DNA from: Arthrobacter gengyunqii
Lineage (GTDB): Bacteria > Actinomycetota > Actinomycetes > Actinomycetales > Micrococcaceae
Length of the DNA stretch: 64,000 bases
Reading direction: 5' to 3'
NCBI RefSeq assembly: GCF_023022985.1
Contig: NZ_CP095461.1
Coordinates: 1,488,001 to 1,552,000, forward strand
Below are positions 1 through 64,000 of this stretch, in pieces (position 1 is the stretch's first letter; every line of letters starts with the position of its first letter). Both the position numbers and the translations under genes were made by a program. The notes under the pieces are model-generated. The model was not told the origin of the DNA. It saw only the letters and a list, made by a program, of their open reading frames with translations, and did not search any database.

Positions 1-76
1 CCACGAGGGCCTGGGCGGGCACCTTCTGCACGTCCTTGGAAATCACCGTTAGAGTCGGCTCGTTCGTTTTCACCAC
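1..76 (-). CDS. Leucyl aminopeptidase (M17), N-terminal fragment
   Basis: Only the first 25 codons are inside the window; the gene runs leftward off the edge. Translation from the GTG at 76 begins VVKTNEPTLTVISKDVQKVP and continues AQALV, which resembles the N-terminal domain of M17 leucyl aminopeptidases of Arthrobacter, and such a gene often diverges from PAC2 in these genomes. An AAGGA ribosome-binding site lies about 9 nt upstream of the GTG. A second GTG directly follows at 73 and could be the start instead. The family name rests on a short stretch and on remembered gene order, so it is tentative; that a leftward gene starts here is more secure. Confidence 0.5.
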   Translation of the reverse strand, partial: MVKTNEPTLTVISKDVQKVPAQALV

Positions 77-190
77 GAAGTTACATCCTTACGTTCACAA
101 ATATTGGTTGGCGCCGCGTTTGGCGCGGCCCGCATCCTGCCGGCGCGGTTCCTTGTTACCGATCGTAGTCTCTTGTCCGGAGCGTGCATG

Positions 191-241
191 TTTGTCCGTC
201 GACTTTGTCTGCCCGCTTTGTCTGCTCGCTTTGTCCTGCGG
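191..241. repeat. Tandem 13-nt CTTTGTCTG repeat in a divergent promoter region
   Basis: Four consecutive units read TTTGTCCGTCGA, CTTTGTCTGCCCG, CTTTGTCTGCTCG and CTTTGTCCTGCGG, with a period of 12-13 nt. They lie in the 382-nt gap between the leftward aminopeptidase start and PAC2. Period and location would suit several copies of a regulator bound on nearly the same helix face, but no regulator is known. The rest of the gap (77-190 and 242-458) shows no gene that I can support. Confidence 0.5.
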
Positions 242-458
242 TGTGTTGCACCGGGTTTGCCGCCGGCCGTGCGCATTCGGCAGGAGCCTGGGGACCTGCG
301 CCCGCGGCGGACGGGAATGAAACCCGGGGGCGGGGACGTTTACCCTTGAGTAAACAGCGCAGTCCGCGCTCTTTCGCCGTTTCGGGGATTTCCCCACGGC
401 GGGAAGATTCCACAATTGTCGAAAGTCCAACGCGCATGGAAGCACAGAAGGGGAAGAC

Positions 459-1508
459 ATGCTTGATCCGCTGACCCTGTTCAATCTGAATCCGGAGGTG
501 GCCGACGACGCCGCCCTGCACGGGTTGCAGCTTCTGGTGGGCTTTACCGGGTTTGCCGAGGCGGGCCACGTGGTTGCCCAGATCCGCGACGAGCTGCTGG
601 AGAACCTCGATCATGAGGTGGTGGCGTCCTTCGATTCCGACCAGCTGATCGACTACCGCGCGCGCCGGCCCCAGATCTCCTTCGTGGAGGACCATCTGAC
701 CGACTATGAACCGCCGGAGCTGAACCTTTACCGGATGTATGACGGTCTGGGTGAACCGTTCCTTTTCCTGACCGGCTTTGAACCGGACGTGCAGTGGGAA
801 CGTTTTGCCGCCGCAGTGGTGCATCTGGCCAAGACTTTCGACGTGGAAATGATGAGCTGGATCCATTCGATTCCCATGCCGGTGCCTCATACCCGTCCCG
901 TTGGTGTGACCGTCCACGGCAACCGCCCGGACCTCATGGCCGGCATCAGCGCCTGGCGTCCCCAGGCGCAGATTCAGGCTGCGGTGGGCCATGTGCTGGA
1001 GCTGCGCCTCACCCAGGCCGGGTTCGACGTCGTCGGGCATGCCATGCACGTGCCGCACTACCTGGCGGAAGCGGAATTCCCGCCGGCAGCGGTGGCCGGA
1101 CTGGAATATCTTGGCGCCGCTGCTTCCCTGGTACTGCCGACCGACAGGCTCCGCGAAGCCGGCCGTGAGGTGGAGCGCCAAATCGCCCAGCAGGTGGAGG
1201 CATCCGCTGAAGTCAAGGGCGTCGTGGCCACCCTGGAGAAGCGGTATGACGAATACACGGACAGCACGGTGCGCCGGTCACTGCTTGTGAAGGATAATGA
1301 CGAGCTGGCGGACGCTGAGGAACTGGGCGCCGCCGTCGAAGCCTATTTGGCGAGCCCGCAGGCGGAAGAGGAATCCGAAGCGCTGCGGCCCGAGAGCTCA
1401 GCTGATTCAACGGAGGATGCAGACACTGGTGGGAATGCTGACGGTTCCGAACAAGCCGACGCCTCCGGACCCTCGGATCGGGGAACAGGTCCAGGCCCGA
1501 AGGATTAG
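459..1508 (+). CDS. PAC2 family protein (proteasome-assembly-chaperone-like)
   Basis: A 349-residue protein of the PAC2 family. The family is named after the eukaryotic proteasome assembly chaperone 2; in actinobacteria its exact job is not established. The N-terminal two thirds shows the family pattern of a Rossmann-like core with conserved blocks such as LLVGFTGFAEAG (about 26-37) and the segment around VPHTRPVGVTVHGN. The last 50 residues are acidic and low in complexity (Glu/Ser/Asp/Gly rich), so probably disordered. The ATG follows a purine-rich AGAAGGGGAAG site. The MFS gene starts 15 nt after the stop, so the two are probably co-transcribed. Confidence 0.8.
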   Translation: MLDPLTLFNLNPEVADDAALHGLQLLVGFTGFAEAGHVVAQIRDELLENLDHEVVASFDSDQLIDYRARRPQISFVEDHLTDYEPPELNLYRMYDGLGEPFLFLTGFEPDVQWERFAAAVVHLAKTFDVEMMSWIHSIPMPVPHTRPVGVTVHGNRPDLMAGISAWRPQAQIQAAVGHVLELRLTQAGFDVVGHAMHVPHYLAEAEFPPAAVAGLEYLGAAASLVLPTDRLREAGREVERQIAQQVEASAEVKGVVATLEKRYDEYTDSTVRRSLLVKDNDELADAEELGAAVEAYLASPQAEEESEALRPESSADSTEDADTGGNADGSEQADASGPSDRGTGPGPKD

Positions 1509-1523
1509 CCCGGCGGCGCGCCG

Positions 1524-2891
1524 ATGAACTCCAAGCGCGCCTGGATCGTCTGGGGAATCGGCGTCCTGGCCTATCTGGTCGCTGTCACCCAGCGCACCAC
1601 TTTTGGCGTTGCCGGGCTGGAGGCCACCGCCCGGTTCGATGCCACCGCCTCCATCCTGTCCGTCTTTACGGTGGTGCAGCTGCTGGTTTACGCCGGCCTG
1701 CAGATTCCCGTGGGTGTGCTGGTGGACAGGTTTGGTCCGCGCCTCCTCATAGCAGGGGGTGCTGCCCTCATGGTCGCCGGGCAGCTGCAGCTTGCGTCCG
1801 CGGAATCCGTCGGAGCCGGCATCATGGGCCGTTCGCTGGTGGGAGCCGGTGACGCCCTGACCTTCATCAGCGTGCTGCGTCTTTTGCCGGCATGGTTTAG
1901 CGGGCGCCGCATCCCCGTCCTGACCCAGTGGACCGGAATTGTTGGACAGCTGGGGCAAATCGCCAGTGCCGTCCCCTTTGCCTATGTGCTGCACCGGTTC
2001 GGATGGAGCACGGCTTTTGTGTCGGCGGCCTCCCTGTCCGTGCTGATCGTGGTGCTTACCCTGATTTTCGTGCGCAACCGCCCGCCGGGGGCTCCCACCC
2101 CGGTGCTGCTGCCGCTGCGCCAGACCGCCACCTCGCTGGCGGAGGCCTGGCGGCAGCCCGGCACCCGGCTGGGAATGTGGACGCACTTTACGATTCAGTT
2201 TCCCGGCACCGTCTTCATCCTGATGTGGGGGTTCCCCTACCTGGTCAGCGCGGAAGGAGTTGACCCGTCGTGGGCCTCCGCCCTGATGACGCTTTTTGTG
2301 GTGGTGGCCATCATCTGCGGGCCGTGGCTGGGTTCCTGGGTGGGCCGTCATCCGCTCCGCCGGTCCACCATGGTGCTGCTCATAGCCGCGGCCATGGCCT
2401 GCGCCTGGCTGGCCGTGCTGCTCTATCCGGGTCCCGCGCCGCTGTGGCTGCTGGCGCTGCTGGTGGCGGCGCTGGCCATCGGCGGACCGGGTTCGATGAT
2501 CGGGTTCGATTTTGCCCGTACCTATAACCCCGGCCACCGGCTGGGAACCGCCACTGGAATCGTCAACGTGGGCGGGTTCATAGCCTCCCTGGTGTCCATG
2601 TACCTCATTGGAGTGGTCTTGGACGTCCTGAATGCCCGCGGCTTTTCCGGGGGAAATCTTTACGCCCTTGAGTCCTTCCGCATTGCACTCGCAGTCCAAT
2701 TCTTCGTGATGGCCGTGGGCGTGGCCGGCATCCTGCGCACCAGGGCCCAGGCGCGCGCACGGATGGCCGACGACGGCGTACGGCTTCCACCGCTGCGCCA
2801 GGCCATCACCCGGGAGAGGCAGCGGAAGCAGGTCGAGCGCGGAGCACGGCAGGCTGACAGGAAAGCGCCGGAGAGAGAAAACGACAAATAA
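1524..2891 (+). CDS. MFS transporter
   Basis: A 455-residue integral membrane protein with about 12 hydrophobic segments and the loop 2-3 signature GVLVDRFGPR, which matches motif A of the major facilitator superfamily (a G, an acidic residue and R between TM2 and TM3). The C-terminal 50 residues are basic and hydrophilic (many Arg, Glu, Lys), consistent with a cytoplasmic tail. The substrate cannot be read from sequence; the general MFS pattern fits either a drug exporter or an organic anion transporter. It sits 15 nt after the PAC2 gene and is followed by a gap of about 116 nt before the DUF4192 gene. Confidence 0.85.
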   Translation: MNSKRAWIVWGIGVLAYLVAVTQRTTFGVAGLEATARFDATASILSVFTVVQLLVYAGLQIPVGVLVDRFGPRLLIAGGAALMVAGQLQLASAESVGAGIMGRSLVGAGDALTFISVLRLLPAWFSGRRIPVLTQWTGIVGQLGQIASAVPFAYVLHRFGWSTAFVSAASLSVLIVVLTLIFVRNRPPGAPTPVLLPLRQTATSLAEAWRQPGTRLGMWTHFTIQFPGTVFILMWGFPYLVSAEGVDPSWASALMTLFVVVAIICGPWLGSWVGRHPLRRSTMVLLIAAAMACAWLAVLLYPGPAPLWLLALLVAALAIGGPGSMIGFDFARTYNPGHRLGTATGIVNVGGFIASLVSMYLIGVVLDVLNARGFSGGNLYALESFRIALAVQFFVMAVGVAGILRTRAQARARMADDGVRLPPLRQAITRERQRKQVERGARQADRKAPERENDK

Positions 2892-3007
2892 GGCGGTGGG
2901 AACGGCTGTTCCTCCACTGTTGGGCTGATGGTCTCCAGAGCCTGCAGTTGTCCACAACATCGTCCGCCCCGCTCCCGGCGCGTCCTCCGAACCGGGAACC
3001 TCGGACC

Positions 3008-4285
3008 ATGACGAACCCACGCAGCGGCCAGCGTCCGCCGGATCCGTTTCCGGTCAGCGGACCGGCGGACATTTTGGCCTACATTCCCCACAGCCTCGGT
3101 TTCACACCGGAGGAGTCTCTGGTCCTCATGACGGTGGACTCCACCCGCCTCGGGGCAACCCTGCGTCTGGACCTGCCTGCGTCAGCCCTTGACTACTCGG
3201 AGTTTGCCGCCAAAGTCAGCGACATTCTGCGCTCGGATGCCTCCGCGAACGGTGTGCTGATGGCCCTGTACACGGACCGGGCATGGAAACAGCCGGGCAG
3301 CCCGCCCTACCGCAGGCTCATCGATCAGCTCAACCATTGTCTTACCGGCAACGGCCTGCCCATCCGGGATGGATGGGTGGTTTCGGCACATGCCTGGCGG
3401 GAGTATTTCTGTACCGACAGCACCTGCTGTCCCTGGCCGGGCCGCCCCCTGCATGACATCACCAACAGCACCCTCAGCGCGGAGATGGTGTACCGGGGCA
3501 GCGCCTACGCTCCATCACTGGAGCAGGCAGTGGCCCAGGACCTTCCCGGGCCGTGGGGCGCAGGCGCCGTGGCCGCGATGAAGCACAGCAGCGATTACGG
3601 ACGGCGTTTGACGGGCCGCTGGTGCAACTCATCGCAGTTCGCGGCAACGCTCGACGTTTGGGAGACGGTGTTTGCCGGTGCAGCCCCCTTGCTGCGCACC
3701 GCCCATGAGACCGCGGGTTTCCTGCTGGCCAGTCTGCGCGCCCGTCCGGTGAGGGACACGCTCCTGGTCATGGCTGCGTTGGGCAAACAACAGGCCCTTG
3801 CCGGAGCCGCCGCCTGCCAACTGCTGTCGGCGGACGCCCAACGTCCCCTGGTGCCTCCGGGCCCGTCCGGCCCCTCACCCAAGAAAGGCCTGGCTCTATC
3901 CGGCGGCGGGGTTATCAGCCGCGACGCGGGACGGGATTATCGTGACGTGCTGGTCGGCCAGTACCCGGAATCGCCGCAGTGGTCCGGCCTGGACGCAGCG
4001 TTCGCAGTTTTTGCTGAGCTTTTGGCGGCCGCGGCCGTGGAGGGAAACACGGACCGGGAAGCGGCTTCAGCCCTGCTCAGTCTCCTGGCCTGGATTGAAT
4101 GGGCGCGGGGGAGAGGTTCCCGGGCACAAGTGTTCCTGACCCGCTGCTTGGAAGCCCACCCCGGCTACCGTTTGGCTGAGCTGCTGGAGGAGCTCCTGGC
4201 CACCGGCGTGTTCCCCGGGTGGGCCCGGAATGCAGGAACTGCCTGGAAAGGCGCTGAACGTCATCCCGGCGCAGCTCGGGCCTGA
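3008..4285 (+). CDS. DUF4192 family protein
   Basis: A cytoplasmic protein of about 425 residues matching the actinobacterial DUF4192 family, recognisable from the N-terminal block ADILAYIPHSLGFTPEESLV and the following beta-rich segment. Function is unknown. The open frame extends upstream to a TTG at 2948, but the extra residues are low-complexity Pro/Ser/Arg and I prefer the ATG at 3008, where the conserved N-terminus begins. No signal peptide or membrane helix is visible. In related genomes the family is often found just upstream of the primary sigma factor gene, as here. Confidence 0.75.
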   Translation: MTNPRSGQRPPDPFPVSGPADILAYIPHSLGFTPEESLVLMTVDSTRLGATLRLDLPASALDYSEFAAKVSDILRSDASANGVLMALYTDRAWKQPGSPPYRRLIDQLNHCLTGNGLPIRDGWVVSAHAWREYFCTDSTCCPWPGRPLHDITNSTLSAEMVYRGSAYAPSLEQAVAQDLPGPWGAGAVAAMKHSSDYGRRLTGRWCNSSQFAATLDVWETVFAGAAPLLRTAHETAGFLLASLRARPVRDTLLVMAALGKQQALAGAAACQLLSADAQRPLVPPGPSGPSPKKGLALSGGGVISRDAGRDYRDVLVGQYPESPQWSGLDAAFAVFAELLAAAAVEGNTDREAASALLSLLAWIEWARGRGSRAQVFLTRCLEAHPGYRLAELLEELLATGVFPGWARNAGTAWKGAERHPGAARA

Positions 4286-4549
4286 GATGGGAAACGGTGC
4301 CCGCCATGCTGGCGACAGTAGGAAACCATGAGACAATGGGAACCGAGACCCGGTTGGGTTCGTGTATCAAGTGTCGCTTCTTGTTCCGTTCTCCGTTTGC
4401 GCGGAGGGGAACAGAAACCGCAGCAGAAGTGTTCTCCATGAGAGCACCACTGGTTACGGGATCGCTTGAAATCAAGCACGGACTTGACAGGGTCATAGTG
4501 GTGTTGCCCCCAATGGCGATTCCACAGCCCGCCGTATGAAAGGTTATCT

Positions 4550-5839
4550 GTGTCGCCGAGAAAGACAACTGCAGTCGAAGAGACTGACACTGCAAGCAAG
4601 CGCACTGCCGTAGACGAAGCCCCGGCTCCGATAGATGCCGCTGCCGGCGAAAAGACCGCGGTAAAGACCGTCCGCAAGGCTGCAGCGCGCAAGCCTGCTG
4701 CTGCCAAGTCAGCCACCGCTGCAGCCGGCCGCAAGACCCCCGCCAAATCAGCCAAGGCAGCCAAGGCTGCGGCAGCAGCGGAAGAGGAAGAGTCGCACAG
4801 CGACGCCGATCCCGCCGAGCCGGAAATCGATGCTGCCGACGCACCGGAAGCAGCTCCCACAGGCTCGGGGTTTGTTTACTCAGATGCCGACGACGACGAT
4901 GCTCCTGCCCAGCAGGTAGTCTCCGCCGGAGCAACTGCGGATCCGGTCAAGGATTACCTGAAGCAGATCGGCAAGGTTGCCCTGCTGAATGCCGAGCAGG
5001 AAGTTGACCTCGCGCTTCGAATCGAAGCCGGACTCTTCGCTGACGAGAAGCTCGCTGCGGACCCCAACATGGACCCCAAGCTCAAGCGGGAGCTGGAGTT
5101 CATCGTCCACGATGGAAAGCGCGCCAAGAACCACCTGCTGGAGGCCAACCTCCGCCTCGTGGTTTCCCTGGCCAAGCGCTACACCGGCCGTGGCATGCTG
5201 TTCCTGGACCTCATCCAGGAAGGCAACCTGGGCCTGATCCGTGCGGTCGAGAAGTTCGATTACACCAAGGGCTTCAAGTTCTCCACGTACGCCACGTGGT
5301 GGATCCGCCAGGCCATTACGCGTGCCATGGCCGACCAGGCCCGCACCATCCGTATCCCCGTGCACATGGTCGAGGTCATCAACAAGCTCGCCCGCGTGCA
5401 GCGTCAGATGCTTCAGGACCTGGGCCGCGAGCCCGCCCCGGAAGAGCTGGCACTGGAACTGGACATGACCCCTGAGAAGGTCGTCGAGGTCCAGAAGTAC
5501 GGCCGTGAGCCGATCTCCCTGCACACCCCCCTGGGTGAAGACGGCGATTCCGAGTTCGGTGACCTCATTGAGGACTCCGAGGCAGTGGTTCCCGCCGACG
5601 CGGTCAGTTTCACGCTGCTGCAGGAACAGCTGCACTCCGTACTGGACACACTGTCCGAGCGTGAAGCCGGTGTCGTGGCCATGCGCTTCGGACTGACTGA
5701 CGGCCAGCCCAAGACCCTGGACGAAATTGGAAAGGTTTACGGGGTTACCCGTGAGCGGATCCGCCAAATCGAGTCCAAGACCATGTCGAAGCTGCGCCAC
5801 CCGTCCCGTTCACAGGTGCTGCGCGACTACCTGGACTAA
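4550..5839 (+). CDS. sigA: RNA polymerase primary sigma factor SigA
   Basis: The principal sigma-70 factor, directing core RNA polymerase to housekeeping promoters. The 429-residue protein has a Lys/Ala-rich, histone-like N-terminal extension (about residues 40-85), then an acidic stretch, then regions 1.2 to 4.2. Region 1.2 starts at [11 protein letters not shown]; region 2 contains [16 protein letters not shown] and the -10 recognition segment [13 protein letters not shown]; region 3 follows IRIPVHMVE; region 4.2 carries the helix-turn-helix [10 protein letters not shown] and ends [10 protein letters not shown]. The start is GTG with AAAGG upstream. The 264-nt leader contains a perfect TTGACA at 4484-4489, but no convincing -10 at the right distance, so the promoter was not assigned. 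Confidence 0.97.
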
Positions 5840-5854
5840 CCACCCCGGATGTTA

Positions 5855-5898
5855 GAACGCCCCCGATCCGCTGACGCGGACCGGGGGCGTTGTGCTTT
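5855..5898 (+). terminator. Rho-independent terminator after sigA
   Basis: The stem AACGCCCCCG pairs with CGGGGGCGTT around a short loop, 16 nt after the sigA stop, and is followed by TGTGCTTT. The stem is strong and the T-tract weak, which is common in high-GC actinobacteria. Confidence 0.75.
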
Positions 5899-5943
5899 AA
5901 CCCGTTGTGCTGCAACCAGGGTCCGCCGGTACCGGATGCACTC

Positions 5944-5981
5944 ATGGAAAAGGCTCCCCCCGCTGAGCGGGAGGAGCCTTC
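5944..5981 (-). terminator. Rho-independent terminator after the DUF7455 gene
   Basis: Read leftward, AAGGCTCCTCCCGC pairs with GCGGGGGGAGCCTT and is followed directly by TTTT. It lies about 50 nt beyond the stop of the small leftward DUF7455 gene, back to back with the sigA terminator. Confidence 0.75.
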
Positions 5982-6031
5982 CAAGCTGTATGCGGTGCCG
6001 GCCATCTGCCGGTCACACCGAGTAGTGCCGG

Positions 6032-6256
6032 CTAGTCTGCGGGGACTGCTTCCGCCTTCTTCGTCAGGCGGGATGTTTCATCCTGCCACTCTGAAGTCAG
6101 GGGGCGGAGGTTTGCCTCCACAGCCCGTGCGTGGTGTCCGCAGAAGAGCAGCTCCCCACCCGAGGATTCAAGTACCGCACGTACGTACGCCTGCGCGCCA
6201 CAGCGGTCGCAGCGGTCCAGCGTATTCAGTTCACGAGTAGCTACTGCTGCTGTCAT
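6032..6256 (-). CDS. DUF7455 small zinc-finger-like protein
   Basis: A 74-residue protein recognised as the DUF7455 family of actinobacteria, commonly encoded next to sigA. Its core is LDRCDRCGAQAYVRAVL followed by ELLFCGHHARAVE. The CxxC and CxHH pairs form a plausible zinc knuckle of the kind seen in small zinc-ribbon proteins. Function is unknown. Start ATG with a strong AAAGGAGG site 6 nt upstream. It is transcribed away from parE, with about 250 nt between the two starts. That gap contains TATATG-like sequence near 6290 that could serve as a -10 for this gene. Confidence 0.85.
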   Translation of the reverse strand: MTAAVATRELNTLDRCDRCGAQAYVRAVLESSGGELLFCGHHARAVEANLRPLTSEWQDETSRLTKKAEAVPAD

Positions 6257-6508
6257 GAAAGCCTCCTTTGGGGTGTTGATACTTCATATAACCATCTTTG
6301 CGCGCCGGTTCTTCGCGCATCGGAGGGTCTTTCGCTCTACGCGTACCATTCAGCTGCCCTCTTGTGAGGTAATTCACCGATGCTGAGTCGCTGGCGGGCA
6401 GTGTCACCGGCGGGCCTTAACCTTGGAAGTAGCCCGGTTGATCCGGGTGTGCAGCTGGATCGGCAACCTGCCGGCCAACGGTTTCAATGCCTGAGGAGTT
6501 TCAAACAC

Positions 6509-8620
6509 GTGGCGCCCCCGAATACTGAGTACAACGCCCGCCACCTTTCCGTCCTGGAAGGGCTCGAAGCCGTCCGGAAGCGTCCCGGAATGTACATCGG
6601 GTCCACCGACTCCCGCGGGCTCATGCACTGCCTGTGGGAGATTATCGACAACTCCGTCGATGAAGCCCTGGCCGGCTACGGGCAGAGCATCAAGATCATC
6701 CTGCATCCGGACGGCTCCGTGGAGATTCACGATGACGGCCGCGGCATTCCCGTGGACATCGAACCCAAGACGGGCCTGTCGGGCGTGGAGGTCGTCTTCA
6801 CTAAGCTTCATGCGGGCGGCAAGTTCGGTGGCGGTTCCTACGCAGCCTCCGGTGGACTGCACGGCGTCGGCGCCTCAGTGGTCAACGCCCTGTCCTCCCG
6901 CCTGGACGTTCAGGTGGACCGCGCAGGCAAGACCTACCAGATGAACTTCCGGCGCGGCGAGCCCGGCCATTTTGCAGACACGGGCAAGTCTCCGAGCCCC
7001 GATGCCAAATTCTCGCCCTTCCTGGAGAGCTCCAAGCTGGAGGTGGTGGGCAAAGCCAAGCGCGGCGTGACCGGAACCCGGATCCGCTACTGGGCGGACC
7101 GCCAGATCTTCACCCCGGACGCCAAGTTCTCCTACACGGAACTGCAGGCCCGGGCCCGCCAGACCTCTTTCCTGGTTCCCGGACTGCGGATCACCCTGCG
7201 CGACGAGCGCCGGCTGCCCGGAACCCCCGGCGAGGCCGGCCCGGTGGAAGAAGTCTTCCAGCACGACGGCGGCATCACGGAGTTTGTTGAATACCTGGCG
7301 GCGGACGCTGCGGTCACCGACATCTGGCGTTTGCAGGGCAGCGGCAAGTTCAAGGAATCCGTTCCCGTTCTGGATGATTCCGGGCACAGCAAAATCGCTG
7401 AGGTGGAGCGGGAGTGCGAGGTCGACATCGCGCTGCGCTGGGGGATTGGCTACGAAACGAACATCCGCAGCTTCGTGAATATCATTGCCACTCCCAAGGG
7501 CGGAACGCACCAGGCCGGCTTTGAACAGGCGCTGCTGAAGACCTTCCGCAAGGTCATCGAGGCCAACGCCCGCAAGCTGAAGGCCGGCAACGACAAGATT
7601 GAAAAGGACGATGTCTTCGCCGGGCTGACCGCGGTCCTGACCGTCCGGCTTGCCGAGCCGCAGTTCGAGGGCCAGACCAAGGAAATTTTGGGCACGTCCG
7701 CGGTGCGCGCCATCGTCGCCAAGGTGGTGGACAAGGAGATTACGGCGCGGCTCAATTCCAGCGCCCGGCAGGACAAGGCGCAGTCTGCCCTGCTGCTGGA
7801 AAAGGTGGTTTCGGAGATGAAGTCCCGCATCTCCGCCCGCGTCCACAAGGAAACCCAGCGGCGGAAGAACGCCCTGGAGACCTCCTCCATGCCGGCGAAG
7901 CTGGCGGACTGCCGGATCGATGACAGTGAGCGCTCCGAACTGTTCATTGTCGAGGGTGACAGTGCGCTCGGCACGGCCAAACTCGCCCGGTCATCGGACT
8001 ACCAGGCACTGCTGCCGATCCGCGGCAAGATCCTGAACGTGCAGAAGGCCTCAGTGGCGGACATGCTCTCCAACGCCGAGTGCGCTGCCCTGATCCAGGT
8101 CGTGGGGGCGGGTTCCGGGCGGAGCTTCCAGCTGGAAGCAGCACGCTACGGCAAGGTTATTTTCATGACCGACGCCGATGTGGACGGCGCTCACATCCGA
8201 ACCCTGCTGCTGACCCTGTTCTTCCGCTACATGCGGCCGCTGGTCGAGGCCGGCCGAGTCTACGCCGCTGTGCCGCCGCTGCACCGGGTGGAGGTCATCA
8301 ACCACGGCTCAAAGGCCAACGAGATGATCTACACGTACTCCGAAAAGGAGCTGCACCAGTTGCTGGCCAAGCTGCAGAAGGAGGGCAAGAACTACAAGGA
8401 GCCCATCCAGCGGTACAAGGGCCTTGGAGAGATGGACGCGGACCAGCTGGCTGAAACCACCATGGATCCGCGGCACCGGACCCTCCGGCGCGTACGGATC
8501 GACCAGGCAGCCGACGCCGAACGCGCTTTTGAGCTGCTGATGGGCAGTGAGGTGGCCCCGCGCAAGGACTTCATCATCGCCGGAGCGGCAATGCTGGACA
8601 GGGACCGCATCGACGCCTAA
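6509..8620 (+). CDS. parE: DNA topoisomerase IV subunit B (ParE)
   Basis: The ATPase subunit of a type IIA topoisomerase that decatenates daughter chromosomes. The roughly 703-residue protein has the GHKL ATPase fold (EAVRKRPGMYIGS, DNSVDEALAG, DDGRGIPV, SGGLHGVGASVVNAL), the transducer domain, and the TOPRIM domain with EGDSA starting near residue 482 and the metal-binding DADVDGAHI. The C-terminus has YKGLGEMD. The open frame extends back to 6380, but the conserved start is the GTG at 6509, preceded 10 nt upstream by GAGGAG. I call it ParE rather than GyrB because it is alone beside sigA, while a matching ParC lies about 18 kb away; gyrBA is normally at the replication origin. GyrB cannot be excluded by sequence reading alone. 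Confidence 0.85.
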   Translation: MAPPNTEYNARHLSVLEGLEAVRKRPGMYIGSTDSRGLMHCLWEIIDNSVDEALAGYGQSIKIILHPDGSVEIHDDGRGIPVDIEPKTGLSGVEVVFTKLHAGGKFGGGSYAASGGLHGVGASVVNALSSRLDVQVDRAGKTYQMNFRRGEPGHFADTGKSPSPDAKFSPFLESSKLEVVGKAKRGVTGTRIRYWADRQIFTPDAKFSYTELQARARQTSFLVPGLRITLRDERRLPGTPGEAGPVEEVFQHDGGITEFVEYLAADAAVTDIWRLQGSGKFKESVPVLDDSGHSKIAEVERECEVDIALRWGIGYETNIRSFVNIIATPKGGTHQAGFEQALLKTFRKVIEANARKLKAGNDKIEKDDVFAGLTAVLTVRLAEPQFEGQTKEILGTSAVRAIVAKVVDKEITARLNSSARQDKAQSALLLEKVVSEMKSRISARVHKETQRRKNALETSSMPAKLADCRIDDSERSELFIVEGDSALGTAKLARSSDYQALLPIRGKILNVQKASVADMLSNAECAALIQVVGAGSGRSFQLEAARYGKVIFMTDADVDGAHIRTLLLTLFFRYMRPLVEAGRVYAAVPPLHRVEVINHGSKANEMIYTYSEKELHQLLAKLQKEGKNYKEPIQRYKGLGEMDADQLAETTMDPRHRTLRRVRIDQAADAERAFELLMGSEVAPRKDFIIAGAAMLDRDRIDA

Positions 8621-8624
8621 GCGT

Positions 8625-8681
8625 TCACGGACCCGGGGCGGGCTGCGGCGCCGGCCCGTGCCCGGGGTCCGGACCCCGGGT
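8625..8681. terminator. Bidirectional terminator between parE and the M56 protease gene
   Basis: The 66-nt gap between the convergent stops holds a perfect 20-bp palindrome at 8661-8680 (CCCGGGGTCC then its complement), and the upstream CGGACCCGGG can pair with the same sequence. No T-tract follows, so termination is inferred from position and stem strength. Confidence 0.55.
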
Positions 8682-8686
8682 ACCGC

Positions 8687-9655
8687 CTAGACGATGCCCG
8701 GGGCGATCAGCAGCGTGGTGGGAACGGCTAGGAGCAAGCCGGACAGGATGAGCACGGCGGCGCGCTGCCAGGCGGGCAGCGGAGGCAGAGGTGTCAGCAG
8801 CCGGCTCAGCCGGTGAGCCGTGCCCAGTTTTTCCTGTTCATCCGGGCTGCCCAGAAGCGGAGCACTTCGTATCTCGGCAGCGGCAAGGCTCTCCGCAGGG
8901 GCCGCACCGCCGGTTCCCACTATCGCGACGGCCCGAATCAGCGTCTCCGGCTGGACGGTGTGCAGTGCCTCGTCGTCGGCCAGCATCTCGATGAGTTCAT
9001 TGACGGACTGCTGGGCCAGCTGGGAGGTGGGCAGCCACGGCAGGGCGGCGCGCCAGGCGGCAAAAGCCCACAGCAGCAGGTGATGGTGCTGGGCCAGATG
9101 GGCTTTCTCATGGATCAGGACGGCTGAGAGTTCATCATCGGAGAGCATCTCAAGCAGGCCGTCCGAGAGGACAGTGACCGAACGTGCGCCGCCCGGAAGG
9201 CAGTACGCCACCGGTACGGGGTGGTTGATGACCAGCGTGGCCGGTCGCGTGTCTGACGGGGAGCTCAGCAGCGTGAGCATGTCCCGGTGCCTGCGGCGGC
9301 CGCGGCGGATCCGGTAGTAGGTCAGCAGGAGGGTGAAGACGAGGTGTGCGCTGAGCAGGAGCGCAGCGCTAAGTGCGAAAACATGCACCAGGCCCAGGGT
9401 GGTGGCCGGCTGGCGGTTTATCAGGATGCCCCAGAGGTTGACCAGGGCGCCGATCAGGTTGTTGCCCAGAGGCTCAAGGCCCCAGGTGAGCATGGAGCCG
9501 ATCATCGACAGGCCGCCGGCCAGGGCGATGGCCTGCCACAGCACCATCGCCGAAAAAGGTGACCGTGCCGGCCACTTTGCCCGTGAGAGGGCGATCGGAA
9601 CCGGCCACGCCAGCACAAGGGCCAGTGCGGCCAACAAATATGAGGCCCAGATCAT
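8687..9655 (-). CDS. M56 family (BlaR1/MecR1-like) membrane metalloprotease
   Basis: A 322-residue membrane protein with N-terminal hydrophobic helices, a cytoplasmic segment, and the zinc protease motif H182-EKA-H186, followed by ENEL/MLADDEA-type residues that supply the third ligand. A last hydrophobic helix is at the C-terminus (about 297-318). This is the peptidase M56 layout. Family members sense a signal at the membrane and cleave, or cause loss of, a partner BlaI repressor. There is no C-terminal penicillin-binding sensor domain, as is usual in actinobacterial M56 proteins, so the signal need not be a beta-lactam. It follows the blaI-like gene by 29 nt in the same operon. Confidence 0.85.
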   Translation of the reverse strand: MIWASYLLAALALVLAWPVPIALSRAKWPARSPFSAMVLWQAIALAGGLSMIGSMLTWGLEPLGNNLIGALVNLWGILINRQPATTLGLVHVFALSAALLLSAHLVFTLLLTYYRIRRGRRRHRDMLTLLSSPSDTRPATLVINHPVPVAYCLPGGARSVTVLSDGLLEMLSDDELSAVLIHEKAHLAQHHHLLLWAFAAWRAALPWLPTSQLAQQSVNELIEMLADDEALHTVQPETLIRAVAIVGTGGAAPAESLAAAEIRSAPLLGSPDEQEKLGTAHRLSRLLTPLPPLPAWQRAAVLILSGLLLAVPTTLLIAPGIV

Positions 9656-9684
9656 CGCGGCGGAGAGCGGTGGGTGCTATCCGG

Positions 9685-10062
9685 TCAGACGCCGCCGAGC
9701 AGTCGTCGCAGGGTTTCTGCCTCGGTTGCCGACACTGAGCCGACGAAGCGGGCCAGCACAGCCTCCCGGTCATTGACGGAGCCGAGAACCTCGTGCATCA
9801 GTTCGGCCGTATGTTCGGCCTTGGACGTGATGGCACGGTAGCGGTGCGGGCGGATGTTCCGCTCACGCTCAACCAGGCCCTTTTTTTCAAGCCGGGAGAG
9901 CACGGTGAGGATGGTGGTGACCGCCAGGCCCTTGCCGCCGCCTGCTCCGGCCGCGGGGTTGGCCAGGGCGAGTTGTTCGCGCAGTTCGTTTGCCGTGGCC
10001 GCGTCCGGAGACTCCCAGAGGAGGTCCATAGTCGCCCGTTCCAGCTCGCCGAGGGTAGCCAT
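9685..10062 (-). CDS. BlaI/MecI family transcriptional repressor
   Basis: A 125-residue winged-helix repressor: LGELERATMDLLWESPDAAT (N-terminal helix), an HTH-containing segment ending VTTILTVLSRLEKKGLV, the wing RHRYRA-like stretch RPHRYRAITSKAEHTAELM, and a C-terminal dimerisation helix. This is the standard BlaI/MecI/CopY layout and length. It is the first gene of a two-gene leftward operon with the M56 protease and diverges from cydA. Dyads in the 223-nt intergenic region probably bind this protein, implying autoregulation and control of cydA. Confidence 0.9.
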   Translation of the reverse strand: MATLGELERATMDLLWESPDAATANELREQLALANPAAGAGGGKGLAVTTILTVLSRLEKKGLVERERNIRPHRYRAITSKAEHTAELMHEVLGSVNDREAVLARFVGSVSATEAETLRRLLGGV

Positions 10063-10185
10063 CTGTGTTCCCGTCCTTCACCATTAACATTGTCCGGAAC
10101 CGCCACAGAAGCTTGGCCCTTCCAGCCTTCCGCCAATTCAGCGGAAAGGGTCCGGATATCTAATCTACAGTGTTTTTGTGAGCGG

Positions 10186-10202
10186 TTCTACATCGCGTAG
10201 AA
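10186..10202. promoter_or_regulatory. BlaI-type operator dyad 1
   Basis: TTCTAC-ATCGC-GTAGAA is a perfect 6-bp inverted repeat with a 5-bp spacer. It lies just upstream of a TAGATT hexamer (10172-10177, leftward) that could be the blaI -10. The TCTAC/GTAGA arms resemble the TACA/TGTA half-sites of known BlaI boxes. Confidence 0.65.
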
Positions 10203-10214
10203 ATCTTTTTCGAA

Positions 10215-10229
10215 CTGATCTACGATCAG
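10215..10229. promoter_or_regulatory. Central palindrome between the two BlaI dyads
   Basis: CTGATC-TAC-GATCAG is a perfect 6-bp inverted repeat with a 3-bp centre that again contains TAC. It sits between the two TTCTAC dyads and may be a third, variant regulator site. Confidence 0.45.
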
Positions 10230-10241
10230 AAGCAGAATGGT

Positions 10242-10258
10242 TTCTACGCTCTGTAGAA
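10242..10258. promoter_or_regulatory. BlaI-type operator dyad 2, at the cydA promoter
   Basis: TTCTAC-GCTCT-GTAGAA has the same arms and the same 5-bp spacer length as dyad 1. It contains TACGCT, a possible cydA -10, and ends 27 nt before the cydA start, so a bound repressor would block cydA transcription. Confidence 0.65.
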
Positions 10259-10285
10259 GTCTGGCTCGACTGAAGGAATCCTCCC

Positions 10286-11932
10286 TTGGAAGCACTGGAT
10301 ATTGCCCGCTGGCAGTTCGGCATCACCACCGTTTACCACTTCCTCATGGTGCCGCTGACCATCGGCCTGGGGCTGGTGGTGGCGACTCTGCAGACCATGT
10401 GGGTCCGCACGGGCAAAGATGAATACCTGCGCATGACCAAGTTCTGGGGAAAGCTCTTCCTCATCAACTTCATCATGGGCATCGCCACCGGCCTGGTTCA
10501 GGAATTCCAGTTCGGCATGGCCTGGAGTGAGTACAGCCGCTTCGTAGGTGACGTGTTCGGCGCCCCGCTGGCGCTGGAATCGCTGCTGGCCTTCTTTACG
10601 GAGTCCGTGTTCCTGGGGCTGTGGATCTTCGGCTGGGGCAGACTGTCCAAGAAGCTGCACCTGGCCTGCCTGTGGATTGCAGTCCTGGCATCGGTCCTCT
10701 CGGCCTACTTCATCCTGGCCGCCAACTCCTGGATGCAGCACCCCGTGGGCGTGGAAATGGTGGACGGCCGGCCCGTCCTGAATGACATCTGGGCCGTCCT
10801 GACCAACAACACTTTGCTGGTGGCCTTCCCGCACCAAATCACCGCCGCACTCTCCGTGGCCGGCGGCTTCCTGCTCGGCATCGCCTGGTACCACCTGTGG
10901 AAGCGGCGCCGCGACGGCATCGACACCGTCAACGAGGACGGCACCGTAAACGTCGGTGAGCGCCCGGAAATCGGCCGCGACAAGGCTGACCACAGCGTCT
11001 GGATCAAGTCCCTGCGCATCGGCGCCGTGGTGGCCATGGTGTCCTTCGCCGGCACGGCTGTCACCGGTGACCTTCAGGGCAAGCTCATGTTCGATCAGCA
11101 GCCCATGAAGATGGCTGCAGCTGAGGCCGCCTGCCACGACGGCACCTCCTTCTCGATCCTTTCCGTCGGCGACGTCGGCGCCAAGAACTGTGATGACGTC
11201 AAAGCCGTGATCGAAGTGCCAGGCCTGCTGTCTTTCCTGGCGAACAACAACTTCGACACCGAGGTCAAGGGCGTTAATACCCTGATCCCGGAGTATCAGG
11301 AAGCGTACGGCACCCACATCCCGGACGATCCCAAGTACGGTGAGCAGGCCGGCACCGAGATCGACTACCTGCCGGTCATGTCCGTCACCTACTGGGGCTT
11401 CCGCATCATGATCGGTTTCGGCGGCGTTGCTACAGCCGCGGCTGCCTTTGCCCTGTGGATCACCCGCAAGGGCACCGTCCCCGAGTCCAAGTGGCTGATG
11501 CGCCTGGCCGTGTTCGGCATCCTGGCCCCCTTCGGGGCCAACAGTGCCGGCTGGATCTTCACGGAAATGGGACGCCAGCCCTTTGTGGTGGCACCCAACC
11601 CGAGCTTCACCGGCATCGACCAGGTCTTCATGTTTACGGCGGCCGCAGTGTCCCCGGGGGTCTCCAGGGCCGAGATGATCTTCTCCCTTTCCTGCTTTGC
11701 GCTGGTGTACCTGGCGCTCCTGGTGGTGGAGGTACGGCTGCTGTTCAAGTTCACCCGCGGCGGAGTTCCGTCCGCCATGCCTGAACTGCTGAGCAGCGGC
11801 GGGCATGACGGCGGTTCCTCCGGCGGCATGGATTCCGCCGGGGGCGATGACGGGACGGGCAGCGACGGCAGCGACAGCTCCGGCGGAACCAAACCCAAGC
11901 AGCCCGACGATGTCCTCGGCTTTGCCTACTAA
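10286..11932 (+). CDS. cydA: Cytochrome bd ubiquinol oxidase subunit I
   Basis: Catalytic subunit of the high-affinity terminal oxidase, carrying hemes b558, b595 and d in the cytoplasmic membrane. H18 in TTVYHFLMVP is the heme ligand equivalent. The helix GAPLALESLLAFFTESVFLG carries the conserved Glu pair, and a further heme His is in LVAFPHQITAAL. The quinol-binding part has GRQPFVV. The start is TTG with GAAGGA 8 nt upstream. At 548 residues it is longer than most because of a Gly/Ser/Asp-rich tail (about 503-548) ending DDVLGFAY. First gene of cydA-cydB-cydDC, and likely repressed through the BlaI-type dyads upstream. Confidence 0.97.
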   Translation: MEALDIARWQFGITTVYHFLMVPLTIGLGLVVATLQTMWVRTGKDEYLRMTKFWGKLFLINFIMGIATGLVQEFQFGMAWSEYSRFVGDVFGAPLALESLLAFFTESVFLGLWIFGWGRLSKKLHLACLWIAVLASVLSAYFILAANSWMQHPVGVEMVDGRPVLNDIWAVLTNNTLLVAFPHQITAALSVAGGFLLGIAWYHLWKRRRDGIDTVNEDGTVNVGERPEIGRDKADHSVWIKSLRIGAVVAMVSFAGTAVTGDLQGKLMFDQQPMKMAAAEAACHDGTSFSILSVGDVGAKNCDDVKAVIEVPGLLSFLANNNFDTEVKGVNTLIPEYQEAYGTHIPDDPKYGEQAGTEIDYLPVMSVTYWGFRIMIGFGGVATAAAAFALWITRKGTVPESKWLMRLAVFGILAPFGANSAGWIFTEMGRQPFVVAPNPSFTGIDQVFMFTAAAVSPGVSRAEMIFSLSCFALVYLALLVVEVRLLFKFTRGGVPSAMPELLSSGGHDGGSSGGMDSAGGDDGTGSDGSDSSGGTKPKQPDDVLGFAY

Positions 11933-11968
11933 CCCGGCTTTGCCCACTAAGCGATCTGGAGCACAGAA

Positions 11969-12988
11969 GTGATTTCGCTACCCACCCTTTGGTTCATCGT
12001 CCTGGCCTTCCTCTGGACCGGTTACCTCTTCCTGGAAGGCTTCGACCTCGGCGTCGGCATGCTCATGAAGCTGATGGGCCGCAGCGAGAAGGACCGCCGG
12101 GTCATGCTCAACACCATCGGCCCGGTCTGGGACGGCAACGAGGTGTGGCTGATTACCGCCGGCGCCATGACCTTTGCCACCTTCCCGCTCTGGTACGCCG
12201 CCCTCTTCTCGGCCCTGTACATTCCGCTGGTGCTGGTCCTGCTGGGCCTGATCTTCCGGGCGGTGTCCATCGAATACCGCGGCAAGCACGATGACGACCG
12301 CTGGCGCAGCCGCTGGGACTGGGCCATGGCCCTGGGATCCTTCGTCTCGGCCTTCGGCGTGGGTGCTGCCCTGGCACTGACCACCACCGGACTGCCGCTG
12401 AATGAAAACGGTGACCGGGTGGGCGGGGCGTTTGCCTGGTTCAACGGCTATGCCGTCCTGGGCGGATTCGCCGTCGTCGCGTTCTGCCTGGTCCATGCCT
12501 GCGCGTTCCTGGCGCTGAAGTCCCGCGGCGACATTGAAATGAGGGCCCGCCGCGCCGTCGTGCGCTGGCTCCCGCTGGGCGTGCTGCCGATGGCCGCCTG
12601 GGCCATTGTGGTTCAGCAGCAGAACGGCAAGGCGCTGACCCTGATTCCGCTGGTCATCGCGGTGGTGGCGGTGGTGCTGGCCTGGGCCGCCGCGCGCCGC
12701 GGCCGCGAAGGCTGGAGCTTCATTTGGATCGGAGCGTTCCTGGTGGCGGGCGTGTTCACGATCTTCGCGTCTGTGTACCCGAACGTGCTGCCCTCCACGC
12801 TGAACCCGGCCTGGAACCTGACAGTGAACAACGCGTCCTCCTCCGACTACACACTGACCGTGATTTCCTGGGTCTCGCTCTTCGGCCTGCCCTTGGTGGT
12901 GCTTTACCAGGGCTGGACCTACTGGGTCTTCCGCAAGCGCATCACCGCTGACTCCATTCCGGCTGCCCACTCGGTGACCGCTCAGTGA
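11969..12988 (+). CDS. cydB: Cytochrome bd ubiquinol oxidase subunit II
   Basis: The 339-residue second subunit of cytochrome bd oxidase, an integral membrane protein of about eight to nine helices. The N-terminus LPTLWFIVLAFLWTGYLFLE-GFDLGVGM is the family signature, followed by GPVWDGNEVWLITAGAMTFATFP, also diagnostic. The start is GTG with GGAG upstream, 36 nt after the cydA stop. Its TGA overlaps the GTG start of cydDC (GTGA), so translation of the two is probably coupled. Confidence 0.97.
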   Translation: MISLPTLWFIVLAFLWTGYLFLEGFDLGVGMLMKLMGRSEKDRRVMLNTIGPVWDGNEVWLITAGAMTFATFPLWYAALFSALYIPLVLVLLGLIFRAVSIEYRGKHDDDRWRSRWDWAMALGSFVSAFGVGAALALTTTGLPLNENGDRVGGAFAWFNGYAVLGGFAVVAFCLVHACAFLALKSRGDIEMRARRAVVRWLPLGVLPMAAWAIVVQQQNGKALTLIPLVIAVVAVVLAWAAARRGREGWSFIWIGAFLVAGVFTIFASVYPNVLPSTLNPAWNLTVNNASSSDYTLTVISWVSLFGLPLVVLYQGWTYWVFRKRITADSIPAAHSVTAQ

Positions 12989-15900
12989 AACCTGTCCTTC
13001 CGGTCAGTGCCGCCAGCCGGCGGGCGCTGTACCTGCTGGGGCTGCTGGCCGCCGTCAAGGCAGCGGGCCTGGTTCTCCTGGCCACCGGTGTTGCCGCCGG
13101 CGTGGCAGGGCTCGCCGCCGGCGGGCCGGACTGGCGCTGGGTGCTCGCCAACGGCATTGCCGGTGCAGTGCTGCGATCCATCGCCGTGTGGGGCACCGAA
13201 ACGGTGTCCCAGCGCGCAGCGGCCGGCGTCAAGGAGGAGCTGCGCGCGTCCCTGACCAAGCGCGCGCTCGACGACGGCGGCAACGTTCCCGGGATGGGGT
13301 CCGGCGCGCTGAGCGTGCTGATCACCCGAGGCCTGGACGGGCTGGACAATTACTACGCCAAGTATCTTCCCGCCCTGGTGACCTGCGCCGTCGTTCCCCT
13401 GCTGGTGGGACTGCGGATCCTCTCCGCGGACTGGCTCAGCGCGGTGGTGGTGGTCCTGACTGTTCCGCTGGTGCCGGTGTTCATGATCCTGATCGGGCTG
13501 CACACCGGCGACAAGACCGCTGCCGCCGTCGATGCATTGAACCGGCTGTCCGACAACATGCTGGAGCTGGCCAAGGGGCTGCCCGTCCTGGTGGGCCTGG
13601 GGCGGGCGAAGGCGCAGACCCGCGCCCTGCGCGATGTGGCGGAGAACTACCGTGTCCGTACGTTGGAAACCCTGCGGGTGGCGTTCCTGTCCGCCCTGGC
13701 GCTGGAACTGATTGCCACCATCTCGGTGGCGCTGGTGGCCGTGGTGATCGGCGTGCGCCTGGTCAACGGCTCCATGTCCCTGGAGCTGGGCCTGCTGGCC
13801 CTGATCCTGGCACCCGAGTGCTATCAGCCGCTGCGTGACCTGGGCACCGCCCACCACGCCAGCGAAGACGGTCTCGAAGCCCTCAAACGCACCAACGCCG
13901 TTCTGGACGCGCCGGCCGCCGTTCCGCTGGTTCCCGCCGGCGCCCCGAAAACTGACGCCGCTGCGGCAAAGCCGGAGGATTCCGCCGCCGCCGGACCGCC
14001 GTTGTCGGTGGCGGGGCTGACCATCCGGTATGCCGGACGTCCCCGCCCGGCAGTGTCCGACCTCAGCTTTGAGGTGCCTGCGGGGAGCATTGCCGCCCTC
14101 ACCGGTTCCAGCGGCAGCGGCAAGACCTCCGTCCTGGAAACGCTCGCCGGGCTGCGCCGCCACGGTGGAGACACTGCGCTGGACGGGACAGTCACCGGCG
14201 TCGACCGTGCCGGCATTGCGTGGATTCCGCAGCACCCGGTGCTGGTCGAAGACACCACTGTTGAGGAGATTGCCCTCTATTCAGGGCTGGGGCCGGACGA
14301 GGAAGGCCGCCGGGCTGCCGCCAAGGCGCTCGCCGCCATTGGGTCCCTGCATTTGCTGGACACCCGCACCGCTGACCTGAGCCCCGGCGAGCAGCGCCGC
14401 GTCGCCGTTGCCCGTGCACTGGCCCGCATTGCCTGCCAACCGCAGGTGCGCGTGCTGCTGGCCGATGAACCCACCGCTCATCTGGATGCGGAGAGCGCCG
14501 CCGCCGTGATCCGTGCCCTGAGAAATCTTCGCGGAACGGTCACGGTGCTGCTGGTGGCCCACGACCAGGCCGCCGCAGCCATCGCCGACCGCCTGATTCC
14601 GGTGGACGCCGGACGCCAGGCCGGGCTTGAATCCGCAGTGTGGAACGCCGCAGCCGCACCGGAGACTCCGCAGGCCGTCTCCTTGCCGGCTCCCGTAACC
14701 AATCCCGCGGCCCACTCCTCGCCGGCCCCCTCCGATCCAGCCCCCTCCGATCCAGCGGGCGCCGACGCGGAAGAACGCGCCGCCGCCCCCGTCCGCTGGC
14801 AGGAGGAGCTCGCGGAAACCGAATCCCATCCGGTGCACCAGCCGCTGTGGAAGAACCTGCTGGTGCTGCGGCCCTGGAGCCCCCAGTTCCTGATGGCACT
14901 GCTCCTTGGCACCGGAGCGACGCTCTTTGCCGTGGCCCTCACCTCGCTGTCCGGCTGGTTGATAGTCCGGGCCAACGAACAGCCCCCGATCATGCTGCTG
15001 CTCACTGCGATTGTTGGCGTCCGGTTCTTCGGCATCGGCCGGGCCGTGCTGCGCTACTTGGAGCGGCTGCGCCTGCACGACGCCGTCTTCCGTGCCACCA
15101 ACGCCATCCGCATCCGCCTGTGGAACGGACTGCTGCAGCGCCCCGAGGGATGGCGCCGGCTGGCCCGCGGCGGGGGAGCCCTGGAGCGTCTGGTCGGCGA
15201 CGTGGACGAGCTGCGGGACATTGCCCCGCGTGTCGTCTTTGCGCCCCTGACGGGGTTCTTTACCGCCGTGGCCGCCTGCATTGCCACCGGCCTGCTGCTG
15301 CCTGAAGCCCTCGGCGCGCAGATCCTGGTGTGCCTGGTGGGCCTGGTGGCAGCTCCGCTGCTGGCACTGGGTGCCGATGCTGCGGCCCGTGCGGCAACCG
15401 TGCGCCTGCAGTCCCGGTCCATGGCGGCCATGGCACGCCTGCTTTCGGCGGCGCCGGACCTGGAAGCCAACAGCAGTTCCGCCCCGGTGTTCGCCCGGCA
15501 GCAGCAGCTCGACGCGCGCGCCTCAGCGGCGGTGCGCCGGAGTGCGTGGGCGCAGGGTTTGGCCAACGCCGTCACCGCCCTGGCCTGCTCGCTCGGTGCC
15601 CTCTACATACTGACCCTGGCCGGGAACATTCCCGCGACGGTGGCCGCCGTCGTCGTGCTCATGCAACTGGCACTGATCGAAGCCTTCGTGGCTGTGAACG
15701 GCTCCATCCAGCAGTTCTTCGCCTGGCGGACCCTGGGCGACAAGGTGCTGCCGGATTTGGGGACGCTTACCGTGGAGCCGCTGGATCTTGAGCCTGATGC
15801 GGAGACGGAACCTGCCGGGAAAGAAGCGGTCCGGAGCGTGGACACCGTTGAGCTGCGGGGGATCAGTTACCGCTACCCCGGCCAGAACACGCCGGTGTTC

Positions 15901-16509
15901 GAGCACCTGGACCTGGACCTGCGCCGGGACAGCTGGCTGGCAGTCACCGGACCCTCCGGCAGCGGAAAGTCCACGCTGCTCGGCGTCCTGCTGGGCTTCC
16001 TTACCCCGCAGGAAGGGTCCTTCCTAATCAACGGAAGGCCGGCTGCCGAGTTCCCGCCCACTGCCCGCCGGATGGCCTGGTGCCCGCAGGAAGCCCATCT
16101 GTTCGATTCCAGCCTGCGCGGCAACCTGCTGCTCGCCCGCGACCGCCGGCGGCCGCCCACGGAAGCGGGGATGGTTGCCGCCCTGGACGCCGTCGGCCTG
16201 GGTCCCTTCCTTGCCGGGCTGCCGGAGGGGCTGGACACCCGCGTGGGCGGTGGAGGGCACTTCCTCTCCGGCGGACAGCGTCAGCGGCTTGCGGTGGCGC
16301 GCGCACTCCTGACGGAAGCCGACGTCGTGCTTCTGGATGAGCCTACGGCGCACCTGGACCCGGAAGCGGGGGAACAGCTGATGGCCGATTTGGCGGCCGG
16401 ACTGCGCGGCAAAGCCGTGGTGGTCGTGACCCACAACCCCGCCGACGCCGCATGGTGTCAGCGCAGAATTGTGCTGGGGCCGGCCGCATGTGCCGCGTCA
16501 CACACTTAG
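12985..16509 (+). CDS. cydDC: CydDC fused ABC exporter for cytochrome bd assembly
   Basis: One 1174-residue polypeptide carries both halves of the heterodimeric exporter that other bacteria encode as cydD and cydC; the complex exports thiols and supports heme insertion into cytochrome bd. Order: six-helix membrane domain, nucleotide-binding domain 1 (Walker A GSSGSGKTS, signature LSPGEQRR, Walker B LLADEPTAHLD), a Pro/Ala/Ser linker, a second membrane domain, then nucleotide-binding domain 2 (GPSGSGKST, LSGGQRQR, VVLLDEPTAHLD). The linker contains a tandem 15-bp duplication at 14725-14754 encoding APSDP twice. The signature of half 1 is LSPGE rather than LSGGQ, so that ATP site may be degenerate. 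It overlaps cydB by 4 nt. Confidence 0.95.
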   Translation: MKPVLPVSAASRRALYLLGLLAAVKAAGLVLLATGVAAGVAGLAAGGPDWRWVLANGIAGAVLRSIAVWGTETVSQRAAAGVKEELRASLTKRALDDGGNVPGMGSGALSVLITRGLDGLDNYYAKYLPALVTCAVVPLLVGLRILSADWLSAVVVVLTVPLVPVFMILIGLHTGDKTAAAVDALNRLSDNMLELAKGLPVLVGLGRAKAQTRALRDVAENYRVRTLETLRVAFLSALALELIATISVALVAVVIGVRLVNGSMSLELGLLALILAPECYQPLRDLGTAHHASEDGLEALKRTNAVLDAPAAVPLVPAGAPKTDAAAAKPEDSAAAGPPLSVAGLTIRYAGRPRPAVSDLSFEVPAGSIAALTGSSGSGKTSVLETLAGLRRHGGDTALDGTVTGVDRAGIAWIPQHPVLVEDTTVEEIALYSGLGPDEEGRRAAAKALAAIGSLHLLDTRTADLSPGEQRRVAVARALARIACQPQVRVLLADEPTAHLDAESAAAVIRALRNLRGTVTVLLVAHDQAAAAIADRLIPVDAGRQAGLESAVWNAAAAPETPQAVSLPAPVTNPAAHSSPAPSDPAPSDPAGADAEERAAAPVRWQEELAETESHPVHQPLWKNLLVLRPWSPQFLMALLLGTGATLFAVALTSLSGWLIVRANEQPPIMLLLTAIVGVRFFGIGRAVLRYLERLRLHDAVFRATNAIRIRLWNGLLQRPEGWRRLARGGGALERLVGDVDELRDIAPRVVFAPLTGFFTAVAACIATGLLLPEALGAQILVCLVGLVAAPLLALGADAAARAATVRLQSRSMAAMARLLSAAPDLEANSSSAPVFARQQQLDARASAAVRRSAWAQGLANAVTALACSLGALYILTLAGNIPATVAAVVVLMQLALIEAFVAVNGSIQQFFAWRTLGDKVLPDLGTLTVEPLDLEPDAETEPAGKEAVRSVDTVELRGISYRYPGQNTPVFEHLDLDLRRDSWLAVTGPSGSGKSTLLGVLLGFLTPQEGSFLINGRPAAEFPPTARRMAWCPQEAHLFDSSLRGNLLLARDRRRPPTEAGMVAALDAVGLGPFLAGLPEGLDTRVGGGGHFLSGGQRQRLAVARALLTEADVVLLDEPTAHLDPEAGEQLMADLAAGLRGKAVVVVTHNPADAAWCQRRIVLGPAACAASHT
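14725..14754 (+). repeat. Tandem 15-bp repeat in the CydDC linker
   Basis: GCCCCCTCCGATCCA occurs twice in direct succession, in frame, giving a repeated APSDP in the interdomain linker. It looks like a slippage-type duplication in a flexible region. Confidence 0.85.
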
Positions 16510-16531
16510 GAAGTGCCCCGCAGGATTGTCA

Positions 16532-16537
16532 TAGGGT
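16532..16537 (+). promoter_or_regulatory. -10 hexamer for a leaderless GNAT transcript
   Basis: TAGGGT lies exactly 6 nt before the ATG at 16544, so transcription should begin at or within a base or two of the start codon. Confidence 0.5.
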
Positions 16538-16543
16538 GGAAAA

Positions 16544-17539
16544 ATGAGTATTTCAACACCTCCGGAAATTCCTGGTCCCGCGACGGGCCTGCGCTGGCGG
16601 GCCATCACGGCCGAAGACGTTGACGCCTGGCTGGAACTGGTCCGGCGCATCGCCGCAGTGGACAAACCGGGATATGTCCAGCAGCGTGCGGATTTGGAAC
16701 ATGTCCTGGCCGCCAGCTCGGACAACCCGGCCAGGGACACCCTGTTGGGACTGGACCGCAGCGGCGTGGCGCGCGCCTACGGCTACCTGGTTCGGACCGA
16801 AGGTTCGGACAAAATCCACGGTGCCGGGGGAGTGGACCCGCAGTGGCGCCGTCGCGGCATCGGGACCGCCCTGCTGCGTTGGCAGCAGCAGCGCGCCCGC
16901 GAACGCCTGCTGGAAACCGGCCACGAGAAGGGCCTGCTGCGGTTCATGGCGGAGGAGGACAACGCCTCGCACGTGGCACTGTTCCATGCCGCCAACGCCT
17001 CTGTGGTGCGCTACTTCACGGAGATGACCCGGCCGCTGGATACCGACATCCCGGACACAAAGCTGCCGGACGGCCTGGAATACGTCACCTTCAACGAGGA
17101 CATTTCCGAGGCACTGCGCGTAGCGCACAACGAAGTCTTCCGGGACCACTGGGGCAGCGAGGAACGGGATCCCGAGCGCTGGCAGCACAACGTGGAACAC
17201 CCGCACTTCCGCGCGGACTGGACCTTTGTGGTCATGGACACCGCCGCCGGGGAAATTGCCGGCTACAACATTGCCTCCTTTGATCCTGAGGGCGAAAAGC
17301 TCAACGGCTACACCGAGGGTTACACCGAGCTGCTGGGCGTGCGCCGCAGCTACCGGGGCCTGGGCCTGGCACCGGCCATGCTGGGAGAAGCGATGCGCCG
17401 GTACAAGGCAGCGGGCATGGAGCGTGCCGGGCTGGGCGTGGACACGGAAAACCCGTCCGGAGCGCTGGGACTGTACGAAAGCCTGGGCTACACGCCCACC
17501 TTCCGCGAGGTGTTCTTCGACCTGCACGTGCTTCCGTAG
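16544..17539 (+). CDS. Tandem GNAT N-acetyltransferase
   Basis: A 331-residue cytoplasmic protein with two GNAT folds in series. The first (about 15-165) has the acetyl-CoA loop WRRRGIGTALL; the second (about 180-325) has the equivalent YRGLGLAPAMLGEAM and the typical beta-bulge region GLGVDTENPSGALGLYESLG. The two-domain plan resembles mycothiol synthase MshD and related actinobacterial acetyltransferases, but the substrate is not readable from sequence and MshD itself is not claimed. It starts 34 nt after cydDC and has its own TAnnnT hexamer 6 nt before the ATG, so it is probably transcribed independently as a leaderless mRNA. Confidence 0.85.
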   Translation: MSISTPPEIPGPATGLRWRAITAEDVDAWLELVRRIAAVDKPGYVQQRADLEHVLAASSDNPARDTLLGLDRSGVARAYGYLVRTEGSDKIHGAGGVDPQWRRRGIGTALLRWQQQRARERLLETGHEKGLLRFMAEEDNASHVALFHAANASVVRYFTEMTRPLDTDIPDTKLPDGLEYVTFNEDISEALRVAHNEVFRDHWGSEERDPERWQHNVEHPHFRADWTFVVMDTAAGEIAGYNIASFDPEGEKLNGYTEGYTELLGVRRSYRGLGLAPAMLGEAMRRYKAAGMERAGLGVDTENPSGALGLYESLGYTPTFREVFFDLHVLP

Positions 17540-17581
17540 GGCGATAAGCCGAAGATCGTCGACGATGGACCGGGCTGGCAG

Positions 17582-18157
17582 TCAGGGCGGCGATACGGAG
17601 GCGGCAGCTAAACCCGCGGCCCAGCCCGGCGCACTACCGCCGTGCGGCGGGCGGATGGTTCCGGCGTCGATCCCCGCGCCGTGAAGCAGCCAGGACACGA
17701 GCGAATTCGAGTTCCACATGTCGGCCGAGCCGGGCACCTTGCGTCCCCACACATGGCGCGGCACCTGGGCCGTGCGTTGCAGCATCGCGGCGCCGGCTGA
17801 GGGGGAGAGCCGGAATTCGACAGGTGCCGCGGCCGCAAACGCGCGGTCCGGCAGGACGCCGTCGCGCCAGCAGCGCACCTCGTAACGGAACAGTCGTGAG
17901 CGGCCCAGCCAGCCCAGCCCCACCGGTCCCGTGGCTACGACACCGCGGGCCGGATCGTGCCGGCCCCACGCCGGCGACATTTCGATGACGTATTCCGCCC
18001 CGCCCAGACGCACGATGAGGGCGCTGTGGAACAGCGGCTGCGGCGCACGGTGGTCCAGACGAGCCCGGACGCATTCCCACCATCGGCTGGTATGGATCAC
18101 CACGTGGCCGCCGGCTCCGACCGGCAGCCACCACAGCTGCACCCGGGCCTCATCCAT
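17582..18157 (-). CDS. Hypothetical protein, possibly a permuted papain-like fold
   Basis: A 191-residue protein, not confidently recognised. It follows the DtxR-type regulator gene by 4 nt and is surely co-transcribed with it. Two sequence blocks stand out: H44 in PLFHSALIVRLGG, and a WNSNSLVSWLL segment near residues 148-158. A His in the first half followed by a (C/S)NxF/L-type helix is the order seen in permuted NlpC/P60-like (LRAT/YiiX) proteins. Here Ser or Asn occupies where Cys would be expected, so a catalytic role is doubtful. No signal peptide or membrane helix is seen. Arg and Trp are frequent. The gene may act with the metal regulator, but that is inferred only from operon structure. 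Confidence 0.6.
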   Translation of the reverse strand: MDEARVQLWWLPVGAGGHVVIHTSRWWECVRARLDHRAPQPLFHSALIVRLGGAEYVIEMSPAWGRHDPARGVVATGPVGLGWLGRSRLFRYEVRCWRDGVLPDRAFAAAAPVEFRLSPSAGAAMLQRTAQVPRHVWGRKVPGSADMWNSNSLVSWLLHGAGIDAGTIRPPHGGSAPGWAAGLAAASVSPP

Positions 18158-18161
18158 GGGG

Positions 18162-18872
18162 TTAGGAGTGAACTGCCGAGGGCTGTGCGGTGTCGGGCTG
18201 AACGGCGGCGGGCAGGACCCAGATGGACTGGGCCGCGGGAAGACCCAGTTCCAGCTGTTCCCCGCCCACTGTCACCGTCAGGGTTCCGGCGTAGGCCTGG
18301 CGCGAGAGCACGCGGACCTGCACGTCCAGGTGCAGGCCCAGGGTCGCCAGATACCGCAGCAGCTCCGGGTCGGTGTCCGAGACGCGGGCAACGGTGGCGG
18401 TGGTCCCGTCCTCGCAGGCACTGAGCCGGACGGCGGCCAGCGGGGGGAAACTCCCGTCCTTGGAGGGAATGGGATCGCCGTGCGGATCGCGGACGGGATA
18501 CCCCAGCCGCCGGTCCAGGGCATCCACCATCTTGTCCGACACCGCGTGCTCCAGGTGTTCGGCCTCGTCGTGGACCTCGTCCCAGCCATAGTCCAGGTAC
18601 TCCACGAGGAACGTCTCGATCAGCCGGTGCCGGCGCACCATGGCCACGGCCTCGCGGGTTCCCGCCTCCGTAAGGGTGATCGACCCGTACCGTGCGTGGG
18701 TCAGCAGCCCCTGGGTCGTCAGCTTTTTCACCGCTTCGGAAACCGACGACGGTGAGTTTCCCACGTGTGCGGAGAGCGCCGACACGGTTACCGGTGCATC
18801 GGTCCACTCCTGGGCGGTCCAGATGACCTTGAGATAGTCCTCGGATGCGGTTGAAAGCTGTTTGGTACCCAC
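18162..18872 (-). CDS. DtxR/MntR family metal-dependent transcriptional regulator
   Basis: A 236-residue iron- or manganese-responsive repressor. The N-terminal winged HTH reads STASEDYLKVIW and SALSAHVGNSPSSVSEAVKKL. The dimerisation and metal-binding domain has the family E/H-rich helix DEVHDEAEHLEHAVSD. A C-terminal SH3/FeoA-like domain begins around residue 150. The start is a GTG with no separated ribosome-binding site (AAAGGG abuts it). A TAAGGT hexamer lies 6 nt upstream, so the transcript is probably leaderless. It is the first gene of a two-gene leftward operon. Whether iron or manganese is sensed cannot be told here. Confidence 0.9.
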   Translation of the reverse strand: MGTKQLSTASEDYLKVIWTAQEWTDAPVTVSALSAHVGNSPSSVSEAVKKLTTQGLLTHARYGSITLTEAGTREAVAMVRRHRLIETFLVEYLDYGWDEVHDEAEHLEHAVSDKMVDALDRRLGYPVRDPHGDPIPSKDGSFPPLAAVRLSACEDGTTATVARVSDTDPELLRYLATLGLHLDVQVRVLSRQAYAGTLTVTVGGEQLELGLPAAQSIWVLPAAVQPDTAQPSAVHS

Positions 18873-18878
18873 CCCTTT

Positions 18879-18884
18879 ACCTTA
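18879..18884 (-). promoter_or_regulatory. -10 hexamer for a leaderless DtxR-type gene
   Basis: Read leftward, TAAGGT ends 6 nt before the GTG start at 18872. This spacing explains the lack of a usable ribosome-binding site. Confidence 0.5.
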
Positions 18885-18986
18885 CGTGTTGCGGTCTGGA
18901 TCGGCGGGCGGCAGCTGCGGCACCTGCCGCGGGTCAGCCTTCACGCGTACCCGGTGCACCGTTCACTCCGCGCCGGGGTTCCGGGC

Positions 18987-20018
18987 TCAGAATTCCTTCA
19001 TATCCAAGGCGAAGCGGAACCGGACGTCATTGAGTTCGAGTCTGGCGAGGGCAGTGTTGATGTCCCGTGCCGGCAGTACTTCCACATCTGCGGTGATTCC
19101 ATGGCGGCTGCAGAAATCGAGCATGGCCTGTGTCCCGGCGATCCCGCCGCTGCCGGCAGAGGCAATACTCTTTCTGCCGATGAGCAACGCCAATGGATCG
19201 AACTCCATGGATCCGAGCGCGCCGAGTGCGCAGAGTGTTCCGTCAAGTCCGAGGGCGCGGAGATAAGGGGTGAGGTCGTGAGGAGCGGAGGCCGTGTCAA
19301 GAATGAGGTCAAAGCGGTTTGACTGGGCCTGCATAGCGGTTGAATCTTTCGATACGACAACCTCGTCGGCCCCCAGCTGTTTGGCGCCGGAGGCTTTTTC
19401 CCGGGATGTGGTGAACAGGACGACGTGGGCGCCGAGTGCGTGGGCGAACTTCACGGCGAGGTGCCCCAGGCCTCCGAGGCCAACGATTCCTACGGTCATG
19501 CCTGGTCCTGCGTTCCAGCGGACAAGGGGTTCCCATACCGTGATCCCGGCGCACATGAGCGGGGCGACTCCAGCGGGGTCGAGGTTTTCGGGGAGCGGAT
19601 AGACGAACTTTTCAGAGGCAATGTATTCGCGAGCGAATCCGCCCTGGGTTGTGGACCCGTCAATCCGATCGGTGCCGCCGTACGTCAGAGTGGGGAATTG
19701 CTCGCAGTAGTTCTCCTGGCCGGCGGTGCACATGGTGCAACTGCCGCAGGAATCCACGATATTGCCGACTGCAACTGAATCCCCAAGACGGAACCTGGTA
19801 ACGTCCGGTCCTGTTTCCGTGACAGTGCCGACGAATTCGTGGCCTGCCACCAGTGGCTTGTTTCCGGGGCGGTGTATCTCGTTGAGGTCGGAGTGACAGA
19901 CCCCGCAGAAGGTCACATCGATGGCAACGTCGTTGCTGCGGAGCTCCCGCCGTTGAATGGTCTCGACTGTCAGGGGCTGGTTGGCTGCAGTAGCGGTGAG
20001 TGCCGTGGTTTTCCGCAT
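18987..20018 (-). CDS. Zinc-dependent NAD(P) alcohol dehydrogenase (CAD-like)
   Basis: A medium-chain dehydrogenase/reductase of 343 residues that should interconvert an alcohol and an aldehyde. The catalytic zinc site is seen in CGVCHSD and GHEFVG, the structural zinc site in the four-Cys loop CGSCTMCTAGQENYC, and the coenzyme fold in VGIVGLGGLGHLAVKFA. Overall it resembles the YahK/cinnamyl-alcohol dehydrogenase branch. The open frame continues to 20090, but the conserved start MRKTTALTA at 20018 has a purine-rich GGAAAGAAG upstream. It diverges from a TetR-family gene; two related operator-like sites lie between, so the pair looks like an inducible detoxification unit. Confidence 0.9.
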   Translation of the reverse strand: MRKTTALTATAANQPLTVETIQRRELRSNDVAIDVTFCGVCHSDLNEIHRPGNKPLVAGHEFVGTVTETGPDVTRFRLGDSVAVGNIVDSCGSCTMCTAGQENYCEQFPTLTYGGTDRIDGSTTQGGFAREYIASEKFVYPLPENLDPAGVAPLMCAGITVWEPLVRWNAGPGMTVGIVGLGGLGHLAVKFAHALGAHVVLFTTSREKASGAKQLGADEVVVSKDSTAMQAQSNRFDLILDTASAPHDLTPYLRALGLDGTLCALGALGSMEFDPLALLIGRKSIASAGSGGIAGTQAMLDFCSRHGITADVEVLPARDINTALARLELNDVRFRFALDMKEF

Positions 20019-20087
20019 GGGAATCTTCTTTCCGGTGGGAACTGCTGTTGGCGGGCTTGGGAGCAGGTACGTGGAGAGCCTCAAAAA

Positions 20088-20103
20088 CAAACTGGTTAGT
20101 TAC
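20088..20103. promoter_or_regulatory. TetR-type operator copy 1, dehydrogenase side
   Basis: CAAACTGGTTAGTTAC matches the reverse strand of the second site in 12 of 13 positions of its AACAAACT(a/g)GTT(a/g)GTT core apart from the two variable bases. It lies upstream of the dehydrogenase gene. Confidence 0.6.
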
Positions 20104-20140
20104 TTGATTCGGCGACCCTACGCCGTGTACGGATAAAAGA

Positions 20141-20156
20141 CAAACCAACTAGTTTG
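20141..20156. promoter_or_regulatory. TetR-type operator copy 2, overlapping the tetR promoter
   Basis: CAAACCAACTAGTTTG has 5-bp inverted arms (CAAAC/GTTTG) and sits directly upstream of the tetR -10 hexamer, in the -35 to -10 spacer. Its position predicts autorepression. Confidence 0.65.
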
Positions 20157-20157
20157 T

Positions 20158-20163
20158 TAGGGT
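20158..20163 (+). promoter_or_regulatory. -10 hexamer for a leaderless tetR transcript
   Basis: TAGGGT ends 6 nt before the ATG at 20170, one base after the operator copy. Confidence 0.5.
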
Positions 20164-20169
20164 GGAAGA

Positions 20170-20745
20170 ATGAAGCCAGGAGACGCTACCCGCAAACGCC
20201 TACTCGCTGCCGCAAGCGAGGAGTTCGCGGCATACGGGATTGCCGGCGCCCGGGTGGACAGGATCGCGGCCAACGCCCAGGCAAACAAGGCCCAGCTCTA
20301 CGCGTTCTACGGCAGCAAGGAGGCCTTGTTTGAAAGAGTCTTCAGCGCAGCCCTTGACGGCATCGTCAATGCCGTTCCGATAGACGGAAAAGATCTTCCG
20401 GGATATGCGGTGCGGCTTTACAACGAATATCTCGAGCACCCCGAACTGGTCCGCCTGGCGACCTGGGCCCGCCTGGAGCGGCGTCCGGCCGGACACCTGA
20501 CCGCCGACGCTGACCGGCTCGATTCGGACAAGCTCGCCAATATCGCGGACGCCCAGAAGGCCGGCTATATCGACAAGTACTTCACCCCGTTCGAGGTGCT
20601 GACTACGGTTATCGCAATCTCAATGACCTGGTCTCCTGCCAGCACAACGTTCACTGCGACGTCGGCCGACGCACCCGCTGAACATGAACGCCGACGCGAC
20701 GTATTAACCAGAATCGTCCACAGAACCTTCGCGCCGGCAACGTAG
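20170..20745 (+). CDS. TetR family transcriptional regulator
   Basis: A 191-residue repressor. The N-terminal HTH is clear: RKRLLAAASEEFAAYGIAGA, VDRIAANAQANKAQLYAFYG and SKEALFERVF. The C-terminal ligand-binding domain is helical and matches the common actinobacterial TetR_C pattern (LYNEYLEHPELVRLATWARLE). It is divergent from the alcohol dehydrogenase, with paired operator-like sequences between, so it most likely represses that gene and itself in response to an aldehyde or related inducer. This target assignment is inferred from position. Confidence 0.9.
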   Translation: MKPGDATRKRLLAAASEEFAAYGIAGARVDRIAANAQANKAQLYAFYGSKEALFERVFSAALDGIVNAVPIDGKDLPGYAVRLYNEYLEHPELVRLATWARLERRPAGHLTADADRLDSDKLANIADAQKAGYIDKYFTPFEVLTTVIAISMTWSPASTTFTATSADAPAEHERRRDVLTRIVHRTFAPAT

Positions 20746-20784
20746 CTGGAGCCGGCCGGGGCGGACCAGCGGCGCACTGGAGCG

Positions 20785-21270
20785 CTACAACCGTTTCGAT
20801 CTGTACTTTCGGTCCAGCCGTTCATGCACCTGCCAGAATTCCTCCATGGGCAGAGGGCGGCCCTGGAGCAGATGTTCGAGGTAGAACAGATGTGTCTGCC
20901 AACCGGAAAGATAGCCGGGGGCCTCGTCTTCGAGCCCCTCATGAATTAAGTCCAGTTGTGTGGCGCCGCCCTCTTGTGCCAACTCGATGCGCAGTTGCGA
21001 CAGGGGTTCATCGGGGAACTTCCAGGTCAAGGCCAGCCATGCCTCCGGCCCGCAGTCCAGAATCTCGCTGGTGCAGGAATAGTCCTCGGCGTGCCGGATG
21101 GTTACCACGGCTCCAACAGTCATTTCTCCGGTGGTCACGGTTCCTATCCAATGCGGAAGCGCTTCCGGAGAAGTCAGTCCCCACCAAACGCGGTCCGAGG
21201 CAGCCGGCAGGGACCAACACACGGAGACGCGACCGGCCGCGGCATCGATCGATCGGCTGGTCAGAGGCAT
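20785..21270 (-). CDS. SRPBCC/AHSA1-like domain protein
   Basis: A 161-residue single-domain protein of the START-like SRPBCC superfamily (activator of Hsp90 ATPase 1-like branch). Recognisable features are the strand-helix start ASDRVWWGLTSPEALPHWIG, the beta sheet with ALTWKFPDEPLSQLRIEL, and the closing helix GYLSGWQTHLFYLEHLLQG. Such proteins bind hydrophobic ligands; the ligand is unknown. A leftward TAGGCT lies 6 nt before the ATG, suggesting a leaderless transcript. The next leftward-transcribed gene upstream ends 9 nt before this ATG, so readthrough from it is also possible. Confidence 0.8.
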   Translation of the reverse strand: MPLTSRSIDAAAGRVSVCWSLPAASDRVWWGLTSPEALPHWIGTVTTGEMTVGAVVTIRHAEDYSCTSEILDCGPEAWLALTWKFPDEPLSQLRIELAQEGGATQLDLIHEGLEDEAPGYLSGWQTHLFYLEHLLQGRPLPMEEFWQVHERLDRKYRSKRL

Positions 21271-21276
21271 GGCCGG

Positions 21277-21282
21277 AGCCTA
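21277..21282 (-). promoter_or_regulatory. -10 hexamer for a leaderless SRPBCC gene
   Basis: Read leftward, TAGGCT ends 6 nt before the ATG at 21270. It overlaps the stop region of the upstream gene. Confidence 0.4.
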
Positions 21283-22368
21283 ACTCACGCCGTCCCGGCG
21301 CACCAGCGTCCATGCGTCGCCCGGCTGTGCGCGGTGCCAGTGCTGCCGAGGGGCGTCAATTTCCCGGGCGACGTCGGTGAGCCAGATGGTCCGGTCCGGA
21401 TCCCAGCCGGCGATCAGGGAACCCCATTCTTCATCGATGTGTTGCACCCGCCCCGCTGTGCTGAGATATCCCAGGACGCTCAGGTGGACGGCGTCCCATT
21501 CCCCGGCTACCCGCTCCCAGTCAGGGATCAGCCATCGGCCGTCCCGTCCCGTGACCTGGAACCAGACGTTGCGGCGGGACGCCGTCACCTCCAGCGGGAA
21601 TTTGCGGCATAGGGCTGTCCAGTCGTCCCCGGTTCGTATTTCATATGTCCTGCCGGCGCCGCGGACCGGAATGGTGGTGGCGTCCTCCCATCCCAGGGGA
21701 TCCTCGATGAGGTTCAGTCCGGCGGGGAGCCTGCCGACCGTGCCGACAAGCCCCGGAGGGATGGACCACCAGTCACCTGACATGTTCGAGTCCAATCCGT
21801 AGGCATTTGCCCTCCACTGCCTCTCATCGGCACGTATGTTCCGCCCCCACTGTGCCAATTTCTGCTGCGGATCCCGGTCCAGCGGCGCCGGATCATCGGG
21901 GACGCGCCAGTCAATGGCCCACTGCTCTACCCGGCGGGCCTCCGTGCTCCGCTGCATCGAGGGCGTGGCCATCACCCGGGCGGCAAGAGGAGCGATTGCT
22001 TCCCTGATGATCGGCAGCGACGCCAGAACATCCTCGCCCTCCGGAGGCTGCCAATACCGGGCAGTGCCCACTGAGCGCTCAAGGGCCGGCTGAACCGACT
22101 CGTCGGTCACGCCAGACAGATCAAGGGAGGCAAGGCGGGCAGCCAGATCACCGGACGAGCCAACGGCAGGCGGGCGTGCGTCGTCGTCGTTGGTTTCCTC
22201 AGGCGTCATCAGGCCGAACAGCACCCGGGAGGTTCCCTTTCCAGGATCGAGCTCGTACCCCAGCCGAGACACAGCCACGCTGACGCCCGAATTCAGTTCC
22301 ATCGCGAGCTCGAGGCACAGACGGCGGCCCCGGGGGCCGGCGAGGAGCGGTTCGGTCTTGGCGTTCAT
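21280..22368 (-). CDS. Hypothetical protein, 362 residues
   Basis: Not recognised as a named family. The protein is soluble, Trp- and Arg-rich, without signal peptide or membrane segments. It has a variable Asp/Pro-rich stretch near residues 60-75 and a C-terminal half with several WxxP/DW motifs (GDWWSIPPGLVG, WLIPDWERVAGEWDAVH, SLIAGWDPDRTIWLTD) that suggest a compact beta-rich domain. The ending, WDPDRTIWLTDV, resembles bacterial proteins of unknown function that carry ADP-ribosyltransferase- or SUKH-like folds, but no catalytic residues can be named. AAGGA precedes the ATG by 7 nt. It is divergent from the VOC gene with only 34 nt between starts. Confidence 0.6.
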   Translation of the reverse strand: MNAKTEPLLAGPRGRRLCLELAMELNSGVSVAVSRLGYELDPGKGTSRVLFGLMTPEETNDDDARPPAVGSSGDLAARLASLDLSGVTDESVQPALERSVGTARYWQPPEGEDVLASLPIIREAIAPLAARVMATPSMQRSTEARRVEQWAIDWRVPDDPAPLDRDPQQKLAQWGRNIRADERQWRANAYGLDSNMSGDWWSIPPGLVGTVGRLPAGLNLIEDPLGWEDATTIPVRGAGRTYEIRTGDDWTALCRKFPLEVTASRRNVWFQVTGRDGRWLIPDWERVAGEWDAVHLSVLGYLSTAGRVQHIDEEWGSLIAGWDPDRTIWLTDVAREIDAPRQHWHRAQPGDAWTLVRRDGVS

Positions 22369-22390
22369 CGGCTTATCCTTACACGAGCGT

Positions 22391-22396
22391 TACGCT
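22391..22396 (+). promoter_or_regulatory. -10 hexamer for a leaderless VOC gene
   Basis: TACGCT ends 6 nt before the ATG at 22403. Confidence 0.5.
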
Positions 22397-22402
22397 GCCT
22401 CC

Positions 22403-22804
22403 ATGACCGCCCTGATCTCGCATACGTCCTTTGACAGTCTCGACCCGTTCGCCCAGTCAGTGTTCTGGTGCGGAGTGCTCGGTTTCCATGACGATCCGGA
22501 CGACCCCAACGACCCGAATCATCCCGGCGACGAGGAGTGCATGATCGCCTCCGACGACGGCTCCCAGCGCCTGCTGTTCATCAAGGTCCCGGACGGCAAG
22601 CAGGTCAAAAACCGCGTGCACCTTGACCTAAGGCCCGCCGAAGGCACCCGGGACCGGGAACTTGAGCGACTGCTGGCACTGGGGGCCCGGGAAGTTGCGG
22701 ATCGGCGGATGGCCAATGGGACGGGATGGGTGGTGCTCGCCGATCCGGAGGGCAATGAGTTCTGCATCCTGCGCAGCGATGCCGAGCGGGAGCAGGCACT
22801 TTGA
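22403..22804 (+). CDS. VOC (glyoxalase-like) family protein
   Basis: A 133-residue protein of the vicinal-oxygen-chelate superfamily, glyoxalase-like subgroup. It begins with SFDSLDPFAQSVFWCGVLGF, has a central beta strand pair ending RLLFIKVPD, then NRVHLDLRP and the terminal WVVLADPEGNEFCIL, the usual VOC closing strand carrying the last metal ligand Glu. The loop after GF has an unusual run of DDP/NDP repeats (DDPDDPNDPNHPGDEE). The open frame reaches back to 22190 over the divergent gene, but the ATG at 22403 has the leaderless signal and the conserved N-terminus. Confidence 0.8.
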   Translation: MTALISHTSFDSLDPFAQSVFWCGVLGFHDDPDDPNDPNHPGDEECMIASDDGSQRLLFIKVPDGKQVKNRVHLDLRPAEGTRDRELERLLALGAREVADRRMANGTGWVVLADPEGNEFCILRSDAEREQAL

Positions 22805-22849
22805 CACCCGGCAACATGTGCCCATAGGTACTGAGACGCGATTTCTCAA

Positions 22850-22893
22850 TACCCCCCAGGGGTAATTGACGCCATACCCTATGGGGGTATATG
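22850..22893 (+). promoter_or_regulatory. csoR-copZ-copA promoter with two CsoR-type operators
   Basis: Two GC-rich dyads lie upstream of csoR: TACCCC-CCA-GGGGTA (22850-22864) and ATACCC-TATGG-GGGTAT (22874-22890). The second matches the known CsoR operator style, TACCC with an AT-rich centre and GGGTA. A -35 TTGACG (22866-22871) and a -10 TATATG (22888-22893) are 16 nt apart, with the second dyad filling the spacer. A bound CsoR would block polymerase, and copper would relieve this. Confidence 0.75.
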
Positions 22894-22923
22894 TTCGTTA
22901 CAGATCGAATTCTAGGAGCGGAC

Positions 22924-23274
22924 ATGACCACAACCCATGAACAGGCCCCGGGTGGCCTCGCCGGGCAGGACCATTCCGGCGCCCACGGGTACGCCACGGA
23001 CAAAGTGGCCTACCTCAAGCGGCTCCGGCGCATCGAGGGCCAGGTGCGGGGAATTGCCCGCATGGTGGAGGAAGACAAGTACTGCATCGATATCCTCACC
23101 CAGGTTGCTGCCATCAACAAGGCACTGCATGCGGTGAGCCTGGGCCTCGTCCAGGACCACATTTCGCATTGCGTGGTGGGGGCCGCCCGCGAGGCGGACG
23201 CCACCGGCAACCCGGAACTGGTTCAGGCCAAGGTACAGGAAGCCACCGACGCCATCGGCCGCCTCCTGCGCTGA
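22924..23274 (+). CDS. csoR: Copper-sensing repressor CsoR
   Basis: A 116-residue all-helical DUF156-type repressor that releases DNA when Cu(I) binds. The Cu(I) ligands of the C-H-C set are visible as C54 in DKYCIDIL and H82-C83 in ISHCVVG. The first helix has the family motif LKRLRRIEGQVRGI. The ATG at 22924 is preceded by AGGAG; an upstream in-frame start at 22891 would overlap the promoter and is not preferred. It heads a csoR-copZ-copA operon. Confidence 0.95.
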   Translation: MTTTHEQAPGGLAGQDHSGAHGYATDKVAYLKRLRRIEGQVRGIARMVEEDKYCIDILTQVAAINKALHAVSLGLVQDHISHCVVGAAREADATGNPELVQAKVQEATDAIGRLLR

Positions 23275-23333
23275 GCCGCACTGCCCGCCCGCACGTTCCA
23301 CATATCTCCCTTTACGGAAAGAGGATCCACCGC

Positions 23334-23555
23334 ATGGAAACCACACTGAACATCTCCGGAATGACCTGCGGCCACTGCGTCGCATCCGTTACTGAAGAAC
23401 TCGAAGCGATCGACGGCGTCGACAACGTCAGCGTTGATCTCAACGCCGGCGGCATTTCGACCGCCGTCGTTACCTCCAGCCGGACGCTTTCACCTGTTGA
23501 ACTCGGTGAAGCAGTGGCAGAGGCGGGCTACCTCGTCGTGGAACCCTCCGCCTAG
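23334..23555 (+). CDS. copZ: Copper chaperone CopZ
   Basis: A 73-residue heavy-metal-associated domain with GMTCGHC (C12 and C15) near the N-terminus, which binds Cu(I) and hands it to CopA. The fold is complete (beta-alpha-beta-beta-alpha-beta), ending [26 protein letters not shown] precedes the ATG. It lies 59 nt after csoR and 79 nt before copA. An open frame starting at 23169 is not used because it overlaps csoR. Confidence 0.95.
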
Positions 23556-23634
23556 TCTCGCCGGATCCACCCGGCAGCGGATGCGCGACCCGCGATCCGC
23601 GCCGCACAGCACTTCCCGGAAGGACAGCACTCCC

Positions 23635-26055
23635 ATGAGCACCGACAACCTGCTCCGGCAGCCGAACCCGCGGATCATCGACCTTAAAGTTGAGGGCATG
23701 ACGTGTGCCTCCTGCGTCGGCAGGGTGGAGCGGAAACTCGGAAAAATCGAGGGCGTCGAAGCTACGGTCAATCTTCCGCTGGAATCCGCCCGGGTCAGCG
23801 TCCCGGACGGCGTAACCGACGAGCAGATCCTGCAGGCCGTGGATTCGGCCGGCTACAAAGCACACCTGGTGCGGCCCGCAGAATCTTCCCGGGCCAACGG
23901 CGGAACGCGGGAGGCCGGATCGCGCGACGGCGGGGCCGGGCACACCGGAGCAGGCGACCACTCCGGATCCGTGCATGCCGGCCACGACAACTCCGGCATG
24001 GAGCACTCGGGCGAGGACCACATGGCGCACGGCGGAACTGCCGCTGCCCTGCGGCCGCGGCTCATCCTGGCCGCCGTGCTGACAGTTCCGGTGTTTCTGG
24101 TTTCCATGATCCCGGCTCTGCAGTTCAACAACTGGGGCTGGTTCGCCGCCCTGCTGACGCTGCCGGTGGTGACCTGGTCCGCGTGGCCCTTCCACCGGGC
24201 CGCAGCCATCAATGCGCGGCACTTCGCCTCCACCATGGACACGCTGGTGTCCCTGGGCGTGATCGCTTCCTACCTCTTCTCGCTGGGAACCCTCCTGGCG
24301 GATCCGTCGCTCACGGCCCACGCCGGCATGACGGATATGCAGGGCATGGCCGACGGCGGACACGCCAACCTCTACTTCGAAGTTGCCGCCGTCGTCGTCA
24401 CCTTCCTGCTGCTGGGGCGGTACCTGGAAGCCAACGCCAAGGCCCGCGCCGGTGATGCGCTGAAAGCACTCCTGAGCCTGGGTGCCAAAGACGCCACCGT
24501 GCTGCGCGACGGTGCCGAGGCCCGGGTACCGGCGCAGGACCTGGTTGCGGGTGACGTCATCGTGGTCCGCCCCGGCGAGAAGATCGCCACTGACGGCATC
24601 GTCACCGACGGACACTCGGCTGTGGACGCCTCGCTGATCACCGGTGAATCCGTTCCGGTTGAAGTGGGTCTGGGGGATACCGTTACCGGCGCCACAGTCA
24701 ACACCTCCGGGCGGCTGCTGGTTACCGCCACCAGGGTGGGCAGCGAAACCACCCTGGCCCAGATGGGACGCCTGGTCAGCGATGCACAGTCCGGCAAGGC
24801 ACCGATTGCGCGCCTGGCGGACCGGATCAGTGCTGTTTTCGTTCCGATCGTTTTAGCTGTCGCAGTGCTCACCTTTGTGCTGTGGATGGTCTTCAGCGGC
24901 GACCCGCAGGCCGCGTTTACGGCCGCCGTCGCTGTCCTGGTTATTGCCTGCCCGTGCGCACTGGGTCTGGCCACGCCTGTCGGCCTGCTCACGGGCACCG
25001 GACGCGGGGCCCAGCTGGGCATTTTGATCAAGGGCCCGCAGGTGCTCGAAGATACCCGCACCGTGGACACGATTGTGCTGGACAAGACCGGTACTGTGAC
25101 CGACGGGCGGCTCTCGGTGGTGCGCACCCTGGCCCTGGAAGGGACCCTTGATGAGGCGGAGCTGCTGCAGTTGGCCGGCTCCGTGGAGGCTGCGGGGGAG
25201 CACCCCGTCGCAGTAGCCATCGCTGCCGCCGCCCAGGACGTTTTGGGCCTGGACACGGCAGGCCGGAACGCAACAGCCGGCGGAGCTCTGGCCCCGGTCA
25301 CCGGGTTCGACTCCGCTCCCGGCGGTGGCGTCCGCGGAACCGTGAACGGCCGTGCCGTCGTCGCCGGGCGCCCCGGCTGGCTGGAGGAGAACGGCGTGGT
25401 CCTGTCTGAGGATGCCCGGACGGGGCTGCGGGCCGAGCAGGAAGCCGGATCCACTGCCGTCCTGGTGGCCGTTGACGGCCGCGCCGCCGGCATCATCAGC
25501 CTGCGGGACAACATCAAGCCCGGCTCTGTGGCCGCCGTTGCGCGGTTGCGGGCTCTGGGACTGCGGCCCGTGCTGCTTACCGGAGACAATGCCGTGGTGG
25601 CTGCCCGGGTGGCTGGCGCCGTCGGCATTGAGCCGGAAGATGTGCTGGCCGATGTCCGGCCCGAGGGCAAGGTGGAGGCCATCAAGCGGTTCCAGGCCGA
25701 AGGTGCCACCGTGGCGATGGCCGGTGACGGCGTGAATGATGCTCCGGCACTGGCACAGGCGGACCTGGGCATCGCGATGGGCTCCGGCACCGACGTCGCC
25801 ATTGAAGCGGCGGACCTGACCGTAATGGGCAACGATCTGGGCCAGGTGGCCACCGCCATCGAACTCTCCCGGCGCACGCTGGGCACCATCAAGACCAACC
25901 TCTTCTGGGCCTTTTTCTACAACGCCGTCGGCATTCCGGTGGCCGCCCTGGGTCTGCTGAACCCAATGATTGCCGGTGCAGCCATGGCCGCCAGCTCCGT
26001 GCTCGTGGTGGGCAACTCGCTGAGGCTGCGCAACTTCGGCAAGCAGCATGCATAA
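23635..26055 (+). CDS. copA: Copper-exporting P1B-type ATPase CopA
   Basis: An 806-residue Cu(I) efflux pump. It has one N-terminal metal-binding domain (GMTCASC, C24 and C27), then a His/Gly/Asp-rich linker (about 95-140, with many H-x-G and M residues) that may bind extra metal, then eight membrane helices with the CPC ion-transport motif at C439-P-C441. The catalytic loop has DKTGT with the phosphorylated D483, the nucleotide-binding EHPVA, and GDGVNDAP. It ends [11 protein letters not shown]. Start ATG 23635 after a GGAAGGA site; the long upstream frame is out of phase with copZ and not used. Part of the csoR operon. Confidence 0.97.
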
Positions 26056-26076
26056 GCGCCGCGTCAACAACTCATC

Positions 26077-26134
26077 CCGATAAAACACAGCACCTGCCGG
26101 CTTCCTCGGGACGGCAGGTGCAGTGTTTATCGGG
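26077..26134. terminator. Long-stem terminator after copA
   Basis: CCCGATAAAACACaGCACCTGCC pairs across a 13-nt loop with its complement, with one mispaired or bulged A on each side. It can stop transcripts from both directions and ends 22 nt or more past copA. Confidence 0.8.
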
Positions 26135-26176
26135 TCCTGGCGGGTGAGCCTAACGGGTCAGCGCGCGCGGTACGGA

Positions 26177-26373
26177 TTCTGTGTGCAGCTCTGGCGGGAT
26201 GCCGGGTTGTGCCGGAGATCCTGTGTGCAGCTTTGGCGGGATACGGGCGCTCCAGCCCGCCAGAAGTGCACACCAGATGGCCTGCGGGTGGAGCGAAGTC
26301 GCCAAATGTGCGCACCGGTTGACTCCGCCAGCAATCTTCGTGCAGATAACGGGCTTTGCCGTCATCTGCACGA
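26177..26373. repeat. Cluster of five or six degenerate intergenic repeats
   Basis: Two direct copies of about 30 nt (26177-26207 and 26218-26248) share CTGTGTGCAGCT(C/T)TGGCGGGAT. They are followed by inverted, more degenerate copies near 26252-26277, 26290-26317, 26323-26352 and 26360-26375, with cores such as CCCGCCAGAAGTGCACACC and CGCCAGCAATCTTCGTGCAG. The shared pattern is TGTGCA followed by TTTGGCGGG. The 400-nt gap between copA and parC otherwise holds only terminators, so no gene is supported there. Confidence 0.6.
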
Positions 26374-26412
26374 GAGACTCTGCGCTGCATACGCATAAGC
26401 CTCAGGAGACAG

Positions 26413-26448
26413 GAAAGGCCGGACGGTCCACAGACCGCCCGGCCTTTC
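26413..26448 (-). terminator. Terminator after parC
   Basis: Read leftward, GAAAGGCCGGGCGGTC pairs with GACCGTCCGGCCTTTC around a TGTG loop, 10 nt beyond the parC stop. Confidence 0.75.
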
Positions 26449-26458
26449 GCACGCCGCG

Positions 26459-28984
26459 TCAGCCCGCGGCCGGATCCTCACCCGGTTCAACCGGTGTGTT
26501 GCTCGGTCCCACTTGGTCCACCTGGCTGGTCAGCGGAATGCCGGAGCCGTCCCGCCGTCCGTGCTCAGTGGGCAGCGCCCGTGCCACGCCGTTGGCGGCG
26601 GCAGCCTTCGCCGGACCGTGCCCGGCCCACGCCACCACCAGCGCATCCTCGCCCTTCAGGAACCGGTGCGCGCGCACGCCGCCGGTGGCGCGGCCCTTCA
26701 CGGGGTACTCGGCAAACTCGGTCACCTTCACCGATCCGCCCGGCGTTCCGGGCAGCGTCTCGCTGCCCGTGGACACAGTGACGACGACGGCGGCCGGATC
26801 ATTCTGCGCCACCACGCCGAAGAACAGCACATGGTCATCGGCGCCGAGCTTGATCCCGGCAACACCGCCGGCGGTGCGTCCCTGCGGACGAACCAGCGAG
26901 GCGCTGAAGCGCAGCAGCTGTGCCTGTTCGGTAATAAACACCAGCTCGTCGGTGTCCTGCTGCGCCACGCCCAGGCCCACCACTTCATCCTTGGGCTTGA
27001 GCGTGATGGCTTCCCAGTCGTCCCGGTTCAGCGGGTACTCGGGGTTGACCCGTTTCACGATGCCGTTCCGGGTGCCCAGCGCAATGATCTCGTTCAGCGG
27101 CACCAGGCCGATCAGCTTTTCGCCCTTGGCCAGCGTCATGAAGTCCTTCACCGGAACCCCGCCGGCCATGTTCGGCAGGCCCGATGTGGGCGGCAGAGCC
27201 GGCATGTCGAGGACCTGGACACGGACCATCCGGCCCGACGACGTCACCGCCCCGATCTCGCCGCGCGCCGTGGTCTTCACCACCGAGCGGAACACATCGT
27301 GACGCACCCGCTGGCCTGCCTCGGTGAGCGGCTCCTGATTGGAGGTGCGGGCCAGCTGGCCGGAACTGGTGAGGATGACCCAGCAGGGATCGTCGGCAAT
27401 TTCCAGCGGCAGTGCCGCTTTGGCCCCCTTGCCGGTGACGGCGGGAGCGGCGGCAACACCCTTGAGCGGTGATGCAGCCTCGGATTCCAGCAGCACCGTC
27501 CGCCGCGGAGTGGCGTACTTGGCAGCCACTTCGCCGAGTTCATCGGAAACCAGGGACCGCAGCCGCTGCTCGGAATCGAGGATCGCCTGCAGTTCCTTGA
27601 TCGCCAGTTCCAGCTCGTCCTTTTCCTTCTCCAGCTCGATGCGGGAGTACTTGGTGAGCTGGCGCAGCCGCAGTTCCAGGATGTGGTTGGCCTGGATCTC
27701 CGTCAGGTCATAGATGGCCATCAGCCGTTCGCGGGCCTGCGCCGTCTCATCCGAGGAGCGGATGATCTGGATGACCTCGTCAATGTCCACGATTGCGATG
27801 AGCAGGCCCTCGACCAGGTGCAGCCGGTCCTGCTTCTTGCGCAGCCGGAACGCCGTGCGGCGGCGGACGACGCCGAGGCGGTGCGCCACGTAGACCTGCA
27901 GCAGCTCCACCAGCCCCAGGGTCCGGGGCTGCCCGTCCACCAGGGTGACGTTGTTGATGCCGAAGGAATCCTCCATGGGCGTGTACCGGTAGAGCTGGGC
28001 CAGGACGGCGTTGGGATTGAAGCCGTTCTTGAGCTCGATGACCAGGCGCAGTCCGTGGCTGCGGTCCGTCAGGTCCACCACGTCCGAGATGCCCTGCAGC
28101 TTCTTGGAGGTGACCGCGTCCTTGATCTTCTCGATGACTTTCTCCGGGCCCACCATGTACGGCAGCTCGGTGATCACCAGTCCGGTGCGGCGGGCATTGA
28201 GCTGCTCCACCTCCACCTTGGCGCGGGTCTTGAAGGACCCGCGGCCGGACGCGTAGGCGTCGCGGATCCCGTCCAGGCCCACAATCCGCCCGCCGCTGGG
28301 CAGATCCGGGCCGGGGATGAACCGCATCAGCTCATCCAGCGTGGCCTCGGGGTTGGCGATCAGGTGCTGGGTGGCGGCAATGACTTCACCCAGGTTGTGC
28401 GGGGCCATGTTGGTGGCCATGCCGACGGCGATGCCTGTGGTCCCGTTGACCAGCAGGTTGGGGAAGGCGGCCGGAAGCACCTCAGGCTGCATCAGCTGGT
28501 TGTCGTAGTTGGGGACAAAGTCCACCACGTCTTCATCCAGGTGATCCGTCAGCGTCAGCGCCGGAGCGGCCAGCCGGGCCTCGGTGTACCGGGCGGCGGC
28601 GGGGCCGTCGTCGAGCGAGCCGAAGTTCCCGTGCCCGTCGATCAGGGGCAGCCGCAGCGCCCAGTCCTGGGCCATGCGGACCATCGCATCGTAAATGGCG
28701 GAGTCGCCGTGCGGGTGGAGCTTGCCCATGACCTCGCCCACCACGCGCGCGGACTTCACATGGCCGCGGTCCGGCCGCAGGCCCATGTCCGCCATCATGT
28801 ACAGGATGCGCCGCTGGACGGGCTTGAGGCCGTCACGGGCGTCGGGAAGGGCGCGGGAGTAGATCACCGAGTACGCGTACTCGAGGAAGGAACCTTCCAT
28901 CTCGGTGGTGACATCAATGTCGATGATGTTCTCGGCGATTTTCTCGCCGGGTGCTGTTTTGGAGACGGTTTGGCGCCGGGCCAT
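26459..28984 (-). CDS. parC: DNA topoisomerase IV subunit A (ParC)
   Basis: The DNA-cleaving subunit paired with ParE, about 841 residues. The catalytic tyrosine is Y133 in [10 protein letters not shown], the quinolone-determining region has [10 protein letters not shown], and [14 protein letters not shown] is the family start block. The C-terminal domain contains beta-pinwheel repeats such as [18 protein letters not shown] and GTRNGIVKR, and lacks a GyrA box QRRGGKG. The open frame continues far upstream over the next gene, but [10 protein letters not shown] at 28984 is the conserved start; an ATG at 29005 is a second possibility. It is divergent from the GNAT/acyl-CoA ligase gene. Confidence 0.87.
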
Positions 28985-29086
28985 GCTGTTGTCGGGTCCT
29001 TGCATTGGTAGGGGACTATATGGGTGTGCAGGGGGATCCGGCGCGGCGGCCGAAGCGTCCTGCAGACAGTGGAGAAAATTTCCCAC

Positions 29087-29092
29087 TACTCT
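29087..29092 (+). promoter_or_regulatory. -10 hexamer for a leaderless GNAT/acyl-CoA ligase gene
   Basis: TACTCT ends 6 nt before the ATG at 29099. No ribosome-binding site is present there. Confidence 0.45.
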
Positions 29093-29098
29093 GAGTCT

Positions 29099-31795
29099 AT
29101 GGCGGAGCAGGGACATTACCCCGAATATTGGGAAGCTGACGTGGTGTTGCGGGACGGGGGAACCGGGCATTTGAGACCCGTGACACCCGGGGACGCCCAG
29201 GCGCTGCAGGAGTTCCACATGCGCCAGTCCCAAAGCTCCATCTACCTGCGCTTCTTCACCTACAAGGCCAAGCTCAGCAACAAGGAGCTGGCCCGGTTCA
29301 CCAACGTGGACTACAAGGACCGCGTGGCCTTTGTCATCACCATCGGCTCGGAGATCATCGGGATCGGCCGCTACGACCGCCTGGATGACCCCACCGAAGC
29401 GGAAGTGGCGTTCAACATCGCCGACGGACACCAGGGCCGCGGGCTCGGGTCGATCCTGCTGGAGCACCTGGCTGCCGCGGCACGGGAAAACGGCATCCGC
29501 CGCTTCTCCGCCGAAGTGCTTCCCGAGAACCGGAAAATGATCGGTGTCTTTGCTGATGCCGGCTACGAGGTCCGCCGCCACTTCGACGACGGGGTGATCG
29601 CCCTGGACTTCAACATCGACCCCACTGACAAATCCCGGGCCGTCATGGAATCCCGCGAACACCGCGCCGAGGCCCGCAGCGTGGCGGACCTGCTCTCGCC
29701 GTCGTCCGTTGCCGTGATCGGTGCCAGCCGCGAGTGGGGCACCGTGGGCTACCAGCTGCTGGAACACATCATCGAGGGCGGCTTCACAGGATCCGTGTAC
29801 GCCGTGAACCCGGAGGCCTTCGAGCTGGCCGGAATGGTGTCCTACGCCCGGATCGGGGACGTGCCCGAACCCGTCCAGCTGGCCATCATCGCCGTTCCCT
29901 ACGACCAGGTGCAGTCGGTGGTGGAGGAGTGCGGGCGCGCCGGGGTCAAGGGACTGCTGGTGGCCACCGCGGGCTTCGCGGACGACGGCGAACGCGGCCT
30001 CGCCCGGCAGCGGCGCCTCGTGCGGCACGCCCGCGCCAACGGCATGCGCGTGGTGGGCCCGGCGTCGCTGGGCTTGATCAACACCCGCCCCGGCGTCAGC
30101 CTGAACGCCTCGATGGCCCCGTCCATGCCCGAAGCCGGCGGGCTGGGCCTGTTCAGCCAGTCCCCGGGCATCGGTGTTCTCCTCTACGCGGCGGCCCAGC
30201 GGCGCAGCCTGGGCCTGTCCTCCACCATTTCCGCCGGGAACCGGGCCGATGTGTCCGGCAACGACGCCATGCAGTACTGGGAAGACGACACGGACACGCG
30301 GGTGGTGGGGATGTACCTGGAGTCGGTCGGCAATCCCCGAAAGTTTTCCCGCATCGCCCGCCGCCTGGCCACTTCCAAACCCGTGATCGTCGCCAAGTCC
30401 GACGTCACCGGACTGCAGCTGCCGCCGGGCCACGCCGTGCGGACCACGCAGGCACCGGCCGGAGCGCTGGACGCCATGCTGCGGCAGTCAGGCGTCATCC
30501 GGGTGAACACCAACGAGCAGCTCATGGATGTAGCCCAGATTGCCGTCAGCCAGCCGCTGCCCGCCGGCCGGGCCCTGGCTGTCTTCAGCAATTCCGGCGC
30601 CCTGGGCCGGGTGGTGGCGGACGCCGCCGTCGGCCTGGATCTGGAGGTGGCCAGCCTGCAGACCGATCTGTCGCTGGATACCGGCATGAGCGTCGCCCTG
30701 CCGCTGCTCCGCGCCACCATCACCAAGGCGCTCGCCGACGACGGTGTGCACGCCGGCGTCGTGACCCTGCTGCCGTCGCCCGGGCTGACGATGGAGAAAA
30801 TCGCGGCGTGCCTGCAGGAGTGCGTGGCCGAGACCGGGAAACCCGTTGTCGCCGCCTTCACCGGGATCATGGATCCCTCGGCGCATGTGGAGGGACTCCT
30901 GACCCAAGGGGGCAGGGAGGAGGACGGACGGCAGTCCGGACTGCCGTGCTTCTCCAGCCCGGGGGCCGCCGTTTCGGCGCTCGCCTCCCTGGTCCGGTAC
31001 ACCGAATGGGCCGCCCGCGACCACGGCCACTTTGTCGAGCCGGCCGGGGTGGATCCCGACGGTGCCCACGCCTTTGTGGAAAAGCTCCTGGCCCGGGTCT
31101 CCGGTGACGGGCTGATGCGGCTGTCCTCCGAGGAAACCACGCAGCTGTTGGACTTCTACGGCGTGCAGCTGCTGCCGTCGGTTCCGTTCAACACCGCGGA
31201 GGAGGCCGTGGCGGCAGCGGACTCCCTGGGCTGGCCGGTGGTCATTAAGACCATGGACGAACATCTGCGCCACCGGCTCGACCTGGGCGGGGTGCGGCTG
31301 AACATCTCCAGTCCGGAGGAGCTCCGGTCCAATATTGCGCAGATGAAGCAGTCCCTGGAGCCCTACGGCAGCTTTGAACTCGAGGTGCAGAGCATGGCGC
31401 CGTCGGGACAGGGCTGCACCGTACGGGCCATCGAAGACCCTTTGCTGGGTCCGGTGCTGTCCTTCGGCCTGGCCGGAGACGCAGTCAATCTGCTGGATGA
31501 CTGGGCCCACGGGATTCCGCCGCTGACGGACAATGACGTTGCGGACCTGGTGCGCGCCCCGCGTGCTTCCGGCAAGCTTTTCGGTTACCAGGGACTGCCC
31601 AAGGCCAACGTCGCTGCCCTCGAGGACCTGATTTCCCGGCTCGCGCTTCTCAAGGATGAGCATCCGGAAATTGCGCTGCTGGAAATCAATCCTGTCCTGG
31701 TCTCCACCGCAGGGGTGACTGTGCTCAGCGCGGACGTCCGGCTCGGCAATCCGCAGCAGCGGACCGACAGCGCCCGGAGGGCGATGCGGGACTAG
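29099..31795 (+). CDS. GNAT acetyltransferase fused to ADP-forming acyl-CoA ligase-like domain
   Basis: An 898-residue fusion: a GNAT domain first (about 15-185, acetyl-CoA loop [12 protein letters not shown]), then a CoA-binding Rossmann domain ([15 protein letters not shown]), a succinyl-CoA-ligase-like domain ([15 protein letters not shown]), and a C-terminal ATP-grasp part ([20 protein letters not shown]). The plan resembles protein acetyltransferases of the Pat/AcP family, with the domain order reversed relative to E. coli Pat, and such proteins acetylate other enzymes such as acyl-CoA synthetases. The segment equivalent to the phospho-His loop (usually SHTGA) reads [10 protein letters not shown] and lacks the His, so the ligase half is probably a sensor. 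Start 29099 is chosen from the leaderless signal. Confidence 0.85.
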
Positions 31796-31889
31796 CTCTA
31801 CTGAGGCGGCAGAGCGATCCAGGACTCACTTGGGTATGCTCCCGCGCGCCATTTAGGTACTGGGGCTCTCTCTGGGGGAAACTGGATGC

Positions 31890-32561
31890 ATGTCGCCGTT
31901 ACTTTCCGCTGAACGCCGCAGCCTCGACGCTTCCATGGAGCGGGCAGGCTTTTACCCCACCCTCCTGGCCGACGTAGTTCACGATGCCCTGGACGGCCGT
32001 GAACCGTTGTCCCACCTGATTCATTTGGAAACGCACTTCGAGCGCACAGAGGTGCACCGGCACATCACCGTGCTCGTGCTGACCGAGGACATGCTGGTGA
32101 TCACCCATGTGGATGACCAGCAGCTGGACGACGCCGGCGAGCAGATGATGGCCCAGGTTTCCACGGAATCCGTTCCCGTCACCCAAATCCGTTCGGTGGT
32201 CCTGGGATACATGTATGCCCAGCCGCAGGACTACAAGCCCTCCGACCAGGCCCGCGAACTGACCCTGGCCATCGCCTGGTCCGGCGGCCAGCGCCTGGAC
32301 ATGGGTCCGGCAGGCTGCGCGGATCCGCAGTGCGACGCCGACCACGGCTACACCGGCACCATCGCCCAGGAGGACATTGTGCTCCGGGTCAGTGCAGAGG
32401 CAGACGGCGCCCAAGCCGTGCAGAACGCCAAGGACTTCGCCCGTGCGCTGCGCAAGGTCAACACGGACACCGTTAACGCGCGGGCCATGGAACCCGGAGA
32501 TGCCCGCCAGCGCGTTGCGGGCATCGGCAGCCGGTTCAACCGCAGCCACCACCAGCGGTAA
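31890..32561 (+). CDS. DUF5998 family protein
   Basis: A 223-residue soluble protein matching DUF5998, commonly found in actinobacteria directly before a phosphodiesterase-like gene, as here. Readable blocks are FYPTLLADVVHDALDG, HFERTEVHRHITVLVLTEDML and TQIRSVVLGYMYAQP. A Cys/His-containing stretch, GCADPQCDADHGYTG, could bind a metal. Function is unknown. Start ATG 31890 with GGGGGAA about 10 nt upstream. The next gene starts 7 nt after its stop, so they form an operon. Confidence 0.75.
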   Translation: MSPLLSAERRSLDASMERAGFYPTLLADVVHDALDGREPLSHLIHLETHFERTEVHRHITVLVLTEDMLVITHVDDQQLDDAGEQMMAQVSTESVPVTQIRSVVLGYMYAQPQDYKPSDQARELTLAIAWSGGQRLDMGPAGCADPQCDADHGYTGTIAQEDIVLRVSAEADGAQAVQNAKDFARALRKVNTDTVNARAMEPGDARQRVAGIGSRFNRSHHQR

Positions 32562-32567
32562 GGGGTT

Positions 32568-33803
32568 ATGAACTCCTCCTCCGGAACAGGATCCGCCTCC
32601 GAACGTCCGTCCGCTGACCCGCTGCCGCCGGCCCCCGGCTACGGACGCAGCAGTGTTGCAGACGTCCTCACCAGCTCGGCCGCTGTCCTTGGCGTTCCCG
32701 GTTTCGAGAACACCCTGAACCTGCCGGCCGCCAGGCGCGTGTGCGTGGTCATGGTGGACGGCCTCGGCTGGTCCCTGCTCAAGCAGCGCGGCGGCCACGC
32801 ACCGTTCCTGCGCGGCTTCGTGCCTTCGGCGCGGGTCCTGACCGCCGCTTTCCCCACCACGACGGCGGCGTCCCTGGCCTCGCTGGGGACAGGGCGCCCC
32901 CCGGGTGAACACGGCATGGTGGGCTATGACGTACTGGATCCCGAACAGGACAAAGTCGTCAACATGCTCGGCAACTGGGATGCCGGCGTGGACCCTCAGC
33001 GCTGGCAGCCCTGCCCCACGGTCCTGGAACGCGCAGCCGAACACATCCCGGTGGCCTCAGTAAGCCTGCCCCGCTTCGCGGACTCGGCCATGACCCGGGC
33101 CGCCCTGCGCGGAGGCGAGTTCATCGGCGCCACCGGCGTCCATGCCCGGGTGGCGGCTGCGGCCCAGGCCCTGGCCGCAGCTCCGCGGATGCTGATGTAC
33201 CTGTACTGGAACGAGCTGGACAAGGCCGGTCACAAGCACGGTTCGCAGTCCCAGCAGTGGGGCTTCCAGCTTGAGGAGCTGGACAGCGCGCTGAAGCTGC
33301 TGGCCGCCCGGCTTCCGGCTGACACGCTGCTGCTGCTTACGGCGGACCACGGCATGGTGGACATCGCGCCGGAGCACCGCTATGACTTCTCGGCCGACCC
33401 CTCGCTGACTGCCGGAGTGCGGCACACCGCAGGCGAACCCCGCATGGTGCACCTGTATCTCGAGCCCGGCACCGGCGAGCAGGACCGGGAGAGCCTGATG
33501 GACTCCTGGCGGCGCGCCTATGGCAAGAAAATCTGGATCGCCACGCGGGAGGAAGCCGTCAACGCAGGCTATTTCGGCGCGGTTGTTTCACCGGAGGTAC
33601 TGCCGCGCATCGGGGACGTGCTGGTGTTGGCCCGCGAGCCGATCGCGCTGTACGACCTTCGGCGGATGAAGTCCTCGTCCTTGGAAGTGGTGGGCCAGCA
33701 CGGCTCCCTGACCCGCGCGGAGCGGGAAGTTCCGCTGCTGCAGCTCGCTGCACCGGCCATGAAGCGCAATCCCGGGGCACAGGCCGGCGGGAGAAAGAAG
33801 TAA
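32568..33803 (+). CDS. Alkaline phosphatase superfamily (nucleotide pyrophosphatase/phosphodiesterase-like)
   Basis: A 411-residue metal-dependent hydrolase of the alkaline phosphatase superfamily. Metal- and substrate-binding elements are visible in order: VVMVDGLG (Asp), FPTTTAASLASLGTG (nucleophile Thr), GEHGMVGYD, NELDKAGHKHG (Asp and His) and TADHGMVDI (Asp-His). This matches the nucleotide pyrophosphatase/phosphodiesterase branch. No signal peptide is seen, so it likely acts in the cytoplasm. Its substrate is unknown. It lies between DUF5998 (6-nt gap) and the thymidine kinase gene (2-nt gap), all on one probable transcript. Confidence 0.85.
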   Translation: MNSSSGTGSASERPSADPLPPAPGYGRSSVADVLTSSAAVLGVPGFENTLNLPAARRVCVVMVDGLGWSLLKQRGGHAPFLRGFVPSARVLTAAFPTTTAASLASLGTGRPPGEHGMVGYDVLDPEQDKVVNMLGNWDAGVDPQRWQPCPTVLERAAEHIPVASVSLPRFADSAMTRAALRGGEFIGATGVHARVAAAAQALAAAPRMLMYLYWNELDKAGHKHGSQSQQWGFQLEELDSALKLLAARLPADTLLLLTADHGMVDIAPEHRYDFSADPSLTAGVRHTAGEPRMVHLYLEPGTGEQDRESLMDSWRRAYGKKIWIATREEAVNAGYFGAVVSPEVLPRIGDVLVLAREPIALYDLRRMKSSSLEVVGQHGSLTRAEREVPLLQLAAPAMKRNPGAQAGGRKK

Positions 33804-33805
33804 CC

Positions 33806-34561
33806 GTGGCCGAGCTTGTTTTCTTTTCCGGGACCATGGACTGCGGCAAATCCACGCTGGCGTTGCAAATGGACTACAACCACAGTGCCCGCGGCCGCGG
33901 TGGAATCCTCTTCAGCCGCAACGACCGGGCGGGGGAATCGATGATTTCCTCCCGTCTGGGCCTTCGCACACCGGCGGTTGAAGTCACTGATTCCACCGAC
34001 TTTTGGACCGAAGTCACGGACCGCCGCCGGTCCGGATCAACAGTGGACTACCTCATTTGCGACGAAGCGCAGTTTTACTCTGCCGATCAGGTGGAGCAGC
34101 TGGCACGGGTGGTGGATGAGTTGTGCGTGGATGTCTTTGCCTTCGGCATCACCTCGGATTTCCGAACCCGGCTTTTCCCCGGCTCCCAGCGCCTGATCGA
34201 GCTGGCGGACCGGATGGAAGTGCTGCAGGTGCGCGCCCTGTGCTGGTGCGGACGCCGCGCCACCCACAATGCCCGGACCGTGGACGGGGTCATGGTGGTC
34301 GAAGGTGATCAGGTGGTTGTTGGCGACGTGGGCAAGCATGCTCCGGCGGCAGGAACGCCCGGGGCCGCCGAGTCCGTCACGGAGGAACCGCTCTTCGCCG
34401 CCGATGCGGTGAAAACTGCGCCGGTGGTCGGTTATGAGACGCTGTGCCGGCGGCATTACATGCGCCGGGTCACGGCCCACAAGGCCCAGGCCATTTCCGA
34501 AGTGGCAGCCGAGGCACCGGCGGATCTGGACGTCTGCGCCGTGCATCCGCGTTTTCCCTGA
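33806..34561 (+). CDS. tdk: Thymidine kinase
   Basis: A salvage enzyme phosphorylating thymidine to dTMP. The 251-residue protein has the P-loop GTMDCGKST (about 9-17), the Walker B-like CDEAQFY, and the zinc-binding lasso with CWCGRRA and CRRHY. An insert of about 20 residues, Ala/Gly/Glu-rich, lies between the two zinc pairs (near residues 180-195), longer than usual. The start is GTG, 2 nt after the upstream stop. The gene ends the operon begun at DUF5998 and is followed by an accessory island. Confidence 0.9.
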   Translation: MAELVFFSGTMDCGKSTLALQMDYNHSARGRGGILFSRNDRAGESMISSRLGLRTPAVEVTDSTDFWTEVTDRRRSGSTVDYLICDEAQFYSADQVEQLARVVDELCVDVFAFGITSDFRTRLFPGSQRLIELADRMEVLQVRALCWCGRRATHNARTVDGVMVVEGDQVVVGDVGKHAPAAGTPGAAESVTEEPLFAADAVKTAPVVGYETLCRRHYMRRVTAHKAQAISEVAAEAPADLDVCAVHPRFP

Positions 34562-34900
34562 CGCTCGGCAGCATGTGCGGCCCGCGCCGCCTGGCCCTGT
34601 ATGTCGGTGGAAACGCGGGCCAAATCGTGAAGCGCCGTGATGGCGGAGATCAGTTGCTCTTTGGTGGGTGCAGTGCCGTCGGCTGGGCCTGCATCGTGCT
34701 GTGCCGCGATCCGGGACAGCTCGACCGCAAAGCGGTCATCGATCTGCAGCGTCGTCGCCCGGGCGCCAGGATTCTGGCCGGGAGATGGCGGCAGAACGCC
34801 GGCTTGCGCCGATAGGAGCGAAACAATGCGCCCAATCGCCAGAGCCCAACCCGCAACGCTGGGCTCGCTTGCATGTTGAGCGGAGACAAGGTCACCTTGC
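34562..34900 (-). pseudogene. Possible leftward gene remnant without start codon
   Basis: One leftward frame stays open through this gap and reads like real protein: SLLSAQAGVLPPSPGQNPGA, then TLQIDDRFAVELSRIAAQHD and KEQLISAITALHDLARVSTD. The amphipathic helical pattern and codon bias look genuine, but no ATG/GTG/TTG opens the frame at its upstream end and the frame runs into the antisense of tdk. I read it as the decayed tail of a gene cut off when the ABC island arrived. Family not recognised. The rest of the gap has no supported gene. Confidence 0.35.
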
Positions 34901-34960
34901 GGGCACGGCGGCGAAAGCCGTTCGACGGCACCGTGCGTCTGGCGTCCCCGGCCCGCGATC

Positions 34961-35776
34961 CTATGCTTCGGGAGCGGTGGCCGGGATCGACGCCGTCACC
35001 GAGAGTGCCGAGTGATGTTTGGCCTTCTGAATCTCCGCATAGAGATCATGCCGCAATTGCGCGAATCGCGGCAGAGCCCGAGTCGATAGCTGATCCCGGT
35101 CGTCGGGAAGATCGATAATCATTTCCTTTTGAACGATAGTGGGCGTCGAAGAGAGCACTATGACCCGCTCAGAAAGGTAAACTGCCTCGTCGATGTCGTG
35201 GGTAACAAAGAGCGTCGTGATGCCGAGATCACGCCATATTTGCCTCACCAAATCCTCAAGGTCCGCGCGCGTCTGCGCATCCACCGCAGCGAACGGTTCA
35301 TCCATCAGCAGCACATCCGGCTTATAGGCGATGGCTCTCGCTATGGCCACGCGCTGCTGCATCCCTCCGGAGAGTTGCCAAGGATAAGATCGACCGGACT
35401 TGTCGAGCCCAACAAGGGCCAGGGCTTCCGCTACCCGCGCCTTTCGCTCGGTCTTGGCAACTTTCTGTTCGGTCAACGGCAGTTCGACATTCTGGTCGAC
35501 CCGCATCCACGGAAACAGGCTGCGCCCGTACTCTTGGAAGACCACGGCGAGGCCCTCCGGTGGACCCGAGACCGGCTTTCCAGACACATGGACTGTGCCC
35601 TTCGTCGGCTTCAGAAGTCCTGCCATGCATTTGAGCAGAGTTGTCTTGCCGCTGCCGGACGGTCCGACCAGGCAAACAAATTCACCTTGGCCAACGGAGA
35701 AATCGACATCACGAAGCGCTTCAAAAGAGGAATCAGCGGTTCGGTAGGTCTTCTGCAGATTTCTTACTTCAAGCAT
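34961..35776 (-). CDS. ABC transporter ATP-binding protein (SsuB/TauB/NrtD type)
   Basis: A 271-residue ATPase that powers the importer encoded upstream. Walker A is GPSGSGKTTL (about 39-48), the Q-loop is VVFQEYGRSLFPW, the signature is LSGGMQQR, and Walker B plus the D-loop read LLMDEPFAAVDAQTR, with H-loop FVTHDIDEA. It is closest in pattern to ATPases of nitrate, sulfonate or taurine importers. It is the last gene of a leftward four-gene operon, 24 nt after the second permease. Its base composition is less GC-rich than flanking housekeeping genes, in keeping with an acquired island. Confidence 0.9.
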   Translation of the reverse strand: MLEVRNLQKTYRTADSSFEALRDVDFSVGQGEFVCLVGPSGSGKTTLLKCMAGLLKPTKGTVHVSGKPVSGPPEGLAVVFQEYGRSLFPWMRVDQNVELPLTEQKVAKTERKARVAEALALVGLDKSGRSYPWQLSGGMQQRVAIARAIAYKPDVLLMDEPFAAVDAQTRADLEDLVRQIWRDLGITTLFVTHDIDEAVYLSERVIVLSSTPTIVQKEMIIDLPDDRDQLSTRALPRFAQLRHDLYAEIQKAKHHSALSVTASIPATAPEA

Positions 35777-35800
35777 CAGTGTCCTTTTTCTGCTCAGTGA

Positions 35801-36586
35801 TTACGAGTCCCGGGATGCTTGACGCATGCCGTTGTACCACCGCAGGCTGCGGTTTTCGAAGACCTGGAACAACAGTGAGGCGAAGAGGCCCAGCATGCCC
35901 AGCACAATAATGCCCGTCCACATTTCAGGCAGCGCAAAGTTCCGTTGGAACTGCACCACGGTGAATCCCAATCCGCTTGTAGCGGCGAACATCTCACTGA
36001 TCACCATCAGGATTATTCCCACGGAAAGGCCCTGGCGCATTCCCGCAATAATCTGGGGGGATGCGGCCGGCAGAATGAGTTTCTGTATGCGCCGTAAGGT
36101 TTTCAGGTGATATGACTTAGCCGTTTCAATCATGACTGTATCCACCGCGCGAACCCCCTCAACTGTGTTAAGCAATATGGGCCACAAGCAACCAAGCATG
36201 ATCACGAAAATCTTCATCTCGTCGCCAATCCCAGCGAACAGGCTGATGACCGGAACCAGTACCGGAGCCGGGATGGCACGGAAAAGTTCCAGCGTCGGTT
36301 CGCAGTAGGCGCGTGCCCTCGAAGAAAGGCCTATGAGTGTTCCCAGCGTCAGGGCCAGCAAGGTAGCCAAGGAAAAACCCACGGCCAATCGCCATACGCT
36401 TGAGAAGCCGTCAACAACAATCCTGGAGTTCCAGCCGCCCTCGAACCAGGTTGCCGGAAACACGCCAAGAATTCGTCGAAGCGAGGGGAAATACACGTTG
36501 GTGCTGTAAGCGCTGAATACCCACCACGTGGTAAAAAGCACCGCCGGAAGAGCGAGAACGTAGAGAGCGGATCGCAGCACTTTCAT
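35801..36586 (-). CDS. ABC transporter permease (second subunit)
   Basis: A 261-residue membrane protein with about six helices and the BPD-type EAA loop around VMIETAKSYHLKTLRRIQKLI-type sequence facing the ATPase. The start MKVLRSALY at 36586 overlaps the stop of the upstream permease (ATGA) and has AAGGA 10 nt upstream; the longer frame starting at 36619 is less likely. Family: SsuC/TauC/NrtB-type permeases. The two different permease genes suggest a heterodimeric channel. Confidence 0.88.
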   Translation of the reverse strand: MKVLRSALYVLALPAVLFTTWWVFSAYSTNVYFPSLRRILGVFPATWFEGGWNSRIVVDGFSSVWRLAVGFSLATLLALTLGTLIGLSSRARAYCEPTLELFRAIPAPVLVPVISLFAGIGDEMKIFVIMLGCLWPILLNTVEGVRAVDTVMIETAKSYHLKTLRRIQKLILPAASPQIIAGMRQGLSVGIILMVISEMFAATSGLGFTVVQFQRNFALPEMWTGIIVLGMLGLFASLLFQVFENRSLRWYNGMRQASRDS

Positions 36587-37440
36587 TCTTCGGCGTCCTT
36601 CCGGAATGACATATGCCAAGAGAGCACTTTCTTCTCCACCAGCCGTACTAAAAGGTTGACCGTGAGTCCAAGCAGTCCAGTAACCAACACCAGGGCATAC
36701 ATTCTGGCGTTGGCGCCGGCAGATTCTGCCAGCGCAATGTCCCGCCCCAGACCGGGGGTTCCAATGATGAGCTGTGCGGTAACGGTCAAAACCAAGGCCA
36801 CCGTGGCCGCGAGCCGGAAACCGGTCATGATGAATGGCAAAGCCGTAGGCCAGACGACGTGCCGGATCACACCCAGTTTGGTGAAGCGGTATGACCGTGC
36901 TGTTTCGGTGACCACCGGATCCACATCGGCCACACCGTAAATGGTTTGCACGAGCACCTGCCAGAATGCGGCATAAATGACCAGGACCAGTGCTGACTCA
37001 TAGCGCGGGCCAAAAAGCAGGACCACCAGCGGTACGAGTGCGACGGATGGGATCGGGCGCAGAAACTCCACGGTGGAAGACAGAGCCTTCCGCAGCCGCT
37101 CCAAGCTACCGATGAGCAGGCCGAGCAGAACACCTGCAACGGTTGCCGCGGCTAAGCCGATTGCCCAGACATACACGGTGTCGTAAACGGCTTGCCATAT
37201 CGAGCTGTCCCCCAGCAGCTGGAAGAAGGCCGTGAGAATGTCGGTGGACGGTGGCAGGTCCTGCGCCCTGACCAGTCCCAGCGGCGCCAGAACCTGAAGG
37301 ATGAGGGCGACAGTGAGCAGTCCGGCGGCGCCGAGCAGGACGTTGACCGGTTTTCCACGCGGAGACTTCAGCAGTCCCGGCTGCGCTGAAGTCCCGGCTT
37401 CTTCAGCCGACGCACGCTGGACAGCTATGCGGTTGGTCAT
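36583..37440 (-). CDS. ABC transporter permease (first subunit)
   Basis: A 285-residue membrane protein of the same permease family. It has a charged N-terminal tail (about 35 residues), then helices and the EAA-type loop DPVVTETARSYRFTKLG followed by VVWPTALPFIMTGFRLA. It overlaps the substrate-binding protein stop by 4 nt (ATGA) and the next permease by 4 nt, so the operon is tightly coupled in translation. Confidence 0.88.
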   Translation of the reverse strand: MTNRIAVQRASAEEAGTSAQPGLLKSPRGKPVNVLLGAAGLLTVALILQVLAPLGLVRAQDLPPSTDILTAFFQLLGDSSIWQAVYDTVYVWAIGLAAATVAGVLLGLLIGSLERLRKALSSTVEFLRPIPSVALVPLVVLLFGPRYESALVLVIYAAFWQVLVQTIYGVADVDPVVTETARSYRFTKLGVIRHVVWPTALPFIMTGFRLAATVALVLTVTAQLIIGTPGLGRDIALAESAGANARMYALVLVTGLLGLTVNLLVRLVEKKVLSWHMSFRKDAEE

Positions 37441-38450
37441 TCTGCGATAAAGCCTTCGTAATCCGGCTCCTTGGTGAGCACGCCATACTTAAGGGCCGAT
37501 CCGGCGAGCTCTTCCAAGCCCTCACGATTGATCTCCGGGATCCACTGAGAAAGTTCGACCTCAGCGGCGAGCTCGGGACTCAAGCCTGCGTAATCCTGAA
37601 TAATCTCACGGACCGAGCTCTCGTTCTCCGAGGCATATTGGAACGACTCGGCAAGCGCAGACCTAAAGCGCTCCACAAGTTCCGGGTTCTCTTCTGCTGT
37701 TTGCGTGGAGGCGAAGTAGAAGGCGGAGTCGAAGTTCTCCGCCATATCAGTCATCGGGCTGGCCACAATCGCACCACCCTCCTGGAGGATCTGTGTGCGG
37801 AAAGGCTCGGTGGTCCAGGCCGCATCCACTTCGCCCGCGGCCAGCTGTGCCGGCATATTCGGGTAAGGGACTTCGACAAACGTGACCGTGTCGGGATTAC
37901 CTCCGGCCTGCTCAATTGAATTCCGGATGGTGATTTCACCGAAGTTGCTGAGGGCATTGATGGCCACGGTCTTGTTTTCCAGATCAAGGACGCTCGAAAT
38001 ACCGCTGCTTGGCATGGCCGCTACTTCGGTGGAGTCCTCGCCTGCAACGCTGGTTGAGGTTGAACCATTGGAAATTACCGAAATGGGGATCTGGTTCTGA
38101 TGGGCAACCAGCAAAGATACAACGTTGCTGTATCCAAACTGGTACTCGCCCGAGACCACTGCGGGGACGATTGCTGCACCGCCCTGTGCGAGCTGGATGT
38201 CCAGCTCCAAACCGTGGTCTTTGAAAATGCCTTGTTCTATCCCCAGATAGACGGGGGCCACGTCAGTAATGGGGATGAGCCCGAGCGTTACTTGGTCCAA
38301 GCCGCCTTCTTCAGTGGATGCTGTGGCATCCTCCATGGGATCACTGGGGCTGCATCCCATCAGCGCAAGCGCACTGATAGCAGTGATGGCGCCGGACTTC
38401 AGGAGAAAGTGCTTCGATAAACGGTTCTGGCGAGTGCGTGATTCCCTCAT
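37437..38450 (-). CDS. ABC transporter substrate-binding lipoprotein (NMT1/SsuA-like)
   Basis: A 337-residue periplasm-side (cell-surface) lipoprotein. The signal sequence has basic residues, a hydrophobic core and the lipobox LMGCS near residue 32. The mature part is a type II binding fold of the NMT1/THI5/SsuA kind: QVTLGLIPITDVAPVYLGIE at the start, then GIFKDHGLELDIQLAQGGAA, and the hinge segment GEVDAAWTTEPF. Candidate ligands are aliphatic sulfonates, taurine, nitrate or a pyrimidine precursor; the sequence does not decide. The start at 38450 has an AAGGA site; an upstream frame to 38537 is ignored. First gene of the operon. Confidence 0.88.
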   Translation of the reverse strand: MRESRTRQNRLSKHFLLKSGAITAISALALMGCSPSDPMEDATASTEEGGLDQVTLGLIPITDVAPVYLGIEQGIFKDHGLELDIQLAQGGAAIVPAVVSGEYQFGYSNVVSLLVAHQNQIPISVISNGSTSTSVAGEDSTEVAAMPSSGISSVLDLENKTVAINALSNFGEITIRNSIEQAGGNPDTVTFVEVPYPNMPAQLAAGEVDAAWTTEPFRTQILQEGGAIVASPMTDMAENFDSAFYFASTQTAEENPELVERFRSALAESFQYASENESSVREIIQDYAGLSPELAAEVELSQWIPEINREGLEELAGSALKYGVLTKEPDYEGFIAE

Positions 38451-38540
38451 AGCCTTCGGTCCTTTCAGGACGGTTTGGTTTGTTGAGCGCGGGGGAGGAG
38501 CAACGAGCTTTGAACAAAGCATGCCGACAGATAGCATCCG

Positions 38541-38584
38541 GTTGTCAATCAGTGAAAAGTACAGTCAGGGGTAGAAGTTGTCAA
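38541..38584 (-). promoter_or_regulatory. Two TTGACAAC direct repeats upstream of the importer operon
   Basis: TTGACAAC occurs twice on the leftward strand (38541-38548 and 38577-38584), 36 bp apart. Each could act as a -35 element or as a regulator half-site. A TGTACT at 38558-38563 is 15 nt from the distal copy, short for a standard promoter. The 269-nt intergenic region to the IclR gene shows no other feature. Confidence 0.4.
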
Positions 38585-38719
38585 CGCCCAAACATTCATG
38601 GCTGAATTGTGACGGACTCGGGCCAAAGGAGTTCACGGGGCCACCGCATTGTCACGCAATGAAACAGGTGCTGTACTCAGTGCAAGCAAGGATGCACGGA
38701 CCGATTTGAGGAGCTTCAT

Positions 38720-39400
38720 TTGAGAACACCGCCTGTGGACGACGGGGGCCACGAGAGAGCCAAAGTTGCCACCACACGCACGGCCGAACGGGCCCTGTCA
38801 CTCCTCAGTGTTGTTTGTGAGCACGGTTCCGTCACCCTTGGCGATGCAGCTAAAGCCGTGAATCTGTCAGCCAGCACCGCAATGCGGCTCCTGAGGACAC
38901 TCGAATCCACAAACTTTGTTCGCCGCGACGATGACGGCACCTACTTTCCGGGAGCTGCCGTCGTGCAGCTCGGTGTGCTCGCCCTGAGCCAGGAGTCCCT
39001 CATTCCCCTATGCCAGGAACCCATGGCCAGAATCGTCGAGCATACGGGCGAGTCGGCGTACCTCAGCATTCCTGCATCAGGTGAACAGGGGCTCTATATC
39101 GCTATAGTGGAAGGAACCCACTCCGTCCGGCACGCAAATTGGGTGGGACGCAAATTCCCGCTCACCATGAGTGCGGCGGGACGGGCAATGAAGGGCGGCA
39201 CGGGGCCGGAGGGATACTGCGTTGTCAGCGCCGGGGTGGAACAGGACATTACAGCCGTTGCAGTCCCCATTCAGGTGGGAAAAAAGGTGGTTGGCGCCTT
39301 AAGTGTCGTTGTGCCCAGTTACCGGATCACTGCCTCCAGCATCGAGCATATCGGCCAGATATTGTTGGCCGAGGCAAGCGGCTTGTACGGTCAGGTTTGA
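38720..39400 (+). CDS. IclR family transcriptional regulator
   Basis: A 226-residue regulator with an N-terminal winged HTH (TTRTAERALSLLSVVCEHGS, VTLGDAAKAVNLSASTAMRLLRTLE) and a C-terminal effector-binding domain (QEPMARIVEHTGESAYLSIPA, VAVPIQVGKKVVGALSVV). The usual IclR C-terminal domain is slightly shortened between the two blocks. The start is TTG with GAGGAG upstream. It diverges from the ABC importer operon and most likely controls it. Its stop is 2 nt from the convergent sepH stop, so the island boundary falls right here. Confidence 0.88.
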   Translation: MRTPPVDDGGHERAKVATTRTAERALSLLSVVCEHGSVTLGDAAKAVNLSASTAMRLLRTLESTNFVRRDDDGTYFPGAAVVQLGVLALSQESLIPLCQEPMARIVEHTGESAYLSIPASGEQGLYIAIVEGTHSVRHANWVGRKFPLTMSAAGRAMKGGTGPEGYCVVSAGVEQDITAVAVPIQVGKKVVGALSVVVPSYRITASSIEHIGQILLAEASGLYGQV

Positions 39401-39402
39401 GG

Positions 39403-40872
39403 CTAGTCGCCCTTGGTGCCGAAGACGATCTCATCCCAGCTGGGCACCGAGGAACGCTTGGGCTTGATCGGGCGCCGGTCGGCACCGTCCTCATCCTTGG
39501 CAGAGTCAGCGGTGGATGCCGCGTCGGTGCGGCTGCTGCCGGAACCCATCCGGTCCCAGGGGAAATCGGTCCTGCCGCCCTTGCGGCCGCCGGACTTGGC
39601 CTTGCCTTTCAAAGCTGGCGCGGTTCCGCCCTCAGCGGCCTTGGCGGCTGCGTCTTCCCCAGCCGCAGCGGGTGAAGCCTGTGCAGCGCTTCCGGCCGGC
39701 TTGTCGCCGTCGGCTTGCGGGTTGGCCGTTGTTCCAGAGTCAGTCGTTTTCGCTGGGTCCGTGGTTTTCGCAGACCCGGCACCGGCGTTCGCAGCCGAAT
39801 CTTTTCCTGCTCCGTCGGCAGCCTCGCTGCGGCGGCGGAAGGGACGGGCCAGGACACTGATTTCACGCGTATCGGTGCTCAGCGCATCGGGCAGACGGAG
39901 CGAATCGGGACGGTCCGGGGAGTCGGTGCCGGCAGCGCTGTCGGGTGCCAGCGTCAGACGTCCGGTGCGCGGACGGCTGGAGGCGGCGTCATCCAGCTCA
40001 GTGCGGCCCTCGCGCGGATGTGCGGCAGGGATGCTGCCCTTGGCCAGCAGTGCTGCCAGGGCGTCGTCGCCGTCTTCATCAGCCCCGAGCCGCTGTCCGC
40101 GGCGGGAGCGCAAAACTTCCAGGAGGTTGGCAGTCTCCTCGTCCTCAGAATCGGCACCGTCCGCTTCAGGCGCTGCGACGGCCTCGAAATCAAAAACGCG
40201 GTCCGCGACGGCGGTAAGCCGGCGGGAGGGCACGGGGGAGTCCAGCGGCTCCAGCTCACTGAGCAGCTGCGCCCAGCGGTTGGCGTTGGAAACGCTCTTG
40301 CGCAGGGGACTGAACGTCCAGCGCGCCGGGGGCTCCTCGCCCACGGATACCTGGGAGTCGGTGCCCAAATCAAACCGTGCGACAACGTCCCACGTGGAAT
40401 CCGGGCGGCGCCAGGCGTCCCATTCGACGCTGTCGGGGTCCACGCCGAAGGCCTTGAGCCGGTGGTTGACCATGTCGCCGAGATTGACCGGGCTGTCGCC
40501 GAAGGTGCTGCGGTAGCCGTCATGTGTGGCGGAGAGCGGTGCAGCCACTTCCACAGCCTGCGCCTGGCGGGCAACGTATTCACGTTCTGCCCGCACCGGG
40601 CCCTCATAGCGGCGGATGTGGGCGAGGTCCAGACCCGAAACCTCAGCGACGTCTTCGGCGCTGGCTCCGGACCGGATTCGTGCCTGAATGTCGCGGGGGG
40701 TCATGGCGGGGCCCTCGGGCCGCTCAGGAGCGGCGGTGGAACGGTGCACTGAGCGGGCTACCGCCACTCGAAGCGCTTCATCCATGCGAAGCCGGAATGT
40801 TTCCCCACCCTTGCCGCTGAGCAGCAGATGTTCGCCACCCTCATGGACACCCACGAGACGTAGATCCTGCAT
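39403..40872 (-). CDS. sepH: Septation protein SepH (DUF3071)
   Basis: A 489-residue cell-division protein of actinobacteria, known from Streptomyces and mycobacteria to bind FtsZ and help assemble the division ring. The DUF3071 N-terminal domain (about 1-170) begins MQDLRLVGVHEGGEHLLL and includes the HTH-like DIQARIRSGASAEDVAEVSGL. The rest is a long disordered Ser/Ala/Asp-rich region and a basic, Pro-rich C-terminus ending SVPSWDEIVFGTK, a conserved SepH tail. Start 40872 has GGAGGA upstream. Its stop is 2 nt from the IclR gene. Confidence 0.9.
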   Translation of the reverse strand: MQDLRLVGVHEGGEHLLLSGKGGETFRLRMDEALRVAVARSVHRSTAAPERPEGPAMTPRDIQARIRSGASAEDVAEVSGLDLAHIRRYEGPVRAEREYVARQAQAVEVAAPLSATHDGYRSTFGDSPVNLGDMVNHRLKAFGVDPDSVEWDAWRRPDSTWDVVARFDLGTDSQVSVGEEPPARWTFSPLRKSVSNANRWAQLLSELEPLDSPVPSRRLTAVADRVFDFEAVAAPEADGADSEDEETANLLEVLRSRRGQRLGADEDGDDALAALLAKGSIPAAHPREGRTELDDAASSRPRTGRLTLAPDSAAGTDSPDRPDSLRLPDALSTDTREISVLARPFRRRSEAADGAGKDSAANAGAGSAKTTDPAKTTDSGTTANPQADGDKPAGSAAQASPAAAGEDAAAKAAEGGTAPALKGKAKSGGRKGGRTDFPWDRMGSGSSRTDAASTADSAKDEDGADRRPIKPKRSSVPSWDEIVFGTKGD

Positions 40873-41183
40873 GAACCATTCCTCCACCCGATAGCAATTC
40901 CTTCTGGAAACAATGCCATCCGCGAGGCCGAAAGCCTACTGTTTGCGGGGGCGTGGCGCGGATCGGCCTCTCCCAGGGACACCTTTTTGGTCTCCGGGAG
41001 GCCCCGAGGCGGCCCCAAGGTGGATTTTCGCTTTCGAGTAGACAAAAATCTCCGGTTTACGGGCACAAAACGGAACCCCGTTGCGTTGATACCTCAAAGC
41101 TACGAACCTGCAGATCCCAGACCGGCAGGCGTGGCCCGAAAAATCCTCTACAACAACTCGACCGGATGGTGAGAGTACATATT
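40873..41183. other. Intergenic region between sepH and DUF4193
   Basis: The 311-nt divergent gap holds no supported gene. It is less GC-rich near 41030-41110 (for example AGACAAAAATC) and contains TTGCGTTGATACC, which could be part of a promoter for the DUF4193 gene, but no clear -10 pairs with it. Several imperfect GGCCTC/GAGGCC pairs occur near 40970-41010. Confidence 0.5.
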
Positions 41184-41486
41184 ATGGCGACTGACTACGA
41201 TGCGCCGCGCAAGACAGAAGAGGACATCAGCGAGGAATCCCTTGAGGAGCTGAAGACACGCCGCACCGCCACCACGCAGTCGGCGGTGGTGGATGAAGAT
41301 GAGGCCGAAGCCGCAGACAGCTTCGAGCTGCCCGGCGCCGACCTCTCCGGCGAAGAACTCCTGGTGCGGGTGCTTCCTGCGCAGGCTGACGAATTTACCT
41401 GTGCGTCCTGTTTCCTGGTTCGGCACAGGTCACAGATCGCGGCGGAAAAAGATGGACTGTACTACTGCATTGACTGCGAAGGCTGA
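41184..41486 (+). CDS. DUF4193 small zinc-ribbon protein
   Basis: A 100-residue protein of DUF4193, widespread in actinobacteria and close in name and pattern to RNA-polymerase-associated zinc ribbons. The acidic N-terminal half (DYDAPRKTEEDISEESLEEL) is followed by the C-terminal ribbon with CASC and CIDC pairs. Function is unproven. The ATG at 41184 lacks a strong ribosome-binding site (GGTGAG upstream). Confidence 0.85.
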   Translation: MATDYDAPRKTEEDISEESLEELKTRRTATTQSAVVDEDEAEAADSFELPGADLSGEELLVRVLPAQADEFTCASCFLVRHRSQIAAEKDGLYYCIDCEG

Positions 41487-41506
41487 GCAGAAATACTTCT
41501 GGGCGG

Positions 41507-41971
41507 CTAGCTGCTCAGTGCCCGGACCAGGTCCTCAGGGCGGCGGGTGGACGTGAGCCAATACGGCGTGCGGTCTGCCGGGTCGGTGATTTCGATTTTG
41601 ACCACTGGTGAGATCCACCCCCGGATGCACATGTACGACGTGGCGTTCAGCCCCCGGCCGCGCTGGAAGGTGGCGTCATCTCCGCGGAAACCTTCCACGG
41701 TTCCGACGTAGCGCCGCTCGATTTCCGCCTTGCCGACCTGCAGGGTGTCCGGGGTGACGCGGATGGTCGGGGTGCTCAGGAGGAGCAGGACCGTCAGGAT
41801 CACCAATACGACGACGGCGGCGATCAGCCCTGTTTCCATGCTGATCGGCACGAACACGAGGATGCTTGAGGCGGAGATGCCCAGGACCATCACCCAGATC
41901 CAAAACGAGGGAAGAAGCCGTTCGGAGTACAGAACGGTGCTGGCGGGAGTCTGGGCAGAAGGGGATGACAT
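41507..41971 (-). CDS. DUF3093 membrane protein
   Basis: A 154-residue protein with two membrane helices near the N-terminus (SFWIWVMVLGISASSILVF and LIAAVVVLVILTVLLLL) and a soluble beta-rich C-terminus (TIRVTPDTLQVGKAEIERRY). The pattern matches DUF3093, usually found beside dut in actinobacteria, as here. Function is unknown. The start is ATG at 41971; the longer open frame upstream is on the antisense of dut and is rejected. It diverges from dut. Confidence 0.85.
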   Translation of the reverse strand: MSSPSAQTPASTVLYSERLLPSFWIWVMVLGISASSILVFVPISMETGLIAAVVVLVILTVLLLLSTPTIRVTPDTLQVGKAEIERRYVGTVEGFRGDDATFQRGRGLNATSYMCIRGWISPVVKIEITDPADRTPYWLTSTRRPEDLVRALSS

Positions 41972-42178
41972 ACCTCCAGCTTGGCATCTTTGTTCCGGCA
42001 TTTCATCTTGGCGCCGGACCGTGAATTGCCGGTCCGCGGCATACGGAGAAGCGTCAGGAAAACGCGCTAAAGTGAGGTGCGGTATTCCCTGGAAGCTTCC
42101 GGGGGCCGAACTGGAGAAGCAGGCGCGCGGCCCGGACCGGGACGCGGGCCACACACGAGGGAAGTCGGAGACACACCG

Positions 42179-42649
42179 GTGCTTGAAGCAGGCCCCACTA
42201 TGACCGTGCAGCTGAAAATGCTCGACGACGGACTGGAACCGCCGTCGTACGCCCACCCGGGCGACGCCGGCGCGGACCTTCGCACCCGGGTCGACTTTGT
42301 GCTCGAACCGGGGGAGCGGAAGCTCGTTCCCACCGGGGTGGCCATTGCCCTGCCCTTCGGTTATGCAGCCTTTATCCATCCGCGGTCCGGTCTGGCCACC
42401 AAGCACGGCCTCACCGTGGTCAACGCTCCCGGCACAGTGGACGCGGGCTACCGGGGAGAAATCAGCGTCACGCTCCTCAACACCGATGCGACCAGCCCCA
42501 TCCGTTTGCAGCGGGGGGACCGGATTGCCCAGATGGTGATCCAGCGGGTGGAGACGGCGTCCTTTGAACTGGTCGATGAACTGTCCGATTCCGTCCGCGG
42601 CACCGGAGGATTCGGTTCCACCGGCGGCTTTACTGCACTGCCTGCCTAG
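42179..42649 (+). CDS. dut: Deoxyuridine 5'-triphosphate nucleotidohydrolase
   Basis: dUTPase hydrolyses dUTP to dUMP and pyrophosphate, keeping uracil out of DNA and feeding dTMP synthesis. The five family motifs are present in the 156-residue protein: AHPGDAGADL, HPRSGLA, GTVDAGYRGEI, RGDRIAQMVI and GTGGFGSTG near the C-terminus. It should form a homotrimer. The GTG at 42179 has a GGAG 9 nt upstream and is preferred; an ATG at 42200 is the alternative. It is followed by DUF3710, OB-fold and DUF3159 genes in one operon. Confidence 0.95.
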   Translation: MLEAGPTMTVQLKMLDDGLEPPSYAHPGDAGADLRTRVDFVLEPGERKLVPTGVAIALPFGYAAFIHPRSGLATKHGLTVVNAPGTVDAGYRGEISVTLLNTDATSPIRLQRGDRIAQMVIQRVETASFELVDELSDSVRGTGGFGSTGGFTALPA

Positions 42650-42708
42650 AGCGGCTGTCCCGGGGGCCGGCAGCATGCGGCCTCCCTACAAGAGAGAGGA
42701 ACCCGGTC

Positions 42709-43443
42709 ATGGCATTTGGGCGACTGAAGAAGAACAAGCAGGAACAAGACAAGCAGGAACTCGGCGAACAGCAGCAGGGCGACGGGGCCGCTGAAGCTGC
42801 CGCCGGCACCTCGGGATCCGGTGAAGCGGAGCAGCCCGCCACCGGCCCGTGGGACGCCAGTGACAAGCCGTCGGAAGACGGGTACGTGGATCTGGGAGCG
42901 TTGCGCATCGCCGCCGCCCAGGGCCTCCAGCTGCGCCTGGAAGTGGAAGAAAAGACCCAACGCGTGGTTGCCGTGACCCTGGACCTGGACGGGTCCAGCC
43001 TGCAGTTGCAGGCTTTTGCCGCACCGCGCTCAGAGACTCTCTGGGACGACATCCGCGGCCAGATCGGCAAGTCCGTGGGTTCCCAGGGCGGCACCGTGGA
43101 CGAGCTTGAGGGTGTTTTCGGCACCGAACTGCTGGCGAAGGTTCCGGCGCAGGCACAGGACGGCTCCAAGGGGTACCGCGTGGCCCGGTTTGTCGGAGTG
43201 GACGGACCGCGCTGGTTCCTGCGGGGTGTCTTCGGTGGACCTGCCGCACTTGACCCGCAGGCCGCCGGTCCGCTGGAAGAGGTCTTCCGCAACGTCGTCG
43301 TGGTCCGCGGCGAACAGCCGCTTCCGCCGCGGGACCTGCTGCAGCTGCGGTTGCCGCGCGATGCTTCGCCCCTGCCGCGGCCTGCTGCCCCGGAAAAGCC
43401 AGGTCCGCCGGAGCGCGGTCCTGAAATCACGACCATCGGCTGA
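42709..43443 (+). CDS. DUF3710 family protein
   Basis: A 244-residue protein of DUF3710, an actinobacterial family commonly downstream of dut. The N-terminal 50 residues are charged and low in complexity (Gln/Glu/Lys/Gly), then a conserved domain runs from about DGYVDLGALRI to the GPRWFLRGVFGG segment. Function is unknown. ATG with AGAGAGGA upstream. The next gene starts 3 nt after its stop. Confidence 0.85.
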   Translation: MAFGRLKKNKQEQDKQELGEQQQGDGAAEAAAGTSGSGEAEQPATGPWDASDKPSEDGYVDLGALRIAAAQGLQLRLEVEEKTQRVVAVTLDLDGSSLQLQAFAAPRSETLWDDIRGQIGKSVGSQGGTVDELEGVFGTELLAKVPAQAQDGSKGYRVARFVGVDGPRWFLRGVFGGPAALDPQAAGPLEEVFRNVVVVRGEQPLPPRDLLQLRLPRDASPLPRPAAPEKPGPPERGPEITTIG

Positions 43444-43446
43444 CGG

Positions 43447-43800
43447 ATGCCCGAGCAAGCCGCGACGGCCGGGGAGCGGACCCCGGTCCCTGTCAGCTCA
43501 CTGCCGGAGCGGGGCCGGGTGTACAGCGGCGGCTACGTAGAGTCCATCACCGTGCTTCCCGCGACGGACTCTCCGCGCTTCACTGCCATGGTGGAAGACC
43601 GGGAAGCGGCGTACCGCGATCCCTCGTCCCGCAAACCCCGTGCCCGAGTCCGCCTCATCTGGCTTGGGCAACGGCGGGTGCCCGGAGTCGAAGCCGGCAC
43701 CCAACTGGCCTTCGAAGGCATGGTCAGCACCGTGGGAAACTACCCCACCATCTACAACCCCCGCTATGAAATCATCGGACGTCCGGAGAACGAAACATGA
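43447..43800 (+). CDS. OB-fold nucleic-acid-binding protein
   Basis: A 117-residue single OB-fold protein. Its strands are visible in GRVYSGGYVESITVLPATD, RFTAMVEDRE, RARVRLIWLGQRRVPGV and QLAFEGMVSTVGNYPTIYNP. The last block resembles OB-fold nucleic-acid-binding domains, so it may bind single-stranded DNA or RNA. It overlaps the DUF3159 start by 4 nt (ATGA) and is part of the dut operon. The precise role is unknown. Confidence 0.75.
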   Translation: MPEQAATAGERTPVPVSSLPERGRVYSGGYVESITVLPATDSPRFTAMVEDREAAYRDPSSRKPRARVRLIWLGQRRVPGVEAGTQLAFEGMVSTVGNYPTIYNPRYEIIGRPENET

Positions 43801-44558
43801 GTGAGCGACCCGGCAGGGACCTGCCCGAACCCCGTCGTCGGACGGCCGACCCTGCCGGCGGGAACCCGCCGGCCGGGGAGCAGCAGCCCACACTCGGCGA
43901 CGTCGCCGGCGCGTACGCGGCCAAGGCGGGGGTGGAACGCGGCGACGACGGGCAGATCGATGTGCTCAAGTCAGTCGGCGGGGTGCGCGGGCTCGCGGAA
44001 GCCATTGTTCCCGGCCTGCTGTTTACGCTGCTCTTCACGCTGACGTCGGAGCTGTACCTGTCGCTCGCCGCTGCGGTGGCCTCTGCCGCAGCCTTCTCAG
44101 CAGCAAATCTGGTGCAGAAGCGTCCGCTCATGCAGTCCCTGACGGGTGTTGTCGGCGTCATCATTTGCGCCGTCTTCGCGCTGCGCAGCGGCAGCGGGAC
44201 GGAGTTCTTCCTGCCGGGCTTTTTCGTCAATGCCGCGTACATCCTGGCGTTTGCCGTCTCCATTGCCGTCCGCTGGCCGGTGGCCGGACTCCTGTTCGGC
44301 TTCATCCGCGGCGAGAACCTGGAATGGCGGGCCAGCCGGAAGCGGATCCGCGCCTATGCCCTGGCCACCTGGATCATCATCGCCGTGTTCGCCCTGCGCC
44401 TTGGTGTCCAGCTTCCGCTGTACCTGGCGGACAACGTGGGGGCGTTGGGCACCATGCGCCTCGCCATGGGGGTACCGCTGTACGCCCTGGGGCTGTGGCT
44501 GGCCTGGATGGTGTCCCGGCCGATGACCCAACAGGACCCCCAGGACCGTCCAAGCTAG
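43797..44558 (+). CDS. DUF3159 membrane protein
   Basis: A 253-residue integral membrane protein with a hydrophilic N-terminus of about 65 residues and six or so helices. The pattern GLAEAIVPGLLFTLLFTLTS and later AYALATWIIIAVFALRLGVQ matches DUF3159. Function is unknown. It overlaps the OB-fold gene at its start and shares the last bases of its TAG stop with the convergent trkA-like gene (CTAG), so no terminator separates them. Confidence 0.85.
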   Translation: MSERPGRDLPEPRRRTADPAGGNPPAGEQQPTLGDVAGAYAAKAGVERGDDGQIDVLKSVGGVRGLAEAIVPGLLFTLLFTLTSELYLSLAAAVASAAAFSAANLVQKRPLMQSLTGVVGVIICAVFALRSGSGTEFFLPGFFVNAAYILAFAVSIAVRWPVAGLLFGFIRGENLEWRASRKRIRAYALATWIIIAVFALRLGVQLPLYLADNVGALGTMRLAMGVPLYALGLWLAWMVSRPMTQQDPQDRPS

Positions 44559-45247
44559 GACGGTTCAGGCTCGGATCCGGGCGCAGACCGGTCTGGAAGC
44601 AGAACAGCACGCAGCTGGTCTTCGGCTGCGATCGTGCAGATAAAGAACAGCTCGTCGCCGGGCTCGATCACGTCGTCGTTGCTGGGAGTAATGGGAGCGT
44701 CGTCGCGCAGGATGGCCGTGACGGTGGTGTCCAAAGGCCAGTCGATGGATCCCAGGGTTCTGCCGGTCAGCGGGGAATCGGACGGAACGGTAAATTCCAC
44801 CATGGACGCGACGCCGGTCTGCAGCGTCAGCAGCCGCACCAGGTCGCCCACCTCCACGGCTTCCTCCACCAGAGCGGTCATCAGGCGCGGTGTATTCACT
44901 GCCACGTCGACGCCCCAGGAGTCATCGAACATCCAGTCATTCTTGGGGTTGTTCACCCGGCCCACTGTGCGTGCCACGCCAAACTCGCTCTTGGCCAGCA
45001 GGGACACCACCAGGTTGACCTTGTCATCCCCGGTGGCGGAGACCATGACGTCGGCCTCTTCCAGCCGGGCATCCTTCAGCGTGGTCAACTCGCATGCATC
45101 ACCGATCAGCCAATGCGCGCCCAACAATCCGCTGCGACCCACCACTTCGGGCTTTTCATCGATGAGAAGGACCTCGTGATGGTGGGAAAGCAGCTCCTTG
45201 GCGATGGAGGACCCCACACTCCCGGCACCGGCAATGACAACTTTCAC
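44555..45247 (-). CDS. TrkA-type potassium channel regulatory subunit (second)
   Basis: A 230-residue cytoplasmic regulator of potassium uptake with an N-terminal RCK/KTN Rossmann domain that binds NAD(H) or ATP (VVIAGAGSVGSSIAKELL) and a C-terminal TrkA_C domain (VEFTVPSDSPLTGRTLGSID). It probably gates a Trk/Ktr-type channel encoded outside this window. It overlaps the upstream paralogue by 4 nt (ATGA), so both are co-translated, likely as a heteromeric gating ring. Confidence 0.9.
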   Translation of the reverse strand: MKVVIAGAGSVGSSIAKELLSHHHEVLLIDEKPEVVGRSGLLGAHWLIGDACELTTLKDARLEEADVMVSATGDDKVNLVVSLLAKSEFGVARTVGRVNNPKNDWMFDDSWGVDVAVNTPRLMTALVEEAVEVGDLVRLLTLQTGVASMVEFTVPSDSPLTGRTLGSIDWPLDTTVTAILRDDAPITPSNDDVIEPGDELFFICTIAAEDQLRAVLLPDRSAPGSEPEPS

Positions 45248-45918
45248 TGGTTCTCCCTGGCTGGCGCAACCGAAAGGATGCGGCTGATTTCGCTGGTGCG
45301 CTCCACGTTCATCATGGCGTGCAGGACGTCGCCCTGCTGGTAGCTGGTGTCGGGCCGGGGGAGGATCCCCTCACCGAACCGGGTGACATAGGCGATGCGG
45401 ACATTCGCTGCCTGCTCGATGCCGCTCAGCGTGGTGCCGAGCCAACCCTCATGCAGGGACAGCTCGCCCAGGATCAAGCGTCCCGAGGACTCCCGGAAGT
45501 CGCCGTTGATGCTCTGCTCAGGCAGGATGCGCCGCAGCACCTGGTCGGCGCTCCACCGCACGGCGGCAACGGTGGGAATTCCGAGGCGCTGATAGATTTC
45601 TGCGCGCCCGGGATCGTAGATCCGTGCCACCACGTGCGGAACGTGGAACGTCTCGCGGGCCACGCGGGTGGCGAGAATGTTGGAATTGTCACCCGAGGAA
45701 ACAGCGGCGAAGGCATAGGCCTCCTCAATTCCGGCCTCTTTGAGGGTGACGCGGTCAAAGCCGACGCCGGTGACTTTCCGGCCCGTGAAGGTGTGCCGCA
45801 GACGCCGGAATGCCCGTTCATCCTGGTCGATGACGGCCACCGTGTGCCCGGCATTGTCCAGCGTGTGGGCCAGTGAAACGCCTACGCGCCCGCACCCCAT
45901 GATGACGTAATGGGCCAC
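45244..45918 (-). CDS. TrkA-type potassium channel regulatory subunit (first)
   Basis: A 224-residue paralogue of the next gene, with RCK domain VIMGCGRVGVSLAHTLDNAG and a C-terminal TrkA_C-like half. The GTG start at 45918 is chosen since VAHYVIMGCGR begins the conserved domain and GAGG lies upstream; the open frame continues to 45960. Two adjacent trkA genes are common in actinobacteria. It diverges from an RNA methyltransferase gene. Confidence 0.9.
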   Translation of the reverse strand: MAHYVIMGCGRVGVSLAHTLDNAGHTVAVIDQDERAFRRLRHTFTGRKVTGVGFDRVTLKEAGIEEAYAFAAVSSGDNSNILATRVARETFHVPHVVARIYDPGRAEIYQRLGIPTVAAVRWSADQVLRRILPEQSINGDFRESSGRLILGELSLHEGWLGTTLSGIEQAANVRIAYVTRFGEGILPRPDTSYQQGDVLHAMMNVERTSEISRILSVAPARENQ

Positions 45919-46055
45919 CTGCCACCTCGGTTCCTGATGATTGACTGCGAAAAAACCCAAACGGCCAGCATAGACCCGCAGCCCCGCCGAATATGCACCC
46001 GCGTCCGGACGTGATGTGATGGTCTTTTAGGCTCCATCAGGAAGTATCCGGCACT

Positions 46056-47366
46056 ATGACGACCGACACCACTGCATCCGAGATTGAACTCACCATTGGC
46101 GCCCCTGCGCACGGCGGCCATTTTGTGGCCCGCCACGAGGGCCGCGTGGTCTTTGTCCGGCACGCCCTGCCGGGCGAGCGGGTCCGCGCCCGCCTGACGG
46201 AAGCGGGCGACGGCGCCAAGTTCTGGCGCGCGGACGTCGTCGAAGTCCTCGAACCGGCTCCGGGACGGGTGGAGCACTTCTGGCCTGAAGCCGATGCGCT
46301 GCGGGCCGCTTCCCGCGGCCGGCTGCCGGTGGGCGGGGCCGAGTTCGGCCACATTGAGCTGGGGGTTCAGCGCGAACTCAAGGCGCAAATCTTCGCCGAG
46401 CAGCTGAACAGGTTGGCCAAGGAGGACCGGACGGTGACGGTGGAACCGGCCGTTGAAGAACGTGAGGACGGCCTGCACTGGCGGACCCGCACCAGCTTCT
46501 CAGTGGCTCCGGGCGGACGCTTGGCAATGCACGCCCACCGCTCCGAGGAACTCATCCCGGTCCAGCGCATGCCCCTGGCCGTGGATGCCGTGAACGATCT
46601 GCAGCTGTGGGACGTGGACTTCAGCGGCGTCTCCCGGGTTGAGGTCGCCGTTCCGGTGTCCGGCGCACCCCTGGTCCTGCTGATCCCGGCCGAAGGCGCG
46701 CATCCCAAGGCGCTGGGCCGCATCGCCTCCGCCCTTCCCGAGGGAACCTCCATTGCCTCCTGGGACCCCGAAACCTCCACGCTGAACCGTCTGCGCGGAC
46801 GCACCTGGGTGCAGGAGAGCGTGCTGGGGCATGATTACCGGGTGACCGGGGCGGGCTTCTGGCAGATCCACCGCAGTGCTCCCCTCACCCTGGCGCAGGC
46901 AGTGCTGGACGGCCTGCAGGTCCAGCCCGGAGAGCAGGTTGCCGATTTGTACGCCGGCGCCGGCCTCTTCACCGCGCCGCTGGCCGACGCCGTCGGCGAA
47001 ACGGGACGGGTGCTGTCCGTGGAGGGTTCCCCCGGAGCCAGCCGCGACGCGCGCAAAAACCTTTTCGCCGCCCCGCAGGTGGAAATCCTGCAGGGGCGCG
47101 TGGACAAGTCGCTGGCCGCCTACGAGGGCCGGCTCGACGTCGTGCTGCTGGATCCGCCGCGCGTTGGCGCCGGCAAGGACGTGGTACGCCGGATCGATGC
47201 TGCCGCACCCCGGACAGTGGGCTATGTGTCCTGTGATCCGGCATCCTTTGCCCGCGACCTTGGCTATTTCAAGGACCTCGGCTGGAAGCTGGATTCGCTG
47301 CGGGTCTTCGACCTGTACCCGCACACCCACCACATGGAGTCCTTTGCGGTCCTGACCCGCGCGTAA
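46056..47366 (+). CDS. TrmA/RumA family class I RNA (uracil-5-)-methyltransferase-like protein
   Basis: A 436-residue SAM-dependent methyltransferase of the TrmA/RlmD family. An N-terminal TRAM-type domain (GGHFVARHEGRVVFVRHALP) precedes the catalytic fold, where VADLYAGAGLFTAPLA is the SAM motif, LDVVLLDPPRVG is motif IV, and the catalytic Cys is in YVSCDPASFARDL. It probably makes a C5-methyluridine in tRNA or rRNA; which base is unknown. It lacks the obvious Fe-S Cys cluster typical of RlmD, so a flexible family label is safer. GGAAG lies upstream of the ATG. It ends 294 nt before acnA. Confidence 0.85.
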   Translation: MTTDTTASEIELTIGAPAHGGHFVARHEGRVVFVRHALPGERVRARLTEAGDGAKFWRADVVEVLEPAPGRVEHFWPEADALRAASRGRLPVGGAEFGHIELGVQRELKAQIFAEQLNRLAKEDRTVTVEPAVEEREDGLHWRTRTSFSVAPGGRLAMHAHRSEELIPVQRMPLAVDAVNDLQLWDVDFSGVSRVEVAVPVSGAPLVLLIPAEGAHPKALGRIASALPEGTSIASWDPETSTLNRLRGRTWVQESVLGHDYRVTGAGFWQIHRSAPLTLAQAVLDGLQVQPGEQVADLYAGAGLFTAPLADAVGETGRVLSVEGSPGASRDARKNLFAAPQVEILQGRVDKSLAAYEGRLDVVLLDPPRVGAGKDVVRRIDAAAPRTVGYVSCDPASFARDLGYFKDLGWKLDSLRVFDLYPHTHHMESFAVLTRA

Positions 47367-47391
47367 CCGTTTGTTACGGGGGTATCAGGCA

Positions 47392-47420
47392 TTGCTTTTT
47401 GAACGCCCCGCCGCTATCTT
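47392..47420 (+). promoter_or_regulatory. Predicted acnA promoter
   Basis: TTGCTT (47392-47397) and TATCTT (47415-47420) are separated by 17 nt, a good sigma-70/SigA pair, about 240 nt before the acnA start. A 200-nt leader would result. Confidence 0.45.
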
Positions 47421-47488
47421 CCCCGTCACACGGGTCTGTAACGGATAGGATAGGACCAGTTGTGCAGATCCGCGCCGTGTTGGGGAGC

Positions 47489-47517
47489 CTCCGCCCGCTT
47501 TAGCGGGCAGAGTTTTC
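47489..47517 (+). terminator. Terminator-like hairpin in the acnA leader
   Basis: CTCcGCCCGC-TTTA-GCGGGCaGAG is followed directly by TTTT. It could end the upstream methyltransferase transcript, or, since it lies after the predicted promoter, act as an attenuator for acnA. Confidence 0.55.
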
Positions 47518-47660
47518 GTTCGGCAGTGGGGGGCCTAAACCGGGTAGAGAAATAGTCCACCATTTCCTGCCTTCCCCTGTGGCGTGCCGGTTAGGGAGAC
47601 CTAACTGGCATGCCGCGGACCGCTGGACAAAGATAAAACGGTGGCGAGAGGAGTCCTATT

Positions 47661-50486
<2,826 letters not shown>

Positions 50487-50501
50487 CCCTTAGCGCTCCC
50501 T

Positions 50502-50521
50502 AAAGCCGCAGCAGCGGCTTT
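50502..50521 (+). terminator. Small hairpin after acnA
   Basis: AAAGCCGC-AGCA-GCGGCTTT is a perfect 8-bp stem, 16 nt past the acnA stop. Confidence 0.6.
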
Positions 50522-50531
50522 GGGGAACGAG

Positions 50532-50577
50532 GAGCCCCGTCGGCCGAGTTTTTGAACTCGGGCGGCGGGGCTCTTTG
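50532..50577 (+). terminator. Main terminator after acnA
   Basis: GAGCCCCG...CGGGGCTC closes an inner CCGAGTT/AACTCGG stem and is followed by TTTGCTT. Strong rho-independent type. Confidence 0.75.
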
Positions 50578-50670
50578 CTTGTCGTGGAACAGAAGGAGTG
50601 CGTTCAAGCGTTAGAGTTAATCGTTGTAACGGTGTGCAGTGCCGTTGCCTGAAAGCAAGGGAGACGCCCG

Positions 50671-52644
50671 TTGGGACTTCTGGAAACCATCCGTGATCCG
50701 CGGGACCTCAGCAAGCTCACCACTGAGCAGCTGGAGCGTTTGTCCGCGGAGATCCGGTCCTTCCTCATCAGCAATGTCGCTCAAACGGGCGGTCATCTGG
50801 GCCCCAACCTGGGCGTCGTTGAGCTGACCGTGGGGATCCATCGGGTCTTTGACTCGCCGCGGGACAGCATTGTCTTCGATACCGGACACCAGTCCTACGT
50901 CCATAAGATCCTGACCGGGCGCCAAGATTTCTCCACCCTGCGCCAGCAGGGCGGGATGTCCGGCTATCCTTCACGGGCCGAGTCCGTGCATGACATCGTC
51001 GAGTCCTCCCACGCTTCCTCATCCCTGTCCTGGGCAGACGGCATCTCCCGTGCCCGGCAGCTCACCGGCGAAGGGGACCGCTACACCGTGGTGATGGTGG
51101 GCGACGGCGCCCTGACCGGCGGCATGGCCTGGGAAGCACTGAACAACATTGCGGCGGATCAGCGGCGCCGGGTCGTGATTGTGGTCAATGACAACGGACG
51201 CTCCTACGCTCCGACCATCGGCGGCGTTGCCGATTACCTCGCGTCCCTGCGGCCCACCCTCGACGCTGTGCGCACCCACCGGGTGTACGAGAACACGCTC
51301 GGCTGGTGGAAGCAGCGCCTCCAGCAGGGCGGGCCGGTTGGAAAATTCACCTACCACAGCCTGCATGCCGCCAAGCGCGGCATCAAGGACTGGTGGGCAC
51401 CCCAGGGCCTGTTTGAGGACCTTGGCATGAAGTACATCGGGCCCATCGACGGGCACGACATGGCTGCCGTGGAGCGCGCACTCATCAAGGCGCGGAACTA
51501 CAACGGCCCCGTGCTGGTTCACGCCATGACCGAGAAGGGCCGCGGCTATGCGCCCGCCCGCGCCAATGTGGCCGACCAGTTCCACGCCGTGGGCATCATC
51601 GACCCGGAAACCGGCAAAGCGGTTGAGCCGGGCAGCAAGCAGTCCTGGACTTCAGTCTTTGCGACGGAGATCGCTGACATTGCCGACGAGCGCGAAGACA
51701 TCGTGGGCATCACCGGTGCCATGCTGATTCCCGTTGGCCTGCACCGTTTCGCTGAAAAGCATCCCGAGCGGGTGTTCGACGTCGGCATCGCCGAGCAGCA
51801 CGCACTCACCTCCGCGGCGGGCATGGCCTTCGGCGGGCTGCACCCCGTCGTCGCCCTGTACGCCACCTTCCTGAACCGGGCCTTCGACCAGCTGCTGATG
51901 GACGTGGCCCTGCACAAGGCCGGCGTGACCATTGTGCTGGACCGCGCCGGAGTCACCGGACCCGACGGCGCCAGCCATCACGGCATGTGGGACATGTCCA
52001 TGCTGCAGATTGTGCCCGGCCTGCATCTTTCTGCTCCGCGCGATGCCACCCGCCTGAAAGAGGAGCTGCGCGAGGCGGTTGCCATCAGCAACGCACCCAG
52101 CGTCGTCCGGTTCTCCAAGGGAACAGTTGGACCTGACGTGGACGCACTGGAACGCACCTCCGACGGCGTGGACGTCCTGGCCCGCCGCCCAACCGGGGAA
52201 AGCTCCAACGACGTCCTGATCGTCAGCGTCGGAGCCATGGCCGAAATGGCATTGCAGGTGGCCACCCGGCTCGGCGACCAGGGCATCAGCTCCACGGTGG
52301 TCGATCCCCGCTGGGTACTGCCCGTGCCGCGGTCGATCATCCGCATGGCCGCCGAACACCGGATCGTGATCGTGATCGAGGACGGCGTGCGCGCCGGCGG
52401 CGTGGGATCGCGGATTCGTCAGGAAATGCGGGCGGCCGGTGTCGACACCGCACTCAACGAGGTTGGCCTTCCGGTGGAGTTCCTGGACCACGGCACCCGT
52501 GCCGAGGTCCTTGAGCGTGTCGGCCTGACGGCCCGGCAGGTGGCCAACGACGTCGTCGCACAGGTTCTGGGAACCAAGGTTCCGTTTGCGCGCCCCCTTC
52601 CCGGACAGGAAATGCCCACCGGCCAGATCCCGAAAATCCAGTAG
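50671..52644 (+). CDS. dxs: 1-deoxy-D-xylulose-5-phosphate synthase
   Basis: First enzyme of the methylerythritol phosphate pathway to isoprenoids: it condenses pyruvate and glyceraldehyde 3-phosphate using thiamine diphosphate. 657 residues, normal length. ThDP-binding residues are in [17 protein letters not shown] and the neighbouring [10 protein letters not shown]. Other family blocks include [16 protein letters not shown] sequence ([11 protein letters not shown]), [10 protein letters not shown] and [12 protein letters not shown]. The start is TTG with AAGGGAG upstream. It is followed after 48 nt by the NmrA-like gene. Confidence 0.97.
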
Positions 52645-52692
52645 GCTCGGCACCCGGCGAACGGCTGCGGCAGTAACCGCAAGGAGTGGACC

Positions 52693-53541
<849 letters not shown>

Positions 53542-53613
53542 CCCGAGGAAAGCCGGCGCCGGCACTTTGCACCAATTGAGTCACGGCGGCTTCCGGAATG
53601 ACCGGTTGGTATC

Positions 53614-53619
53614 TACGCT
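53614..53619 (+). promoter_or_regulatory. -10 hexamer for a leaderless small-protein gene
   Basis: TACGCT ends 6 nt before the ATG at 53626. Confidence 0.5.
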
Positions 53620-53625
53620 CAAAAC

Positions 53626-53943
53626 ATGGCTGAGCACAATCTCGATCATGTTTCCCGGTTCCTCGACGAATGCACTCTGGCCGGGCTCGATGAGAGCGAA
53701 ACCGTTCCCGCAGCCGATCTATACGGCATGTACATCATTTGGTGCGAAAACGACGGCCGGGAACCCGCGGCCGCGCAGCATTTCCATGCCGCAGTCCGGG
53801 ACTCGGGACTGCTTGAATCGACGCGGCGCTCGGAGCGGGTTTACGAGGGGGTGTTTCCCACCGGGCCGATTCCGATTCAGTACATTATGGAGACGGACAA
53901 GACTCCCGCACGCAACACCAATCCGTTTCCCTTTGCCGGCTGA
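53626..53943 (+). CDS. Small protein with primase-type (D5-like) winged-helix resemblance
   Basis: A 105-residue protein of no named family I can confirm. Residues 27-60, with VPAADLYGMYIIWCENDGRE then a helix AAAQHFHAAVRDSGL, have the pattern ALYxxYxxWCxxNGxxP...F...L...G that is typical of the small winged-helix tail of phage/plasmid D5-type primases. Here it stands alone without any helicase, so it may be a relic or a stand-alone DNA-binding protein. The C-terminus is Pro- and Asn-rich. The start has a leaderless-type -10 at 6 nt. Its function is unknown. Confidence 0.6.
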   Translation: MAEHNLDHVSRFLDECTLAGLDESETVPAADLYGMYIIWCENDGREPAAAQHFHAAVRDSGLLESTRRSERVYEGVFPTGPIPIQYIMETDKTPARNTNPFPFAG

Positions 53944-54024
53944 GGTTGCCCCGTCGGCGGGAAGATGAGTCCTTCGACGAAGGGCACGGCGTGGCGGCTG
54001 GCCGCAGCGGGGTCCGGGATTGGG

Positions 54025-54030
54025 TAGCGT
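54025..54030 (+). promoter_or_regulatory. -10 hexamer for a leaderless aldo/keto reductase gene
   Basis: TAGCGT ends 7 nt before the ATG at 54038. Confidence 0.45.
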
Positions 54031-54037
54031 GGGCACC

Positions 54038-55015
54038 ATGACTTCTTACAACAGACTCGGCACATCCGGCCTGACCGTTTCCACCGTGGGACTGGGCTGC
54101 AACAATCTTGGACGCCCCGGCACCCGCACCGAAGAACAGGCGGGGACCGACGCCGTCGTCAACGCGGCAATCGACGCCGGCATTACGCTTTTCGACGTCG
54201 CTGACAGCTACGGTGCGGTCCCCGGCCTGAGCGAGGAAATGCTGGGCAAGGCCCTGGGTGGCCGCCGCGACGACATTGTCCTGGCGACGAAGTTCGGCAT
54301 GGATATGAAGGGCGCCAACGGCCGGGACTTTGATGCCCGCGGTTCGCGCCGGTACATCGTTAAGGCTGCGGAAGCTTCGCTGCGCCGCCTGGGCACGGAC
54401 TGGATTGACCTTTACCAGTTTCACACCCCGGACCCGCTCACGCCGATCGAGGAGACCCTCGCGGCTTTGGATGACCTGGTCACCAGCGGCAAGGTGCGCT
54501 ACATCGGCCACTCCAACCGTGCCGGCTGGGAGATTGCTGAAGCGGAATTCACGGCACGGATGGGCGGCTTCACACCCTTCATTTCGGCGCAGAACCACTA
54601 CAACCTGTTGGACCGGCGCGCAGAGCTTGAGGTTGTTCCGGCTGCGGAAGCCTACGGTTTGGGCATTCTGCCGTACTTCCCGCTCGCCAACGGACTGCTG
54701 ACGGGCAAGTACAGTTCCGGTAAGGCTCCCGAGGGCAGCCGGCTGACCCACTCCCGGCAGAACCTGCTGGAAAAGGCGGATCTGGACCAGCTCGCAGAAT
54801 TCGGTACCTTCGCCAAGGACCGCGGACTGACCGAAGTTCAGGTGGCCTTCTCCTGGCTGGCTGCGCAGCCGGCAGTTTCTTCAGTCATCGCCGGTGCCAC
54901 CTCGGTGGAGCAGGTCCAGCAAAACGCTGAAGCCGCCTCCTGGGAGCCGTCGGAGAAGGACCTGGAGGAGCTGGACCGGATCTTCCCGCGGACGCCGAAG
55001 GTTGCCTTGTTCTAG
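54038..55015 (+). CDS. Aldo/keto reductase
   Basis: A 325-residue NADPH-dependent oxidoreductase with a TIM-barrel fold. The tetrad residues can be read: Asp and Tyr in DVADSYGAV, Lys in ATKFGMD, His in LYQFHTPDPL. Coenzyme residues are in SSVIAGATSVEQVQQNAEAA near the C-terminus. This is close to the general Tas/YhdN-like group; the substrate is unknown. The frame extends to 54020, but a leaderless-type -10 favours the ATG at 54038. The structured repeat starts 25 nt after its stop. Confidence 0.9.
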   Translation: MTSYNRLGTSGLTVSTVGLGCNNLGRPGTRTEEQAGTDAVVNAAIDAGITLFDVADSYGAVPGLSEEMLGKALGGRRDDIVLATKFGMDMKGANGRDFDARGSRRYIVKAAEASLRRLGTDWIDLYQFHTPDPLTPIEETLAALDDLVTSGKVRYIGHSNRAGWEIAEAEFTARMGGFTPFISAQNHYNLLDRRAELEVVPAAEAYGLGILPYFPLANGLLTGKYSSGKAPEGSRLTHSRQNLLEKADLDQLAEFGTFAKDRGLTEVQVAFSWLAAQPAVSSVIAGATSVEQVQQNAEAASWEPSEKDLEELDRIFPRTPKVALF

Positions 55016-55040
55016 TTCTCGCATCCCGTCGCCTTGGGTG

Positions 55041-55130
55041 CGCCGGAGGATCCGGAACGGCGGCAACGAAAATCCCTCGCTCGCAGAGCTCGCCGGGATT
55101 ATTAAAGCCGCCTAACCCGGACCTCCGGCG
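55041..55130 (+). repeat. Structured intergenic repeat, copy 1 (intact)
   Basis: A 90-nt element folds end to end as one interrupted hairpin: outer stem CGCCGGAGGATCCGG with CCGGACCTCCGGCG (one bulge), loop AAC/TAAC, stem GGCGGC/GCCGCC, loop AACGAA/ATTAAA, stem AATCCC/GGGATT, and an apical GCTC-GCA-GAGC. It lies 25 nt after the aldo/keto reductase stop, in the same orientation. It matches copy 2 (57838-57859 joined to 58941-59017) in 55 of 61 core positions. Helices carry compensatory changes and internal loops are identical. Function is unknown; RNA structure, terminator or small palindromic mobile sequence are options. Confidence 0.75.
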
Positions 55131-55225
55131 TCATGCACAGCCCTGCCCACCCCGGTCGTCCGGGCGGGGTCAATCAAGGCCTGTTCAGGTGCCGCAAGTT
55201 CGTGCGTCGTGTGGGCTGGTTTCGT

Positions 55226-55858
55226 TCACGGCCCTTGCTGGCCCGGAGTCGAATGACCCGGATCTACGGTATGCCCGGGTTCTCGGGGAACGAAGATCCG
55301 TATTTTGGCGCCGTCGTCCTGTACCAGCGCACCAGCGGGCTGCCCACGTACCGCACCTATGAGTACAAAGTCCCCAGCCGAACCCGCGAAATTCAGGGTG
55401 AGCACGACATACGCGGTTAGCCGGAAATCAGCGGGAAGCAGAAACCATGCTGCGAGCAGGACAGCTCCCCACACGATGCACGGCGCCAAGGCTGCGATCA
55501 CGAAACTTCGGTGGCTGAGGTACGCCCGGCTTCCTGTGGTGAGGAAGGGGAAAGCCATCCCGTAAAAGGGCCGAATACCGGTCAGAACATGTATTGCAAC
55601 GCCGTGGGTCGCTTCGTGAACTGCCATATAAACGAGGACGGAAATCGCGGTCACTGCGATGGTGCCCCAAAGACTCCAGCCAGAGGTGAGAGGCAGAGCG
55701 AACACCAGAGCTGCGGTGCCGGCAGCAAGGACAATGAGAAGGAAGAATGACTGGGTGGCGAGCTGGAACTTCCGCTCGTTTTTGATATCGATGGTCTGGT
55801 GGAGGAGATAACCAGTCGGGAGCGCTGAAATCCCGCGTGCCTTGGCCTGACCTGTCAT
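55226..55858 (-). CDS. DUF3267-type membrane metalloprotease-like protein
   Basis: A 210-residue membrane protein with about four helices and an HExxH motif, H81-EAT-H85, within helix VYMAVHEATHGVAIHVLTG. This is the DUF3267/M50-like pattern of putative intramembrane zinc proteases. A second motif region, LNFAGSAGDFVLIG, contains the Asp that often completes zinc binding in this group (GDxxLI). Substrate is unknown. Start ATG 55858 with GGAGG upstream; the frame to 55915 is not preferred. Its upstream region shares a 47-nt segment with that of the flavodoxin gene. Confidence 0.8.
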   Translation of the reverse strand: MTGQAKARGISALPTGYLLHQTIDIKNERKFQLATQSFFLLIVLAAGTAALVFALPLTSGWSLWGTIAVTAISVLVYMAVHEATHGVAIHVLTGIRPFYGMAFPFLTTGSRAYLSHRSFVIAALAPCIVWGAVLLAAWFLLPADFRLTAYVVLTLNFAGSAGDFVLIGAVRGQPAGALVQDDGAKIRIFVPREPGHTVDPGHSTPGQQGP

Positions 55859-55904
55859 GTCTGTCCTCCGAGTCCGTCTTCTCCATGCTTGCAGCCGTTG
55901 CCGC

Positions 55905-55951
55905 GAGTGCAGCACACTGCAGCGCCCGCGGCAAGAGAGACTGGGGCAGGG
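55905..55951 (-). repeat. Shared promoter-region repeat, copy 1
   Basis: About 47 nt identical in 38 positions to 57280-57328, in the same orientation and about 50 nt before a leftward start codon in both cases. On the leftward strand it contains TTGCCG, a 17-nt spacer and TGCACT, resembling a weak promoter. Confidence 0.6.
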
Positions 55952-56079
55952 TCCAAGGTGCTCCGGAGGGCCGTGGCATGGATTGACAGTCGTCCGTCAA
56001 GGCATAATCCTGCTAAACGGCCGGTGGATGTCCCGGCATGACGCGATCAGCAAAGACCGTGAGGCGAAGGGGGGGCAGC

Positions 56080-56691
56080 GTGGGAACAATCTCCCTGGAC
56101 CTGTTCATGAGCATCGACGGCGTGTATCAGGGCCCTGGCAGCGCTGACGAGGACCCGTCTGATGGCTTCACCCTGGGAGGCTGGCAGGCAGCCTATTCGG
56201 ACGCCGAGTCGGGCCGTGCGATTATGGCCGGCATAAACCGGATGGACGCGCTGCTGCTTGGGAGAAGAACCTACGACATCTTCGCCGGCTACTGGCCGCA
56301 GCGCGGAACTTGGAACCCCATTGCCAAGAAGTTCAACTCCATGGCCAAGTACGTCGTGTCCCGGACAATGGACGACGCCGGCTGGCAGGGGACGGCGGTC
56401 CTCCCGGAAGTTGAACAGGCAGCCGGCCTCAAGGATAAGTATGAGGACATCCACGTAGTGGGCAGCGGTGCCCTCGCCGGGTCGCTGCTGGACTCCGGCA
56501 TCCTCGATCGACTCAACCTCTTCATTTATCCCTTGACGTTGGGTACCGGCAAACGGATCTTCTCGGCAGGAAGGAGTGTGCCGGCGGCATTCACGTTGGC
56601 CGGGACACCGGAGGCCTTTCCTTCCGGGGTGCTCCGCCTGATCTACGATCGCTCAGGTACCCCAGTCACGGGGATTACTGCGGGGGAGTAG
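56080..56691 (+). CDS. Dihydrofolate-reductase-like (RibD C-terminal) family protein
   Basis: A 203-residue reductase of the RibD C-terminal/DHFR-like superfamily, likely using NADPH. Pattern: TISLDLFMSIDGVYQGPG at the start, then MDALLLGRRTYDIFAGYWP, then DIHVVGSGALAGSLLDSGILD and the closing TLAGTPEAFPSGVLRLIYDR. Real substrate unknown (such proteins include antibiotic- and pterin-type reductases). The GTG at 56080 with a GAAGGGGG site fits the conserved start; the frame begins at 56038. Convergent with the flavodoxin gene, 16 nt between stops. Confidence 0.88.
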   Translation: MGTISLDLFMSIDGVYQGPGSADEDPSDGFTLGGWQAAYSDAESGRAIMAGINRMDALLLGRRTYDIFAGYWPQRGTWNPIAKKFNSMAKYVVSRTMDDAGWQGTAVLPEVEQAAGLKDKYEDIHVVGSGALAGSLLDSGILDRLNLFIYPLTLGTGKRIFSAGRSVPAAFTLAGTPEAFPSGVLRLIYDRSGTPVTGITAGE

Positions 56692-56707
56692 GTCCGCTCC
56701 TGGCAGC

Positions 56708-57226
56708 TCATGCGCCATGGTTGGGTGCCTGCTGAGCCACTGCTGCAGCCCATTGCGCAGCACGCTCCAGTTCACCGTCCAGCAGTGGACCTTCGTAGCC
56801 GTGGACCCGGAACGATATTGCCTTTTCCGATGTGCTGAATCCCAGGGAACGCATCTCATGTCTCGCTGCTTTGGCCGCGGAACCGGGAAGCCGCGGCTTG
56901 TCGACCCGGGTGTCGAAGGCCGCGGCAGGGGTCCCACCCACGGGCCGCTCCAGCTCGCTGAGCCACTCCCGGATGCCGCGGGACGGTTGGTGCGGAGCCG
57001 CATGGGACTTGACCGCTTCATCCCTGGTCCCCGGCCGGGTCATGGAGAAGGCGTGGGTCGGCCCTCCGACCACCACGAGGTCGTATCCGGCGGCCGATTC
57101 AGGCGCCTCATCGGTGTCCGTCACGGTGACGTCCGCACCGGCGGTCCTCAGCGCTTCCGCGACTGCGCGGGCCACCTGCTCCGTGTTCCCCCAAAGCGAC
57201 TCATAGACCAGAAGTACCCGCACCAT
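56708..57226 (-). CDS. Flavodoxin-like protein
   Basis: A 172-residue flavodoxin fold protein. The FMN phosphate-binding loop is VYESLWGNTEQVARAV at the N-terminus, and the FMN-stacking segment is DLVVVGGPTHAFSMTRPG. Members carry electrons or act as FMN-dependent quinone reductases. Start ATG with GGAGG upstream. The promoter region shares a repeat with that of the DUF3267 gene. Confidence 0.85.
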   Translation of the reverse strand: MVRVLLVYESLWGNTEQVARAVAEALRTAGADVTVTDTDEAPESAAGYDLVVVGGPTHAFSMTRPGTRDEAVKSHAAPHQPSRGIREWLSELERPVGGTPAAAFDTRVDKPRLPGSAAKAARHEMRSLGFSTSEKAISFRVHGYEGPLLDGELERAAQWAAAVAQQAPNHGA

Positions 57227-57279
57227 TGCCTCCAGCTGCTCAGTTCACATGCGGGTCGCGTCCAGCCGCCCGTCCCGGA

Positions 57280-57328
57280 GAGTGCACCACACAGCAGCAG
57301 CCGCGACAAGAGAGATAGGGTCGGGGCG
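57280..57328 (-). repeat. Shared promoter-region repeat, copy 2
   Basis: Counterpart of 55905-55951, with TTGTCG, a 17-nt spacer and TGCACT on the leftward strand, 54 nt before the flavodoxin start. The conserved parts include AAGAGAGA and CAGC. Confidence 0.6.
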
Positions 57329-57349
57329 GGCGATAACTAAGGCTGTGAG

Positions 57350-57445
57350 TTACGCGGCAGCCACAGCCGCCACGTGAAACTTCTTGCCGTTCACACGCTC
57401 GTGACGCAATTGCACCCCGGGTTGGATGTAAGGCGTCCGCCGGTG
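57350..57445 (-). pseudogene. fadB-like C-terminal remnant
   Basis: A leftward frame ending in TAA reads HRRTPYIQPGVQLRHERVNG, then KKFHVAAVAAA. The end of FadB in this window reads HLGGITPYLDRVGASERVNG, then KKFHAEKEPAQAAS. The TPY and ERVNGKKFH blocks coincide, and the DNA for VNGKKFH is nearly identical (about 20 of 22 bases). It has no start codon and lies right after the DUF4287 stop. I read it as the tail of a lost fadB paralogue or a local duplication; chance cannot be ruled out for so short a stretch. Confidence 0.4.
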
Positions 57446-57456
57446 CACCGCCGCCG

Positions 57457-57747
57457 CTATGCGGGCTTGGTCGCTTTGCCGTCAAGCCAGAGGAGCTCGG
57501 TCTCATCTCGGTGGGGGCCATCGGTCCCAACATACTTCGCTTCGATCTCCGGACCCTTCTTGATGACGTGGACCAGCGCCATGCCGTGACCGCGGCCCAA
57601 CCCGTAGTCTGTTTTGAGCCACTCCAGGATCTGCCCAGCCTTGATGTCGCTGTGGTCGAGTCCCTTTTGTTTCGCCACATCGAGCACCTGACGGGGAGTA
57701 AGCCCCGTCTTGTCCTCAATGGCGTCGAGGTACGCCTGGAATGACAT
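57457..57747 (-). CDS. DUF4287 domain protein
   Basis: A 96-residue protein matching DUF4287: SFQAYLDAIEDKTGLTPRQV, then a helix and GQILEWLKTDYGLGRGHGMA with ALVHVIKKGP. The family occurs alone or joined to other small domains and is of unknown function. ATG with GAAGGAGA 5-8 nt upstream. It is followed 12 nt later by the fadB-like remnant. Confidence 0.85.
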   Translation of the reverse strand: MSFQAYLDAIEDKTGLTPRQVLDVAKQKGLDHSDIKAGQILEWLKTDYGLGRGHGMALVHVIKKGPEIEAKYVGTDGPHRDETELLWLDGKATKPA

Positions 57748-57837
57748 CGGGTTCTCCTTCGACTGGATTCTGGGGCGTGCTGATTCCAGCGTAGGCGCGC
57801 TGCCCTTCTCGGGGCAGACCCGGGCATTAACGCATAA

Positions 57838-57859
57838 GCGCCGGACGGACCGGGTTAGG
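57838..57859 (-). repeat. Structured repeat, copy 2, 3' arm (left of the IS)
   Basis: This is the 3' end of the second structured element, cut off by the IS. It holds GCGCCGGACGGACCGG on the plus strand, the partner of the 5' stem at 59002-59017, followed by the target duplication GTTAGG. Confidence 0.7.
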
Positions 57860-58940
57860 TGTACCCGGCCATTAGGTTGGTAGCAGGCGGCTGATGGGTG
57901 GTTTGCCTCCGAGTGCGCTGTGGCGTCGTTCATTGTTGTAGTGCTCGAGCCATGGCGCAAGTGCCGCTGCCCGCTCGTCGTTGCTGGTGAAGATCCGTCG
58001 GTAGGCCCATTCGGTGGCCAGGGTGCGGTTCAGGCGCTCCACCTTGCCGTTCTGCCAGGGGCAGTGCGGTTTGATGAACTTCTGCGTGATGCCGTAGGCG
58101 GCGCAGAGATCACGCAGCGAGTAGCGGTAGGCCCAGGCGTTGTCGGTCATCAAGCGCTCGATCCGTGTGATGCCGTGTGAAGCGAAGTAGGTGATGGCCC
58201 GTTCCAGGAACCCCGCGCAGGTGTTTCCTTTCTCGTCGGGCAGGATCTCGCTGTAGGCCAGCCGGGAGTGATCATCGATCACGGAGTGGACGTAGTCGTA
58301 GCCGACTTTGATCTGCTTGCGCGCGTTCGTGGAGCCCATTTGCCGCCCGTGGGCCTTCCAGCCGCCGCCGTCGGGGATCTTGCCGAGCTTTTTGACGTCC
58401 ATGTGCACCAGCTCGCCGGGCGTTTCGCGCTCGTACCGCACGGCAGTGGCCTTCGATGAGCGGATCACCTCTCCGGTGATCGGGTCGCAGTCACGCAGGA
58501 AGGCCGTGCCATGGCGGCGAAGGATCCGGGATACCGTTCGCGCCGGGACGCCCAGCATCGGTCCGAGCACGTCGGGCCCGGCGCGATGCTCAGCGCGCGC
58601 GGAGAGGACCTTCTGCTCAGTGTCGGTGCTGGTGCGCGTTGGCATCGTGTGCGGCCGGGAGGATCGTGTGGCCAGCCCTGCTTCGCCTTCAGCGTCGTAG
58701 CGGTCGATCCAGGTCTTCACGCACTTGCGTGAGACACCCATAGCGGCCGCGATATGGGCCTGTTTCCAGCCAGACTGGTGGCGATGGACGATCAGCAGCC
58801 GGCCATAAACGGTCAAACGGGCATTACTGTGGGACACGAGAACCTCCGGGTTGGAGTGGGCCTTTGACAAGCCACATCCCATCCGGAGGTTCTCCTTCGT
58901 TCAACCAGACACGCCGTTACCAACGTCCTGGCCGGGTACA
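57860..58940. mobile_element. IS481-family insertion sequence, 1081 bp
   Basis: A complete element bounded by imperfect 25-bp terminal inverted repeats, TGTACCCGGCCATTAGGTTG... at the left and TGTACCCGGCCAGGACGTTG... at the right (21 of 25 matching). Both ends are flanked by a 6-bp direct repeat, GTTAGG (57854-57859 and 58941-58946), typical of a transposition target duplication. It carries one leftward transposase gene with all catalytic residues. Removing the element and one GTTAGG rebuilds the second structured repeat exactly as in copy 1, so this was a clean insertion. Confidence 0.92.
57872..58837 (-). CDS. IS481 family transposase
   Basis: A 321-residue DDE-type transposase. The N-terminal HTH (WKQAHIAAAMGVSRKCVKTW) precedes the rve integrase core with the acidic triad in VHMDVKKLG, LMTDNAWAYR and GKVERLNRTL, and the IS481-type ending NNERRHSALGGKPPISRL. 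The GTG at 58837 has GGAGG 6 nt upstream; the frame to 58882 lacks a site. The stop falls inside the left inverted repeat. No frameshift or internal stop was found, so the enzyme should be functional. Confidence 0.93.
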   Translation of the reverse strand: MSHSNARLTVYGRLLIVHRHQSGWKQAHIAAAMGVSRKCVKTWIDRYDAEGEAGLATRSSRPHTMPTRTSTDTEQKVLSARAEHRAGPDVLGPMLGVPARTVSRILRRHGTAFLRDCDPITGEVIRSSKATAVRYERETPGELVHMDVKKLGKIPDGGGWKAHGRQMGSTNARKQIKVGYDYVHSVIDDHSRLAYSEILPDEKGNTCAGFLERAITYFASHGITRIERLMTDNAWAYRYSLRDLCAAYGITQKFIKPHCPWQNGKVERLNRTLATEWAYRRIFTSNDERAAALAPWLEHYNNERRHSALGGKPPISRLLPT

Positions 58941-59017
58941 GTTAGGCGGCTTTAATAATCCTTGCGAGCTCTGCGAGTACAGGATTTTCGTTGCCGCCGT
59001 TCCGGTCCGCCCGGCGC
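58941..59017 (-). repeat. Structured repeat, copy 2, 5' arm and core (right of the IS)
   Basis: Starting 19 nt after the fadB stop and read leftward, this carries the 5' stem GCGCCGGGCGGACCGG, loop AAC, stem GGCGGC, loop AACGAA, stem AATCCT, apical CTC-GCA-GAG, stem AGGATT, loop ATTAAA, stem GCCGCC and TAAC. The outer 3' stem is on the far side of the IS at 57838-57853. When joined, 16 outer base pairs form (one G.T). Confidence 0.72.
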
Positions 59018-59036
59018 GGGCACTACAGCGAAAGAA

Positions 59037-61178
59037 TTAGGAAGCGGCCTGAGCCGGTTCCTTCTCCGCATGGAACTTCTTGCCGTTCACGCGTTCGGAC
59101 GCACCGACGCGGTCCAGGTACGGTGTGATTCCGCCCAGGTGCATCGGCCAGCCGGCGCCCAGGATCATGCACAGGTCGATGTCCTCGGGACCCGCCACCA
59201 CGCCTTCGTCCAGCATGCGGCCGATCTCATCCGCCAGGGCATCCTGTGTGCGCCGCAGGACCTCTTCGGAGGTGGACGGTGTGTTGCCGAAGGCCAGCAT
59301 CGCCAGCGTTTCGGCCGGAATGTACGGCTTTCCGTCCTCATCCTTCTGCCAGAGCGACTTGATGCCGGCGTCGATGATCTTCTGCGAGTTCTCCGACAGC
59401 CAGAACCGCTCGCCAAACGCTGCGTGCAGGGATTCCTGCACGTGCTGTCCCACCGGCAGGCCCACCAGGGCCAGCAGGGTGAACGGGGACATCGGCAGGC
59501 CCATGGGGCGCAGTGCGTTGTCCGCCGTCGCGGCGTCGGTTCCTTCGTCGAAGACGGCGGTGATTTCGCCGAACATGCGGCCCAGGATCCGGTTGACCAC
59601 AAACGCGGCGTCGTCCTTGACCAGCACGGCCGTCTTCTTCAGCGCCTTGGCCAGGACAAACGCAGTAGCCAGCACGGCGTCGTCGGTCTTGGGAGCACGC
59701 ACGATTTCCAGCAGCGGCATGACAGCCACCGGGTTGAAGAAGTGGAAGCCCACCACGCGCTCCGGGTGCTGCAGGTCAGCGGCCATCTCCGTCACGGACA
59801 GTGACGAGGTGTTGGTGGCCAGGATGCACTCGGGGGAGACCACGGCCTCCACCTCGGCGAACACCTGCTTCTTGACCGAGAGTTCCTCGAACACGGCCTC
59901 GATCACGAAGTCTGCATCCGAGAACGCTTCCTTGGAGACAGAGCCCGAGACCAGAGCCTTGGTGCGGTTGGCGGCATCGGGGGAGATGCGTCCCTTGGCC
60001 AGGAGCTTGTCCACCTCGGCATGCACGTAGCCCACGCCCTTGTCCACGCGTGCCTGGTCAATGTCCGTCATGACAACGGGCACCTTCAGCTGCCGTGCGA
60101 ACAGCAGCGCGAGCTGGCTGGCCATCAGGCCGGCACCCACCACGCCCACCTTGGAGACCGGACGGGCCAGCTTCTTGTCCGGAGCGCCGGCGGGGCGCTT
60201 GCCGCGCTTCTGGACCAGGTCCAGGAACGCGTACACGGTGGAGTGGAACTGTGGGGTCTGCATCAGTTCAGCCAGCGCTTCGCACTCGGCGTCGCGGGAC
60301 TGCTCGGCGGTCCAGTTCTTGCCGGCCTCCAGCAGGTCCAGCACCTTCGCGGGAGCCGGGGCTGCGTTGGAGGTACGGGCTTCCACCACGGCACGGCCGT
60401 GTGCGACGGCGGCGTCCCAGGCTTCGGGGGTGGCGGACGGATCCGCGGCGTTCGGCCGGGAGACGGTTTCTTCACCGGTGATGACGCGGGCGGCCCACGC
60501 CAGGGACTGCTCCACGAAGTCGGCCGGTTCAAACAGTGCATCGGCGATGCCAAGCTTGAACGCCGCCGGTCCGGAGAGGGTGCGGTTGTTGCTCAGGGGG
60601 TTCTCGATCATGACCTTGACGGCGTTTTCGGGTCCGATCAGGCGCGGCAGGATGTAAACGCCGCCCCAGCCCGGAACCAGGCCGATGAAGGCTTCCGGCA
60701 GGGCGAGTGCCCCGGCGCCGGTGGAGACGGTGCGGTACTGGGACTGCAGGGCAATTTCCAGCCCCCCGCCCAGCGCCACGCCGTTGATGAACGCGAAGCT
60801 GGGCACGCCCAGGGTGTGCAGCTTGCCGTAAACCTCGTGGCCCAGGCGGGCCATGGCCAGCCCGTCCTCGTAGGAAGCCAGCTTCTGGGTGGCGGACAGG
60901 TCTGCGCCGGCCACCAGGTAGTGCGGCTTGCCGGTGACGCCGACGCCGACAATTTCGCCCGCATCGGCGCGCGCCTTCAAGGAATCCAGGACTTCGCCCA
61001 GTTCCAGCAGGGTGTTGGGGCCCAGCGTGGTGGGGCGGGTGTGGTCGACATCGTTGTCCAGGGTGATCAGCGCAAAGGTGCCGGCGCCGCCGGGCAGTGC
61101 GATGTCCGAAACGTAGGAGTGGGTGACAACCTCGGTGGGAAAGAGGCCGGCCAGCCGCTGGTAATCGCTTGCAGTCAT
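59037..61178 (-). CDS. fadB: Fatty acid oxidation complex subunit alpha (enoyl-CoA hydratase/3-hydroxyacyl-CoA dehydrogenase)
   Basis: A 713-residue bifunctional enzyme of beta-oxidation. The N-terminal crotonase half has the oxyanion-type block VPSFAFINGVALGGGLEIAL and catalytic LPEAFIGLVPGWGG. The C-terminal 3-hydroxyacyl-CoA dehydrogenase half has the NAD motif VGVVGAGLMASQLA, the conserved TNTSSLSVTEM, and HFFNPVAVMPLLEIV. It pairs with FadA to shorten acyl-CoA. Start ATG overlaps the fadA stop by one base (TAATG). A structured repeat follows its stop; a fadB-like tail remnant lies 1.6 kb away. Confidence 0.96.
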   Translation of the reverse strand: MTASDYQRLAGLFPTEVVTHSYVSDIALPGGAGTFALITLDNDVDHTRPTTLGPNTLLELGEVLDSLKARADAGEIVGVGVTGKPHYLVAGADLSATQKLASYEDGLAMARLGHEVYGKLHTLGVPSFAFINGVALGGGLEIALQSQYRTVSTGAGALALPEAFIGLVPGWGGVYILPRLIGPENAVKVMIENPLSNNRTLSGPAAFKLGIADALFEPADFVEQSLAWAARVITGEETVSRPNAADPSATPEAWDAAVAHGRAVVEARTSNAAPAPAKVLDLLEAGKNWTAEQSRDAECEALAELMQTPQFHSTVYAFLDLVQKRGKRPAGAPDKKLARPVSKVGVVGAGLMASQLALLFARQLKVPVVMTDIDQARVDKGVGYVHAEVDKLLAKGRISPDAANRTKALVSGSVSKEAFSDADFVIEAVFEELSVKKQVFAEVEAVVSPECILATNTSSLSVTEMAADLQHPERVVGFHFFNPVAVMPLLEIVRAPKTDDAVLATAFVLAKALKKTAVLVKDDAAFVVNRILGRMFGEITAVFDEGTDAATADNALRPMGLPMSPFTLLALVGLPVGQHVQESLHAAFGERFWLSENSQKIIDAGIKSLWQKDEDGKPYIPAETLAMLAFGNTPSTSEEVLRRTQDALADEIGRMLDEGVVAGPEDIDLCMILGAGWPMHLGGITPYLDRVGASERVNGKKFHAEKEPAQAAS

Positions 61179-62425
61179 TACTTTGTGGCCTCCGTGGACT
61201 CGGTGTCGGTGTTGTAGTCGGGATGGTTCGGGTTTTCCCAGATGATGGTCGCGCCCATGCCCAGGCCAATGCACATGGTGGTCATGCCGTAGCGCACGGT
61301 GGGATCTTCTTCGAACTGGCGGGCCAGCTGGTTCATCAGGCGCACGCCGGAGGAGGCCAGCGGGTGCCCGACGGCGATGGCGCCGCCGTAGCGGTTGACC
61401 CGGGGGTCGTCGTCGGCAATGCCGTAGAAGTCCAGGAAGGAGAGCACCTGGACGGCGAAGGCCTCGTTGATCTCGAACAGTCCGATGTCCTCGATGGACA
61501 AACCGGTCTGCTTCAGGACCTTCTCGGTGGCCGGTACGGGGCCGTAGCCCATGACCTCCGGTTCGACGCCGGCGAAGGCGTAGCCCACGAGGCGCATCTT
61601 GACCGGCAGGCCGAGTTCCTCGGCGGCGTCGGCGGAAGCGAGCAGCGCGGTGGTGGCGCCGTCGTTCAGGCCCGAGGCATTGCCGGCGGTGACGCGTCCG
61701 TGGGCGCGGAAGGGGGTGCGCAGCTCGGCGAGGTCCTCAACCGTGGTTCCGGGACGGGGTCCTTCATCCACGGTGTTCAGCGTCCAGCCCGTGCCGGGCT
61801 TCTTGGAGGCGACCGGCACCAGGTCCGGCTGGATCTGGTTGTTGGCGTAGGCCTTGGCGAGCCGTTCCTGGCTGGCGGCGGCGTACGCGTCGGTGCGTTC
61901 CTTGGTGATGTCCGGGAAGCGGTCGTGCAGGTTCTCGGCGGTGTTGCCCATGTTCAGGGCGGCCGGGTCCACGATCCGTTCGGTGACGAAGCGCGGGTTG
62001 GGATCCGCATCCTTGCCCATCGGGTGGTTGCCCATGTGCTCCACGCCGCCGGCGATGACGACGTCGTACGCGCCGAAGCCGATGCCCGAGGCCGTGGTGG
62101 TCACAGCCGTCATGGCACCCGCGCACATGCGGTCAATAGCGAATCCGGGGACGGACTGCGGCAGTCCCGCGAGCAGCGCGGCGGTGCGGCCGATGGTCAG
62201 GCCCTGGTCACCGGTCTGCGTGGTGGCGGCGATGGCCACCTCATCAATGCGTTCCGGAGGAAGCGAGGGGTTGCGGCGCATCAGTTCGCGGATGCACTTG
62301 ACCACCAGGTCGTCGGCGCGCATTCCCGCGTACATGCCTTTTTCGCCGGCTTTTCCGAACGGGGTGCGTACTCCGTCAACGAAAACTACGTCCCTGATCT
62401 GCCGTGCTCGGCTTTGTGGGCTCAC
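61178..62425 (-). CDS. fadA: Acetyl-CoA acyltransferase (3-ketoacyl-CoA thiolase)
   Basis: The 415-residue thiolase releases acetyl-CoA in the last beta-oxidation step. Catalytic C101 is in DRMCAGAMTAV, the His in AVGHPLASSG, and the second Cys in TTMCIGLGMGA; NEAFAVQVL is also typical. The GTG at 62425 has GAGGAG 6 nt upstream and is preferred to the TTG at 62431. It heads the fadA-fadB operon, whose promoter carries a perfect palindrome. Confidence 0.96.
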   Translation of the reverse strand: MSPQSRARQIRDVVFVDGVRTPFGKAGEKGMYAGMRADDLVVKCIRELMRRNPSLPPERIDEVAIAATTQTGDQGLTIGRTAALLAGLPQSVPGFAIDRMCAGAMTAVTTTASGIGFGAYDVVIAGGVEHMGNHPMGKDADPNPRFVTERIVDPAALNMGNTAENLHDRFPDITKERTDAYAAASQERLAKAYANNQIQPDLVPVASKKPGTGWTLNTVDEGPRPGTTVEDLAELRTPFRAHGRVTAGNASGLNDGATTALLASADAAEELGLPVKMRLVGYAFAGVEPEVMGYGPVPATEKVLKQTGLSIEDIGLFEINEAFAVQVLSFLDFYGIADDDPRVNRYGGAIAVGHPLASSGVRLMNQLARQFEEDPTVRYGMTTMCIGLGMGATIIWENPNHPDYNTDTESTEATK

Positions 62426-62472
62426 GTGCAACTCCTCTTTGAGATATGAAACGGAACACTGTCCGGTGACCG

Positions 62473-62501
62473 ATGTTACTCGTCAGTAACATAGCCTGCA
62501 A
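62473..62501 (-). promoter_or_regulatory. fadAB promoter with palindromic operator
   Basis: Leftward: -35 TTGCAG (62496-62501), 17-nt spacer, -10 TAACAT (62473-62478). The palindrome ATGTTACT-CGTC-AGTAACAT (8-bp arms, 62473-62492) covers the -10 and most of the spacer, 48 nt before fadA. A TetR-type fatty-acid regulator is the likely binder; its gene is not in the window. Confidence 0.7.
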
Positions 62502-62721
62502 CCACCATCCCGTCGACACTACCGACATACCGGCGGCCGGCGTAACGGATGTCCTTGCCGCACCGAAATGTCCTCATCTGTAAGCGATCGGTTGCCGGCT
62601 CAGCATTCGTCCAGACTTTTCACGTATTATCGTCGGACTATGGATGACCCTCCCTCACATAAACCCTTGCCCCTCCACGCTCTGACCGGACTTCCGGCCA
62701 CAACCAGAGAGGGGCGCCCCA

Positions 62722-64000
62722 ATGTATGAGCTGATCATGCTCGCGGTTGGCCTCGTTCTTACGGTCGGCACCGGGTTGTTCGTTGCCTCGGAATTTTCGC
62801 TGGTCAATCTTGACCGCAATGACCTGGAGGCACGGCAGGCACAGGGCGAAAAACGCCTCGGCCCCACCATCAACGCCCTCAAGATCACGTCGACGCACCT
62901 CTCGAGTGCGCAGCTGGGCATCACGCTCACCACGCTGTTGACGGGCTACACCTTTGAACCGGCCATCAGCTCCCTGCTGCGTGAGCCGATGCTGGCGGTC
63001 GGAATACCGGAAGCAGTTGTCGGCGGAGCAGGTGCCGTTATCGGCATCTTCCTGGCCACGGTGTTCTCGATGATTATCGGCGAACTCGTGCCCAAGAACT
63101 TCGCTCTGGCCCTTCCGCTGGCGACCGCCAAGGTGGTTATTCCGTTCCAGACCCTGTTCACCACGGTGTTCAAGCCTGTCATTCTGCTGTTCAACAACAC
63201 CGCCAACGCGATCATCCGGTCCTTCGGCATTGAGCCCAAGGAAGAGCTTTCCGGTGCCCGGAGCGCCGAGGAACTGAGCTCCCTGGTCCGCCGCTCCGCG
63301 CTGGAAGGCGTCCTGGACCTGGACCATGCACAGCTGCTCAGCCGCACCCTGCGGTTCTCGGACCACACGGCGGCCGACGTCATGACTCCCCGGGTCCGGA
63401 TGCGTTCGGTCGCAGCAACCGACACGGCCGAACAGGTCATCGAGGCAGCCGTTTCCACCGGTTACTCCCGGTTCCCGGTGATCGGCCGCGACTCGGACGA
63501 CATCCTGGGCGTGCTGCACGTCAAGCAGGCCTTCGCCGTCGCGCTTCCCGAACGCAGCGGCATCACCGCCGGAGACCTCATGGTTGAAGCCCTCCGGGTG
63601 CCCGAATCCATGGGCGTGGACTCCCTCCTCGGGCTGCTGCGCCAGCAGGGCCTGCAGGTGGCGGTGGTCTCCGACGAGCACGGCGGAACCGCCGGCATCG
63701 TGACCCTGGAAGACCTCGTTGAGGAAATAGTCGGCGAACTGGAAGATGAACATGACCGCGCCCGCGTCGGCGTCGTCCGCTCCGGCCGCTCGCTCACCTT
63801 CGACGCGTCGCTGCGCCCGGACGAGCTGCGGGACCGCACCGGCGTCGTCGTGCCCGACGGCGAGGAATACGACACGCTCGCCGGCTTTGTCACCGACCGT
63901 CTGGACCGGATTCCGGAACTCGGCGACGAGGTAGCGCTCAAGAACGGTGTCCTGCGCGTGGAACGCGTGGTCGGAACCCATGTGGAGCGCCTGCGCTTCA
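62722..64000 (+). CDS. CNNM/HlyC-CorC family membrane protein, 3' end beyond the window
   Basis: The N-terminal 426 codons of a protein of the hemolysin C/CorC (CNNM) family. A DUF21 membrane domain with about four helices (LVLTVGTGLFVASEFSLVNL, TTLLTGYTFEP, ATVFSMIIGELVPKNFALAL) is followed by a CBS pair (VMTPRVRMRSVAATDTAEQV, SRFPVIGRDSDDILGVLHVK, GIVTLEDLVEEIVGEL) and the start of a CorC_HlyC transporter-associated domain. Such proteins are linked to Mg2+ or Co2+ homeostasis. GAGAGG precedes the ATG by about 9 nt. Two such genes commonly occur in tandem; the next is outside the window. Confidence 0.92.
   Translation, partial: MYELIMLAVGLVLTVGTGLFVASEFSLVNLDRNDLEARQAQGEKRLGPTINALKITSTHLSSAQLGITLTTLLTGYTFEPAISSLLREPMLAVGIPEAVVGGAGAVIGIFLATVFSMIIGELVPKNFALALPLATAKVVIPFQTLFTTVFKPVILLFNNTANAIIRSFGIEPKEELSGARSAEELSSLVRRSALEGVLDLDHAQLLSRTLRFSDHTAADVMTPRVRMRSVAATDTAEQVIEAAVSTGYSRFPVIGRDSDDILGVLHVKQAFAVALPERSGITAGDLMVEALRVPESMGVDSLLGLLRQQGLQVAVVSDEHGGTAGIVTLEDLVEEIVGELEDEHDRARVGVVRSGRSLTFDASLRPDELRDRTGVVVPDGEEYDTLAGFVTDRLDRIPELGDEVALKNGVLRVERVVGTHVERLRF

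Follow-up and report, generated by a model that had tools for sequence, protein, structure and literature searches.

A covarying extragenic hairpin of Arthrobacter and relatives, with a nearly invariant internal loop and both orientations at rpoB-rpoC

Two copies of a hairpin element, one split by an insertion sequence

The window, meaning the whole stretch of 64,000 nucleotides of Arthrobacter gengyunqii that was analysed, holds two copies of a hairpin element, each lying behind a gene unrelated to the other. The features concerned are given below, with bit scores from R1, a covariance model of the 73-nt core of the element.

54038-55015, plus strand: aldo/keto reductase gene (orthologue match, below curated cut-offs)
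55041-55130, plus strand: hairpin element copy 1, core 55050-55122 (cmsearch with R1, 99.8 bits)
55065-55071, plus strand: copy 1, 5' side of the inner loop, AACGAAA
55100-55106, plus strand: copy 1, 3' side of the inner loop, TATTAAA
57838-57859, minus strand: hairpin element copy 2, 3' arm severed by the insertion
57860-58940, minus strand: IS481-type insertion sequence within copy 2 (LZ_Tnp_IS481 and rve domains; GTTAGG on both sides)
58941-59017, minus strand: hairpin element copy 2, 5' part (cmsearch with R1, 80 bits over 58930-59007)
59037-61178, minus strand: fadB-like fatty acid oxidation gene (orthologue match)

Copy 1 starts 25 nt past the stop codon of the aldo/keto reductase gene and copy 2 starts 19 nt past that of fadB, which is where an earlier, sequence-only reading of the window had placed them, and the coordinates were reconfirmed. 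The compensatory pair changes that this reading listed between the two copies are present in their sequences, and they go beyond chance, as the same structure recurs with many more double changes in all 29 genomes of the genus. Copy 2 is interrupted in its P1/P2 loop by the IS481-type element (1,081 bp), which is flanked by the 6-base sequence GTTAGG at 57854-57859 and 58941-58946; because the insertion splits the copy and leaves GTTAGG on either side, we conclude that copy 2 was formerly one intact hairpin. For the 101-nt stretch that includes copy 1, the folding energy is -55.2 kcal/mol, with a z-score of -5.2 from 200 shuffles; the opposite strand folds as well, at -59.4 kcal/mol (z -6.3). 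A third, weaker copy was found elsewhere in the same genome, between pyrH and frr (G000:C1:1217009-1217077).

The element recurs throughout the genus

Initial copies were chosen by a pattern requiring AACGA, and later ones by a model built from those. The covariance-model search of family genomes proposed with the earlier reading was carried out and returned many homologues behind stop codons: R1 found the element in 29 of 29 genomes of the window's genus, at 2-21 copies per genome, which rules out a simple duplicate, one of two humbler origins that the reading had allowed for. Across the bacterial family, R1 matched 53 of 295 genomes, belonging to 8 of the 32 family genera sampled. In a further genus, g53, there are 21 carrier genomes (a count of carriers, not a share of the g53 genomes in the family sample), whose 1-3 copies per genome lie mostly at rpoB-rpoC, grpE-dnaJ and gyrB-gyrA. 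In the order sample 5 of 297 genomes matched, all within the same family and none outside it, and in the phylum sample, searched with the broader model R2, 3 of 396 matched, these being the genome of the window plus two isolated weak matches (31.8 and 29 bits). The pattern search yielded at least 119 stretches; among the matches listed were Arthrobacter, one Paenarthrobacter and one cyanobacterial bin, the last of which the model did not confirm. In these samples the element is without a convincing match beyond the bacterial family.

A divergent relative, scoring 18-28 bits with R2 and inverted with respect to the genes, was observed at rpoB-rpoC of genus g48 (L315, L316 and L329), with the loop AACGACC in L315 and L316; given this relative, the family may extend further than R1 shows. 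Rfam gave no match at the window's copies up to E 5, with two chance matches elsewhere in the window, and none at the copies in five relatives up to E 1. No such motif was found in the titles and abstract beginnings of the open-access literature either, in agreement with the earlier statement that no described motif matches.

Covarying stems enclose a nearly invariant inner loop

The element is roughly 75-110 bases long and consists of four helices, namely P1 (formed by the arms), P2 (6 pairs), P3 and an apical hairpin, with two internal loops overall. Its outer ends vary and its interior is conserved, P1 continuing outward by at least 4 pairs in 89 of 197 copies. Between P2 and P3 sits an inner loop that the sequence-only reading had given as AACGAA/ATTAAA; the loop is indeed there, but a better reading gives each of its sides one more base, making it a 7 x 7 loop (AACGAAA / TATTAAA).

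In alignment A6 (74 distinct copies), 92.4% of the paired cells were pairs against 71.6% after shuffling, double-change pair cells numbered 300 against a shuffled mean of 92.8, and the covariation score was 0.526 against 0.167, with none of 500 shuffles reaching any of the three observed values. When the partners were slid along the alignment, pairing fell to at most 48.5% and the score to at most 0.125. Double changes occurred in 17 of 20 pairs, a slight excess over the shuffled mean of 14.4, and 6 of 500 shuffles did as well. Since A6 was aligned to the model, these pair counts lean toward the structure; in a MAFFT alignment, A2 (33 rows, 29 distinct), double changes occurred in 8 of 20 pairs against a shuffled mean of 3.3.

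The loop positions A-C-G-A were the same in 74 of 74 distinct copies and the remaining ones almost invariant, except for one variable position on the 3' side (A in 61 copies, G in 12), an invariance that is partly one of ascertainment, because the pattern and the model by which the copies were found contain the loop.

Copies lie behind unrelated genes and inside essential operons

The gene contexts of the copies were taken from a simple codon-usage ORF caller made for this analysis. After removal of 13 exact duplicates from 210 matches, the 197 non-redundant copies fell into 67 between convergent genes (23 loci), 84 tandem-sense (22 loci), 24 tandem-antisense (11 loci), a single divergent one, and 21 other or cut. 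A sense gene lies upstream of 168 copies, at a median of 40.5 nt from stop codon to core, and within 60 nt in 113 of them. Crude C-terminal clustering distinguished about 40 types of neighbour, and the identified ones are unrelated: besides the aldo/keto reductase and fadB, they include icd, uvrA-like, heme o synthase, nadE, citrate synthase, fabF, thymidine phosphorylase, proC and hisD genes, among others. These unrelated neighbours, together with the stem covariation, make the second origin allowed for at the outset, the decayed tail of a protein gene, unlikely. Co-directional sites inside operons were also found, at rpoB-rpoC, grpE-dnaJ, gyrB-gyrA and pyrH-frr (both partners identified, one example each).

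One recurrent antisense copy lies 116-162 nt ahead of the start of an exonuclease III gene, which was identified for L271 and, by a similar gene start, for L297, L040, L071, L078 and L092; no sense gene was found for this copy.

Orientation has switched repeatedly at rpoB-rpoC

The rpoB-rpoC spacer was located by its flanking genes, not by the motif, in 21 g53 genomes, of which 14 carried the element in sense, 6 carried it inverted and 1 was without it. The 14 include G189, labelled 'both' by the script from a chance match and sense by eye; this genome and G289, the one without the element, lie outside the 19 labelled rows used for counting changes. On a tree built from the flanking ends of rpoB and rpoC, 5 orientation changes were counted among these 19 rows, the inverted group needs 6 changes, with well-supported branches forcing 5 of them, and the hypothesis of one inverted clade was rejected (p-AU 7.8e-60). 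An earlier, overlapping set of 22 rows, likewise placed on a tree of the flanking gene ends, with two identical rows left out and seven window-genus loci absent, gave 8 inverted copies, 8 changes, 7 of them forced, and a p-AU of 3.2e-6; L246 was labelled sense by hand, the pattern having missed its loop change. Several sister pairs are of opposite orientation, among them G250/G106 and G275/G242, and the inverted labels are unclustered on either tree (500 of 500 shuffles as low), which suits frequent switching or exchange of spacers. The switches may alternatively have arisen through interspecies recombination of the spacer, or through the element being replaced by an inverted copy.

The loop is kept when the element is inverted: AACGAAA occurs in 6 of 6 flank-anchored inverted copies and TATTAAA in 5 of 6, and among the 14 sense copies 2 have C or G as the first base of the loop and there are also changes on the 3' side. 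Seven inverted copies differed from one another by 2.0% in the inner loop and 0.0% in P2, as against 37.8% at fourfold sites of rpoB; across both genes, the pairwise range was 22-51% (8 genomes). One apical sequence type is common to 6 of 6 inverted and 12 of 12 sense rpoB-rpoC copies (A6 rows of g53 and near relatives), and this type is found in 0 of 21 grpE-dnaJ copies and 1 of 2 pyrH-frr copies and is absent from the inverted copy of genus g8. The common type makes turning in place, or exchange of the whole spacer, likelier than insertion from elsewhere. Inverted copies at rpoB-rpoC were also present in G024, of the window's genus, and in the divergent g48 relatives, and grpE-dnaJ holds 19 sense and 2 inverted copies. 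With 24 of 108 tandem copies antisense and 6 of 20 inverted at rpoB-rpoC, the orientation of the element is not fixed in sense.

At rpoB-rpoC of G127 (L327 / L242), a sense copy adjoins an apparent core-less remnant of an inverted copy, which looks like local turnover of the element. Where the element is missing from this spacer, the genomes often show, by eye, another GC-rich hairpin behind the rpoB stop (L311, L312, L321-L326, L330 and L388).

Comparison with known palindromes and structured RNAs

REP and BIME elements and the GTAG-tagged REP super-family, which is associated with RAYT transposases, are described in the cited passages as palindromes of 20-40 bp (PMC3733652, PMC2817692), usually present in more than 100 copies per genome (PMC2817692). 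Our element resembles REPs and BIMEs in being a dispersed extragenic palindrome, 3' of genes and in both orientations, with some copies in close pairs, and under a loose definition (an extragenic repeated palindrome 3' of genes in either orientation) it is a REP. It differs from them in having a 73-nt core plus arms, in occurring in 2-21 copies, in having two internal loops, one of them nearly invariant, in its shared places in essential operons, and in lacking both a constant GTAG tag and a RAYT match in the genus. GTAG was found at 28 of 195 copies and at 81 of 975 random places, a weak excess. The RAYT domain, PF01797 (Y1 transposase), matched 11 of 295 family genomes, none of them in the window's genus or g53, and RAYT-driven REPs were rejected for want of a match in the genus. 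As the element departs from the usual tag, size, copy number and RAYT association, we regard it as a variant of the extragenic palindromes that falls outside the narrower definitions of REP. CGTC-tagged REPs are said, in the passage cited, to be without a dedicated transposase (PMC3733652); the element is like them in having no linked transposase, but it is a longer, looped structure, and CGTC is not enriched at its copies (33 of 195, against 257 of 975 random places). The table of RepRanger contains a row for Arthrobacter livingstonensis with thousands of REP candidates (PMC12306157); that is a mechanical count of palindromes, accompanied in the relevant passage by no motif, whereas the present element numbers 2-21 per genome.

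The element shares covarying stems and conserved internal loops with the structured RNAs of Rfam, but it lies 3' of genes and its orientation is not fixed. Hairpins shaped by template switching, as the cited parts of two studies describe them (PMC8794818, PMC8604942), are alike in that arms are kept complementary and spacers become inverted; template switching, however, is a mechanism of mutation rather than a family of elements, and it does not account for a conserved unpaired inner loop.

Close pairs of the element, inverted or in tandem and with gaps of about 47-357 nt, were observed at L256, L080, L291 and L265, and recall BIME dimers.

A proposed folded site recognised through its inner loop

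The fold is kept by double changes in the stems, the loop is kept, the copies are placed 3' of genes and the orientation has switched repeatedly at rpoB-rpoC. The reading that we favour, tentatively and at a little short of even chances, is that these are REP-like extragenic hairpins acting as folded sites, whose inner loop is bound by a putative factor in either orientation. The nearly invariant loop would be the binding site of this factor, which would recognise either folded DNA (a cruciform or a single strand) or RNA of either strand, and its binding might bound or insulate neighbouring transcription units, or shield the end of the upstream mRNA. Template switching during DNA replication yields both compensatory stem changes and spacer inversions in the cases that the cited parts of those studies treat (PMC8794818, PMC8604942). 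Switching between the element's own arms is probably responsible in part for both its stem covariation and its changes of orientation, which may be one and the same process. As template switching makes compensatory changes, covariation alone is no proof of RNA function; of the earlier claim of selection on structure, the selected folded strand, with its strong covariation, stands, and the use of compensatory changes alone as a pointer to RNA does not. Mutation leaves unexplained why an unpaired loop stays constant in both orientations, and this is our reason for taking the element to be a folded site that is recognised via its loop.

A different explanation, which we judge unlikely, is that the element is a cis-acting RNA of 3' UTRs and intercistronic mRNA, with a putative protein or RNase binding the loop and setting the stability or processing of the upstream message, and with inverted copies being inert accidents. 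It would suit the closeness of the 168 copies to an upstream sense stop, the strong covariation, the other GC-rich hairpins seen by eye behind rpoB in several element-free genomes and the tandem loci, which lean to sense by 22 to 11. This lean also counts against a strand-blind reading, as a fully strand-blind site would not need it; it leaves room for an mRNA role too, and a site that flips frequently could owe its loop partly to the time spent in sense orientation. The RNA explanation is countered by the inverted share of the flank-anchored rpoB-rpoC copies and by the retention of their loop across deep divergence; an element kept in both orientations at this place fits folded DNA or a strand-blind site better than an RNA of one strand.

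Less likely again is a selfish palindrome of REPIN or MITE type, which a putative loop-recognising enzyme would move in trans, any host role being secondary. The variation of copy number inside a single genus, the variety of neighbours and the apparent inverted remnant beside the sense copy of G127 would fit mobility, as would a convergent site of G008 that holds the element in 6 genomes and lacks it in 3 others where both neighbours are retained (20 were uninformative). The empty versions of this site are too diverged to align, so that neither a clean boundary of insertion nor a duplicated target could be made out. Further points against mobility are that the ends are variable and the inside conserved, that Y1 transposase is without a match in the window's genus and g53, and that the g53 carriers hold their few copies mostly at the same three operon sites.

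A family of intrinsic terminators, for which the stable GC-rich hairpin and its place behind stop codons might speak, is very improbable and had already been doubted from the sequence, as a T-rich tract lies within 40 nt of just 4 of 195 copies (14 of 985 random 40-mers), a terminator scan of the window found none at its two copies, several copies sit between co-directional essential genes, and a conserved 7 x 7 loop would be superfluous for termination.

A more specific form of the folded-site reading, in which the element represents a class of strand-blind folded-DNA sites that lie between the two large RNA polymerase subunit genes and in other essential operons, flip in place by template switching between their own arms and have their 7 x 7 loop bound by a putative factor, is possible but somewhat doubtful. 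If it were true, natural inversions would offer a way of separating function at the level of DNA from function at the level of RNA. A functional RNA is often regarded as proven by covariation; here an element covaries strongly yet is inverted at orthologous places with its loop kept, making it a test case for the respective shares of replication errors and selection in producing covariation. It also points to a putative factor in essential operons that would recognise folded DNA, or either of the two strands.

A variant of the loop, AACGATA / TAATAAA, was seen in L003 and L196, where one A-A mismatch has apparently shifted by one step and the rest is kept; judged from these sequences, the variant hints that the A-A mismatch matters.
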